Shown here piece after piece: positions 1-64,000 of a DNA stretch of 64,000 nt. Below the pieces are notes generated by a model. That model had not been told where the DNA came from and searched no databases. It was given only the letters and a program-made list of their open reading frames with translations. Source of the DNA: Desulfovibrionaceae bacterium (GTDB lineage Bacteria > Desulfobacterota > Desulfovibrionia > Desulfovibrionales > Desulfovibrionaceae); NCBI GenBank assembly GCA_015709315.1, contig JACCQI010000003.1:1-64000 (forward strand). The letters are read 5' to 3'. Each line of letters starts with the position of its first letter. Within the stretch, counting starts at the first letter, position 1. Made by a program: the position numbers and the translations under genes.

Positions 1-144
1 GGCGCTTGGGGTGGTAGTTGGGAGGGAGCGGTTTTGGTTGACGAAGGTGGGGGGATCGAGGCGCGGCAAGGTCGGATTGCTGCAATCAATCATTGTCGTT
101 CAATGGTTCGTGTGGGATACTACAATTGAGTTGCATAAGCGAAG

Positions 145-789
145 ATGGAGATGGCTGTGTCGCATCTGAAGGCGTTGCCGAAGGTTATTCCTATTCGGAA
201 TAAGGAGATCACCCGGGGCAGACTCGTCCAGGCGGTGGGAAAGGTCCTGGCGGAAGTCGGGTTCCAGCGCCTCGGTGTGAACCTTGTGGCCCGTGAGGCC
301 GGGGTCGATAAGAAGTTGATCTATCGATATTTCAACGGGTTGAATGGTCTTGTTGCCGCTTATGCCGAAACCGTCGAGTTTTGGCCAACGGCCGGGGAGT
401 TGCTGGGGGACGATCTGGCGCGGATTCGGCAAATGGCTCCGCATGCGATCATGTCGCTTTTTTTCAGGCGCTACCTGCGGGCCATTTTGAACCGCCCGCA
501 GACACTTGAGATTCTCGCTTGGGAGGGGCTTGAACGCAACGGCCTGACGCACGCCCTTGAAGAGGTGCGGGTCAGGACCTCCCTTGAGTTTTTTGAAATT
601 ATGGAGCAGGACCCGCCGGAGGATGTGGACCTGACCGCATTGGTCCTGCTCATGGTCGGGGCCGTGAATTTTTTGGCCGTGCGGTCGCGGATTCATTCCA
701 GCATCGGCGGCGTGGACCTGCGGTCCGAGGAAGGGTGGGAGCGCGTAGAGCGCTGCATCGACACGGTGCTGGAAAAAACACTTAAATAG
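145..789 (+). CDS. TetR/AcrR-family transcriptional regulator
   Basis: ORF 214 aa; N-terminal HTH-like segment RGRLVQAVGKVLAEVGFQRLGVNLVAREAGVDKKLIYRYFNG typical of TetR DNA-binding domains. Confidence 0.85.
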   Translation: MEMAVSHLKALPKVIPIRNKEITRGRLVQAVGKVLAEVGFQRLGVNLVAREAGVDKKLIYRYFNGLNGLVAAYAETVEFWPTAGELLGDDLARIRQMAPHAIMSLFFRRYLRAILNRPQTLEILAWEGLERNGLTHALEEVRVRTSLEFFEIMEQDPPEDVDLTALVLLMVGAVNFLAVRSRIHSSIGGVDLRSEEGWERVERCIDTVLEKTLK

Positions 790-790
790 G

Positions 791-823
791 AAAAGGCCCG
801 GAACAAATGTCCCGGGCCTTTTG
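791..823. terminator. Bidirectional intrinsic terminator between convergent genes
   Basis: AAAAGGCCCGG-AACAAATGT-CCCGGGCCTTTT inverted repeat with flanking A and T tracts. Confidence 0.85.
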
Positions 824-834
824 CCTCGAATCTG

Positions 835-1233
835 TTACTTTTTCTTAGCGGATCCTCTTTTGGTCCACAGTTTCATTTCCTTCATCTTCTTGCGTCGTTC
901 ACGCTGAAGGCTCTTGCAGACAAGGGGAAGGTTTTTCTTGTATCCGTATTTTTCCCTGTATTCCTCAGGGGTCAGGTCGTGCGTGGCCAGATGCTTCTTG
1001 GTGATGACCTTGAAAGCCTTTCCGCACGCGCAACAGAGGATGGATTTTTCCCTGATGGCCTTTTTGGGATCAACCGCAGCGGGCTCGTCCGTAGCTAAAG
1101 CCTCGCCTTCTGCAATGGCCTTGATGCCGATGGATATTTTCTGAACCATGGAAGTAATTTCTTCTTCGGTCATGGTTCGGACACTCGCCTGCGCTTTGAC
1201 GATTTCCAGCGCTTCTTTCAAATAATCTTCCAT
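835..1233 (-). CDS. MucR/Ros-family transcriptional regulator
   Basis: 132 aa with ILCCACGKAFKVITKKHLATHDLTPEEYREKYG, the characteristic Ros/MucR zinc-finger region. Confidence 0.85.
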   Translation of the reverse strand: MEDYLKEALEIVKAQASVRTMTEEEITSMVQKISIGIKAIAEGEALATDEPAAVDPKKAIREKSILCCACGKAFKVITKKHLATHDLTPEEYREKYGYKKNLPLVCKSLQRERRKKMKEMKLWTKRGSAKKK

Positions 1234-1514
1234 CTCTCTCTCCTTTATTCAAAGGTTGAATACGGTTATCGAATAATGCAATGCAGAGCGGATTCCGCAC
1301 CGATTGAATGTATTCTGCATCATCAGGTGTATAATTTACATTATAATTGTGTCCTATTGCAAGAGAATATCTCTGCGTCAGGCGAAATGCATGTGGCCCT
1401 GATGGATTTGGTCGGACCAGTCGGACGGCGTGGCTTCGAATGGCCTTGATTCCGCAGGTTGGGTCAAGTATGTTAAGCGAACACGTTCGACATGCCCATG
1501 CATCAATACAATAA

Positions 1515-1973
1515 ATGGAGATATCAGTGAACTCGGAAGTCAACAATGTGCATAAATTAGAGGCTGTTGCACAAAGCAATGGAACAGAAGGCACGGCTGG
1601 TCCGTCCGTTTCCCCGGCCATGGCTGAAACCAACAGGGATATGAGCAAGGTCGCCTTGATCGTATCCCTGCTCGTAGTCGTGCTGCTGGTCATTTTTTTC
1701 TTCGGCATGAACCGGAATATTGCCGGACTTACGGATGAGGTGAAGTCCCTTGGCGAACTGCGGATCGACATGTCCGCCCTGGACCAGCGCATGGTTCGGA
1801 TGGAGGATGAGCTGCCCGGCAAGATGAAGCGCATCATTGCCCACGACATGGTTAATGAAATGGCCATGAAAGCGGCCTATCTCGGCAACACGCTCGAAGA
1901 CGAGCCGTTGCGCGCCAAGATGCAGGAAATTCTGCAGTCGCTCAAGGAAGTGCGCGGCAGTCTGGAACAGTAG
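1515..1973 (+). CDS. Hypothetical single-TM, coiled-coil protein
   Basis: 152 aa; one TM helix (VALIVSLLVVVLLVIFFFG) then charged helical segment; followed by a strong terminator. Confidence 0.6.
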   Translation: MEISVNSEVNNVHKLEAVAQSNGTEGTAGPSVSPAMAETNRDMSKVALIVSLLVVVLLVIFFFGMNRNIAGLTDEVKSLGELRIDMSALDQRMVRMEDELPGKMKRIIAHDMVNEMAMKAAYLGNTLEDEPLRAKMQEILQSLKEVRGSLEQ

Positions 1974-1996
1974 GCCGCCCGCACTCTCTGGACCGC

Positions 1997-2033
1997 AAAA
2001 AATGCGGCGGAATATTCCGCCGCATTTTTTTTT
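1997..2033 (+). terminator. Intrinsic terminator (perfect 34-bp palindrome)
   Basis: AAAAAATGCGGCGGAATATTCCGCCGCATTTTTTTTT. Confidence 0.9.
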
Positions 2034-2145
2034 GTGTCGTATCATAAGATTTTGTTGAACACCATTGTTCAAAATTGGATTGACATATCAGTTTGTTCAC
2101 GATATTGATTAAATAAAGAATAGTGATCAACAAGAGAGTCCGGTT

Positions 2146-3033
2146 ATGGGCAAGAAGTACATCAGTCTCAGAGAGGTTGGAAGGCGGTTGGGGATACCGC
2201 CGTCAACCATCGTTTATTATAAGGATAAATTTGAGAAATATATCCCGAAAGAGGGCGGAGAAGGACGTCGCACTCGATATCCTTCCGAGGTGCTGGACAT
2301 TTTCAGGAGGATCCGCGTCATGTTTGACGACAATTGGACGACTGAACAGATTGAACATGAATTGGCACTTAAATTTAATGTATTGTTGAATGAGCAACAG
2401 CTTGATCAGCCGTTTGATCAAGGGACTTCCAGCCAAAATATGCAAGGGCTGTCCGGCGTGTTGGCGAAGATTTCGGACGCGCTCGACAATCAGTCGCTGT
2501 TCAGGAGCGAGATACGGTCTTTGCGGGACGAGGTGGCGGCCCTGCGCGAGGAGCGCGATAAGGAGGCTCGACGGCAGCAGGAGGCTGTGAACGAGCTCCG
2601 CCGCGAAGTCGCATCCCTGCGTCGTCGGCTGTCCGGAAAGCGTGGCGGTGGAGATATCGATTTTCCGCCCGCCGATTTCCTGGCCGGTCCCCTGGTGATC
2701 GCTTCCGGCGGGGAATATCTGGGCGTACTGGGCAAGGGCAGGAAGCATTTTTCCTTGCAGGATTTTGTGCAGCTCATCGAGCGCAAGGAGTCGGACGCCG
2801 TGGCCGTGGAGACTTCCTGGAAGCGGCAGAACGGCCATTGGGTGCTTCGCATTTGCGTCGAGGATTCATCCAAGGGGCGTGAACGGACTATCGTTCTGGT
2901 CGCAAAAAAAACCGTCACTCCCAGCCGAAACGCCGTCACCGAGATCATCCGGCTGAACATTGACGGCAACGACGCGCCCGACGCATTGCTGCTGACCTTG
3001 TTTCGTCAGTTGAAGACCATTTTCAACGGTTAG
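2146..3033 (+). CDS. MerR-type HTH transcriptional regulator with coiled coil
   Basis: KKYISLREVGRRLGIPPSTIVYYKDKFEKYIP resembles MerR HTH; long coiled coil follows. Confidence 0.75.
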   Translation: MGKKYISLREVGRRLGIPPSTIVYYKDKFEKYIPKEGGEGRRTRYPSEVLDIFRRIRVMFDDNWTTEQIEHELALKFNVLLNEQQLDQPFDQGTSSQNMQGLSGVLAKISDALDNQSLFRSEIRSLRDEVAALREERDKEARRQQEAVNELRREVASLRRRLSGKRGGGDIDFPPADFLAGPLVIASGGEYLGVLGKGRKHFSLQDFVQLIERKESDAVAVETSWKRQNGHWVLRICVEDSSKGRERTIVLVAKKTVTPSRNAVTEIIRLNIDGNDAPDALLLTLFRQLKTIFNG

Positions 3034-3154
3034 GCTTTCCATTATTAATGATCTTCTAGAAAAATTCTTGATTGATTCGCTTGTTTCGCTTATAAACCAA
3101 CTGCTAATCGTACCATAGGAAACGTGTTTCGCCGGTTCGGTGGGAGGAGACGGT

Positions 3155-3583
3155 ATGCCCCAGGTTGCTGCGAGAATTACTCATGATCAGGAAAAATGGC
3201 TCAAGGACTATTTCAAGACCAAGAGTGCTGGCGCGGAGTTTATTTTGCCTTGGGCCGTTGACGTCTTCTTCAAGTCCATCCGCAATGTTTCCAGCGATTT
3301 TTCCGTTGCCGAACTGAAGACCATTCTCGAATCGCACAAGGAAGTAAAACTGCTTCCCAATCAGTCGAAGCAGGCTTACCTCCTGTTGCGGGTCGAGGAG
3401 GCGTGTGACGAGCACAACGTGCACATCCAGCATGGGGCGAGCAAGTCCAATCTCGAGGTCAAGCTTCGCAGGCTGACCGATCTCCAGGCCACGGCGCTTA
3501 TGATCTGGGCCACCGCCTACTGGGTTTCCAAGGCGTGGAACGGCGTGTCCGTGGACGATTACGTCAAGTTGTCCTGCGGCTAG
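3155..3583 (+). CDS. Hypothetical protein
   Basis: ORF starting MPQVAARITHDQEKWL, preceded by GGAGGAGA-like SD; no family recognised. Confidence 0.55.
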   Translation: MPQVAARITHDQEKWLKDYFKTKSAGAEFILPWAVDVFFKSIRNVSSDFSVAELKTILESHKEVKLLPNQSKQAYLLLRVEEACDEHNVHIQHGASKSNLEVKLRRLTDLQATALMIWATAYWVSKAWNGVSVDDYVKLSCG

Positions 3584-3600
3584 GCGTCGCAAATATATTT

Positions 3601-3655
3601 CGTGCCAATGTCGTGTGCAGGTGATACAACCTGTGCGCGACATTGGCGTTTTTAC
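3601..3655 (+). terminator. Long stem-loop with T5 tract directly before thiD
   Basis: CGTGCCAATGTCGTGTGCAGGT-GATACA-ACCTGTGCGCGACATTGGCGTTTTT. Confidence 0.75.
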
Positions 3656-3666
3656 GGAGACAGACC

Positions 3667-5046
3667 ATGGAACGACTCCCGTGCATCCTGACCATAGCCG
3701 GGTCCGACTCCGGCGGCGGGGCGGGCATACAGGCCGATCTCAAGACCATCACCATGCTCGGTGCCTACGGCGCCAGCGTGATCACCGCCCTGACCGCCCA
3801 GAACACCCGGGCCGTGACCTCCATCCACGCTCCGTCGGCCAAGTTCGTGGCCCGTCAGTTGACGACCGTCCTGGACGACATCGTTGTGGACGCGGCCAAG
3901 ACGGGCATGCTCTTTTCCGCCCCCATCATCGAGGCCATCGCGGCCGTGCTGAAGGAGGCCGAGTTCCCGCTGGTGGTCGATCCCGTGTGCGTGGCCACGT
4001 CCGGGGCCAAGCTGCTCAAGGACGACGCCGTGGAAGCCATGGTGGAGCATATGTTTCCCCTGGCGGACCTGTTGACGCCCAATATTCCCGAGGCCGAGCT
4101 GTTCACCGGCATCGCCATCGGCAGCCGCGAGGATATTTTCACCGCCGCCCGCTTGTTGCTGAAAATGGGACCCAAGGCCGTGCTCATCAAGGGCGGGCAT
4201 TCGGATTCCCTGGCCATCACGGACTGGTTCGTGACGCAGGGCACGGAACCCATTCCCCTTATGCAGCCCCGTGTGGACACCGATTGCACGCACGGCACCG
4301 GATGTACGCTTTCCGCGGCTATTGCCACGGGATTGGGGCAGGGCATGGACATGGGCCCGTCCATTCTGCGGGCGCAGGAATATTTGAACATGGCCCTGGC
4401 CGCCGGGTTCCGCCTGGGGGATGGCGGCGGTCCGCCCAACCACCTGGTTCCCTGGCTCAAGGAGAAGGCGCGTGGCGACGTGCTCGACCAGGTGGACGAT
4501 CTGGGCCGGAAGATGGTGGCCACGCCCGGCCTGGGCGTCATGCTGCCGCGAAGCCGGGCCAATGTGGCCGTGGCCTTGCCCTTTGCGCGCAGGCTCGATG
4601 AGGTGGCCGGTTTTTCCGGCGGATTCGTCACCACGGCCCGCGCCCAGGTGACGGTGGTGGGGCACCCGCAATTCGGCGCGTCCGCCAGAGCCGCGTCGGT
4701 CCTGCTGGCCGCGGACCGCCTCCTGCCCGGAACGGGCTGCGCCATGGCTCTCTCGGCCGGGCGGCCGGTGCGGGACGCGCTCGAATCCCTGGGCGTTGAA
4801 CTCGTCTGGATGGACCGCGACGGCAAGCCCGATTATCTTGGGGACGAGGGCGGCGAATTCGAGGAGTGGGGCTGCTTCAATGCGGTCCGCGATTACGGGG
4901 GCGGCAGGGCCGTCGGCGCGGTCGGCGACCCCGGCGGCGTCGGCTTCGAGCCGGTGATCTACGTCTTGGGAACGGACACGCCCGCGCTTATGGCGAGGCT
5001 TCGCCAAATAGCCGACTTTATATCGTCCAGCCCCGACGCTTTGTAG
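3667..5046 (+). CDS. thiD: Bifunctional hydroxymethylpyrimidine (phosphate) kinase / ThiN-type thiamine-phosphate synthase
   Basis: N-term ILTIAGSDSGGGAGIQADLKTITMLGAYGASVITALTAQNT (ThiD); C-terminal about 190 aa resemble ThiN (RSRANVAVALPFARRLDEVAGFSGG, GHPQFGASARAASVLL, EEWGCFNAVRDYGGG). Confidence 0.9.
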   Translation: MERLPCILTIAGSDSGGGAGIQADLKTITMLGAYGASVITALTAQNTRAVTSIHAPSAKFVARQLTTVLDDIVVDAAKTGMLFSAPIIEAIAAVLKEAEFPLVVDPVCVATSGAKLLKDDAVEAMVEHMFPLADLLTPNIPEAELFTGIAIGSREDIFTAARLLLKMGPKAVLIKGGHSDSLAITDWFVTQGTEPIPLMQPRVDTDCTHGTGCTLSAAIATGLGQGMDMGPSILRAQEYLNMALAAGFRLGDGGGPPNHLVPWLKEKARGDVLDQVDDLGRKMVATPGLGVMLPRSRANVAVALPFARRLDEVAGFSGGFVTTARAQVTVVGHPQFGASARAASVLLAADRLLPGTGCAMALSAGRPVRDALESLGVELVWMDRDGKPDYLGDEGGEFEEWGCFNAVRDYGGGRAVGAVGDPGGVGFEPVIYVLGTDTPALMARLRQIADFISSSPDAL

Positions 5047-5117
5047 ATTTCCGTTGCTTCTGGGCCTCATTTGGTTGACATATCTGCGGGAGCTTGCTTA
5101 ATAAGCACGTTCTTTTT

Positions 5118-5202
5118 GCGGGCGTGGCGGAATTGGTAAACGCGCCAGATTTAGGATCTGGTACCTCACGGTTTGGGGGTTCGAGTCCCTCCGCCCGCAC
5201 CA
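5118..5202 (+). tRNA. tRNA-Leu (anticodon UAG), CCA encoded
   Basis: GCGGGCG acceptor pairs with CGCCCGC-A-CCA; anticodon stem/loop CCAGA-TTTAGGA-TCTGG; TTCGAGTCC T-loop; variable arm. Confidence 0.96.
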
Positions 5203-5254
5203 CAAATGCAGGAAATTCATACGCGCTCAAGAGCGTTTCAGGAGGATAAGTTTC

Positions 5255-6754
5255 ATGGAATACAATGTTGAAGAACTCTCCCCGGTAAAGCGGAAGATCA
5301 CGGTCGAGGTTCCGGCCGAAGAGGTCAACGCGGCCCTCTCGGCCACCGTGGCCCTGTATCGCATGCAGGTCGAGGTCAAGGGTTTCCGCAAGGGCAAGGT
5401 TCCTTCCAGCGTCGTGGAGTCCAAGTACCGCAAGCAGGTCTACGGCGAAGCCACCACCGACCTGATCAACTACCAGATCAACGAGATCATGTCCGGTCTG
5501 TCCCTCCAGCCCATGTCCCGCATCGACGTGGACGCCAAGGAGTTGGTCCGCGACGAGGATTTCAAGTACTCCATAGCTTTTGAAGTGGCTCCCACCCTCG
5601 ACCTGCCCGAATACAAGGGTCTGGTCGCCGAGGAGATCGACGTGGTGGTCTCCGACGCCGAGGTCGCCGAGGTCGAGGATCGCATCCTGGCCAACAACGC
5701 CGAGGTGAAGGTCATCGAGGACGTGCGTCCGCCCAAGGACGGTGAGGTCGCCTCCGTGAGCTTCGGCGCTTACCAGGATGGCAAGATCGTGGAAGGCATC
5801 CAGGCCGAGAATTTCGACCTGGTGCTGGGCGAGAACCAGGCCTTGCCCGAGTTCGAGGAGATGCTCAAGACGCTGACCTCCGGTGAGGCCGGCGAGACCG
5901 ACATCACGTTCCCGGCCGACTTCATCAACACCAACATGGCCGGCCAGACCGTGACCATGAAGGCCAAGCTGCACGCGGTCAAGGAACGCATCGTTCCCGA
6001 GATGACCGACGCGGTGGCCAAGAAGGCCGGTTTCAAGGACGTCGAGACCATGCGTACCGGCATCCGCGAGTCCTACGCCTCCCAGCGCAAGCAGATGAAC
6101 AAGTCCATGGCCCAGAGCGAGTTGCTCAAGTCCCTCATCGAGTCCATCAAGGACTTTCCCCTGCCGCCCGCCATGGTGGAGGACCGCATCGACCGCCTGA
6201 TCCAGGATCTCGAATACAAGCTCGACCGCCAGGGCAAGGGCTTCCAGTCCCTGGGCAAGACGCCCGAGCAGTTGCGCGGGGATTTCCGCGCCGAGGCCGA
6301 GCAGACCGTGAAGACCGAAATCTTCCTGCTGGCCGTGGCCGCCCAGGAGGGCCTGGAGATCTCCCCCGAGGAGATCGAGGCCACCCTGAGCCAGTTGGCC
6401 ATGCAGACCCGCCAACCCTTGCACGAGCTGAAGAAATACTACGAGGACAACAACCTCGTGGTGCCGCTCAAGGATCGCCTGCTCTGCGACAAGGCGTCCG
6501 AGCTGATCTACGGCGCTGCGGAGATCAAGCTGGTCGCGCCGCCCGCCGACGGCAAGCAGGCCGCCAAGGAGGCTCCGGCCAAGAAGGAGGACGCCGAAGA
6601 GGCTTCCTCCGACAAGGGCGAGGCCCCTCGGTTCGCCGACAAGGCGGAGGCCGTCGAATGGGCCGTCGCCAATCTTGGCATCAAGGAATCCACCGCCAAG
6701 AGCTACTCTCTGGCCAAGCTCCAGGAACGCGCCGACAAGCACGTTGCCGGTTAG
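5255..6754 (+). CDS. tig: Trigger factor, peptidyl-prolyl isomerase, with C-terminal extension
   Basis: KRKITVEVPAEEVNAAL, VKGFRKGKVP signature; followed by clpP-clpX-lon. Confidence 0.95.
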   Translation: MEYNVEELSPVKRKITVEVPAEEVNAALSATVALYRMQVEVKGFRKGKVPSSVVESKYRKQVYGEATTDLINYQINEIMSGLSLQPMSRIDVDAKELVRDEDFKYSIAFEVAPTLDLPEYKGLVAEEIDVVVSDAEVAEVEDRILANNAEVKVIEDVRPPKDGEVASVSFGAYQDGKIVEGIQAENFDLVLGENQALPEFEEMLKTLTSGEAGETDITFPADFINTNMAGQTVTMKAKLHAVKERIVPEMTDAVAKKAGFKDVETMRTGIRESYASQRKQMNKSMAQSELLKSLIESIKDFPLPPAMVEDRIDRLIQDLEYKLDRQGKGFQSLGKTPEQLRGDFRAEAEQTVKTEIFLLAVAAQEGLEISPEEIEATLSQLAMQTRQPLHELKKYYEDNNLVVPLKDRLLCDKASELIYGAAEIKLVAPPADGKQAAKEAPAKKEDAEEASSDKGEAPRFADKAEAVEWAVANLGIKESTAKSYSLAKLQERADKHVAG

Positions 6755-6789
6755 GGCCGACAGAGCGGATTCCAAATCGGGAAACGCAT

Positions 6790-6826
6790 GCGGCGGTCCG
6801 GTGTTTCCGGGCCGCCGTTTTTTTTT
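6790..6826 (+). terminator. Intrinsic terminator after tig
   Basis: GCGGCGGTCCGG-TGTTT-CCGGGCCGCCG then T9. Confidence 0.9.
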
Positions 6827-7040
6827 CGCTCCCGCTCTTGACCTCGGTTGGCGAATACCTATTTGGTGTCGAACGCGGCAGGAAGTTTCCCCTTGTCCTT
6901 GCAGGAGAATTGGCTCATACTGGGCATACTTGAGATTCAGCGGAAACGTCCGCCGCATCACCATTTTTCGGCAAGGCGGCGCTAATATTTTCGCTTCCGC
7001 CGTCCGATAAACCGTTAAATATCTCTACGAAGGAGACGTC

Positions 7041-7649
7041 ATGGTCGCCATTCCGATGGTCATCGAAACAACCGGCCGTACCGAGCGCGCGTACGACATC
7101 TATTCCCGGCTGCTCAAGGACCGGATCATTCTCCTCGGCGACGCCATCGACGATCATGTGGCCAGCCTCATTTGCGCCCAGCTCCTTTTCCTCGAGTCCG
7201 AGGACCCGGAAAAGGAGATCTACATGTACATCAATTCTCCCGGCGGGGTGGTCACGGCCGGCATGGCCATCTACGACACCATGCAGTATATTTCCGCTCC
7301 GGTGGCCACCCTGTGCCTGGGCCAGGCCGCCAGCATGGGCTCGCTGCTCCTGGCGGCGGGCGAGCGCGGCATGCGCTACGCGCTGCCCCATAGCCGCATC
7401 ATGATTCACCAGCCCCTCGGCGGCGCGCAGGGCCAGGCCACGGATATCGACATCCAGGCCAAGGAAATCCTGCGCCAGAAGGGCATTCTCAATAACATCC
7501 TGGCCGGGCACACCGGCCAGAAGCTGTCCAAGATCGCAGCCGACACCGAGCGTGACTACTTCATGTCCGCCGAGGAGGCCGTGAAGTACGGCCTCATCGA
7601 CAAGGTCATGAAGTCCAGGGGCGAGATCGAGGAAGACGGCAAGGATTAG
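7041..7649 (+). CDS. clpP: ATP-dependent Clp protease proteolytic subunit
   Basis: [44 protein letters not shown] catalytic motifs. Confidence 0.97.
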
Positions 7650-7655
7650 GATCGC

Positions 7656-8909
<1,254 letters not shown>

Positions 8910-8964
8910 CACCAAGGGCGGCATTGACAATAGGCCGTCAGACCTTACTTTCAAGTATCGACGT

Positions 8965-8992
8965 CGTCACTCCCCGCTCACGGGGAGTGACG
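8965..8992. promoter_or_regulatory. 12-bp perfect stem-loop in lon 5' region
   Basis: CGTCACTCCCCG-CTCA-CGGGGAGTGACG, 28 nt before lon ATG, with no T tract. Confidence 0.55.
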
Positions 8993-9020
8993 CACCATAT
9001 TCAACGCAGCGGAGGAGTGC

Positions 9021-11483
<2,463 letters not shown>

Positions 11484-11503
11484 GGCGCGGCTCAAATGAA
11501 AGC

Positions 11504-11536
11504 AAAAGGCCGGATGGCATGCCATCCGGCCTTTTT
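11504..11536. terminator. Bidirectional terminator, 32-bp perfect palindrome with GCATGC core
   Basis: AAAAGGCCGGATGGCATGCCATCCGGCCTTTTT between convergent genes. Confidence 0.9.
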
Positions 11537-11559
11537 GCGTTCGAAGTCGGTACCGGGGA

Positions 11560-12090
11560 TTACCCGGCGGAAGTGTTGAACGACGCGGCGATTTTGAACA
11601 GGTCCGCGTTGCGCCGAAGCATCTGCATGCCCGGATTTTCCCCGTTCCCCGTGTTCTCGCTTCGCCTGGCGTGGACGGCCTCTTTCGGGTCGATGCCGTC
11701 CACGTCCTGCCCTTCGTTCTCTTCCTCGTCGTCCTTTTTCCGGCCCGGCATTTTTTTTGTGGCCGCGGCCAGGCTGGACCGCCGCTTCACGCCCGTGATC
11801 TTTTCCAGCTCCTTTTCGATCTCCCGAATGCGGGATTTCTGCTCGTCGGAGGGCTGGCCGTTCGCCATGTCCATCAATTGGGAAAGGAGGTTGGTCAGAA
11901 AGAGTACCCGGTTTTCCTCTTCGGGGGTCAGTTCCTTTTGGAAGGTCAGAGTGGATGATTCGAGGCGTTGCTCCTCTTCGGTCTTTTCCGGCTCCAGGGT
12001 CATGCCGTTGTCGGAGAATGTCTTGACCAGGGAGCGGGCGCTCCGCGTTCCGGGCGGGTAGAGCGGGGTGGTTTGTTCGGATATCTGCAT
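11560..12090 (-). CDS. Hypothetical protein
   Basis: ORF MQISEQTTPLYPPGTRSARSLVKTF..., convergent to lon; no family recognised. Confidence 0.6.
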   Translation of the reverse strand: MQISEQTTPLYPPGTRSARSLVKTFSDNGMTLEPEKTEEEQRLESSTLTFQKELTPEEENRVLFLTNLLSQLMDMANGQPSDEQKSRIREIEKELEKITGVKRRSSLAAATKKMPGRKKDDEEENEGQDVDGIDPKEAVHARRSENTGNGENPGMQMLRRNADLFKIAASFNTSAG

Positions 12091-12170
12091 GTTCTGTCCG
12101 GTGGGCAATTATTTCCACCGGCCGGAACCATGCAAGATGCGGTCCGGGAATGAGGTGTCCGGGCAAAGAA

Positions 12171-12193
12171 AAAGGCCCCGTTTCCGGGGCCTT
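12171..12193 (-). terminator. Intrinsic terminator (minus strand)
   Basis: Minus strand AAGGCCCCGGAAACGGGGCCTTTTTCTTT. Confidence 0.8.
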
Positions 12194-12198
12194 GCGAT

Positions 12199-13551
12199 CT
12201 ACTGAATTTTGGACATGATGTTGTTCTTTATCCAGGTTCCGTCCCACCATTCAAAGGGCTGTGTCGGGATGCCCGCCACGGTGATGCCGTAGTGCAGGTG
12301 GTCCCCGCCGGCCAGGCCGGTGGTGCCCGTGTGGCCGATGACCTGCCCCTTGGTCACGGTGTCGCCCTCGGCCACGCTCAGGGAACTCATGTGCGCGTAC
12401 AGGGACTGGAGGCCCAGGCCGTGGTCGATGACCACCACGTTGCCGTAGATGCCCAGGAAGTCCGCGAAGACCACGGTGCCGTCATTGCCGGCCGGGATTT
12501 CCGCCTGTTGGATGCTGGCCAGGTCCAGGCCCAGGTGAGTCTGGAAGTCGACCTTCTTGCCCTTGTACATGTAGTCGCGGGCATCGGCGAACCGGGCGCG
12601 GTTGGCCGCGTTGGGCAGCCGGGAGAACGGGCCGTGCCAGAGCATGACCGGGCTGGTATGGCGGCTGATTTCCACCAGCTTGGCCCGGTTTTGCTTGCGA
12701 ATTTCGTTGTTGATGTAGAGATACTGGTCGAGAAGCGTTCCCTCGTTGGGGACCAGGCCCTGGAATTCGGGAATGGTCTTCTCCATGAAGGAATCGGACA
12801 GGTTGATCCGGTCATGCCGGAAGGCGCGCGGGTTGGTGTGGTAGTTGAAAGACCGCTTGGCTCTGTTGCCCGAGTCGTCCGAAGCAGTGATCATGGGCTT
12901 GAAGTCCGCGGCCTTGACGTCCCACGGGTGGGCGAACATGCAATAGTAGACGAATTTGCCGTCCCCGCCGGGCTGGAGATGGGCCGGGAAAAACCGCTCG
13001 CCCACCTGGATGCCCGCCACCGATGCCTTTTCCGACAGGGCGAAGACCATCAGGCCGCAGCCGCCCTGGTTCAGGTTGTTGGTGTGGGACTGGACGTAGA
13101 TGCGCGGCGGCGTCATGTCCAGGATGTAGTTTTTCTGCACCTTGGACAGTCCCGCGTCCCCGAAGGGGTAGAGCGAGGCGTCCCTGGCCGTGACCTCGAT
13201 GGACATTTCGCCTTCCTTGATCCAGCCGTCGCCGATCTGGAAGGTCTTTTCGATCCTGCTCGTCGCGCCCGCATAGGACTCGGAGAGCAGGGTGGTGCGC
13301 TTCCCGGCCTGCACGACCGTTACCTCCACGGAGGTCAGGCCGCTGCCCGGGTCCTCCACCGCGACCGTCAGGGCCGACTGCTTGCCGATCCTCTCCATGT
13401 CCGGCCCTATGGTGATGGCGGGAGGCGTGGTATCCCTGAAGACCATGAAGGCGCCGCCCGCCAGGGCGAGCAGGCCGATGATGGTCAACAGGAGGCCAAG
13501 GGGAAGTCCCTTGCTTTTCTTCTTGTTGCCGAAGCTTGTTTCTTTACTCAT
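12199..13551 (-). CDS. M23-family metallopeptidase, membrane anchored
   Basis: N-terminal TM; C-term NVVVIDHGLGLQSLYAHMSSLSVAEGDTVTKGQVIGHTGTTGLAGGDHLHYGI (LytM/M23). Confidence 0.9.
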   Translation of the reverse strand: MSKETSFGNKKKSKGLPLGLLLTIIGLLALAGGAFMVFRDTTPPAITIGPDMERIGKQSALTVAVEDPGSGLTSVEVTVVQAGKRTTLLSESYAGATSRIEKTFQIGDGWIKEGEMSIEVTARDASLYPFGDAGLSKVQKNYILDMTPPRIYVQSHTNNLNQGGCGLMVFALSEKASVAGIQVGERFFPAHLQPGGDGKFVYYCMFAHPWDVKAADFKPMITASDDSGNRAKRSFNYHTNPRAFRHDRINLSDSFMEKTIPEFQGLVPNEGTLLDQYLYINNEIRKQNRAKLVEISRHTSPVMLWHGPFSRLPNAANRARFADARDYMYKGKKVDFQTHLGLDLASIQQAEIPAGNDGTVVFADFLGIYGNVVVIDHGLGLQSLYAHMSSLSVAEGDTVTKGQVIGHTGTTGLAGGDHLHYGITVAGIPTQPFEWWDGTWIKNNIMSKIQ

Positions 13552-13661
13552 TGTTCCATCCTGTGTGGTGATAAATCTAGACTATTTCTATAATACTCGC
13601 CGGGTCGGCACAAGGGGAGGAAATCAAAAAACGCGGAACCTCAACAACATGCCGGAATAAA

Positions 13662-13692
13662 TGAAAAAGGCCGTATCCATCGGACACGGCCC
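13662..13692 (-). terminator. Intrinsic terminator (minus strand)
   Basis: Minus strand GGCCGTGTCCGATGGATACGGCCTTTTTCAT. Confidence 0.8.
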
Positions 13693-13714
13693 TGGAAATT
13701 CGCATCCGGGGGCG

Positions 13715-14146
13715 TCAGTTTTCGGTGTCCAGGTTCTCCATGAGGGAGATGGTCAGCCTGAGGAAGTCCGCCTCGGTGACGATGCCGACCAGCTCGCCGC
13801 CGTCGGCCACCGGGAGACAGCCGTACTTGTGGTTGAGCAGGATTTCCGCCGCCGTCTTGAGCGAGGTTTCCCCGTCCACGCTGGTGATGTCTGTGCGCAT
13901 GATCTCGCGGATGGGGATGCCCAGGTCGATTTCCTTCTGGGTTTCCTCGTCCAGCTCGGCCAGATGGGAAATGGTGGCGGACAGGATGTCCCGGTGGGTG
14001 ACGAGGCCCGTGAATTCGTTGTCCAGGGTGACGATGGGGATGTGCCTGATGCGCTGGAGGCTCATCAATTCCCTGGCATTGTGCAGCGAGTCGGTCTCCT
14101 TGAGCGAAAAGACCGGCGTTGACATGATGTCCTTGACTTTGAGCAT
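13715..14146 (-). CDS. Tandem CBS-domain protein
   Basis: MLKVKDIMSTPVFSLKETDSLHNARELMSLQRIRHIPIVTLDNEFTGLVTHRDIL. Confidence 0.9.
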   Translation of the reverse strand: MLKVKDIMSTPVFSLKETDSLHNARELMSLQRIRHIPIVTLDNEFTGLVTHRDILSATISHLAELDEETQKEIDLGIPIREIMRTDITSVDGETSLKTAAEILLNHKYGCLPVADGGELVGIVTEADFLRLTISLMENLDTEN

Positions 14147-14286
14147 TCTTGAGTTTCCCCCCTTTCCAAATCTTCCGTCAAAGTCCCGCGTGTGTCAAGA
14201 ATGACAGGAAAAAAACATGGTTCCAGGCGGGGCCGGTTGACTTGGGGGGTAAAATCTGTTCTGCATCGGCTGATGTTATTATCCTT

Positions 14287-14299
14287 TGTCACGGTGACA
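14287..14299. promoter_or_regulatory. Palindrome TGTCACGGTGACA just upstream of pcm
   Basis: Perfect dyad (odd centre) 17 bp before ATG. Confidence 0.35.
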
Positions 14300-14315
14300 G
14301 TTTCCAGGAGTTTTC

Positions 14316-14975
14316 ATGGTTGATCCGGTACGGCTCAGGGAGCGCATGGTCCGCGAGCAGATCGAGGCGCGCGGCGTGACCGACGAGCGCGTGCTCGACG
14401 TCATGCGGACCCTGCCCCGCCACCTTTTCGTGGAGGAGGCGCTCGCCTTCAAAGCGTATAACGACAGCCCGCTTCCCATCGGGGAGGGGCAGACCATTTC
14501 CCAGCCCTATATCGTGGCCCTCATGTCCGAACTCCTCGAAGTGGAGCCGGGCATGCGGGTTCTGGAAATCGGAACCGGCTCCGGGTACCAGGCGGCCGTC
14601 CTGGCCGGGCTGGGGGCCGAGGTCTACACCGTGGAGCGCATCAAGAAGTTGTTTTACGCCGCCCGGAAGCGGTTCATGGACATGCGGATGTTCGCGGTCA
14701 AGGTCAAGTTCGACGACGGTACCATGGGCTGGCCGGACGAGGCCCCGTTCGACCGCATCATCGTCACGGCGGGCGGCCCGGAAATCCCCGCGCCGCTGGT
14801 GGGCCAGCTGGCCGATCCGGGGAGGATGCTCATTCCCGTGGGCGATTCCCGGCGCAATCAGGTGCTGGCCCTCATAGAAAAGAAGGACGGCGTGATCACC
14901 CGGACCGACCGGGGGGCCGTGGCCTTCGTGGACCTGGTGGGAAGCCATGGATGGAAGGCGGCAAATGAGCGGTAG
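14316..14975 (+). CDS. pcm: Protein-L-isoaspartate O-methyltransferase
   Basis: [51 protein letters not shown]. Confidence 0.95.
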
Positions 14976-15939
14976 GATGTCCATTCGGGAAGGCTTCATG
15001 GCCGGCCCCGGCCCCGACTCCCTGCGCGGCGCGGCCCTGCTTTGGGTCAAGGGGCTGTGCATGGGCGGCGCGGACATCATCCCCGGCGTGTCCGGGGGGA
15101 CCATCGCCTTTATCACCGGCATCTACGAGCAACTCGTGGACGCCATCCGCTCCTTTGACGCGGCCTTTGTCCGCCGCCTGCTCGTTTTGGATATTCCCGG
15201 CGCCCTGGCCACGGCCCACGTGCGCTTCATCGTCTGCCTGCTGTTCGGCATCCTGACGGCCGTGGTCACCATGGCATCGGCCATGAACCACATGCTCCAC
15301 GCCCACCCGGTGGAAATCTGGTCCCTTTTCTTCGGCCTCATCGCGGCCTCGATTTTCGTGGTGGGCAGGGAGATCCGGCCGATCAATGCGGCCAACCTGG
15401 CGTTCGTGGCCCTGGGGGCCGTCGGCAGCTATCTGCTGGTGGGCATGATTCCCGTGAGCACGCCCGAAACCCTGCCGTTCATCTTCCTGTGCGGGTCAAT
15501 CGCCATTTGCGCCATGATCCTGCCCGGCATCAGCGGGGCCTTCCTGCTGCTCATGCTGGGCAAGTACGAATATGTCACCAGGATGCTCAAGGCCCCGTTC
15601 GTTTGGGATAATTTTCTGGTCCTGGCCGTCTTCGCGGCCGGGGCGTGCGTGGGAATCGTCTTGTTTTCCCGCGTGCTGCACTTCCTGCTGCATCGATTCC
15701 ACGCGGCCACGATCAGCGTGCTCACCGGCTTCATGATCGGGGCGCTGCGAAAGGTCTGGCCCTGGAAAGAAGTCTTGGAATCTTCCGTCATTCGTGGGAA
15801 GATGCATGTCCTGCGCGAGCAGAACGTGCTCCCGGACGGGTTGAGCGGCGAGGTGTTCGCCGCCGTGGGCCTCGTCCTGGCGGGCGCGGTCATTGTTCTT
15901 GTATTGGAACGGCTTTCCAGTAGCCGTCGGCAATCGTAA
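14965..15939 (+). CDS. DUF368-family integral membrane protein
   Basis: [29 protein letters not shown] signature; multiple TM helices; overlaps pcm end. Confidence 0.88.
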
Positions 15940-15979
15940 TGAATCCCTTTGAAGGGAAAGGATAAAGAGAGAAAACGCT

Positions 15980-16864
15980 ATGAGCGAGTGCAGCTCCGGC
16001 TCCTGCGGCTCCTCCGGGGGGCAGCAAAGCGCCAAGATGAAAATCCAGGATGAGATGATCCGGTCCACCCTGGAAAAGATCAAGTACAAACTGTTCATCA
16101 TGTCCGGCAAGGGCGGAGTGGGGAAAAGCTCCGTGTCCGTCAACGTGGCCGCGGCCCTGGCCGCCCGGGGCTTCAAGGTCGGCCTCATGGACGTGGACAT
16201 CCACGGTCCCAGCGTGCCGACCCTGCTCGGCATCTCCGGCACCCTGGATATCGACCGCGGGTCGCTGATAATGCCCAAGGAATACAACGAGAACCTGCAT
16301 GTGGTCTCCATGGAATCCCTGCTCAAGGACCCGGACCAGGCCGTGCTGTGGCGCGGTCCCATGAAGACCTCGGCCATCCGCCAGTTCATTTCCGACGTGC
16401 AGTGGGGCGAGCTGGACTTCCTGGTGGTGGATTCCCCTCCGGGCACCGGCGACGAGCCCATGACCGTGCTGAAGACCATACCTGATGCGTTGTGCGTGGT
16501 GGTGACCACTCCCCAGGAGGTGTCCCTGTCCGACGTGCGCAAGTCGATCAATTTCCTTCAGTACGCGCAGGCCAACGTGCTCGGCGTGGTGGAGAACATG
16601 TCCGGCCTGGTCTGTCCCTACTGCCACAAGGAAATCGACCTGTTCAAGAAGGGCGGCGGCAAGGCTTTGGCCGAGAAGTACGGTCTGGCTTTTCTGGGCG
16701 CCATTCCCCTGGATCCGGCGACCGTTGTGGCCGGAGACCTGGGCAAGCCTGTCGTGTTGCTTGAGGAGGATTCCTTTGCCAAGCAGGGATTCCTGGAACT
16801 GGCCGATGCCGTGGCCGACGCCGCGCAGAAGAGCTTTGAAGCCGCCTCCACGACCCATGGATAA
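15980..16864 (+). CDS. Mrp/NBP35-family Fe-S carrier ATPase
   Basis: MSGKGGVGKSSVSVNVAAAL deviant Walker A; VDIHGPSVPTLLG; VVDSPPGTGDEP. Confidence 0.93.
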   Translation: MSECSSGSCGSSGGQQSAKMKIQDEMIRSTLEKIKYKLFIMSGKGGVGKSSVSVNVAAALAARGFKVGLMDVDIHGPSVPTLLGISGTLDIDRGSLIMPKEYNENLHVVSMESLLKDPDQAVLWRGPMKTSAIRQFISDVQWGELDFLVVDSPPGTGDEPMTVLKTIPDALCVVVTTPQEVSLSDVRKSINFLQYAQANVLGVVENMSGLVCPYCHKEIDLFKKGGGKALAEKYGLAFLGAIPLDPATVVAGDLGKPVVLLEEDSFAKQGFLELADAVADAAQKSFEAASTTHG

Positions 16865-16873
16865 GGGGAGGAC

Positions 16874-17455
16874 ATGAGAAAGGACGTATTCAATCTTCCG
16901 AACTGTCTGACGATGGCCCGCATACTGGCCGCGCCCGTTATCGTCTTCCTCCTGTACCTGGAAATGTGGTATCAATTCAGGTGGGGTTCCTATCTGGCCT
17001 TCGGCGTCTATTTCGTGGCCTCGGTCACGGATTTCTTCGACGGCCTGATCGCCCGGCAGCAGAATCTCATCACCAGCCTGGGCAAGTTCCTCGACCCCCT
17101 GGCCGACAAGCTGCTCATCGGCTCCCTGCTGATCATGCTGGTCAAGCTCGGGGACGGCTGGGGCGTACCCGCGTGGGTGGTCATCATCATCATTGGCCGC
17201 GAGTTGGCCGTCACGGGCATGCGGGCCATCGCCGCCGAGAGAGGGGAGGTCGTGGCCGCCGACAGGCTGGGCAAGGCCAAGACCCTGATCCAGTCCCTGG
17301 CCGTGGGTTTTTTGATCTTCCACTATCCGTTTTTCGGCCTGGACCCCCGGCCGGTGGGGCGGGTGTTGCTGTACGTGGCGCTCGTGCTGACCGTGGTGTC
17401 GGGCGGGAACTACCTCTACCGCTTTTACAAGAAGTGGATGAGCGTCGCGGAGTAG
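16874..17455 (+). CDS. pgsA: CDP-diacylglycerol-glycerol-3-phosphate 3-phosphatidyltransferase
   Basis: FNLPNCLTMARILAAPVIVFLL and DFFDGLIARQQNLITSLGKFLDPLADK CDP-alcohol transferase motif. Confidence 0.93.
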   Translation: MRKDVFNLPNCLTMARILAAPVIVFLLYLEMWYQFRWGSYLAFGVYFVASVTDFFDGLIARQQNLITSLGKFLDPLADKLLIGSLLIMLVKLGDGWGVPAWVVIIIIGRELAVTGMRAIAAERGEVVAADRLGKAKTLIQSLAVGFLIFHYPFFGLDPRPVGRVLLYVALVLTVVSGGNYLYRFYKKWMSVAE

Positions 17456-17483
17456 CGTGCGATTGTCGCGCGTTCCGTGAACC

Positions 17484-17521
17484 GGACGGGGAAAGGCGGG
17501 CTTCGGTCCGCCTTTTTCCGT
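17484..17521 (+). terminator. Intrinsic terminator after pgsA
   Basis: GACGGGGAAAGGCGG-GCTTCGGT-CCGCCTTTTTCCGTC. Confidence 0.8.
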
Positions 17522-17672
17522 CTATCCGCCGAAGTTTCTAGATTTATTTGAGAGAAAATCTTGCCGTAACCGGTCTTTATCGTATAACTGGTCGTGAGCG
17601 TTGAAAAAAATCAATGGTGACAGCGTGGTTGTTACATGCTAAACTTCAGTATTACTCAATCTGTGCAATTTC

Positions 17673-18005
17673 TTGGATAAATGGGGGCGCCCCATGGGGG
17701 TTGCCGCCGAAACATCAGGTCTCTTCATGGCAGATTCCGATTCGGTGAAACACCTTGTCCGCATAACCAATTGCCTCCAGACCATCCTGGACCTCGAGTC
17801 CCAGCTTGAAAAGTTGGAGCACGGGAATTCGCTTCTGGACGAATTCGCCGTGCTCAAATCGTTTTTGGAGAAGATCGACAAGGTTGAGTTGAGCGAGACG
17901 GACGTGGAGCGCATCGAAAAGGCCACGTCCAATTTCCTCAAGGAACTGAAGGAACCCTTGAACAGGCAGGCGGGCCGGAGAAAAACGGGCCGCAGGCTGC
18001 AGTAA
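17673..18005 (+). CDS. Hypothetical small helical protein (start uncertain)
   Basis: ORF with possible starts 17673 (TTG), 17694 and 17727; directly upstream of ftsB-like gene. Confidence 0.6.
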   Translation: MDKWGRPMGVAAETSGLFMADSDSVKHLVRITNCLQTILDLESQLEKLEHGNSLLDEFAVLKSFLEKIDKVELSETDVERIEKATSNFLKELKEPLNRQAGRRKTGRRLQ

Positions 18006-18008
18006 GCG

Positions 18009-18332
18009 ATGCGTGGACGACTGATATTTGTTGCGCTGCTCCTGATCATCAACCTTTTGTTGCTTTTCCGGTTGGTTTGGAGCGAGCAGGGGGTGTTCGC
18101 CTACCTGGAGCTCAAGGAACGTTATGACGTCCTCCGGCAGAAGGTCGAGGACGTGGACGCAAGGAGCCTCGACCTGAGCCAGGAGATACGCAAGCTCAAG
18201 TCGGACAGGGGCTACCAGGAGAAGGTCGTCCGTGAACGCATGAATTTCGTGAAAAAGGACGAATTGTTGTATATATTCCCGGACGAGAATGCCAAACCCG
18301 GTGGAGAAGGGACAGATGAGCGAGAAAATTGA
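18009..18332 (+). CDS. FtsB/DivIC-family septum formation initiator
   Basis: Single N-terminal TM then coiled coil; LKSDRGYQEKVVRERMNFVKKDELLYIFP is typical of FtsB-like proteins. Confidence 0.85.
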   Translation: MRGRLIFVALLLIINLLLLFRLVWSEQGVFAYLELKERYDVLRQKVEDVDARSLDLSQEIRKLKSDRGYQEKVVRERMNFVKKDELLYIFPDENAKPGGEGTDEREN

Positions 18333-19101
18333 GTGGTATCAAGAAGTTCTCTCTTTGGAGCCCGGTTCGAGGGTGTTTTTCCCCTTGGCAAAGCTGTTCG
18401 TGGAGAACGGCCAGCCCGAAGACGCCGTGAAGACCCTGCGGCAGGGGCTTGACCGCCACCCCGACTACCTTGAGGCGCGCATGCTTCTGGTGGAGCTTCT
18501 GACCGAGCTGGGGCGCGAGGACGAGGTGTATGAGCAGCTCGCCCGGGTCATCAATCCCTTGCGCGACTACCCGGCGTTCTGGCGCGGGTGGGCGCGTTCC
18601 CTCCCGCCCGAGCGGCGCGATCTGGCCGTGTTTCTCATGCTTGTGTCCTCCAATCTTACCGGCGACGACATCAATTGGACCGATGTGGTGTTCGAGGGCA
18701 TCGGCACCCTGGCGGACAGGCTGGTGGGCGCGCCCCTTCCGCCGCCCCGCGACGTCGAGCCCTTTTCCCTGCCCAAGGTGGAAAGACGGGTTGGGAGCAG
18801 GGCCGGGGAATTCCATCCGGGTGCCGGTTCCTTCCGCACCAAGACCATGGCCGATCTGCTGGCATCCCAGGGCGACGTTGACGGAGCCCTTGAAATCTAC
18901 CGTGAATTGTTGCAATCAACCCTTTCCGACGAACGGCGGTCGGAGATCGAGGAACGGATCGTGCAATTGGAACGGGGCCGGGAAAACGGTGCCGGTCCGG
19001 CGGCCGAGCCGGGTGACGCGTTCAGCGTCCACGCCAAGAACCGATTGATAAGCACCTTGGAGACGCTGGCCGCCCGTTTTGAAGCCAGGGTGCAGGGGTA
19101 A
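18316..19101 (+). CDS. TPR-repeat protein
   Basis: AKLFVENGQPEDAVKTLRQGLDRHPDYLEARMLLVELLTELGREDEVYEQL tetratricopeptide pattern; ATG overlaps upstream gene. Confidence 0.8.
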   Translation: MSEKIEWYQEVLSLEPGSRVFFPLAKLFVENGQPEDAVKTLRQGLDRHPDYLEARMLLVELLTELGREDEVYEQLARVINPLRDYPAFWRGWARSLPPERRDLAVFLMLVSSNLTGDDINWTDVVFEGIGTLADRLVGAPLPPPRDVEPFSLPKVERRVGSRAGEFHPGAGSFRTKTMADLLASQGDVDGALEIYRELLQSTLSDERRSEIEERIVQLERGRENGAGPAAEPGDAFSVHAKNRLISTLETLAARFEARVQG

Positions 19102-19172
19102 CGCAACTTAAACGGTAGGCAGTCCCTCGGCCGCGTACGGTCCGGGACGTTTACCCATCCAAAGCGAATCAT

Positions 19173-19961
19173 ATGAAGCATATACTTTTGTGCCTGCTGG
19201 CCGCAGCGGCCGTGCTCGGCGGTTGCAGTTGGTGGGACACCACTGCGGAAGTGACCAAAGAATCTTGGGAAACCACCAAGGAGTTCGTTGATCCGCCGCC
19301 CAAGATCGACACCGAGGGCTACCGGTTCGAGAATCCCAACCAGGAGAAGCTGGCCAAGCTCATTGTGCCGGTTGACGCTCCTTTGTTGGAATTGACCCGG
19401 TTCGTGGAGAACACCGACACGCTGCCGGATGCCACCTGGATGGAGCTTTTGCGCGCCCGGTTCACCTGGGTGAACCGCGTCCTGGTCACGGACGAGGCCG
19501 GGACCATCATCGCCATGCAGCCGGAGCTGCCCCTGAAGCGCATCTCCAAGCCCCTGGTCTTCGAGGGCGTCTGGCGGGCCACCCACCTGCTCACGGTGGT
19601 TGACTATTCCGACCTGGGGCCGGAGCTGTATCTCGGCAGGCCCTATTTCGACAGCATTCATTTCAGCGGGCTGATCGGGGTCGGATTCGATCCCCGGAGC
19701 CTGCTGCGCAAGAGCCCGGACCCCAAGGAACTGGTCATCATCCATCCCGGCGGCGGGGTCTGGACCCTGGGAGCGGACGTGGACAAGGACGCGCTGCTCG
19801 CCGTGGACTGGAAGGACATCCTCAAGGGCAAGGTCCATGGGGAGATACAGGTGGGCGACCGCCATTACACCTGGCTGACCCGATACGTCGGCGAGGATCA
19901 ATACGTATACGCCACCGAGAGCGTCGAACCGGGACACACCGGGTCCTGGTGGCCGTTCTAG
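19173..19961 (+). CDS. Predicted lipoprotein, unknown function
   Basis: MKHILLCLLAAAAVLGGC signal peptide with lipobox LGGC. Confidence 0.75.
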   Translation: MKHILLCLLAAAAVLGGCSWWDTTAEVTKESWETTKEFVDPPPKIDTEGYRFENPNQEKLAKLIVPVDAPLLELTRFVENTDTLPDATWMELLRARFTWVNRVLVTDEAGTIIAMQPELPLKRISKPLVFEGVWRATHLLTVVDYSDLGPELYLGRPYFDSIHFSGLIGVGFDPRSLLRKSPDPKELVIIHPGGGVWTLGADVDKDALLAVDWKDILKGKVHGEIQVGDRHYTWLTRYVGEDQYVYATESVEPGHTGSWWPF

Positions 19962-19985
19962 GCGGCAATCGGGGAGAAACTGCCA

Positions 19986-21017
19986 ATGGCTCAACAGGTA
20001 ACGGTTACCGAGCATATCTTACTGCACCAGAAAATGGTGCCCGGCGCCACGGGACAGTTCACTCGTCTGTTCAATGAACTGGTCCTGTCGGCCAAAATCA
20101 TTTCCCGCGCCGTGAACAAGGCGGGACTGGTCGATGTCCTCGGGTTTACCGGCGAGGTGAACGTCCAGGGCGAAGAGGTCAAGAAACTCGACGAATACGC
20201 CAACCGCATTCTCATCCACAGGCTGGCGCGTTCCGGCGTGCTCTGCGCCATGGCCTCGGAGGAGAACGCGGACATCATCGAGGTCCCGGAATCCCTGCCC
20301 AGAGGCGAGTACATCATCATCTTCGACCCCTTGGACGGTTCCTCGAACATCGACGTCAACGTCAATATCGGCACCATCTTTTCCATCTTCAAGCGGCGGT
20401 CCGATCCCGATGCCGCGCTCATGTCCGGCGACGTGCTGCAAAAGGGTTCTGAGCAGGTGGCCGCGGGCTACGTGCTCTACGGCTCCTCCACCATGCTGGT
20501 GTTCACCTGCGGGGACGGCGTACACGGCTTCACCCATGACCCGAGCGTGGGCGAATTCATCCTGTCGCATCCCAACATCCGCATCCCGGAGCAGGGCAAG
20601 ATCTATTCCGTCAACGAAGGGTACGAGCGGTACTGGGACCGCCAGACCAAAAAGGCCCTGGCCTACTTCAAGTCCCCCAAGAACGCCCTGCGCAAGCCGT
20701 ACAGCGGCCGGTACATCGGCTCCCTGGTGGCCGACTTCCACCGCAATCTGCTTTACGGCGGCATCTTCATGTACCCGGCGGACCTGCGCGACCCCAAGAA
20801 GCCCACGGGCAAGCTCCGGCTGACCTGCGAGTGCAACCCCATGGCCTTCCTGGTGGAGCAGGCGGGCGGCATGGCCACCGACGGCCTGAACCGCATCCTG
20901 GACATCGAACCCGAGCACCTGCACCAGCGCGTCCCGTTTTTCTGCGGTTCGCTCAACGACGTGCGGATGGTTCAGGAAATCTTTGAGGCCGAGTCCCGGA
21001 GAAAGAAGAAGAAATAA
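19986..21017 (+). CDS. fbp: Fructose-1,6-bisphosphatase class I
   Basis: [26 protein letters not shown] and [21 protein letters not shown]. Confidence 0.96.
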
Positions 21018-22093
21018 TGCTCACCCTGGGAATCGAGACCTCCTGTGACGAAACGGCCGTGGCCCTGGTCGAGGACGGTCGCCTCATGGGCGAAAAACTG
21101 GCCACCCAGGTGGACATGCACGCTCTGTTCGGCGGCGTGGTGCCCGAGATCGCGTCCAGGGAACATTTGCGCGTCCTGCCCAGGCTCTACGCCGAGCTGA
21201 TGGACGAGACCGGCGCGTTGCCCGGGGACATCGACGCCGTGGCCGTGGCCCGTGGCCCGGGACTGCTCGGCAGCCTGCTGGTGGGCGTCAGCTTCGCCAA
21301 GGGGCTGTGCCTGGCCACCGGGGCCTCACTGGTGGGCGTCAACCATCTGTGGGCGCATCTGCTGGCTCCCGGCCTGAACGGGGAGCTGCGTTTCCCGGCT
21401 TTGGGCCTGCTCGTTTCCGGCGGCCATACCCACACCTACCTGATTTCCTCGCCCACCGAGTTCCGGCTGCTCGGACGGACCTTGGACGACGCGGCGGGCG
21501 AGGCGTTCGACAAGGTGGCGAAGCTGATGAATTTCCCGTATCCCGGCGGCCGGTACATCGACGACCTGGGCCGGGAGGCGGAGCCGGACACGACGTTGTT
21601 CCCCCGCCCGTACATCGACAATCCCACTTTGGATTTCAGCTTCAGCGGACTCAAGACCGCCGTGGCCAACCATGTGGCCGCCCACCCGGACCTGGTCTTC
21701 GAGTCCATGGCCGACCCGGCGGCCGTGGCCGCCCTTGAGGGCCGCAGGCGGGCGGACCTGACCCGCGTCTGCGCCTCCTTCAACTGGAGCGTGGCCGATA
21801 CGCTGCGGATCAAGGTCGAGCGGGCGCTCAGGCAGGCCGGGCCGGTCAAAAGCCTGATCGTGGCCGGAGGCGTGGCCGCCAATTCCATGATACGGGAAAC
21901 CATGGCGGCCGTGGCCGGGGAAAACGGGCTTGTGTTGACCTTGCCCGATCTGGCATTATGTACGGATAATGGTGCTATGGTCGCCTATGCGGGTTGGCTT
22001 CTGGCGGAAGCCGGGTGCCGTCACGGCCTGGATCTCGAGGCCATCCCCCGCGGGCGGGTGGTGCCGCTGGACTGGATGACGAAAAGAGGCTGA
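21017..22093 (+). CDS. tsaD: tRNA N6-threonylcarbamoyladenosine (t6A) transferase TsaD
   Basis: [39 protein letters not shown]. Confidence 0.96.
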
Positions 22094-22120
22094 AAAGGAC
22101 TGATATTTACAGGCTTCACC

Positions 22121-22150
22121 TTGACATAGAGGTGGATGGGAACCTATTTT
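22121..22150 (+). promoter_or_regulatory. Putative sigma70-type promoter for trxA-trxB
   Basis: TTGACA-N18-TATTTT, about 100 nt upstream of the trxA ATG. Confidence 0.55.
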
Positions 22151-22249
22151 AAGGCAATTGTGAATACGACTGCGGTCGGTCGCCGAGTGCGGAGCCGCCG
22201 GAGTATGGCGAATATAACGGCGGGAGCCGATCAAACAAAGGAGATTTAC

Positions 22250-22570
22250 ATGGCAAATCAGATTACCGACGCCTCCTTCGAGGAAGATGTGCTGCAGAGC
22301 GACGTCCCTGTTCTCATTGATTTCTGGGCGCCTTGGTGTGGTCCCTGCCGCGCCATGGGGCCGGTCATCGACGAGTTGGCCGAGGAATTCGGAGGCCAGG
22401 TGAAGATCGTCAAGATGAATGTCGACGAGAACTCGGCGACTCCCGGCAAATACGGCATTCGTGCCATCCCCACCCTGATTCTCTTCAAGGGCGGCGAGGT
22501 CGTGGACCAGTCCACCGGTGCGGTTTCCAAGAGCAGCATCAAGGAAATGATCACCAAGAAGGCGCTGTAG
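22250..22570 (+). CDS. trxA: Thioredoxin
   Basis: VLIDFWAPWCGPCRAMGPVIDELA active site WCGPC. Confidence 0.96.
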   Translation: MANQITDASFEEDVLQSDVPVLIDFWAPWCGPCRAMGPVIDELAEEFGGQVKIVKMNVDENSATPGKYGIRAIPTLILFKGGEVVDQSTGAVSKSSIKEMITKKAL

Positions 22571-22574
22571 CTGT

Positions 22575-23495
22575 ATGAAAGAGTATGACGCCGTAGTCAT
22601 AGGGGGCGGCCCGGCAGGAATGACGGCTGCCCTTTATCTTTTGCGGGCGGGCGTGAAGACCGCCATGGTCGAGAAGCTCTCTCCCGGCGGTCAGGTGCTG
22701 ATGACTTCGGAGATCGAGAACTATCCCGGGTTCCCCAAGGGACTCCAGGGATGGGAGCTGGCCGACAAGTTCGCCAATCATCTCGAGGAGTACGACCTGG
22801 ACCGGATCAACGAAGAGGTGCGTTCCGTCGAGGTCGGCGCTTCCCGTCACACCCTTTTGGCGGGTGACGAGGAGGTTCGGGCCAAGGCCGTCATTCTCGC
22901 CACCGGGTCGCGCTATCGCAAGCTCGACGTTCCGGGCGAGGATCGGCTGAGAGGGCGTGGCGTATCCTATTGCGCCCTGTGCGACGGCAACTTCTTCCGC
23001 GACCGCGACGTGGCCGTGATCGGCGGCGGCAATTCCGCCCTGGAAGAGGCCCTGTACCTCTCGCGTCTGGTGAGCAAGGTCTACCTTATTCATCGCCGCG
23101 ATGATTTTCGCGGTCTGATCTGCTACCAGGACAAGTGCTTCACCCACGAGAAGATCGAAATCCTCCGCAGTACGGTCGTCGATGAAATCCAGGGCGACAT
23201 GGACGTGGAGAGCCTGGCGCTGCGTAATGTCGCCTCCGGCGAGACGTCCGAGCTCAAGGTGGACGCCGCGTTCATCTTCATCGGTTTCGAGCCGATCATG
23301 GATTACGTGCCCGACGAGATCGACAAGGAGCGCAACGGCGTCGTGACCGACGTGGAAATGCGGACCAACGTGCCCGGCATTTTCGCCGCGGGCGATATCC
23401 GGGCCAAGCAGTGCCGCCAGGTCGCTTCCGCCGTGGGCGACGGGGCCACCGCCGCCACCGCCGCCTTTACCTACCTGGAACAGCTGGACGGTTAG
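22575..23495 (+). CDS. trxB: Thioredoxin-disulfide reductase
   Basis: VIGGGPAGMTAALYLLRAG, CALCDGNFF redox motif, GDIRAKQCRQVASAVGDGATAA. Confidence 0.95.
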   Translation: MKEYDAVVIGGGPAGMTAALYLLRAGVKTAMVEKLSPGGQVLMTSEIENYPGFPKGLQGWELADKFANHLEEYDLDRINEEVRSVEVGASRHTLLAGDEEVRAKAVILATGSRYRKLDVPGEDRLRGRGVSYCALCDGNFFRDRDVAVIGGGNSALEEALYLSRLVSKVYLIHRRDDFRGLICYQDKCFTHEKIEILRSTVVDEIQGDMDVESLALRNVASGETSELKVDAAFIFIGFEPIMDYVPDEIDKERNGVVTDVEMRTNVPGIFAAGDIRAKQCRQVASAVGDGATAATAAFTYLEQLDG

Positions 23496-23503
23496 GGGTG
23501 GTC

Positions 23504-24232
23504 ATGCGCCGCATACTGCTTCCCGTCATACTCGTTGTCCTCCTGTCGCTGACGGGATGCATGTGGATCGACAGTTATTTCCTGCCTCCGCCCGAGGACA
23601 CCGCCCAGGAGTTGTATGAGGCGGGCATGGATGCCATGGGCGACAAGGAGTACGGCGATGCCCAGGAGTACTTCACCAAGCTGAAGGACCGTTTCCCCTT
23701 CAGTCCGTTTTCCCTGAAAGGCGAGCTGGCCCTTGGTGATGCGTACTTCCTCGATGAGGAATATCTGCTGGCGCTTGATGCCTACAAGGAATTCGAGGCC
23801 CTGCATCCTACAAACGAGGAAATTCCCTACGTTCTCTATCAGATCGCGCTGTCGAACATCAGCATGTTCAAGACCATCGACCGCCGCCAGGAGAACATTA
23901 CCGAGGCCCTGGAATATCTGTATCGGCTGACCGAGACCTATCCGCAGTCCAAATACGCCGAGGCGGGCAAGGACCTCATCGGCAAGGGGCGGCGCATCCT
24001 GGCCGAGCACGAGGTGTTCATGGCCGACTTCTTCTGGCGTACCAAGAAGTACGGCCCGGCCTGGCATCGGTATCGGTATGTGGTGGAGAACTTCTCGGAT
24101 GTTCCCGACTTGAGCGAATACGCCATGCGCCGGGCGGAAAGCTCCTACTTCGAGTACCAGAAAAACCTGTCCGAGGAGGAACGGGCTCGAATCCAGGGAA
24201 GCTGGCTGCGTTGGCTCAAAAAGTGGCTTTAG
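23504..24232 (+). CDS. bamD: Outer membrane protein assembly factor BamD
   Basis: Lipoprotein signal LTGC; ELYEAGMDAMGDKEYGDAQEYFTKLKDRFPFSPF is the BamD TPR pattern. Confidence 0.9.
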   Translation: MRRILLPVILVVLLSLTGCMWIDSYFLPPPEDTAQELYEAGMDAMGDKEYGDAQEYFTKLKDRFPFSPFSLKGELALGDAYFLDEEYLLALDAYKEFEALHPTNEEIPYVLYQIALSNISMFKTIDRRQENITEALEYLYRLTETYPQSKYAEAGKDLIGKGRRILAEHEVFMADFFWRTKKYGPAWHRYRYVVENFSDVPDLSEYAMRRAESSYFEYQKNLSEEERARIQGSWLRWLKKWL

Positions 24233-24263
24233 CTTCGGCCTGCCTCCACAAGGCGTGTACCCC

Positions 24264-25136
24264 ATGCAGAAAAACGCGTGTGATTTCCCCGAATGGATCA
24301 ATGAGTTCGCCGTTGCCGACGAACGCTTCGCGCACGCCTATGAAACCGTTCCAGGTCACCGGCGCGCCCTGCTCAAGACGGCCATAGCCCGGCTGTTTGA
24401 ATGGTACGGTCCGTCACGCACCACGGCCCGGCGGCTGGCCGAGGAATGGCGCGGCGGCTTTGCGTCCGTTCAGGACACCGTCCCGGCGGACTACGCGGTG
24501 GTGGTTTTCGACGCCTCCCTCGTTTCGCCCGCGCGGCTGCTGGCCGCCGTTGTCCCGGCGCTGTCCTGCGGCGTGGAGAACGTGCTCGCGGTCCGGCTGG
24601 GCACGGGCGAATGGTCCGCTCCGGTGCTGGCCGGCCTGGAACTCGCCGGGCAGGAGTTGGTCGCGGAAATGGACGCCGACCGGCTGAAGGGGCTGTTCGA
24701 GGAGCTGGACGCTTCCGGCGCCAAGGGCGCGGTCCTTGGCCTTGAGCTTCCGCAGGGCGTGTTCAGGGCCCTGCGTTTTCCCACCCGGCGCATCGCCTTC
24801 ACCTGCCTCAGGTGCGACCGCAGCGTGCCCGTGTGGATGGACCCGGAGGAACCCTTCGACCTGGAAGCGCTGGCCTTTTCCCATCCCGATCTCGACTTTG
24901 CCGTTCACGGCGCGGAGGCCGCGCTTCCTGCGGGCTTCAGCCGTGGAGGAAAGGATTTTCAGGGCTTCCTGGATTCGATCCGGGAGGTCGCCTGTGCGCC
25001 CGCATCCCGGGTCGGCGAGGCGCTGGACCGGGCGCGGCTGGTGCTGGGCCCGGGACAGGAGGGATGCTGGGTCTGGCCGCAGCTTCGCCCCGGACATTTC
25101 CACTATCATTCCACCGCCTGGATCATCGGAGCTTAA
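24264..25136 (+). CDS. Hypothetical protein
   Basis: About 290 aa ORF with a CLRCDRS motif; lies between bamD and the EF-G paralogue; family not recognised. Confidence 0.6.
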
Positions 25137-25138
25137 CC

Positions 25139-27187
25139 GTGAGCAAAAGCAACGCCCCGTCGGCGAAGGAGCTCGGCAACCTTCGCAATATCGGCATCAT
25201 CGCGCATATCGACGCCGGCAAGACCACGCTTACCGAGCGTATACTTTATTATTCCGGTCGGATACATCGCATCGGCGAAGTCCATGAGGGCACGGCCACC
25301 ATGGATTATATGCCGGAGGAGCAGGAGCGCGGCATCACCATCACCTCGGCCGTGACTTCCTGCCGCTGGGACCCGTGCCTGATCAACATCATCGACACGC
25401 CGGGCCATGTGGATTTCACCATCGAGGTGGAGCGTTCCCTGCGCGTGCTGGACGGGGCCGTGGGCGTGTTCTGCGGCGTGAGCGGCGTGGAGCCGCAGTC
25501 CGAGACCGTGTGGCGGCAGTCCGAGGCCTACCACGTGCCCAAGCTCGCCTTCGTCAACAAGATGGACCGGCTGGGCGCGGATTTCGAGAACGTGCTCGAC
25601 TCCATGGCCAAAAAGCTATCGGCCAACCCGCTGGCCATCCAGTACCCGGACGGCGCGGGCCAGGAATTTTCCGGGGTCTTCGACCTCGTCGCCATGCAGC
25701 GGTACGAGTTCGACCAGACGTCCAACGGACTCGAATACTCCCTGCGTCCTCTCACCGACGAGGAAGCGGACCGGGTTTCGCCGTGGCGCGAAAAGCTCAT
25801 CGAGACAGCCGCCGAGGAGGACGAGGATATTCTCGACCTCTATCTGTCCGGCGAGGACGTGCCCGAGGCGAAGATCCGCGCGGCCCTGCGCAAGGCCACC
25901 CTGGCCCGGAAGATCGTTCCCGTGCTGGTGGGGTCGGCGCTCAAGAACATCGGCGTCCAGCCCGTGCTCGACGCGGTCTGCCACTACCTGCCCAGCCCCC
26001 TGGAAGTCCCGCCCGCCGTGGGCATCGACCCCAGGGACCGGACCAAGCGTTCCTTCGCGGTTTCCCACAAGGAACCGCTGTCCGCCCTGGTTTTCAAGGT
26101 GGCCATGGATTCCGGCCGCAAACTGGCCATGATGCGCATTTATTCCGGCAGCATCGGCGCGGGCGACTCGGTATACAACGTCACCCAGGACCAGACCGAG
26201 CGCGTGGCCCGGCTGTTCCGGCTCCACGCCGGGCGCAAGGAGAAGATCGACCGCGCCTTTGCCGGGGACATGGTGGCCGCGGCGGGCATGAAGTTCGCCC
26301 GCACCGGCGACACCCTGGCGGAAAAGGATTCGCCGATCCTCCTGGAGCAGATCGCGGACTACAAGCCCGTCATCTCGCTGGCCATCGAGCCGCGCAATTC
26401 CGAAGAGGGCGACAAGCTCGACGAGGTGCTGGGAAAGTATCTGCTGGAAGATCCCACCCTGGATTTGCAGCGGGACGAGGACACGGGCCAGATCATTCTC
26501 TCCGGCATGGGCGAACTGCACCTGGAGGTCATTCTGGAGCGGCTCAAGCGCGAATACAAGCTGGAGCCGCGCGCGGGCAAGCCGCAGGTCGTGTACCAGG
26601 AGACCGTGTCCGCCAAGGGCGTGGGCGAGGGCGAATTCGACCGCGAACTGGGCGAGGACATGCATTACGGTTCCGTCCAGGTCTCGGTGGAACCACTGGA
26701 GCGCGACAAGGGGCAGAAGGTCTCCGTGGAAGTGGATCTCGAAGCCTGGCCCGCCGCCTGGATCACCGCCGTGGAAGAGGGGCTGGAGGACGGCCTGCAA
26801 AGCGGCGTGGTGCGCGGCTATCCGGTGCGGGACGTGCGGGTGCGCGTGACCGGACTGGGCCGGCGCGACGATTCCAGCGCCGTGGGCTACCGCATGGCGG
26901 CCGCCATGGCGCTCAAGGACGCCCTGGTCAAGGCCGGGCCGAGGCTCATGGAACCGATCATGTGGGTGGAGATCAACGTGCCCGAGGAATTCGTGGGCGA
27001 CGTGGTCGGCCTGCTCGGATCCAAGGGAGCCAAGATCGAGAACATGGTGGACCGCTCGGGCCAGAAGGTGGTCCAGGGGCTGGCCCCGCTCGGCAAGCTG
27101 TTCGGGTTTTCCACCGACCTGCGTTCCGCAACGCAGGGCCGGGCTGGATTCATGATGAAATTTTCCCGATTCGACATATTGGAGTAG
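25139..27187 (+). CDS. fusA: Elongation factor G paralogue
   Basis: GTG start; [59 protein letters not shown]. Confidence 0.92.
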
Positions 27188-27190
27188 GCG

Positions 27191-27730
27191 GTGTCTGGGA
27201 TTCGTCGGCAAGCGCCCGCGCCGGATGCGGAAGAGGGCCGGTTCCGCAGGTGGTGGAGAGGCTCCAAGCGGTGGACCCGGTACTGGTTCCTCCGGCTCAT
27301 GCGTCAGAAATCCTCGCCCAAGAACCTGGCCGCAGCCTGTGCGCTCGGCATGTTCATCGGGTCCATGCCCATCATGCCCTTTCAGTCCGTGGTGGTCATC
27401 GCCCTGGCGTTCGTCATGCGGGTCAACAAGCTGGCCGCCTGGCTCGCCACCTGCTATTCCAACGCGGCCACCATGGTCCCGTTCTATTATTTCCTTTTCC
27501 TGGTCGGCAAGACCGTGATGCCGTTTGGCGACGTAGCTTTTGATCCGAAGCATTTGGAGATGACCCAGCTCATCGACGCGGGATGGCAGGTATTTGCCGT
27601 CATGTTCGCGGGCGGCTTCGTGTTCGGCGTCCCGGCCACGATCCTTACCTATTTCCTGACCCTGTTCGTGGTGCGCCGGTACCGCCGGAGAAGAGCTGTC
27701 AGGATGCTGCGCAACCGATCAAGCCATTAG
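27191..27730 (+). CDS. DUF2062-family membrane protein
   Basis: SSPKNLAAACALGMFIGSMPIMPFQSVVVIALAFVMRVNKLAAWLATCYSN. Confidence 0.85.
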   Translation: MSGIRRQAPAPDAEEGRFRRWWRGSKRWTRYWFLRLMRQKSSPKNLAAACALGMFIGSMPIMPFQSVVVIALAFVMRVNKLAAWLATCYSNAATMVPFYYFLFLVGKTVMPFGDVAFDPKHLEMTQLIDAGWQVFAVMFAGGFVFGVPATILTYFLTLFVVRRYRRRRAVRMLRNRSSH

Positions 27731-27821
27731 TTTGTTTCCCGCCTTTTCCCCGATGTCGGGCCTTTGCCGGAGCGGTTTTCCCGCTTTTGCGGGGCATTGT
27801 TTGCAATTGCCGGTAAATCTG

Positions 27822-27836
27822 CGTAATTAAATTACG
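27822..27836. promoter_or_regulatory. Perfect 15-bp dyad CGTAATTAAATTACG upstream of the H-NOX MCP
   Basis: Odd-centre palindrome about 47 bp before the MCP start. Confidence 0.35.
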
Positions 27837-27882
27837 AAAATTTTTTGGACGTATCCTGTTCTCTTTGACGACGCAAAAGGAG

Positions 27883-29982
27883 ATGGCGATGTTTGGCGGC
27901 TCCCTGGTATTCGTCATGACTTTCGGCCTGGTTGGGTGCGGCATATTCGGCGTCGCGGCATATGTGGGCGGATTGTTGGCCTACGGGTGCGCTTCGGCAA
28001 CGGTACTGGCGTTTTGTCTTTTGGCGGGCCTGCGCGGCAGGGTGAGGCAGGCGGGCCTCGGCAAGGCCCTTGACGCATTGGCGGCGGGGGAGCCGGTTGA
28101 CGGCGCGTCCGTCGTCGGTCCTTTGGGCGGGCCGGTGCGCCGGTGCGCCGAAGGCATGGCCTGGAAACGGAGCCGGATCTCCTTTTACGAAAGCGTGTTC
28201 AGGGAACTGGGCACCCCCACTTTGGTCTGTGACGCGACGGGCACGGTCCGGCAGGTTTCCAAGTCCCTGCTCGCCATGATGAACAAGAGCGTTGATCAGA
28301 TGGTGAGGTTCCGCGTCAATCAGGCCTTGTACAACAAGGGCGGCGTGTCCAAGACGGAAAAGGCCATGCAGGAAGGCCGCAAGCTCGAAGACGATGTCGA
28401 ACTGGTGCTGTGGGACGGCCGCACGGTATCCGCCCGGGTTTTTGTCAGTCCCGTCCAGGACGGGGAGGGCAACGTCGTCGGTGCCGTTGCGGCCTTCATC
28501 GACCAGACCGAGCGGTTGCGGCACCTGAAGCAGATGGAGGAGCAGCGCGCCCGCATGTGCCGCGCCGGAGAGCGCATCAGCGGCCTGGCCGAGCAGGTGG
28601 CCTCCGCCACCGAGCTTTTGTCCGCCTCGGCCGATGACCAGGCCCAGGGAGCGCAGACGCAGCGGAGGCAGACCGCGTCCGTGGCCCTGGCCATGGAGCA
28701 GATGATGGGAACGGTCATGGAGGTGGCCCGCAACGCCGAGGCCACCCGCGAGGCGGCCGCCGAGGCGAACGACTCCGCCGGGCAGGGCAAGTCCATGGTC
28801 GACGCGGCCGTGGGGGCCATCAACGAGGTGGCCGAGTTGGCCAAACGGCTGGAGCGCGAGGTCGGCGAACTGGATGCCCAGGCCGGTGAGATCGGCAAGA
28901 TCATCAACGTCATCAACGACATAGCGGATCAGACAAACCTGCTGGCGCTCAACGCGGCCATCGAGGCCGCCCGGGCCGGGGACGCGGGGCGCGGTTTCGC
29001 CGTGGTGGCGGACGAGGTCCGCAAGCTCGCGGAAAAGACCATGGACGCCACCCGCGAGGTGGAAACGGCCATCGGGACCATCCAGTCCCGGTCCAAGAGC
29101 GCCATCGCGTCCATGGAGGCCACGGCCAGGCAGGTGGGGGAATCCACGAACCTTTCCGGCCGGGCGGGCGAGGCCCTGGAGCGCATCATGGAGGGTATCG
29201 GGGACATGGTGCAGCGCGTGACAGACATCACCACCGTGGCGGGCGAGCAGTCCTCCGCCACCGAGCAGGTCATGCAGAGCGTGGAGGACATCGCCTCCAT
29301 TGCCGAGGACGCCGACGAGGCGGCCGGTCAGGCGGCGAGCGCCACCCGCGAAATGGCCGACATGGCCAGGGAGATGCTGAGTGTTTCAAAAGAGTTCCGC
29401 GACGGTGAATCGGACATGAAGCCCCGCGAAATCTGCGGCGAAATGAAGGGCCTGTTGCCGGGTCTTTTGCAGGAATATGTCCGTGAAACCCACGACCCGG
29501 AAGTGTTCGACGCCATGCAGGCCGAAATGGGCGACCCTGTTTTCCAACCCGACGAGACCTACCCGGACAGTGTTTTCATGGACATGGCCGCGTTTGTCGG
29601 CAACCGGGCGCGGACGCCGCTCAGGGATTTTTATCTCGGCCTGGGGCGGTACGCGGCCGGCCGGTTCGGCGAGACGCACCCGGATTATTTCGCGGAAGGC
29701 TCTCTCAAGGATTTCTATCTTCGTATGAACCAGGTCCACGCCGCGATGGACAAGAGCCGGTCGGCCCTCAGGTCGCCGACCTTCACCTTCGAGGACAAGG
29801 GGGACGGCCTGTTCATGAATTACCGTTCCCCGCGCGGCCTGTTCGATTTCTTCGAGGGGCTTCTCCTCGGCGCGGCGGAATTCAAGGGCGAAAAGGTCAG
29901 GGTGGCCGTCAAGCCGTTCGACGAACAGACGGCGCGGGCGGAGATCGTGTTCCTCGGCCGGGATGAAAGCCCGAAATCATAA
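27883..29982 (+). CDS. Methyl-accepting chemotaxis protein: 2 TM - PAS - MA signalling domain - C-terminal H-NOX (heme nitric oxide/oxygen binding) domain
   Basis: MA hairpin [37 protein letters not shown]-term RMNQVHAAM (heme His context) and [21 protein letters not shown] (YxSxR). Confidence 0.88.
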
Positions 29983-30097
29983 TATTATAATAGTCTATTT
30001 GTCCGTTTCAGGTTGAGATGCGGGGCAGGCGTGGATGTGTATGCTCCGCCACGCGCGGACTGCCCGCATGGATGTGTGATTCGAGGAGAGTTCACGA

Positions 30098-32260
30098 ATG
30101 TCCGACGACCTGAACCGGCAAATCTTCAAGGAAGAAGCATACGATCTTCTGCGCGAACTCGAAGGGGCGCTTCTGGAATTGGAGGAGGCGCCCGGCGAAC
30201 TGGACCTGATCAACCGGATATTTCGGGCCTTGCATACCATCAAGGGGTCGGGGTCCATGTTCGGCTTCGAGGAGATAGCCGACTTCACGCACGAGCTGGA
30301 GACCGTTTTCGACAAGGTCCGCAACGGCGAGGCGGCCGTGACTCCAGCCCTGTGCGGCCTTTCCCTTCAGGCCCGCGACCAGATTCGCGCCATGCTCGAC
30401 TCCGAAGACGACGAGGGCATCGAACCGGACAATCGGGAGGCCATCCTCAAGGAGCTGGAAGAGTTTCTGTCCGGCGTGAGTTGCGACCAGGAGGACGCCG
30501 AAGGCGAATCCGAGGCCGCCGAAGGGACGGACGGCGTGAAGCAGCCTGCCGGGGCCAACGAGTACGTCATCCGGGTGGTTCCCAAGGGCGACGCCGAGGT
30601 GGACGTCCAGGCCGTGGAGTCGTTTTTCGAGGAGCTGGAACGGATAGGCGAACTGACGGTCCGGTCCGGCCATGCCGAAACAGGCGCGGGCTGGGAGCTT
30701 TTTCTCGTCACCGACCACGCCAGGGACGGCGTGGAGGACATCTTCTTTTTCCTGACCGCCGATGTGGAGATCGACATCGCCGCGCAGGTCGCCGAGGCCG
30801 GGCCGCCGCCCCCGGAAGAGGCGGCCGTTTCCGAGGCGGAACCCACCACCTTCACCGAGGGCGACGAGGGGGCGGGTACCGACGGCGTGCGGCGGATCGG
30901 CGAAATCCTCGTGGAGAGCGGCGACATTCGGGAGAGCGATCTGCATGAGGCTCTGGAGGAGCAGGAGCAGTCTTCGCCCAAGCGGCCTATCGGCCAGATA
31001 TTGGCCGAGAAGGGCAAGGTCGGCCCGGAAAAGGTCTCGCAGGCGGTCAAGATGCAGGACGAGGCCAAACGTCAGGACGGCCACCGCAAGAAGCAGGAGG
31101 CCCTGTCGTCCATCAGGGTCGCGGCGGAAAAGCTCGATTACCTGGTGGACCTCGTGGGCGAGTTGGTCATTGTCCAGGCGCAGATCACCCAGGTGGTGTC
31201 CGAGAAGAACGACCCGGCCATGACGCTCCTGGCCGAGGAACTGGAACGGCTCAGCGACGAGCTTCGGGATTCCACCTTGGGCATCCGCATGCTGCCTATC
31301 GGTACTTCATTCAGCAAGTTCAGGCGGTTGGTCCGTGATCTTTCGGCTGATTTGGGCAAAAAGATCAGCCTGTCCACCAGCGGCGCGGAGACCGAGTTGG
31401 ACAAGACGGTCATCGAGCGGTTGGGCGACCCCCTGGTGCATCTGCTGCGCAATTCCATTGACCACGGCATCGAGACCCCGCAGGAACGCGAGGCCAAGGG
31501 CAAGCCGCCCCAGGGCAACATCCTGTTGGCCGCCGAGCACTCCGGCGGGGAGGTGCTCATCCGCATCACCGACGACGGCCGCGGCATGAGCAGCGAGATG
31601 ATCCGGGAAAAGGGCATCGAGCGGGGATTGATCGCCAAAGACGCCGAAATGGCCGAAAAAGACTTGCTCAAGCTTATTTTCGAGCCGGGATTCTCCACGG
31701 CCAGCGAAGTGACCAGCGTGTCCGGGCGGGGCGTGGGCATGGACGTGGTGAAGCGGGCCATCGATTCCCTGCGGGGGCTCATCGACATCGACTCCAAGCC
31801 CGACGCGGGCACGACCATCACCATTCGGCTGCCGCTCACCCTGGCCATCATCGACGGTCTGCAGGTGCGCGTCGAGGACGAATACTACGTCATCCCGCTT
31901 TCCCTGGTCGAGGAGTGCGTTGAGCTTTCCAGGTCGGACGTGGATGAAAACGAATCGGGCCAGCGCATTCTTCATCTGCGCGGCGAGATCGTCCCGTATG
32001 TCCACATCCGCGATTTCTTCCGCGTCGAGGGCGACAATCCGCCCATCGAGCAGATCGTCATAACCGGCGCGGAGGGCAGCCGCGTGGGCATTGTGGTGGA
32101 TACCGTCATCGGCGAGCATCAGACGGTCATCAAGAGTCTGGGGCGCGTCTACAAGGACGTTGAAGGCATTTCCGGGGCCACCATCAAGGGCGATGGTTCC
32201 ATTGCGCTCATTCTCGATATTCCGAGTCTCGTGCGGCGGGTCATAGCCGAGTCGCATTAG
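30098..32260 (+). CDS. cheA: Chemotaxis histidine kinase CheA
   Basis: HPt (IFRALHTIKGSGSMFGF), P3/P4 (LVHLLRNSIDHGIETPQER, GRGVGMDVVKRAI), CheW-like C-terminus. Confidence 0.95.
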   Translation: MSDDLNRQIFKEEAYDLLRELEGALLELEEAPGELDLINRIFRALHTIKGSGSMFGFEEIADFTHELETVFDKVRNGEAAVTPALCGLSLQARDQIRAMLDSEDDEGIEPDNREAILKELEEFLSGVSCDQEDAEGESEAAEGTDGVKQPAGANEYVIRVVPKGDAEVDVQAVESFFEELERIGELTVRSGHAETGAGWELFLVTDHARDGVEDIFFFLTADVEIDIAAQVAEAGPPPPEEAAVSEAEPTTFTEGDEGAGTDGVRRIGEILVESGDIRESDLHEALEEQEQSSPKRPIGQILAEKGKVGPEKVSQAVKMQDEAKRQDGHRKKQEALSSIRVAAEKLDYLVDLVGELVIVQAQITQVVSEKNDPAMTLLAEELERLSDELRDSTLGIRMLPIGTSFSKFRRLVRDLSADLGKKISLSTSGAETELDKTVIERLGDPLVHLLRNSIDHGIETPQEREAKGKPPQGNILLAAEHSGGEVLIRITDDGRGMSSEMIREKGIERGLIAKDAEMAEKDLLKLIFEPGFSTASEVTSVSGRGVGMDVVKRAIDSLRGLIDIDSKPDAGTTITIRLPLTLAIIDGLQVRVEDEYYVIPLSLVEECVELSRSDVDENESGQRILHLRGEIVPYVHIRDFFRVEGDNPPIEQIVITGAEGSRVGIVVDTVIGEHQTVIKSLGRVYKDVEGISGATIKGDGSIALILDIPSLVRRVIAESH

Positions 32261-32286
32261 CCAATTCAGTGTCATGAGGTTTCAGA

Positions 32287-33351
32287 ATGCACAAGATCAA
32301 AGTGTTGATTGTCGATGATTCCGCCGTGGTCCGCCAGACTTTGGTGGATATCCTTTCATCCGACCCGCAGATCGAGATAATGGCAACGGCCATCGACCCC
32401 TACGTCGCAGCCGAGAAGCTCAAGAAGGAGATTCCCGACGTCATCACGCTGGACATCGAGATGCCCAGGATGGACGGGTTGACCTTCTTGCAGAAATTGA
32501 TGAAACAACACCCTGTGCCTGTGGTCATTTGTTCGTCCGTGGCCGAGGAGGGGACGGACAACGCGTTGAAGGCTCTTGATTACGGCGCGGTGGAGATCAT
32601 TGCAAAGCCCAAGGTCGGGACAAAGAAATTTCTCGAGGAATCAAGCATCCGACTCATCGACAAAATCAAGGCGGCCGCCCAGGCGCGCACCAGGCCCATC
32701 CGGTTCAAGGCGCCTCCCCTCAAGGTCTCTCCCAAATTGAGCGCCGACGCGGTCATACCCAGGGGAAGTACCTCGGTGGGAGCCACGGAAAAGATATGCC
32801 TGGTGGGGGCCTCCACCGGCGGCACCGAGGCGTTGCGGGTCTTTCTCGAAGCGCAGCCGCCCAACTGCCCGCCCATCGCCATCGTCCAGCACATGCCCGA
32901 GCATTTCACGGCTGCCTTTGCCCGGCGGCTCGACGGCATCTGCCGGATCAACGTCAAGGAGGCGCGTGATGGCGATCTCATGGTGCGCGGCCAGGCCCTT
33001 ATCGCCCCCGGCGACAAGCACATGCTTCTCAAGCGCAACGGGACCAGGTATTGCGTCGAGGTCAAGGGCGGCCCCCTGGTCTCCCGGCACCGGCCGTCCG
33101 TGGACGTCCTGTTCCGGTCCGGGGCGCGTTACGGCGGGGCCAACGTGGTGGCGGCCATCATGACCGGCATGGGCGACGACGGCGCAAAGGGCATTCGGGA
33201 GCTGAAGGACGCCGGGGCCTACACCATCGCCCAGGACGAGGCGTCCTGCGTGGTTTTCGGCATGCCCCAGGAGGCCATCAAGACCGGGGGAGTGGACAAG
33301 GTCCTGCCCTTGACGAAGATCGCGGCGGAGATCGTCCGCGCCTGCGGCTAG
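32287..33351 (+). CDS. cheB: Chemotaxis response regulator methylesterase CheB
   Basis: Receiver [19 protein letters not shown] plus [14 protein letters not shown] and [40 protein letters not shown]. Confidence 0.96.
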
Positions 33352-33372
33352 GACCGCCGGGAAACGGGAATG

Positions 33373-33410
33373 CAACAGCCTCCGCCGGAATTCCCGGCGG
33401 GGGCTGTTTC
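33373..33410. terminator. Bidirectional terminator between cheB and the DUF190 gene
   Basis: AACAGCCTCCGCCGGAATTCCCGGCGGGGGCTGTTT. Confidence 0.8.
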
Positions 33411-33413
33411 GCA

Positions 33414-33746
33414 TCAGGAGTGGCGGTAGGTCATGACGCTCACCGGCTCTCTGGTGACCATGCCCTCCTTGACCATGTCGTCGAGCAGAAGGAGCAGGGG
33501 GGCCAGCCGGTCGGGGTGGTCGATGATTTCCACCACCACGGGCAGCCCTTCCGAGAGCCTGAGTATCTTGCTGGTGTGGATGAGGCTGTTGGCCCCGAAG
33601 CCGAGGAGTCCCCGGAAGACGGTGGCCCCGGCCAGTTCGAGTTTGCGCGCTTCCCGGACGATGGCTTCGGCCAGGGGCTGGTTTCCGAACTTGTCGTCTT
33701 CGCCGATGTAGATTCGGACCCGTTCCGCTTTTTCGAGGAGTTTCAT
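33414..33746 (-). CDS. DUF190-family protein
   Basis: KAERVRIYIGEDDKFGNQPLAEAIVREARKLELAGATVFRGLLGFG; adjacent to crcB. Confidence 0.9.
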   Translation of the reverse strand: MKLLEKAERVRIYIGEDDKFGNQPLAEAIVREARKLELAGATVFRGLLGFGANSLIHTSKILRLSEGLPVVVEIIDHPDRLAPLLLLLDDMVKEGMVTREPVSVMTYRHS

Positions 33747-33764
33747 GCCGTTCTCCGGGGAGGA

Positions 33765-34142
33765 TTACACGAGGCGTCCAAGGGCGATGCCGAGGATGAC
33801 CAGGGCCAGCCCGGCCACGGACTGGCCGACCACGTTGCCGAGGACCGCCGCGTACTGTCCGAGCTTGACCAATTCCGAGGTCTCGAACATGTATGTGGAA
33901 AATGTGGTGAACGCGCCCATGAAGCCGGTCAAAAAGAGCAGGCGGATTTCGGAGCCGGGCAGAAGGCGGTTTTCGAAGAACCCCCATACCGCACCGAAAA
34001 GCAGGCAGCCGAGCATGTTCACGGCAAAGGTGCCGAGCGGGAACGCGGTCCCGGCCCATCGCTGGGCCACGCCCGACAACCAATAGCGGGACAGGGTGCC
34101 GGCCGCGCCGCCCACGCCGAGATAGAGAATTTTCGTCAACAT
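33765..34142 (-). CDS. crcB: Fluoride efflux channel CrcB/Fluc
   Basis: LGVGGAAGTLSRYWLSG, FPLGTFAVNMLGCLLFG, TGFMGAFTTFSTYMFE. Confidence 0.94.
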   Translation of the reverse strand: MLTKILYLGVGGAAGTLSRYWLSGVAQRWAGTAFPLGTFAVNMLGCLLFGAVWGFFENRLLPGSEIRLLFLTGFMGAFTTFSTYMFETSELVKLGQYAAVLGNVVGQSVAGLALVILGIALGRLV

Positions 34143-34177
34143 TTCGATTTGTGTACAGCAACACCCTGGGGGAGGCA

Positions 34178-34798
34178 ATGGCCCTGGAAAGCGAGTTGAA
34201 ATTTTTGGATGCGGACCTGGCGGCGACCAGCCGCCGCCTGCGCGAGTCCGGCGGCGAGAGCCTGGGCCGCTATTTCGAGTCCAATGCGGTCTTCGATTAC
34301 CCGGACAGGTCGCTGAAGGAAAAGGGGATTCTCCTGCGCCTGCGCGAGCGGCAGGGCGGGGCCGTGCTGACCGTGAAGCGCCCTCCGAGGGACGCCGCGC
34401 CCTCCGCGCTCAAGGTCTTCGAGGAGATCGAGACCGGGGTGGACGATTGCGCCGCCATGCGTCGGTCACTGCTGGCCGTGGGGTTCATCGAGGCGTTCGG
34501 CTACGAGAAGGTGCGGGAGAAGTGGCGGTTCATGGATTGCGTGGTCTGCCTGGACATGCTCCCGTTCGGCGATTTCGTGGAGATCGAGGGCACGGGCGCC
34601 GCCGTGCCCGCCTGCGCCGCCGCTCTGGGGCTTGAAGACCGGCAAACCTCCACGGCCACCTACCACGCGCTCAACCTTGAGCAACGCCGGGCCGAGGGCC
34701 TGGCCCCGGACGAGAATTTCCGCTTCGACCCGTCCGCGCGCGGGGAGCTGTTGCGGGCCATCGGAAAAGATTGGCTCGCAACCCTCGACAGGCGGTGA
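34178..34798 (+). CDS. CYTH-domain protein (adenylate cyclase class IV / thiamine triphosphatase-like)
   Basis: LESELKFLDADLAATSRRL (ExExK-like) and KGILLRLRERQGGAVLTVKRP. Confidence 0.85.
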   Translation: MALESELKFLDADLAATSRRLRESGGESLGRYFESNAVFDYPDRSLKEKGILLRLRERQGGAVLTVKRPPRDAAPSALKVFEEIETGVDDCAAMRRSLLAVGFIEAFGYEKVREKWRFMDCVVCLDMLPFGDFVEIEGTGAAVPACAAALGLEDRQTSTATYHALNLEQRRAEGLAPDENFRFDPSARGELLRAIGKDWLATLDRR

Positions 34799-34856
34799 AA
34801 TCGACTTTATATTCATTCCCAAGGATGAATAGAGTATTGTTGGAGATCGAACCGAA

Positions 34857-35171
34857 ATGACCGACCCTCTTACCGGGGACCGATCCGATTCCGGACTGCT
34901 TGACCAACGAGAGGCCAAGGAGCCCAGAAGGTATAAGGTCCTGCTGCACAACGACGATTACACGACCATGGATTTCGTGGTCGAGATACTGGTGCGCGTC
35001 TTTCACAAGACGGAGGCCCAGGCCACGGCCATCATGTTCGCGGTCCACAACGAGGGATACGGCGTCTGCGGCACCTACACCGCGGAAGTGGCCGAGACCA
35101 AGGTGGACCTGGTTCACAGGCTTGCCAAAAGCGCCGGTTTTCCGCTCAAGTGCAGCATGGAAGGTGAATGA
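34857..35171 (+). CDS. clpS: ATP-dependent Clp protease adaptor ClpS
   Basis: RYKVLLHNDDYTTMDFVVEILVRVFHKTEAQATAIMFAVHNEG. Confidence 0.96.
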   Translation: MTDPLTGDRSDSGLLDQREAKEPRRYKVLLHNDDYTTMDFVVEILVRVFHKTEAQATAIMFAVHNEGYGVCGTYTAEVAETKVDLVHRLAKSAGFPLKCSMEGE

Positions 35172-35174
35172 CAT

Positions 35175-37493
<2,319 letters not shown>

Positions 37494-37500
37494 CCAAGAC

Positions 37501-37527
37501 AAGGGGCGGCCCGAGGCCGCCCCTTTC
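37501..37527 (+). terminator. Intercistronic stem-loop, possible weak terminator/attenuator between clpA and aat
   Basis: AAGGGGCGGCC-CGA-GGCCGCCCCTT followed by short T run. Confidence 0.55.
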
Positions 37528-37539
37528 GTGCGGCACCCC

Positions 37540-38229
37540 ATGACCATCTACCGGCTTTTTAAAGAACCCATATTCCCCGACCCCGAAGAGGCCGATCACG
37601 ACGGCCTGCTGGCCGTGGGCGGCGACCTTTCGCCCAGGCGGCTGATAAACGCCTACGCCAACGGCATCTTCCCCTGGTACGCCGAAGGCTCGCCCATCCT
37701 GTGGTGGTCCACCAACCCGCGCCTGGTCCTGATTCCCGAGGAGTTTCACCTGCCGCGCAGCCTCAAGCGGGTGCTCAACAAGGGGCGGTTCACTTTCACC
37801 CTGGACACGCAGTTCGGCGCGGTCATCCGCCGGTGCGCCTGCGCGCCCCGGCCCGCGCAGGAGGGCACCTGGATCGTCGAGGAGATGGTGGACGCCTACA
37901 TCGCGCTTTACGAGCTGGGATACGCCCACTCCGTGGAGGCGTGGCTGGACGGCGAATTGGTGGGCGGCCTGTACGGGGTGGCCCTGGGTTCGGTCTTTTA
38001 CGGCGAGTCCATGTTCCACCACGTGCCCGACGCGTCCAAGGCGGCCTTTGCCGTGTTCGTGGAGCAGCTCGTGAAGTGGGATTTCAGCCTCATCGACTGC
38101 CAGCAGACCACCAATCATCTGCTGCGGTTCGGGGCGCGCGAGATGCAGCGCTTCCGGTTCCTGGCCATGGTGCGCGAGGGCGTGGACCGGCCGGGCCGGG
38201 TGGGGAAATGGCGCTTCGACGGCGCGTAG
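37540..38229 (+). CDS. aat: Leucyl/phenylalanyl-tRNA-protein transferase
   Basis: FPDPEEADHDGLLAVGGDLSPRRLINAYANGIFPWY and EAWLDGELVGGLYGVALGSVFYGESMFH. Confidence 0.96.
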   Translation: MTIYRLFKEPIFPDPEEADHDGLLAVGGDLSPRRLINAYANGIFPWYAEGSPILWWSTNPRLVLIPEEFHLPRSLKRVLNKGRFTFTLDTQFGAVIRRCACAPRPAQEGTWIVEEMVDAYIALYELGYAHSVEAWLDGELVGGLYGVALGSVFYGESMFHHVPDASKAAFAVFVEQLVKWDFSLIDCQQTTNHLLRFGAREMQRFRFLAMVREGVDRPGRVGKWRFDGA

Positions 38230-38232
38230 CCG

Positions 38233-38715
38233 CTATTCGTTTTCCTCCACCAGGGGCGGATGCAGGCTCAGGTCGTAGAAACCCTTCAGGGGCATTTTCA
38301 GCGGATAGCTCGGGATTTTGGCGAATTCGATGAACCCGGTGGACTTGCCCGTCCGAACCTGGGTGAAGCCGGTCAGCCCGGCGGGAACCGGGAAGGACAG
38401 CGGTGCGGAACGTATGGCCGTAAGCCTTGTGGAATATTGTGTTTTCAGGTATTCGACAATGGTATTCCGCTCGTCCTCGGTAAAGGCTTCGAGGATGATC
38501 CGCTTGCTGCCCTCCGGGTCGGCGGACAGGGTGTTGACGGGGTCGCCCACCAGCCGGTCCCAGTCCATGCCCTCGTACTCTTCGGGGTCCCAGTCGGGGC
38601 GGAAAAGGTGGACCTCCACGTCGCGCCGCCCCTTGAAGCTTCGGATGACCATGGAAACAGCGAAGGCGCGGTCGGCCGGGAGCGATGTTTCGGGATTGAT
38701 TATGGTGATGTCCAT
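38233..38715 (-). CDS. Hypothetical protein
   Basis: 160-aa ORF; no recognised family; tail-to-tail with aat. Confidence 0.6.
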
Positions 38716-38801
38716 GTCGGCACTCCGGGTGGATGTATTGTGTTTTTCACTTGTTTCATACGTCTTTTGCCGGGCTATCTCAAGCCTTTGAAGAATCGCA
38801 C

Positions 38802-40802
<2,001 letters not shown>

Positions 40803-40805
40803 GCG

Positions 40806-41840
40806 ATGGCTGATCTGCTGCATAGGCGAATGCTCCGCCTGAGAGCGAGGCTCGGTTCCTTCTGGAGTCTGGTTCTGGGCGCGGTATACATGGTCCTGGT
40901 CTTTCTCGTCGGGATCGTCTTCTACATGGCCTACGAGCACTGGAATTTCATCAGTTCGTTCTACATGGTCGTCATCACCCTTTCCACGGTCGGCTTCATG
41001 GAAGTCAAGGAACTGTCCGAGATGGGCAGGCTGTTCACCACGTTCCTCATTATGGGCGGGGTGGGCGGTTTCATCTACATTGCGGGCGCGTTCGCCCAGG
41101 TCCTCATTGACGGACGTTTGCAAATCATGTGGGGTAAGCACAAGATGATGAAGGAAATAAGCAAGCTGAAAAATCATTTTATCATCTGCGGTTATGGCCG
41201 CATCGGCAGCGTGGTCGTTCAGGAAATCCGGGCCGAGGGGCATGATGTGGTGGTCATCGAACAGGACGCCGACCTCATCGACGCCATGGAGCAGGAAGGC
41301 ATTTTGTGCATCGAGGGCGACGCCACCAACGACAGCGTGCTCCTGAGCGCCGGGCTGAAGAACGCCAAATCCCTCATCTCCGCCTTGACCAACGAGGCAG
41401 CCAACGTCTACGTCACCCTCACCGCCCGCCAGCTCTGCCCGGACGTCACCATCGTGGCCCGCGCGGGAGAGAAGTCCCACATCTCCCGGCTGGAACTGGC
41501 CGGGGCCGACCGCGTGGTGCTGCCCCATTTCATCGGCGGTCTGCGCATGGCCCAGAACGTGCTGCGTCCCACGGTGACCAACTTCATGGATCTGGCCATG
41601 CGCGGCGGCATCGACCTCCAGATGGAGGAGCTGGCCGTGTCCCCGGAATCCGAGCTGGTGGACAAAGACCTTGTGGAGTCCAGGATTCGGCCCAATTTCG
41701 ATTTGATCATCATCGCCATCAAGAAGGAATCCGGCGACATGATCTTCAATCCGGGTCCCAAGGAAGTCATCAACGCCCGGGATACCCTCCTGGCGGTCGG
41801 TAAGAAAGCAAACCTGTCCGCACTGAAAAATATCCTTTAA
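40806..41840 (+). CDS. Potassium channel with RCK/TrkA-N domain
   Basis: Ion_trans_2 pore with STVGFME (atypical selectivity filter) then FIICGYGRIGSVVVQEIRAEGHDVVVIEQD. Confidence 0.85.
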   Translation: MADLLHRRMLRLRARLGSFWSLVLGAVYMVLVFLVGIVFYMAYEHWNFISSFYMVVITLSTVGFMEVKELSEMGRLFTTFLIMGGVGGFIYIAGAFAQVLIDGRLQIMWGKHKMMKEISKLKNHFIICGYGRIGSVVVQEIRAEGHDVVVIEQDADLIDAMEQEGILCIEGDATNDSVLLSAGLKNAKSLISALTNEAANVYVTLTARQLCPDVTIVARAGEKSHISRLELAGADRVVLPHFIGGLRMAQNVLRPTVTNFMDLAMRGGIDLQMEELAVSPESELVDKDLVESRIRPNFDLIIIAIKKESGDMIFNPGPKEVINARDTLLAVGKKANLSALKNIL

Positions 41841-41853
41841 TATATTAAAATAG

Positions 41854-43917
<2,064 letters not shown>

Positions 43918-43941
43918 AACATACATTTTTCAACCTGTTTT

Positions 43942-44733
43942 ATGGGGGACACCATGGGTGTGGACATCGTCATTTTGGGCGCCAAGGGGCGCATGGGCAA
44001 CATGCTGGTCAACATGACCCTGGCCGACGAGGAGTTGAACCTGGTGGGCGCGTGCGAGCGCAAGGGCAACGCCGACGGCTTGGCCTATGAGGGCTGCGAG
44101 GTTTCGGACTGCCTGGAAGATTTGCTGCCCAAGGTTCCGGGCGCGGTGATCATCGACTTCACGGCTCCCGAGGCGTCCGTGGCCATGGCCAGGACAGCCG
44201 CCCGGTTCGGCAATCCGGCCGTCATCGGCACCACCGGCCTGAGCGACGCGCAGCAGGCCGAACTGGCCGAGTCCGCCAAGCGGATTCCCCTGTTCTGGGC
44301 GCCGAACATGTCCGTGGGCGTCAACGTGCTGCTCAAGATCATGCCGCAACTGGCCCAGGCCCTGGGCGACGCATACGACATCGAGATCGTCGAGACCCAC
44401 CACAGGATGAAGAAGGACTCTCCCAGCGGCACGGCGATCAAGCTGGCCCAGAATCTGGCCGAGGCCCGTGGCTGGAATTACGACGACGTGAAAAAGCACT
44501 GCCGCGACGGCATCATCGGCGAGCGCCCCAAAAAGGAGATCGGCGTGCAGACCCTGCGCGGCGGGGACGTGGTGGGCGATCACACCATGTTCTTCTTCGG
44601 GCCGGGCGAGCGCATCGAGGTCACCCACCGCGCCCACTCGCGTGAGACCTTTGCCGCCGGAGCCTTGCGGGCCGCCAAATGGCTGTCCCGGCAAAAGTCC
44701 GGAAAGCTCTACGCCATGGCTGACGTTTTCTGA
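43942..44733 (+). CDS. dapB: 4-hydroxy-tetrahydrodipicolinate reductase (ATG at 43942 or 43954)
   Basis: [30 protein letters not shown]. Confidence 0.95.
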
Positions 44734-44754
44734 TCCGGTAATACACAGACAGCG

Positions 44755-44792
44755 AAAAAAGGAAGCCAGCCTTGTCCGGCTTCCTTTTTTTT
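44755..44792 (+). terminator. Intrinsic terminator after dapB
   Basis: AAAAAAGGAAGCCAG-CCTTGTC-CGGCTTCCTTTTTTTT. Confidence 0.9.
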
Positions 44793-44802
44793 GGACGGGC
44801 GC

Positions 44803-46137
44803 ATGGGCGATTCCAAAATCCATTCCTTCAGGGACAGGCCGAACCGGACCCTTGTGCGGCTGGCCGTTCCGGTGTTGTTTTCCCTGGTGGCCGAACCCCT
44901 GACCGGCATGGCGGACACCGCCTTCGTGGCCCGGCTGCCCGGTTCCGAGCCGGTGGCGGCCTTGGGGATCGGCACCGTGGCCTTCACCTCCATATTCTGG
45001 GCCTTCACCTTCCTGGGCGTGGGCACCCAGACCGAGGTGGCGCAGTTCGCGGGCAGCGGGGACAAGGAGCGTGCCGTCAAGGTCGTGTCCCTGGCCTGCG
45101 CCCTGGCCGCCCTGGTCGGCCTGGTACTGATGGGCACCCTTGCTTTTCTGCCGTACATCGCCTCCCTGTTCGGCGGGGAGGGCATGGTCAACGACCTGGC
45201 CTGCGACTACATGGCCTACAGGCTGCTGGGCGCACCCGCCGTGCTGGTGTCCCTGGCCTGTTTCGGCGGGCTGCGCGGGATGCAGGACATGCGAACGCCC
45301 TTGTTCGTGGCCGTGGGCATCAACCTGGTCAACGTGTTCCTGGACTGGCTGCTCATTTTCGGAGTGGGAATCTTCCCGGCCCTGGGCGTGACCGGCGCGG
45401 CCGTCGCCTCCACCGTGAGCCAGTGGGCCGGTGCCGTCTGGTGCCTGCTGGCCGTGCGGAGACGCATCGGGCTTACTTGGCGCATGCGGGGCGCGGGGCT
45501 GGCCCGGCTCCTGAAGGTGGGCGGCGACCTGTTCGTCCGTACGGGCGCGCTGCTGGTATTCCTGGCCTTGTGTACCAGGGTGGCCAACCGGGCAGGGGCC
45601 GACCAGGGGGCGGCATACCAGGGCATCCGGCAGTTTTTCCTGTTTTCCGCCCTGTTTCTGGACGCCTTTGCCATCACCGGGCAGAGCCTGGTCGGCTATT
45701 ACCTGGGTGCGGACGATCGCGTCCAGGCCCGGCGGGTGGCTCGGACCGTGTGCTTGTGGAGCCTGGGCACCGGCGTGGCCCTGTGCGTGGGCATGATTGC
45801 GGGGGAGCGGGGCGTGGCCTGGCTTCTGGTGCCGCCAGCCGCCCATGCCGTGTTCGGCCCCGGCTGGCTGGTGGTCTCGCTGATGCAGCCCGTGGGTGCG
45901 CTTTCCTTTGCGACCGACGGCATTCATTGGGGGACGGGCGATTTCCGCTACCTGCGGAATTCCATGCTCGTCGCCTCGGTGGCCGGCGGGGCGTGCGTGC
46001 TGGCCGTGGACGCCCTGCGCCCGGACGGCGTGCTCGTCTACATCTGGCTGGCCACGGCCGTGTGGGCGTCGGTTCGTGCCGCGTTCGGTCTGGTTCGCGT
46101 CTGGCCCGGCGTGGGGCAAGCGCCGCTCAAGCCGTAA
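44803..46137 (+). CDS. MATE-family efflux transporter
   Basis: Multiple TM; LAVPVLFSLVAEPLTGMADTAFVARLPG. Confidence 0.92.
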   Translation: MGDSKIHSFRDRPNRTLVRLAVPVLFSLVAEPLTGMADTAFVARLPGSEPVAALGIGTVAFTSIFWAFTFLGVGTQTEVAQFAGSGDKERAVKVVSLACALAALVGLVLMGTLAFLPYIASLFGGEGMVNDLACDYMAYRLLGAPAVLVSLACFGGLRGMQDMRTPLFVAVGINLVNVFLDWLLIFGVGIFPALGVTGAAVASTVSQWAGAVWCLLAVRRRIGLTWRMRGAGLARLLKVGGDLFVRTGALLVFLALCTRVANRAGADQGAAYQGIRQFFLFSALFLDAFAITGQSLVGYYLGADDRVQARRVARTVCLWSLGTGVALCVGMIAGERGVAWLLVPPAAHAVFGPGWLVVSLMQPVGALSFATDGIHWGTGDFRYLRNSMLVASVAGGACVLAVDALRPDGVLVYIWLATAVWASVRAAFGLVRVWPGVGQAPLKP

Positions 46138-46162
46138 AAAACCGCCTGCAAAAACAGGCGGG
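46134..46162 (-). terminator. Intrinsic terminator (minus strand)
   Basis: Minus strand CCGCCTG-TTTTTG-CAGGCGGTTTTTTAC. Confidence 0.75.
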
Positions 46163-46186
46163 CGGGGAGAGGCATAAGCGGACGGT

Positions 46187-46558
46187 CTAGTTGTTGTTGG
46201 CCAGGTAGTTGAACATGAAGGCGTAGGCGTGGCGCATCTCGATTTCCAGCTCGCCCATGTGATTTTGGGCCGCTTCCATGTCGTGGGCCTTGGAGGCGTT
46301 CTCCAGGTTCAGGCAACATTCCCGTACCCGTTCCACGCCGATGGTCGCGGCACCGCCCTTGAGGGAGTGGGCCAGTTGGCGCAGCCGCTCCACGTCGCGG
46401 GAATTCAGGGCGTCCCTGATCTCGTTGATGCGCTTGGGTTCCTGGGAGATGAACACGGTGAACATCCGCTTCAGGAACGGACGTTTTTCGGCCATGGATT
46501 CCAGGAACTTGCTATCGACTATTTCTTTTTCCATTGATGTGCTCCGCATTGTGGGCAA
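46187..46558 (-). CDS. Hpt (histidine phosphotransfer) domain protein
   Basis: LRQLAHSLKGGAATIGVERVRECCLNLE. Confidence 0.88.
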   Translation of the reverse strand: MPTMRSTSMEKEIVDSKFLESMAEKRPFLKRMFTVFISQEPKRINEIRDALNSRDVERLRQLAHSLKGGAATIGVERVRECCLNLENASKAHDMEAAQNHMGELEIEMRHAYAFMFNYLANNN

Positions 46559-46777
46559 TCAGCCCCTACGGTAATTTCATCCTATACGCGCAGTGGTGGT
46601 TTTGGGCAACTCTTTTGATAAAAAAGGAGAGATGTTCGCGTTTTCCCATGTGAAAACGTGACGGAGCAGGGCAACGGCGCGACAAAGGAGGGCGGCCGGA
46701 AGCGGTATTGAATAATACACGGGTTATGTGTAATGTGAAGATGGCAAGTACTGCAATATTGCGTCCGCGATGACATT

Positions 46778-47578
46778 ATGGGTGTTGGAAAAATGTATGA
46801 TTTTAAGAGGTTGTCTAAGCATAGTTTGTTGTATAAATATGCCTTTTCGGCGTTGTCCCTGGTCGTTCTCCTTGTTCCGTCAGGCGTCGAAGCCACGGAG
46901 TCCGTGACGCTGGCCGTCTTTTCACGCGAGTGGGCGCCCTTTGAGATGGTCGTTGACGGCAGGGCCGGCGGCGCGTCCCTCGATCTGTTCAAGGCGTTGA
47001 TGCCCGACGGGGTCGCCCTGGCCGTGGAAACGCTGCCTGCGCCGCGTAGCGTTTTGCACCAGCGGGGCGCTCCGGTCTATGCCCGGCTTGAGGCCAAGGG
47101 CTGGTGGACGCGGGACGCGGACAAGTACCTCTGGTCCAACCCGGTCGTGAGCCTGGAAAGCGTGCTGTATTCCCCGGCAGGGAAGCCGGTCGAGTACGTG
47201 AATGAGGAAAGCCTGTACAACCTGCGGATCGGGTGCATCCGAAACTACGTGTATCCCGAGGTGCAGAACCTGTTCGTCAGCGGAAAGGCCGAGCGCTACG
47301 ACGTGAACGACGACATACTGCTTTTGCGCATGCTCAAGGCGGGCCGGGTGGATGTGGCCGTGTTCGACAGCATCTCCGCCGCCTGGCTTATCCGCCAGAC
47401 CCCCGACATGCGGGCCGCCGATTTCCATGTGGCGGAAAAGCCGCTCGGGGTCGCGCACCTGCGTTTCGTCTTCAATATGGATGAGAACTGGAAACGCCGT
47501 CTGCCGGAGATCAACGCCAAGATACGGGCCGGCCGGGCGGACGGGACCATAGACAGGATACTGAAGCAGTATCGTTGA
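46778..47578 (+). CDS. Periplasmic substrate-binding protein, family 3-like
   Basis: Signal peptide; YNLRIGCIRNYVYPEVQNLF..., AGRVDVAVFDSISAAWLIRQ. Confidence 0.75.
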   Translation: MGVGKMYDFKRLSKHSLLYKYAFSALSLVVLLVPSGVEATESVTLAVFSREWAPFEMVVDGRAGGASLDLFKALMPDGVALAVETLPAPRSVLHQRGAPVYARLEAKGWWTRDADKYLWSNPVVSLESVLYSPAGKPVEYVNEESLYNLRIGCIRNYVYPEVQNLFVSGKAERYDVNDDILLLRMLKAGRVDVAVFDSISAAWLIRQTPDMRAADFHVAEKPLGVAHLRFVFNMDENWKRRLPEINAKIRAGRADGTIDRILKQYR

Positions 47579-47596
47579 GGATTGCTCGTCAACGAA

Positions 47597-47627
47597 AAAG
47601 GGGTGGAAGCATGCTTCCACCCCTTTC
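47597..47627. terminator. Bidirectional terminator, 30-bp perfect palindrome with GCATGC core
   Basis: AAAGGGGTGGAAGCATGCTTCCACCCCTTT. Confidence 0.85.
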
Positions 47628-47643
47628 CTTTTGCGCGAACCGG

Positions 47644-48075
47644 CTACATGTTGTAGAGCTTTTCGCCCGGGATGATGGTTATGCCGTTCTTCTGGAGCAG
47701 TTCGATGCCCTGGTCGGTGCGGTCGAAGCGGAAGATGAGCACCGCGGAATCGCCGGACTGCTGCACGAAGGCGTACATGTACTCGACGTTGATGCCCGCT
47801 TCCTGAAGCATGCCCAGGATGGCGTTCAGCCCGCCGGGGTTGTCCGCCACCTCCACGGCCACCACCGATGTGCGGCCGACGGTGAAGCCCGCCTCCTTGA
47901 GCTTGGTCTTGGCGGCCTCGAAATTGGATACGATGAGCCGCAGGATGCCGAAGTCCGAGGTGTCGGCCAGGGACAGGGCGCGGATGTTCACGCCCGCTTC
48001 GGACAGAATGCGGGTGACCTCGGCCAGGCGGCCAGCACGGTTTTCCAGAAATATGGAGAGTTGATCGACTTTCAT
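47644..48075 (-). CDS. Tandem ACT-domain protein
   Basis: [49 protein letters not shown]. Confidence 0.9.
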
Positions 48076-48101
48076 GGGATTCTCCTTGTTCATTGGCATT
48101 G

Positions 48102-49406
48102 TTAGCCTTCTTTCCTCTTGTCGATGATGCGCTTGGCTTTGCCCCTGGAGCGCTCAATGCCCTTGGGTTCCACCAGCTTGACCTTGGCGGTGACGCCGAG
48201 GAACTCCTTAATGTTTTTCATTACCTTTGATTCGATCTTCTGTAAACTCTTGATTTCGTCGGAGAAGATGGACTCGTTGACTTCCACTTGAACTTCCAGG
48301 GTGTCGAGGTTGCCCTGGCGCTCCACCACAAGCTGGTAGTGGGGGGTCAATCCCTCGGTTTCGATGAGGATGGTCTCGATCTGGGATGGGAACACGTTGA
48401 CGCCGCGGATGATCAGCATGTCGTCGGAACGGCCGGTGACGCGCTTCATGCGGGCGGTGGTGCGGCCGCACCTGCACGGCGTGGTGTTCAGGGTGGTCAG
48501 GTCGCGGGTGCGGTAACGGATGAGCGGGATGCCTTCCTTGGTCAGGGTGGTGAAGACGAGTTCGCCTTCCTGACCCGGCTCGACGATCTCGCCGGTCTGC
48601 GGGTCGATGGTTTCCGCCAGGAAGTGGTCTTCCTGGATGTGCAGGCCGTCCTGGACCTCGCGGCATTCGATGGCCACGCCCGGTCCCATGACCTCGGACA
48701 GGCCGTAGATGTCGATGGCCGTGATGCCGAGTTTCTTCTCGATCTCCACGCGCATTTCGTTGGTCCACGGTTCCGCGCCGAAGATGCCGATCCGCAGCGG
48801 CAGCTCTCGGATGTCGATGCCCATTTCCAGGCCGGTCTCGGCCAGGAACAGGGCGTAGGAGGGAGTGCCGCAGATGACGTCGGGGGCGAAGTCCTTGAGC
48901 AGGGTGACCTGGCGCTTGGTGGCGCCGCCGGAAACGGGCACGACCGTAGCGCCCAGAGCCTCGGCCCCGTAGTGCACTCCCAGGCCGCCGGTGAACAGGC
49001 CGTAGCCGTATGCGTTGTGGACGCTGTCGGCGGCGGATGCGCCCGCGGCCATCAAGCAGCGGGCCATGAGTTCGCCCCAGTTCTCGATGTCGCGCTTGGT
49101 GTAGCCGACGACCGTGGCCGTGCCGGTGGTGCCCGAGGAACAATGGATGCGGACGATCTGGTCCTTGGGCACGGCGAACATGCCGAATGGATACTGGTCC
49201 CGCAGGTCCTGCTTGGTCGTGAACGGCAAAAGCGAGATGTCCTTCAGGCTCTTGATGTCCTGAGGTTTGACTCCCTTTTCGTCAAATTTTTTCTTGTAGA
49301 ACGGGACGTTGGCGTACACGCGCTCGCATTGAGCCCTGAGCCGTCGCAACTGGACCAGTTCCAGTTCCTCGCGGGGCATGGTTTCGTTCTTCACATCGTA
49401 GATCAT
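48102..49406 (-). CDS. paaK: Phenylacetate-CoA ligase (AMP-forming)
   Basis: [40 protein letters not shown]; strong SD AAGGAGG before ATG at 49406. Confidence 0.92.
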
Positions 49407-49457
49407 CCCTAAAACCTCCTTCGGGCGGACAGAATCGTCCATTTCTCTCGCTCACAT

Positions 49458-49488
49458 AAAAAAACCACGGTCTTTACAGCCCGTGGTC
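49458..49488 (-). terminator. Attenuator terminator (segments 3:4) upstream of paaK
   Basis: Minus strand GACCACGG-GCTGTAAAGA-CCGTGGTTTTTTT. Confidence 0.8.
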
Positions 49489-49544
49489 GGTTTCGGCACA
49501 TCTTCGCCAGTCAGGTATCCACGAGCTTCCTCTCAGGAGCCCGT
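49479..49544 (-). promoter_or_regulatory. Competing RNA segments of a putative Phe attenuator
   Basis: Minus strand: 1 = ACGGGCTCCT (49535-49544), 2 = AGGAAGCTCGTGG (49519-49531), 3 = ACCACGGGC (49479-49487). 1:2 and 2:3 pairings are mutually exclusive, as are 2:3 and the 3:4 terminator. Confidence 0.75.
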
Positions 49545-49580
49545 AAAAAAGAATGCGTGGGAAGATAGATATTTTTGCAT
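49533..49580 (-). CDS. Putative phenylalanine leader peptide MQKYLSSHAFFFTGS
   Basis: ATG CAA AAA TAT CTA TCT TCC CAC GCA TTC TTT TTT ACG GGC TCC TGA on minus strand; Phe codons immediately precede attenuator segment 1. Confidence 0.7.
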   Translation of the reverse strand: MQKYLSSHAFFFTGS

Positions 49581-49587
49581 AGCGGAG

Positions 49588-49616
49588 AGGATGCCCCATG
49601 TTGCATATCGCGTCAA
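49588..49616 (-). promoter_or_regulatory. Putative sigma70-type promoter for the leader/paaK transcript
   Basis: Minus strand TTGACG-N17-CATCCT; expected start site falls at or next to the leader ATG. Confidence 0.45.
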
Positions 49617-49723
49617 GGGGTTTGTGCCGGGTGCGCCGCCCGGCCGGAGGCGGTTCCCGACATTGCGGATCGGCCCAAAGTGCATTACACCCTTTTGGGA
49701 CGACCCCAACAATTGGAGGCTGC

Positions 49724-50311
49724 ATGAATTTCAGGGAATTGGTTGAACGGAATCGGACACGGAGAAAATTCGACCAGTCGCGGCCCATGGACGAACAGGT
49801 CCTGGTCGATCTGGTGGAATTGACGCGCTTCACGCCTTCCGGCGCGAACAAACAGCCCTTGAAATACGCGGTGACCGCGGACCCCGGCCTGTGCGCCGAG
49901 GTATTCCCCCTGCTGGGCTGGGCGGCGTATCTCAAGGACTGGAACGGCCCGGAAGAAGGCCAGCGTCCCACGGGCTACGTGGTCGTCATGCTGGACAAAC
50001 AGGTGGCGGATACGCCGGGCTGCGACCACGGCATCGCCGGTCAGACCATTATGCTCGGGGCCGTGGAAAAGGGGTTCGGCGGATGCATCATCGCCACGGT
50101 CAACCGCAGGAAGCTGGCCGGACTGCTCGACCTGCCGGACCATTTAGAGATCCTGCTGGTGCTTGCCCTGGGCGTCCCGGCCCAGGAAGTGGTGGTGGAA
50201 GCGCTTCCCTTGGGCGGCGACATCAAGTATTGGACCGGCGAGGACGGCAGGCACCATGTGCCCAAGCGCAGCCTCGAAGAGTTGCTCGTCGGCCGTTATC
50301 CGAAAAAATAG
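49724..50311 (+). CDS. Nitroreductase-family protein
   Basis: MNFRELVERNRTRRKFDQSRPMDEQVLVDLVELTRFTPSGANKQPLKYAV. Confidence 0.9.
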   Translation: MNFRELVERNRTRRKFDQSRPMDEQVLVDLVELTRFTPSGANKQPLKYAVTADPGLCAEVFPLLGWAAYLKDWNGPEEGQRPTGYVVVMLDKQVADTPGCDHGIAGQTIMLGAVEKGFGGCIIATVNRRKLAGLLDLPDHLEILLVLALGVPAQEVVVEALPLGGDIKYWTGEDGRHHVPKRSLEELLVGRYPKK

Positions 50312-50333
50312 ATCATATTTGTGAGGACACGCA

Positions 50334-50702
50334 TTGTTGAACAAGAGTAAGAAATTCCAGGATATTCCCAGTGAAGAAAAGGCCCGGCTGGTGGCCGGGT
50401 GGCTGGATGAAAAGCAGGGTGAGCACATTGTTATCATGGACGTATCAAGCATCAGTTCCGTCACGGATATGACCATGGTGGTGTCCGCGCGCGGCGTGAA
50501 GCACGCCCAGGCGCTGGCCGATTACGTCCTGGAGAAATGCGCCGAGGACAAGATCGAGTTTTTGGCCATGGAAGGCCGCCCCACGGGCGAGTGGATATTG
50601 GTCGATCTCAACGACGTGCTGGTGCATATCTTTTTGGATGAGCTTCGGGAATTCTACAATCTTGAAGGCATGTGGGCCGAGGCCCCCAGAGTCGAAGCAT
50701 AG
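50334..50702 (+). CDS. rsfS: Ribosome silencing factor RsfS (TTG start)
   Basis: IVIMDVSSISSVTDMTMVVSARGVKHAQALADYVLEKC, WILVDLNDVLVHIFLDELREFYNLEGMW. Confidence 0.93.
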   Translation: MLNKSKKFQDIPSEEKARLVAGWLDEKQGEHIVIMDVSSISSVTDMTMVVSARGVKHAQALADYVLEKCAEDKIEFLAMEGRPTGEWILVDLNDVLVHIFLDELREFYNLEGMWAEAPRVEA

Positions 50703-50714
50703 GGCGGGCGTTCC

Positions 50715-52244
50715 ATGGCCGAATTCAAGAAGACGCTGCTGTTGATCCTGGACGGCTGGGGCATCGCGCCAGAGGGGCCGGGAAATTGCGTGCGCAACGC
50801 CGCCACCCCCAATCTCGACCGGCTCCTGGCGACCTGCCCCAATACCCGGCTGGCCTGCTCGGGCCGCTCGGTGGGACTGCCCGACGGGTTCATGGGCAAC
50901 TCCGAGGTGGGGCACATGAACATCGGCGGCGGCCGCGTCGTCTATCAGGACATGACCCGCATCGACATGGCCATCGAGGACGGCTCCTACTACGACAACC
51001 CGGCTCTCAAGGGCCTCATGGCCCGGACAAAGGCCGGGAGCGGGCGGCTGCACCTCATGGGCCTTCTGTCCGACGGCGGGGTGCATAGCCACTGCAACCA
51101 TATCTACGCCACCCTTGAAATGGCCCGGCGTGAAGGCGTGCCCGAGGTTTTCGTCCACCTGTTCATGGACGGCCGCGACACCGGCCCCACCACGGGGCTG
51201 GGGTTTGCCCGCGAATTGGCGGACAGGATGAAGGCCATCGGCCTGGGCCGTGTGGCGACCCTGTCCGGCCGGTTCTACGCCATGGACCGCGACAAGCGGT
51301 TCGAGCGCGTGAAAGTGGCCTACAAGGCGCTGGTGGACGGGGAAGGGGTTCCCATGGACGACCCGCTGGCCGCCATCCAGGCATCCTACGATGCCGGAGA
51401 GAGCGACGAGTTCGTCAAGCCGGTGGTCATCCGGGGCGTTGACGGCCGTATCGGCGACGGCGACGGCCTGTTCTTCTTCAACTTCCGCGCCGACCGCGCC
51501 CGCGAGATCAGCCGGGCAATATTTGAAAAGGATTTCAACGAATTCGAGCGGGCTTCCCAGCCCGATCTCGCCGCGTTCGTGACCATGACCCGGTACGAGT
51601 CGTCCTTTCCCATGGACAACGCCTTTCCGCCCGAAAGCTATGCGGGCACCCTGGGCGAGGTCGTTTCCGGTCGGGGCCTGAAGCAGTTGCGCATCGCGGA
51701 GACCGAGAAATACGCGCACGTGACCTACTTCCTCAATTGCGGGCGGGAGGAGCCTTTCGAGAACGAGGACCGGATAATGATTCCGTCCCCGCGCGAGGTG
51801 GCGACGTACGACCTCAAGCCGCAGATGAGCGCGGACGAGGTGGCGGACACCCTTATCGGGAAGCTGGGCGAATACGACCTGTGCGTCTGCAACCTGGCCA
51901 ACCTGGACATGGTGGGGCACACCGGCGTCATGGCGGCGGCGGAACAAGCCTGCGTGACCGTGGACGCCTGTGTGGGCCGCATCGTGGACGCGATGCTGGC
52001 CGCCGGGGGCAGGGTGCTCGTCACGGCCGACCACGGCAATGCCGAGCAGATGCTGGCCGGGGACGGCAGTCCGCACACGGCGCATTCCCTCAATCCCGTG
52101 CCGCTGGTGTACGTGGAGGAAGGATGCGCGGACGTCACGCTTGAAGAGGGCATTCTCGGAGACATCGCGCCGACCATTCTCGGGCTGTGGGGCGTTCCTC
52201 TGCCCGACGGCATGACCGGCCGCAACCTGGTGAAAAAGGGATAG
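50715..52244 (+). CDS. gpmI: 2,3-bisphosphoglycerate-independent phosphoglycerate mutase
   Basis: LLILDGWGIAPEGPGNCVRNAATPNLDRLL, MGNSEVGHMNIGGGRVVYQD. Confidence 0.97.
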   Translation: MAEFKKTLLLILDGWGIAPEGPGNCVRNAATPNLDRLLATCPNTRLACSGRSVGLPDGFMGNSEVGHMNIGGGRVVYQDMTRIDMAIEDGSYYDNPALKGLMARTKAGSGRLHLMGLLSDGGVHSHCNHIYATLEMARREGVPEVFVHLFMDGRDTGPTTGLGFARELADRMKAIGLGRVATLSGRFYAMDRDKRFERVKVAYKALVDGEGVPMDDPLAAIQASYDAGESDEFVKPVVIRGVDGRIGDGDGLFFFNFRADRAREISRAIFEKDFNEFERASQPDLAAFVTMTRYESSFPMDNAFPPESYAGTLGEVVSGRGLKQLRIAETEKYAHVTYFLNCGREEPFENEDRIMIPSPREVATYDLKPQMSADEVADTLIGKLGEYDLCVCNLANLDMVGHTGVMAAAEQACVTVDACVGRIVDAMLAAGGRVLVTADHGNAEQMLAGDGSPHTAHSLNPVPLVYVEEGCADVTLEEGILGDIAPTILGLWGVPLPDGMTGRNLVKKG

Positions 52245-52246
52245 CA

Positions 52247-52489
52247 ATGGCAGAATCGAACAAACCGCTGACCCCGGTCAAACCCGCGGCCATGGAAATA
52301 ATCTTCCTGTACCCCTGTCCCCATTGCGGACGGGAGGTGCCGCTTATCGCGCCGTCCAGACCGGCCATGGCTCAGTGCGACGCCTGCCGCGAGAACTTCC
52401 CCATCGTTCCGGTGGACGACCGGACCATCCGCTACATGAAACTCATTCTGGCGGGCGGCAAGGCGGGCATCGACCCGGACTTCCTCTAG
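52247..52489 (+). CDS. Small zinc-ribbon-like protein (80 aa)
   Basis: CPHCGREVPLIAPSRPAMAQCDAC; starts 2 nt after the gpmI stop. Confidence 0.6.
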   Translation: MAESNKPLTPVKPAAMEIIFLYPCPHCGREVPLIAPSRPAMAQCDACRENFPIVPVDDRTIRYMKLILAGGKAGIDPDFL

Positions 52490-52520
52490 CAAACACCTTT
52501 TGAGGCTGAAAGAGCCTTGC

Positions 52521-52547
52521 GAGCCGCGGCAACGCGGCTCTTTTTTT
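52521..52547 (+). terminator. Intrinsic terminator
   Basis: GAGCCGCG-GCAA-CGCGGCTC then T7. Confidence 0.9.
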
Positions 52548-52570
52548 GTCATTTTTCAATCTCAACTTTT

Positions 52571-52640
52571 TCTAGAGAAATTATAGAAAAATCGCAAACA
52601 GCTGAAATTCTAGATAAAATCTAGATAAAGTCTAAAAATA
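52571..52640. repeat. 11-bp-phased TCTAGATAAA-type repeats upstream of MCP
   Basis: TCTAGAGAAAT/TATAGAAAAAT at 52571 and 52582; TCTAGATAAAA/TCTAGATAAAG/TCTAAAAATA at 52609, 52620 and 52631. Confidence 0.65.
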
Positions 52641-52686
52641 TTGGCCGATTGGACATCGCAGGCCGGAACGAGAAATCAGGCCGGTT

Positions 52687-52702
52687 TGGCCCGCCCCTTG
52701 CT
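52687..52702 (+). promoter_or_regulatory. Putative sigma-54 (-24/-12) promoter
   Basis: TGGCCCG-CCCC-TTGCT versus consensus TGGCACG-N4-TTGC(A/T). Confidence 0.65.
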
Positions 52703-52779
52703 TTTGTCGTGGATCGAGTTGGCGGTTGCATGCCCGGAAAATCCAGGGCGATAAAGCAATGAATACGAGGTAGTTTATT

Positions 52780-54474
52780 GTGAATATTGGGATAATTTGC
52801 GTGGCGGCATGTGCCGTCATGGTGACCGACCCTGTCTGGGCCGACGGCGGCGAGGTGACAATTCTGTCAGCGGAAATTGACCGGCTGCACCGGCTGGCGG
52901 CAGGCATCGGCATCGCGGGGGTTGTCTCCTGCCTGGCGACCGGGTTGCTTGTTTATCGGGCGATTGGAAATAAATATAAATATTTGGTGAGGTTGCTCGA
53001 GAAATTCGCGCAGGGTGATCCGCAAGGGGCATTGCCGCCCTCAGGGAATGACGTTTTTGGTAAGATTTGCGGATCGTTGCACCAAATTGTAAACAACATT
53101 AGCCGGTTAGAGGAAAGAGTTGCAGAGAGCGAAAATGTAGCCGGAGAAGCTGAGTCGAGGGCGTTCGAGGCGCTGGGACAGGCCGCCGAGGCCAGGGAAC
53201 AGGGCGAGGTGGCACGACGCCAGGGGCTGCTGTCCGCCGCCAGGACGCTGGATGCGTCCATCCAGTCCATCCGCGTCCATTCCGGCCAGTTGGCGGACGC
53301 GGCCTCCAAGGCCCGGGACGGAGCGGCTGAACAGCAGCGATACATGGCCGATGCCGCCGTGGCCATGGAGGAGATGAACGCGGCTGTGGCGGAGTCGGCG
53401 CGGAACGCCGCCGACGCGGCCAACGACGCCTCCAGTGTCATGGAACACGCCGGGGCGGGGTCGGACGTGGTCACCCGCACCCTGGAATCCATCAATGGAG
53501 TATCGGAGACATCGCAATCACTGGTGGAGAGCGTGGCCGGTCTCGGCGATCGGGCCGAGGGGGTGGGACACATCATGGGCGTGATCTCCGACATCGCCGA
53601 CCAGACCAACCTGCTGGCTCTGAACGCTGCCATCGAGGCGGCCAGGGCCGGTGAAGCGGGGCGGGGGTTCGCCGTGGTGGCCGACGAAGTGCGGAAGCTG
53701 GCCGAGAAGACCATGGAGGCCACCAGGGACGTGGGCGTGGCCATCCAGGGCATTCAGGCCCAGGTGGCCGAGACCGTTGACGGCGTGCGGCATATGTCCG
53801 GCCTGGCCGACGAGGCCGCCGGACTGGCCAGCGAATCGGGCGAGGCTCTGGGCGAGATCGTGGAATATGCGAATAACAGCGCCGACCGCATCGGGTCCAT
53901 TGCGGCGGCGGCCAAGCAGCAGTCGATTTCCAGCGAGGCCCTGGCGCGGACCATCACCGAGGTGCAGTCCATCTCGGACGCCACAGGAGAGGGCATGGAG
54001 GAGGCCGTGCTGGCCGTGGTCCGCGTCTCCGAGGGATTGGATGAACTGGCGACCATGACCGACATGTTCCGAATGGTCGGCGACGGCCGGATTCAGGCGG
54101 TCATCGGGGAATTGGCGGCGTCCGGGGAGGTCCTGTCCCGTGATCGGTCCCGGCAGGAGCGGGCTTTGCGTCGCGCGCTCAAGGCCAATGAATTTCTGGA
54201 GTTGCTTTATATAACGGATGAAAACGGCGTGCAGACCGTCAGCAACATGGGCGGCAAGGTCACCGGGTATGCCGAGGACGCATCGGCCTTCGGACACCGG
54301 TGGAGCGAACGCCCGTGGTTCGCGGGGGCCATGGAGAGCGGGACCTTTTGCATTTCGGATGTATACATCTCGTCCGCCTCGGGCGAGAACTGCATCACGG
54401 TGTCGTGCCCGTATTACGACGGCGGCGGGCGTCCCCTCGGCGTGATCGCCGCCGACGTCCGCGTGGCCAGGTAG
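52780..54474 (+). CDS. Methyl-accepting chemotaxis protein with C-terminal Cache/PDC-like module
   Basis: MA hairpin [37 protein letters not shown]-term [54 protein letters not shown]. Confidence 0.88.
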
Positions 54475-54483
54475 CGGGGCGGC

Positions 54484-55377
54484 CTACCGTCGCTTGTACT
54501 GCATGAGCGCGTTGCCCGCGATGATGAAGACGAGGCCGGCCACGGTGGCGGGCAGGATGTCCTCGCCCACCAGGAAGTGGATGAGCACGAGCGACAGGAA
54601 CGGCGACAGGAAGATCAGGTTGGCCACCCGCGCGGTGCCGCCGCCGTCGGGCAGGGCCGCGTATTTCATGGCCGTGATCCACAGGGCGAAGGTGACGCCC
54701 ATCTCAAAAAAGCCCACATAGGTGGCGGCGGCCAGGGATTCCACGGTCAGGGCCGGGAGCGTCGAAAAACCGAGCGTGGCCGCCAGGATGAGCGGGAACC
54801 CGGCCAGGAAGCCGAGCAGCAGCCCGGCAAGGGGATCGGCCTTGCTGCGCGTGTTGAATATCCAGTAGAGCGCCCAGATAATGGTGCTGAACAGGGCCAG
54901 GCCCACGCCCGTCAGGTTGGAGAACTTGAGCGCGAGCAGGTCGCCGTGGGTGGAGATGACCACCACCCCGAAGTAGCTCAGGAGGATGGCCGCCAAGTCC
55001 CTGAGCGACATTTTCTGGCCCAGCAGGGGCACGGACAGCAGCGACAGGGTCACGGCCCAGGTATAGTTGATGGGCTGGGCCTCCTGGGCCGGGAGCAGGT
55101 CGTAGGCCTTGAACAGGATGACGTAATAGAGGAAGGGGTTGAGCGCGCCGAGCAGGGCGCACCGCACCGCCTCCCGCCTCTCCATGCGCCACAGCGCCGA
55201 CAGTCGCCCCTGGACGAGCAGGATGGTCCCCAGGGCCAGGATGGAGGCCAGGCAGGCCGGGAGCAGCAGTTGCAGCGGGTCCATGCGCCGCAGGGCGATC
55301 TTGAAGGCCGAGGCCACCGTGGACCAGATGGCCACGGTGCAGAGTCCGTATATCAGCGCTTTTCTGCTGTTGGTCAC
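54484..55377 (-). CDS. EamA/DMT-family transporter
   Basis: About 10 TM; ALIYGLCTVAIWSTVASAFKIAL... with duplicated EamA pattern. Confidence 0.88.
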   Translation of the reverse strand: MTNSRKALIYGLCTVAIWSTVASAFKIALRRMDPLQLLLPACLASILALGTILLVQGRLSALWRMERREAVRCALLGALNPFLYYVILFKAYDLLPAQEAQPINYTWAVTLSLLSVPLLGQKMSLRDLAAILLSYFGVVVISTHGDLLALKFSNLTGVGLALFSTIIWALYWIFNTRSKADPLAGLLLGFLAGFPLILAATLGFSTLPALTVESLAAATYVGFFEMGVTFALWITAMKYAALPDGGGTARVANLIFLSPFLSLVLIHFLVGEDILPATVAGLVFIIAGNALMQYKRR

Positions 55378-55381
55378 GGGG

Positions 55382-56041
55382 TCAGATGATGACGTGCTTC
55401 TTGATGTGGTTGACGACCGCGTCGATGTCGTCGGTCACCATGAACAGGTTCAGGTCCTCTTCGTTGCAGAAGCTGCTGACGACCAGCTGGTTCTTGAACC
55501 AGTCGATGAGGCCGGACCAGAAATCCACGCCGAACAGGACGATGGGGAACGGCTTGATGCGGTGGGTCTGGATGAGCACCAGCGCCTCGGACAGCTCGTC
55601 AAGGGTGCCGTAGCCGCCGGGCAGGGCCACGTAGGCCATGGCGTATTTGATGAACATGAGCTTGCGGATGAAGAAGTAGCGGAACTCGCTCTTGATGTTC
55701 AAGAATTCGTTGTTCTTCTGCTCCATGGGCAGGTGGATGTGCAGGCCGATGGACTCGCCGCCGTTCTCGAAGGCGCCCTTGTTGCCCGCCTCCATGAGGC
55801 CGGGGCCGCCGCCGGTGATGACCGAATAGCCCGCCTCGGAAAGTTTTCTGGAAAGTTGTTCGGTCTGCTGGTAGAGCGGGTCCTCCGGTTTGACCCTGGC
55901 GGAGCCGAAAACGGAGACCGCGGGGCCGATGTCGGACAAATTCTCGAATCCGTCCACGATTTCGGACATGATCTTGAAGAGCCGCCACGACTCCTGAATG
56001 GAAAGATCGTCGATGAGGTATTGTTTTGAACGCTGTATCAT
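55382..56041 (-). CDS. LOG-family protein (TIGR00730 Rossmann fold)
   Basis: VSVFGSARVKPEDPLYQQTEQLSRKL, ITGGGPGLMEAGNKGAFENGG, LPGGYGTLDELSEAL. Confidence 0.92.
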   Translation of the reverse strand: MIQRSKQYLIDDLSIQESWRLFKIMSEIVDGFENLSDIGPAVSVFGSARVKPEDPLYQQTEQLSRKLSEAGYSVITGGGPGLMEAGNKGAFENGGESIGLHIHLPMEQKNNEFLNIKSEFRYFFIRKLMFIKYAMAYVALPGGYGTLDELSEALVLIQTHRIKPFPIVLFGVDFWSGLIDWFKNQLVVSSFCNEEDLNLFMVTDDIDAVVNHIKKHVII

Positions 56042-56212
56042 GGATTCTCCTTGATTTGCCTGGAGGAGTTTGTTGCCTGATTTGTATTTATGGGGCATGT
56101 TTCCGTGGTCGGCGGGCGCAAGGGCCAGCCACCTTTCTCAATACACTGAAACCAATTCATACGGAAGCGGATTGTTTACACGTTTTCCGGGAACCACCAC
56201 GCGAGGGAATGC

Positions 56213-57820
56213 ATGAAAGTCACCTTCATGGGCGCGGCCCGCACCGTCAGCGGCTCCTGTTACATCATGGAGTGCGGCTCCACTCGTTTCGCCTTGGACT
56301 GCGGCATGCACCAGGGAAACAGGGAGATCGAAAAGCGGAATCGGAACATCGATTGGTATGACCCGAAAAAATTGGATTTCATCCTGATCACCCATGCCCA
56401 TATCGACCACAGCGGTCTGTTGCCCGCCATGGTCGCCAAGGGGTTCAAGAATCCCGTCTACTGCACCGCTCCCACCCGGGACCTGCTGGAGATCATGCTG
56501 CTCGATTCGGCGCACATCCAGGAGATGGAGGCCGAGTGGAGCAACCGCAAGCGGCTGCGCACCGGCCGCGAGATGGTCAAGCCCCTCTACGGCGTGGCCG
56601 ACGCGGAGCGCACGGTCCCCCTGTTGGCGACCGTCGAGTATGCCAAGACTTTCGAGCCTGCGCCGGGTATCCGGGTGACCTACCTCGACGCCGGGCACAT
56701 CCTGGGGTCCGCCTTCATCGAGATCGAGTACGAGGAGGCCGGCAAGACCACCAAGCTCGTCTTTTCCGGCGACCTGGGCCGCCCGGAGCAGCTCATCGTC
56801 AGCGATCCCCGCAAGGTGCGGGACGCCGATTATCTCTTCCTCGAATCCACCTACGGCAACCGCAACCACAAGGACGACACCGACAGCCTGGAGGAGCTGG
56901 CCGAGGCCATTGCCTACAGCTACGGAAAAGGGCAGAAGGTGGTCATTCCCGCCTTTGCCGTGGAGCGCTCCCAGCAGATCATCTATTCCCTGTTTCTGCT
57001 CCGCAAGCAGGGCAAGCTGCCCGAGGACATGCCCGTGTACCTGGACAGCCCCCTGGCGATCAGGGCCACGGAGATATTCCGCAAACATCCTGAATTTTTC
57101 GACAAGGAAACCCGCACCATGATCCAGAACGGGGAGAATCCGCTGGATCTGCCCAACCTGCATTTCACCGAGACCCGCGAGCAGTCCCAGGCCATCAACG
57201 AAACGGCCGGTCCGGCCGTCATCATCTCGGCCAGCGGCATGGCCAACGCGGGACGCATCAAGCACCACCTGCGCCATAACCTGTGGCGGCCAGGAGCCAG
57301 CGTGGTCTTTGTCGGCTGGCAGGGCGTGGGCACGCCGGGCCGCAAGATCGTCAACGGGGCCAAGAAGATACGGCTGTTCGGCGAAGAGGTCGCCATCAAC
57401 GCCAAGGTGTTCACCATCAACGCCTTTTCCGGGCATGCGGGGCAGGACGAGCTGTTGAAGTGGCTGTCCGCTCTCAAAGGCAAGCCCATCAAGATCCTTT
57501 TGGTGCATGGCGAGGCCGAGGTGCAGACCGAGTTCGCCAAGCTGATCACCGAGAAGTTCGGCTTCGAGGTCCATATTCCCGAATACCTGGAGGAGCTGGA
57601 GCTGGAACCCGGCCAGGCCCTGCAGCCGCGCGTGGACATGGATATCGCCCGCCCGCGTGTGGATTGGGATTTCCTGCTGGCGGACTCCGAGAAGCTGTAT
57701 GCGGAACTCAAGTCGCGCATCAGGGACGTGGAGACCCGTCCCTGGGTGGATCAGGCCGAATTGCGCGACCGTTTGCTTGACATCAACCGCAACATAGTGG
57801 AGCTGGTCTCCGAGATGTAG
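56213..57820 (+). CDS. Metallo-beta-lactamase-fold RNA-processing exonuclease (beta-CASP family)
   Basis: ITHAHIDHSGLLPAMVAKGF, beta-CASP region, C-terminal FTINAFSGHAGQDELLKWL (RMMBL). Confidence 0.92.
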   Translation: MKVTFMGAARTVSGSCYIMECGSTRFALDCGMHQGNREIEKRNRNIDWYDPKKLDFILITHAHIDHSGLLPAMVAKGFKNPVYCTAPTRDLLEIMLLDSAHIQEMEAEWSNRKRLRTGREMVKPLYGVADAERTVPLLATVEYAKTFEPAPGIRVTYLDAGHILGSAFIEIEYEEAGKTTKLVFSGDLGRPEQLIVSDPRKVRDADYLFLESTYGNRNHKDDTDSLEELAEAIAYSYGKGQKVVIPAFAVERSQQIIYSLFLLRKQGKLPEDMPVYLDSPLAIRATEIFRKHPEFFDKETRTMIQNGENPLDLPNLHFTETREQSQAINETAGPAVIISASGMANAGRIKHHLRHNLWRPGASVVFVGWQGVGTPGRKIVNGAKKIRLFGEEVAINAKVFTINAFSGHAGQDELLKWLSALKGKPIKILLVHGEAEVQTEFAKLITEKFGFEVHIPEYLEELELEPGQALQPRVDMDIARPRVDWDFLLADSEKLYAELKSRIRDVETRPWVDQAELRDRLLDINRNIVELVSEM

Positions 57821-57822
57821 CC

Positions 57823-58383
57823 ATGCGCGTGATCGGCGGACAATACAAGGGACGCAGGATACTGACCTGCGAGGGGCCGGGCTACCGGCCCGCCACCATG
57901 CGGGTGCGGGAGTCGATATTCTCCATGCTCGCGGCGCGCGGGGTCGATTTCGCCAAGGCGCGGGTCATCGACCTGTTCGCCGGGTCCGGCTCCCTGGCCA
58001 TCGAGTGCCTGAGCCGGGGCGCGCGCATGGCCTGGTTTGTGGAGAAGAACCCCAAGGCCGCGGCCCTGATCCGCAGGAACCTGTCGGAACTCAAGGTGGA
58101 CAAGGGATTCGCCAGGGTGGTCTGCAAGGACCTTTTTGGTGTACTCTCCGGGAAACCGGACCGGCCGTTCGACCTGGTGTTCATCGATCCCCCCTACGGA
58201 AAGGACCTGCTGGTCCCGGCCTTGGAAAAGGCGCTTGAGAACGGCTGGATCGCCGACGGAGCGCTGGTCCTGGCCGAAGTGGAAATTTCGGTCGCCCCTC
58301 CCGAAGAAGGGCCGATTGCTGAAATGGAATTGTCAACCGACCGGGAATACGGTCAAACCAGGATAATAATATGGCGGAATTGA
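57823..58383 (+). CDS. rsmD: 16S rRNA (guanine966-N2)-methyltransferase RsmD
   Basis: MRVIGGQYKGRRI, VIDLFAGSGSLAIECLSRGA, DLVFIDPPYGK. Confidence 0.95.
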   Translation: MRVIGGQYKGRRILTCEGPGYRPATMRVRESIFSMLAARGVDFAKARVIDLFAGSGSLAIECLSRGARMAWFVEKNPKAAALIRRNLSELKVDKGFARVVCKDLFGVLSGKPDRPFDLVFIDPPYGKDLLVPALEKALENGWIADGALVLAEVEISVAPPEEGPIAEMELSTDREYGQTRIIIWRN

Positions 58384-58889
58384 ACCCGAGAATAGCCGTT
58401 TTCCCCGGCACCTTCGACCCCATGACCATGGGACACGTCAGCCTGGCCCGGCGCGGTCTCAGGGTGTTCGACAAACTGATCATAGCCGTGGCCGAGTCCA
58501 CGCCCAAGAAGACCCTGTTCAGCATCGAGGAGCGCGTGGCCCTGATCAAGGAGGTCTTCCGTCACGAGGAGCGCGTGGTGGTCGAACCGTTCAACACGTT
58601 GCTCATCGACTATGTGGCGAGCAAGGGGGCCGGGTCCATCGTGCGCGGCCTGCGCGCCGTTTCCGACTTCGAGTACGAGTTTCAGATGGCCCTTATGAAC
58701 CGCAAGCTGGAGCGCGACATCGAGACCGTGTTCATGATGACCGACTTCAAGTGGATGTACCTGAGTTCCACTATCGTCAAGGAAGTGGCCCAGTACCGGG
58801 GCGACGTGCATGGCCTGGTGCCCGGCCCGGTGGTCAACGCCCTGGGCGTGAAGCTCGGCTACGAGCCTGCCCGCAAGAAAAAGGCATGA
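58371..58889 (+). CDS. coaD: Pantetheine-phosphate adenylyltransferase
   Basis: IAVFPGTFDPMTMGHVSLARRGLRVFDKLIIAVAES; MTDFKWMYLSSTIVKEVAQYRGDVHGLVP. Confidence 0.96.
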   Translation: MAELNPRIAVFPGTFDPMTMGHVSLARRGLRVFDKLIIAVAESTPKKTLFSIEERVALIKEVFRHEERVVVEPFNTLLIDYVASKGAGSIVRGLRAVSDFEYEFQMALMNRKLERDIETVFMMTDFKWMYLSSTIVKEVAQYRGDVHGLVPGPVVNALGVKLGYEPARKKKA

Positions 58890-59818
58890 GCGAACAGCCT
58901 CCCATAGTCTGTCTGCTCGGCCCCACCGGCACCGGCAAGACCGGCGCGGCCATTGCCCTGTCCCGGCGCATGCCGGTGAGCGTGATCAATTTCGACTCCC
59001 GCCAGGTGTACGCGGATTTCCCGATCATCACGGCCCAGCCGGACCAGGAGGAGCGCGCCGCCTGCCCGCACCATCTCTACGGTTTTCTTTCCATTGAAGT
59101 GAAGATGACGGCCGCCCGGTTCGTGGATTTGGCCGTGGACAAGATCGGCAAGGTCAGGGCGGAGGGGCGGCTGCCCGTCCTGGTGGGCGGGACCGGCATG
59201 TACCTGCGTTCCCTGCTGTCGGGCATCGCGCCCATTCCCGAGATACCCGAGCCGGTTCGGGCCGGGGTGCTCGCGCGGATAGAGGTCGAGGGGCCGCAGG
59301 TTCTGCACGCCGAGCTAGAGCGCGTGGACCCGGACTACGCGGCCAAGATCCACCCCAACGACACCCAGCGCAACGCCCGCGCCGCCGAGGTGTATGCGGC
59401 CACGGGCAGGACCATGACCTGGTGGCATACCGAGAGCGAGCACACGCCCGCGCCGTTTAACGCTCTCAAGGTGGGCATGCGGCTCGGGCTGGACGAACTT
59501 ACGCCGCATTTGGCCCGGCGCATCGGCGTCATGCTGGAGCAGGGGGCCATGGACGAGGCCGTGGCCGCCTTCGAGAAGTGCCCGGACCCGGACGCGCCGG
59601 GGTGGACGGGCATCGGCTGTGCGGAATTGCTGGCCTTTCTGCGCGACGAGATGAGCCTGGACCAGGCGAGGGAGAAATGGATCAGGAACACCCGCGCCTA
59701 TGCCAAGCGCCAGTTGACGTGGTTCAACAAGGACGCCGACATCCACTGGTTCGCGCCGGGCGACAACGACGGCGTGTGCGGTCTGGTGGAGGCGTGGCTG
59801 GCCGACAGGGAGGACTAG
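58886..59818 (+). CDS. miaA: tRNA dimethylallyltransferase
   Basis: LLGPTGTGKTGAAIALSRRMPVSVINFDSRQVYADFPIITAQP; ATGA overlap with coaD. Confidence 0.95.
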   Translation: MSEQPPIVCLLGPTGTGKTGAAIALSRRMPVSVINFDSRQVYADFPIITAQPDQEERAACPHHLYGFLSIEVKMTAARFVDLAVDKIGKVRAEGRLPVLVGGTGMYLRSLLSGIAPIPEIPEPVRAGVLARIEVEGPQVLHAELERVDPDYAAKIHPNDTQRNARAAEVYAATGRTMTWWHTESEHTPAPFNALKVGMRLGLDELTPHLARRIGVMLEQGAMDEAVAAFEKCPDPDAPGWTGIGCAELLAFLRDEMSLDQAREKWIRNTRAYAKRQLTWFNKDADIHWFAPGDNDGVCGLVEAWLADRED

Positions 59819-60300
59819 CAGGCGATCTCGGCCAATTGAGCGGGCGTGAGGCACCAGTTCAGGACGCCCTTGCCCGAGGGGATGTTCCAGTCGAGCTGCA
59901 TGAGTCCGCTGTTTTCCACGGCGATGTCGAGGTGCTGCCCCCCGGTCAGGATCGCCGAGGCCAGGGAACCCAGGGAGGGCTGGTGCCCGGCGATGAATAT
60001 CGAGTCCAATCCTTCGTATTCCCGGATGAATTCAAGCGTGTTTCGGGTCGGGGCCATGGCCTTGACCGCTTCGGTCACTTCGATGCGTGACGCGGGATAG
60101 CCGGTGTGTTTGGCCACGATTTCGGCGGTTTGCAGCGAGCGGACCTTGGGGCTGGCGGCCACCAGCTGGAAGCGCAGGCCCAGGGCGCGCGCCGCCAGGG
60201 CGGATTTGGTCACCTGCTCCCTGCCCACCGGACTCAAGGGCTGGTGCGGGTCCAGTTCCTTTGAAAGACAGGCACCGTGTTGCATCAGGTGAATCAGCAT
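59815..60300 (-). CDS. sixA: SixA-type histidine phosphatase
   Basis: MLIHLMQHGACLSKELDPHQPLSPVGREQVTKSA (H motif near N-terminus), FIAGHQPSLGSLAS. Confidence 0.9.
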   Translation of the reverse strand: MLIHLMQHGACLSKELDPHQPLSPVGREQVTKSALAARALGLRFQLVAASPKVRSLQTAEIVAKHTGYPASRIEVTEAVKAMAPTRNTLEFIREYEGLDSIFIAGHQPSLGSLASAILTGGQHLDIAVENSGLMQLDWNIPSGKGVLNWCLTPAQLAEIAC

Positions 60301-60457
60301 GTGTCGCTCCGGTTGTTGTTCAGGCCCGGATTGGCATATATCACCGGCGTTGGGCGGCTGCAAGCGGCTTGCACAAACGGGGCAAGCGCGATACATGCGG
60401 GGAAGTTGCAGATACTCCGGCCGGAAACGGCCTTGAATAGTGCAGGACAACCAGCAG

Positions 60458-61360
60458 ATGACACTCCGAAAAATATCTCTTATTATATTGTCGTTATTGG
60501 TTTTTTATTCCACGGCACATGCCTTTACGGGGTATGTCCAGCGTTTTGACGAAGGGCGGACCATCGCCTGGGGCGACGGCGGCGTTACCGTGGTCGGGGA
60601 GGTGGAGGCCGACGCCGAGGACGATGCCGAGGCTGCCTCGCCTCTGTCGGTGCGAAAGGCCGCTTCCAAGGCGCGCAAGCAGATGCTCGACATGATCCTG
60701 TCCGTGCGCATCGACGCCAAGCAGACGGTCAGCGCGTATCTTTCCGACAACGACGATCTGGCGGCCCAGTTGCGCGGGCAAATCCACAATTCCCTGTTCG
60801 AGGGGCCGGACCTGCTGCGGGACGCCCGCACGGTCACCGTGTCCGAGTCGCTTCGCGGCAAGCTGGCGGAGCTGATCCTGCCCAAGACCGTCCCGTTCCA
60901 GAGCGGCATACCGCCCCGGCTGTCCACCGCGACCGGCCCTGCGTTCGTTCCCGAGCCTGTCGGCGGGGCGGGCGGCTATACCGGCGTCATCGTGGACGCC
61001 AGGGGCCTGGACGTCACGCCCTGCCTGCTGCCGGTCATCTACGGCCAGGACGGACTGGGCGCTTACGGCGCGTTTCTCGTCAGCCGCCAGACGGCCGTGG
61101 AAAACGGGGTGGCCGCCTATGCCAACACCGCGAGCCCGGAGGTCCTGGCCGAGCGCGTGGGCAAGCATCCCCTGGCGGTCAAGGCCGCGCGCGTCTATGG
61201 CTCCTGGAAGACCGACCTGGTCGTTTCCACCCAGGAAGCGGCCTTGATACGGGCCATCATGCAGTCCGGCGCGACGCGCAAGGGCGGGGTGGTCATTGTG
61301 ATAGACACGCCTCCAGCGCCCGCAAGGAGCACCGTGGAGGAGGGAGATTTTGATGCGTAG
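60458..61360 (+). CDS. Secreted LPP20-like protein, unknown function
   Basis: Signal peptide; VRKAASKARKQMLDMILSVRIDAKQTV and GGYTGVIVDARGLDVTPCLLPVIYGQDG. Confidence 0.65.
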   Translation: MTLRKISLIILSLLVFYSTAHAFTGYVQRFDEGRTIAWGDGGVTVVGEVEADAEDDAEAASPLSVRKAASKARKQMLDMILSVRIDAKQTVSAYLSDNDDLAAQLRGQIHNSLFEGPDLLRDARTVTVSESLRGKLAELILPKTVPFQSGIPPRLSTATGPAFVPEPVGGAGGYTGVIVDARGLDVTPCLLPVIYGQDGLGAYGAFLVSRQTAVENGVAAYANTASPEVLAERVGKHPLAVKAARVYGSWKTDLVVSTQEAALIRAIMQSGATRKGGVVIVIDTPPAPARSTVEEGDFDA

Positions 61361-62258
61361 GGTTTCATTCATGGCCGTGCTGGCCGTTTTGTGCGTTATG
61401 TTGTTTCCGGGCCTGTCCCTGGCCGACAAGGTCGAGGTGTATACGGTCAGGGAGGAGAACATGTCGCCCATGGAGCTGCGCACCCGCGCCCTGGCCGAGG
61501 GATTCGCCAAGGCCGTGGCGGGCGAAACGCAGGCCATGCTCGGCGGGGCGCTCGACGCCAACCGCCTGGAAGCGGTGCGCCGGTATTTCGTGGGCCACGC
61601 CACGGACTACATCCAAGGCTACAACATCCTGTCGTCCGAGGATGTGGAGGACGGCCTGTTTGCGACCCTGGACGTTCGCGTGAACCGCGGGACCCTGCGC
61701 GACGGCCTGACCCGGCTGGGCTTTTTCGAGACCGTCAAGGCACCCCAGCCCGCGTCCGTGTCCTGGCCCGCGGACTTGACCGACGACGAGTTGGCCGAGT
61801 TGCAGTCCCTGGCGGTCATGTCGGGGCTGGCCCGGGAGGAGGGCGTCTACCCGGCGTTCACCCTGGAGCGAGGCCCGGAAGGGACCTACAAGGGAACCCT
61901 GGCCACGGACACGGAGGAGTGGACCTCTGCCGGTCAGGACATGGCCGTTGTCTGGGCCAGTCTCTGGACCCGGTTTTTCTCTCTTCCCAAAGATGACGGC
62001 GAGGGGCCGAAACGCCAGCAACTGGTCATTTCCGGCTGGTTCACCCCGGACGGGGCGCTTGAATTCGACGGCGTGCTCAGGGGATGGGACTTCGCGGTCC
62101 AGAATGCCCGGCTGGTGGAAATGGACATCCAGCCCACGGGCGTGGGAGCCACCTGGGACATGAGCATTCTCGACGGCAAGCGGTTGGCCACGCTGCTCAA
62201 CAGCTATCTGCCCCAGCGCGGCCTGAGCTTCCAGTTGAACAGGAACTCCGGCCGGTAG
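61350..62258 (+). CDS. Secreted protein, DUF2066/FlgT-N-like
   Basis: Signal peptide; MELRTRALAEGFAKAVAGETQAMLGG... DYIQGYNILSSEDVEDGLFATLDVRVNRGTLRDGLTRLG; overlaps preceding gene. Confidence 0.65.
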   Translation: MMRRVSFMAVLAVLCVMLFPGLSLADKVEVYTVREENMSPMELRTRALAEGFAKAVAGETQAMLGGALDANRLEAVRRYFVGHATDYIQGYNILSSEDVEDGLFATLDVRVNRGTLRDGLTRLGFFETVKAPQPASVSWPADLTDDELAELQSLAVMSGLAREEGVYPAFTLERGPEGTYKGTLATDTEEWTSAGQDMAVVWASLWTRFFSLPKDDGEGPKRQQLVISGWFTPDGALEFDGVLRGWDFAVQNARLVEMDIQPTGVGATWDMSILDGKRLATLLNSYLPQRGLSFQLNRNSGR

Positions 62259-62265
62259 GCGGCAA

Positions 62266-62321
62266 CCCACAAGACGCAAAAAGCCCGGCTGCATGCAGCC
62301 GGGCTTTTTGCGTCTTGTGGG
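62266..62321. terminator. Bidirectional terminator: perfect 56-bp palindrome with GCATGC core
   Basis: CCCACAAGACGCAAAAAGCCCGGCTGCATGCAGCCGGGCTTTTTGCGTCTTGTGGG. Confidence 0.93.
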
Positions 62322-62328
62322 GAAGGAA

Positions 62329-62526
62329 TCAGTCTTCCTTCTTGTCGTCCTCGACATTGTCCTTCGGGGTGACGTCAATTTCCTCGGGTTCGTTGGTCGC
62401 CCGTTTGAAGTTGCTGATGGCCTGGCCGATGCCGCCGCCGATTTCCGGCAGCTTTTTGGCACCGAAGATGACCAGGACGATAACAAGAATAATCAAGAGT
62501 TCCCAGACTCCGAATCCGCCGATCAT
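62329..62526 (-). CDS. tatA: Sec-independent (Tat) translocase TatA
   Basis: [43 protein letters not shown]. Confidence 0.94.
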
Positions 62527-62721
62527 ATATGCCTCCAATTGGGTGATAGCCTTCGAGATTATTTGATGTCAGTGGCTATACACCCGCGATATGCCCCAGT
62601 CAAGGACGGCGAGGGGTTTCACGCATTGGAATCAACGCCGGAATCCTTTGTGCAAGCCTTTACAATTGTCTGTGCGGGCTTTACATCTTCCGAGGTGAAA
62701 AGAGGCCGGAGCCTCGAAGGA

Positions 62722-63129
62722 ATGCTCGAAACGAACATGGGAAAAATCCACGCTCTGCCGGGGGACGGCTGCCGCCATTACATTTTCGGACGCTGTCTGT
62801 ATCAGGAACGCCTGAACCCGGGATACCGGCGGTCCTATCGGTGTCAGGTGCTCAACCGCTGGGAGAGGGCCTACGACGATTTTCTCAACAGGGCCGATGC
62901 CATGGGCGTGGATCAGGAAAGTGTTTCGGGGCTGTGGGCGATTCAGTTCCAGCGGATGGCCCGGGAGGCGTTTCATTGCCGGAATCACGTGTTCAACCAT
63001 GATGACCACCGGCCTCCGGCCTGCCGCAACGAGATGGATGGGTTGTGCGTCCTCGGCCTGCCCAAGTGCGGCGGGCGGTGCCGCCACTTCGAGATCGACG
63101 CGGCCGAGCTTGAACAGGAAGAGACCTAA
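62722..63129 (+). CDS. Hypothetical cysteine-rich protein (start 62722 or 62737)
   Basis: GDGCRHYIFGRCLYQERLNPGYRRSYRCQVL... CRNEMDGLCVLGLPKCGGRCRHFE, Cys/His-rich. Confidence 0.6.
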   Translation: MLETNMGKIHALPGDGCRHYIFGRCLYQERLNPGYRRSYRCQVLNRWERAYDDFLNRADAMGVDQESVSGLWAIQFQRMAREAFHCRNHVFNHDDHRPPACRNEMDGLCVLGLPKCGGRCRHFEIDAAELEQEET

Positions 63130-63140
63130 GGAGATCGCGC

Positions 63141-63923
63141 ATGTTGCTGGCTTTCCCCAATTTGCACCCGGAACTGTGGCCGGGCAAGTCCTTGGAAGGG
63201 CTCAGGTTTTTCGATCCCGGCCTGGCCGCCGAGCCTTTTGCCGACGGCTTTCGGCCGGACGGCCTGCCGCTTGATCCAAAGACGGCCGCCGCCTTGATAA
63301 ACGACTGCATCAATTTCGGCGAGCAGTTCAAGGATCCGGCCGAGATGGCCTGGTTCGGCGCGCAGTCCGCCGATGATTTCTACGAAGGGTCGTCCATGTC
63401 CATCCAGGCCCAGCTCACCCGCCAGTTCGACGACGGGCAGGGGTCCAAGCGGCAGCGCGAGCTGAAGGAGGCCCGGGCCAAGGCGCAGTTCGTTCTGCTG
63501 CTGGCCTGGTTCCTGGAGGAGCGAATGATGGAACTGGCCGGACTGGAAAGCGGCATCAGGAGCGGCTGGCGGAACATGGACACGACCCTGGGCGTGGATG
63601 ACGATGATCGCCTGGAGAACGGAGTGGTCATGCTCGGGGCCGCCGAAAGCCATACGGGCGGCGCGTCCGACGGCCGGTCGATTCCGTTTCCCTGGAAGCG
63701 CGTGGCCGAGGCCCTGCCGGGATTCATTCCCGAGGATGCGCTTCTGCTTTGCGCGGACCCCGGGGTCATCGCGGCCTGGGAAGAGCAGGGCATCGAGTTT
63801 GTCGAGGAGCGGGAAGGGTACATGACGGCCACCCGGCCCGCCTGGCAATTCGCCTGCCGCCGCAGGGCGCCCGAGGGGATGCCTCTGGCGCTCATGGACC
63901 TGACCGTGGCCGTTATCAAGTAA
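63141..63923 (+). CDS. Hypothetical protein
   Basis: 260-aa ORF with SD-like upstream region; no family recognised. Confidence 0.6.
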   Translation: MLLAFPNLHPELWPGKSLEGLRFFDPGLAAEPFADGFRPDGLPLDPKTAAALINDCINFGEQFKDPAEMAWFGAQSADDFYEGSSMSIQAQLTRQFDDGQGSKRQRELKEARAKAQFVLLLAWFLEERMMELAGLESGIRSGWRNMDTTLGVDDDDRLENGVVMLGAAESHTGGASDGRSIPFPWKRVAEALPGFIPEDALLLCADPGVIAAWEEQGIEFVEEREGYMTATRPAWQFACRRRAPEGMPLALMDLTVAVIK

Positions 63924-63937
63924 TTCGGGAGAACTGC

Positions 63938-64000
63938 ATGGCGCTTGCCAATCCGATAATGAACCCCCGTCCGTTGGAGGGCCTCCGAACCATTGTGTTC
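63938..64000 (+). CDS. 5' end of a CDS truncated by the window edge
   Basis: ATG preceded by GGGAGA; MALANPIMNPRPLEGLRTIVF continues past the window. Confidence 0.45.
   Translation, partial: MALANPIMNPRPLEGLRTIVF

Follow-up and report, generated by a model that had tools for sequence, protein, structure and literature searches.

In Escherichia coli, the pheL leader peptide controls pheA by attenuation. The pheM leader likewise controls its operon, pheST, by attenuation (PMC9291695), and in both systems a short open reading frame with a run of phenylalanine (Phe) codons is followed by mutually exclusive terminator and antiterminator structures; the targets encode chorismate mutase/prephenate dehydratase and Phe-tRNA synthetase, respectively. 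Ribosome-mediated attenuation is also used by trpL (rnTrpL) of S. meliloti (Alphaproteobacteria), which carries Trp codons, controls trpE, and has a transcript that was measured to begin with the leader AUG (PMC7298713). Phe T-boxes (RF00230) take tRNA-Phe charging as their input too, but they read the tRNA directly and without a leader peptide. For the gene set discussed here, the 2009 Geobacter genome paper reported a conserved sequence 5' of iorAB-paaK (Gmet_P1827 and GSU1739.1), listed among biosynthetic operons but left unexplained and without a proposed mechanism, and filed the operon under tryptophan biosynthesis (PMC2700814).

The element described here has the organization of pheL and pheM but precedes paaK and an ACT-domain gene, and unlike those leaders it is probably leaderless and has no detectable Rfam match. 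We regard it as very probably a ribosome-mediated transcription attenuator of the trp/phe type, tying expression of paaK and the ACT gene to charged tRNA-Phe. The class is classical and the target, paaK, is new: a full-text search, with most subscription-journal papers outside its reach, returned no description of an attenuator or a Phe T-box before paaK. The earlier note's statement that such a target was undescribed thus stands, with the qualification that the unexplained Geobacter sequence had already been listed 5' of iorAB-paaK (PMC2700814).

All parts of the element lie on the minus strand at 49458-49616 of the window (the whole 64,000-nucleotide stretch of DNA analysed). A 15-codon leader peptide ORF (MQKYLSSHAFFFTGS, 49533-49580), without a Shine-Dalgarno (SD) sequence and ending in UGA, contains the three Phe control codons TTC TTT TTT (49545-49553). 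Segment 1 (ACGGGCTCCT, 49535-49544) is predicted by folding to pair with segment 2 (AGGAAGCTCGTGG, 49519-49531) in a protector hairpin. Segment 2 includes AGGAAGCTCGT (49521-49531) and GCTCGTGG (49519-49526), the latter being the antiterminator partner of segment 3 (ACCACGGGC, 49479-49487, containing CCACGGGC at 49479-49486). Segment 3 is common to the antiterminator and the intrinsic terminator, whose 5' half is ACCACGG (49481-49487) and whose 3' half, segment 4, is CCGTGGT (49464-49470), ending in a T7 tract (49458-49464). The 1:2, 2:3 and 3:4 helices therefore overlap, and are followed by T7 and then by paaK and the ACT gene on the same strand. The minimum free energy fold of the whole element consists of the 1:2 and 3:4 helices (-50.1 kcal/mol, z = -2.5). 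The earlier note had described this ORF with its three Phe codons, the segments, the terminator stem and the T7 tract, and each is found as described; its account was correct as far as it went, and omitted the promoter (TTGACG/CATCCT).

The -35 hexamer TTGACG is at 49611-49616 and the predicted -10 hexamer CATCCT at 49588-49593, 7 nt 5' of the leader ATG, with a 17 nt spacer between them. In 52 leaders the spacing between TTGAC and the leader ATG is fixed: counted from the first -35 base, the ATG follows after 33-38 nt, and after 36 nt in most of them. The -10 variants in relatives include CAATCT, CACTGT and CAATAT. The -10 matches sigma-70 poorly, and a consensus scan (requiring 9/12 promoter consensus matches and a terminator loop of 3-8 nt) reported neither the leader promoter nor the terminator; the promoter assignment therefore rests on conservation. 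With this promoter, the first transcribed base would be approximately the A of the leader ATG, and the leader peptide is thus probably translated from a leaderless mRNA. Of the 52 leaders, 8 have an SD-like 4-mer 5' of their ATG, whereas all 52 have one 5' of paaK. The predicted start resembles that of S. meliloti trpL, where it has been measured. We also observe that a motif, AACATGRGGCA, is conserved through the promoter spacer and -10 region (49588-49611, minus strand) in the window and in relatives, beyond what a sigma-70 spacer needs; an operator is one possible role for it, an unusual promoter element another.

The target gene paaK (48102-49406, minus strand) encodes a 434-residue PaaK-family aryl-acetate CoA ligase, most likely starting at 49406, with a strong SD sequence, AGGAGG, at 49420-49415. 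Its product matches TIGR02155 over the full length with 622.0 bits, just below the curated cut-off of 646.3, and the closest solved structures are the phenylacetate-CoA ligases 2y27 and 2y4o; we take it to be PaaK-like, with phenylacetate the presumed substrate. Its operon partner (47644-48099, minus strand) encodes an ACT-domain pair protein (PF19571, E = 3e-28). The gene order iorA-iorB-paaK-ACT is found across many phyla. In this genome iorAB is unlinked to paaK, being on another contig 3' of an unrelated gene, and no leader of this kind was seen before it; the Geobacter-type loci examined likewise show no Phe leader 5' of iorA.

The element is conserved throughout the genus, which is probably Pseudodesulfovibrio. 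A DNA search over 36 genus genomes, together with tblastn anchored on paaK, recovered 27 paaK-upstream regions, and the short ORF is present at the same place in all 27. A covariance model built from 25 of these regions detects the element in 35 of the 36 genomes, exactly once in each, with every checked copy directly 5' of paaK; the sole genome without a match is 81% complete. Because of this conservation a chance origin of the element can be excluded. Elsewhere in the family the model gives only a few weak matches. One of the weak matches, by R1, is L238 from G177; the 1.6 kb examined there contains no homologue of paaK, iorAB or ACT, and we take the match as chance.

Leaders of the same kind are found at paaK in peripheral genus members and other Desulfovibrionaceae genera (MIKLFFFRFFFFMGLP, MNAFFTRFFFFMNLT, MLKQFFTVFFLFMNPT, MINHIFFPFFFFFFFKTEI, MNNHGFFPFFFGFCHFFMTQN, MQESTSPLCFTGFFFGFFFRRPIQPVA and MWRNSLFFFRLKTPRTPTGP), and 5' of paaK-ACT in a genome from another family of the order (MQLLNYATDKFNFPFFAFFNFNKYYMSVA). 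Beyond the order, Desulfobacterota of other orders have leaders 5' of paaK (for example MKDRFFFYFLGGFFFKKSTHDRLI, MRFRFFYFGFFSFLGGFFFRKSIHGPAR and MSKLPARPADFGDFFFFRRSSHASAGSAP) and 5' of iorAB-paaK-ACT (MMDKGFLFFSYMYFKIRVCP). The Desulfobacterales-type leaders differ in primary sequence and follow the same logic, with 2:3 pairing of GTCT[A/T/G]CCCA with TGGG[T/A/C]AGAC (L035, L050 and L054), in the variants GTCTACCCA with TGGGTAGAC, GTCTTCCCA with TGGGAAGAC, and GTCTGCCCA with TGGGCAGAC. The comparison of paaK-upstream regions that the earlier note had called for thus finds the Phe cluster and the alternative helices retained in the genus, in other genera and in another family, and orthologous loci lacking them are confined to lineages that lost the element or never had it.

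At paaK the attenuator is absent from most of the other Desulfovibrionaceae genera examined, and in several lineages the leaders contain few Phe codons (MKLLLSPRPFPLTSPR, MKLSLSPRHFRRAFPG and MHNPCNRHDFWSTSLR), so that the sensor is weakened or lost there. The absence of the element from many genera and the loss of most Phe codons in some members together point to repeated gain or loss. Genera without the attenuator still have a similar TTGAC...GGCA promoter at paaK. In one subclade of the genus (L020, L025, L027 and L172) the terminator and promoter are kept and the leaders are Phe-poor (HFRRAF, HFRLAF and PFPL); the early stop codon and the CGTGG antiterminator strand are missing as well from L027 and L172, which looks like a switch in decay.

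The arrangement of the Phe codons fits that of control codons. Phe makes up 27.5% of residues over 47 distinct leader peptides; by frame there are 253 Phe codons in frame 0 and 123 and 135 in the others, and frame 0 is strictly the richest in 46 of 50 leaders. From the end of the last Phe codon to the antiterminator strand (segment 2) the distance is 18 nt in most leaders. When folded as free RNA, 49 of 50 leaders are predicted to form the terminator, and when a ribosome is masked at the last Phe codon (with segment limits set from the alignment) 47 of 50 are predicted to form the 2:3 antiterminator, these and the following counts being of sequences and not of phylogenetically independent events. 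The 1:2 protector hairpin is predicted in 38 of 50 free RNAs and is weak in several relatives. In the terminator stem 99% of cells are paired, with 28 two-sided changes and compensatory changes at three pairs, and none of 500 shuffles scores as high. For the 2:3 antiterminator 93% are paired, with five two-sided cells, and the observed pairing is equalled or exceeded in 9 of 500 shuffles; this covariation signal is modest because segment 2 is nearly invariant. In L184 segments 2, 3 and 4 have all changed together (CTTGTGG, CCACAGG and CCTGTGG). Several features of the attenuator class can thus be read from the sequence, namely a short ORF with clustered codons for the regulatory amino acid, an intrinsic terminator before the first structural gene, and an antiterminator strand in common with the terminator; in the masking simulation the control codons are placed such that a stalled ribosome hides segment 1 and frees segment 2. 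These orthologous Phe clusters and alternative helices support the trp/pheA-type logic that the earlier note had put forward.

Leaders of this class also precede other aromatic amino acid genes in the family, and the weaker covariance cross-matches outside paaK that could be assigned all precede aromatic amino acid synthesis genes (ADH synthase and trpB). In the genome under study, a Phe/Tyr/Trp leader (MTTATVSNAYFSNFYFWYWYGRARGLGRGVA; G000:C24, L285:3557-3730, plus strand) with a terminator (GGGGCCGCGGGCGAAAGCCGGCGGCCCC-TGTTTTTT) lies 5' of ADH synthase (AroA'), in an operon that also carries a dehydroquinate synthase II-like gene and pheA; TTGACA is 37 nt before its ATG and it is apparently leaderless. 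Phe/Tyr-rich leaders with a terminator (MHNQATFNSFYFSYYYGESACGYGYCV and MYSNIHNNSFYFSFYYCESACGYGYCV) precede ADH synthase in L236 and L239, from genus g39 of the family, and L237 (G070:C10, minus strand) has a Trp attenuator with leader MQNINNTLTSSYSWWWLW 5' of trpB, with TTGACA 36 nt before the ATG, and again apparently leaderless. Scanning found no Phe leader with a terminator at the pheS locus or the immediate pheA locus of the genome under study. These leaders point to a wider use of leader-peptide attenuation by Desulfovibrionales, across aromatic amino acid genes.

An unrelated regulator with the same input is found at paaK in clostridia. Sixteen clostridial paaK genes (L070, L072, L077, and 13 in one family: L265, L267-L275 and L277-L279) have a T-box directly 5' of them whose specifier is UUC (Phe), in a loop reading GAAG-UUC-G in 15 of them and GAAAU-UUC-A in L077. 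The specifier reading was validated on T-boxes of the same genomes, giving UUC for two pheS genes, AUC for ileS, AUG for metS and UGC for cysE, each of these genes being confirmed with NCBIfam. A link to tRNA-Phe through tRNA genes located close to some clostridial paaK genes was considered and rejected, those in the one locus checked being tRNA-Asn and tRNA-Met. The attenuator and the T-box are both predicted to switch paaK on when tRNA-Phe is uncharged.

We propose that transcription starts at or beside the leader ATG and that a ribosome translates the 15-codon leader. With ample Phe-tRNA the ribosome would reach the UGA, leaving segment 2 covered or paired with segment 1, and with segment 2 occupied the 3:4 terminator would form and paaK would not be transcribed. 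With Phe-tRNA scarce the ribosome would stall on the Phe codons and hide segment 1, segment 2 would pair with segment 3, no terminator would form, and transcription would read through into paaK and the ACT gene. It is extremely unlikely that the terminator is instead constitutive, with the T-rich stretch a mere U-rich linker and its Phe codons incidental: T-rich DNA does yield Phe codons by chance in any frame, and the other frames here also hold many, but those of the leader are phased to one frame starting at a fixed distance from the promoter, their runs are broken by whole codons (FFWF, FFQF and FFFRFFFF), they lie a fixed 18 nt before the segment that competes with the terminator, and the clostridial paaK has a Phe T-box. 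On the frame phasing and spacing of the Phe codons we reject the chance linker. The leader is almost certainly not a metabolite riboswitch or protein-bound leader (responding, for example, to phenylacetate or phenylacetyl-CoA) in place of a translation sensor; conserved helices could in principle house a ligand or protein site, but conservation falls on the promoter, the start of the ORF, the Phe cluster and segments 1-4, leaving a variable interval from segment 2 to segment 3, and Rfam release 15 covariance models, amino-acid leader families among them, give no match to the element at the gathering score and none even at E up to 5. A known Rfam leader family is accordingly rejected, and there is no T-box (RF00230) covariance match in the window. 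An action mainly in trans, like that of the rnTrpL RNA and peTrpL peptide, has a precedent in the leaderless S. meliloti attenuator RNA (PMC7298713), and termination here would yield an RNA of about 123 nt, but we consider it highly unlikely since the peptide is poorly conserved beyond the Phe cluster and nothing points to any trans target.

A different question is what a functioning attenuator controls paaK for. PaaK is best known from catabolism and IorAB is commonly treated as an enzyme of peptide fermentation (e.g. PMC5817080), so paaK could serve Phe catabolism or fermentation (Phe to phenylpyruvate, phenylacetyl-CoA and phenylacetate), with a different rationale for its control. We think this unlikely. 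Anti-termination at Phe starvation would turn a catabolic gene on when its substrate is scarcest, the CoA ligase consumes ATP while the final CoA release of a fermentation yields it, the clostridial T-boxes at paaK have the same polarity, and leaders of the same class in the family precede ADH synthase and trpB. Expression of paaK when tRNA-Phe is uncharged fits an anabolic aryl-acid route and not catabolism, and the predicted functions of paaK-ACT, with iorAB in many phyla, are compatible with aryl-acid assimilation into Phe. On the simplest reading PaaK activates phenylacetate to phenylacetyl-CoA, which IorAB would reductively carboxylate to phenylpyruvate for transamination to Phe, the substrate and the direction of flux both being conjectural. 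A precedent for aryl-acid assimilation through indolepyruvate oxidoreductase in maripaludis is among the work cited in PMC4162585, and a citation in PMC7356843 indicates that rumen cultures can make Phe from phenylacetate.

The mechanism is a textbook one, yet the target of attenuation points to the direction of a common pathway: the usual annotation of PaaK and IorAB is a catabolic one, and two unrelated regulators in two phyla follow the logic of biosynthetic genes. The approximately 50 aligned Phe attenuators, apparently leaderless, also form a natural set for studying leaderless translation coupled to attenuation. We consider it probable that tRNA-Phe control, found independently in Desulfobacterota and clostridia, marks the widespread IorAB-PaaK-ACT module as a Phe-making route of anaerobes that bypasses the shikimate pathway, with environmental phenylacetate as the source and with feedback sensing as a possible role of the ACT protein, and it becomes directly testable whether sulfate reducers and clostridia assimilate aryl acids into Phe.
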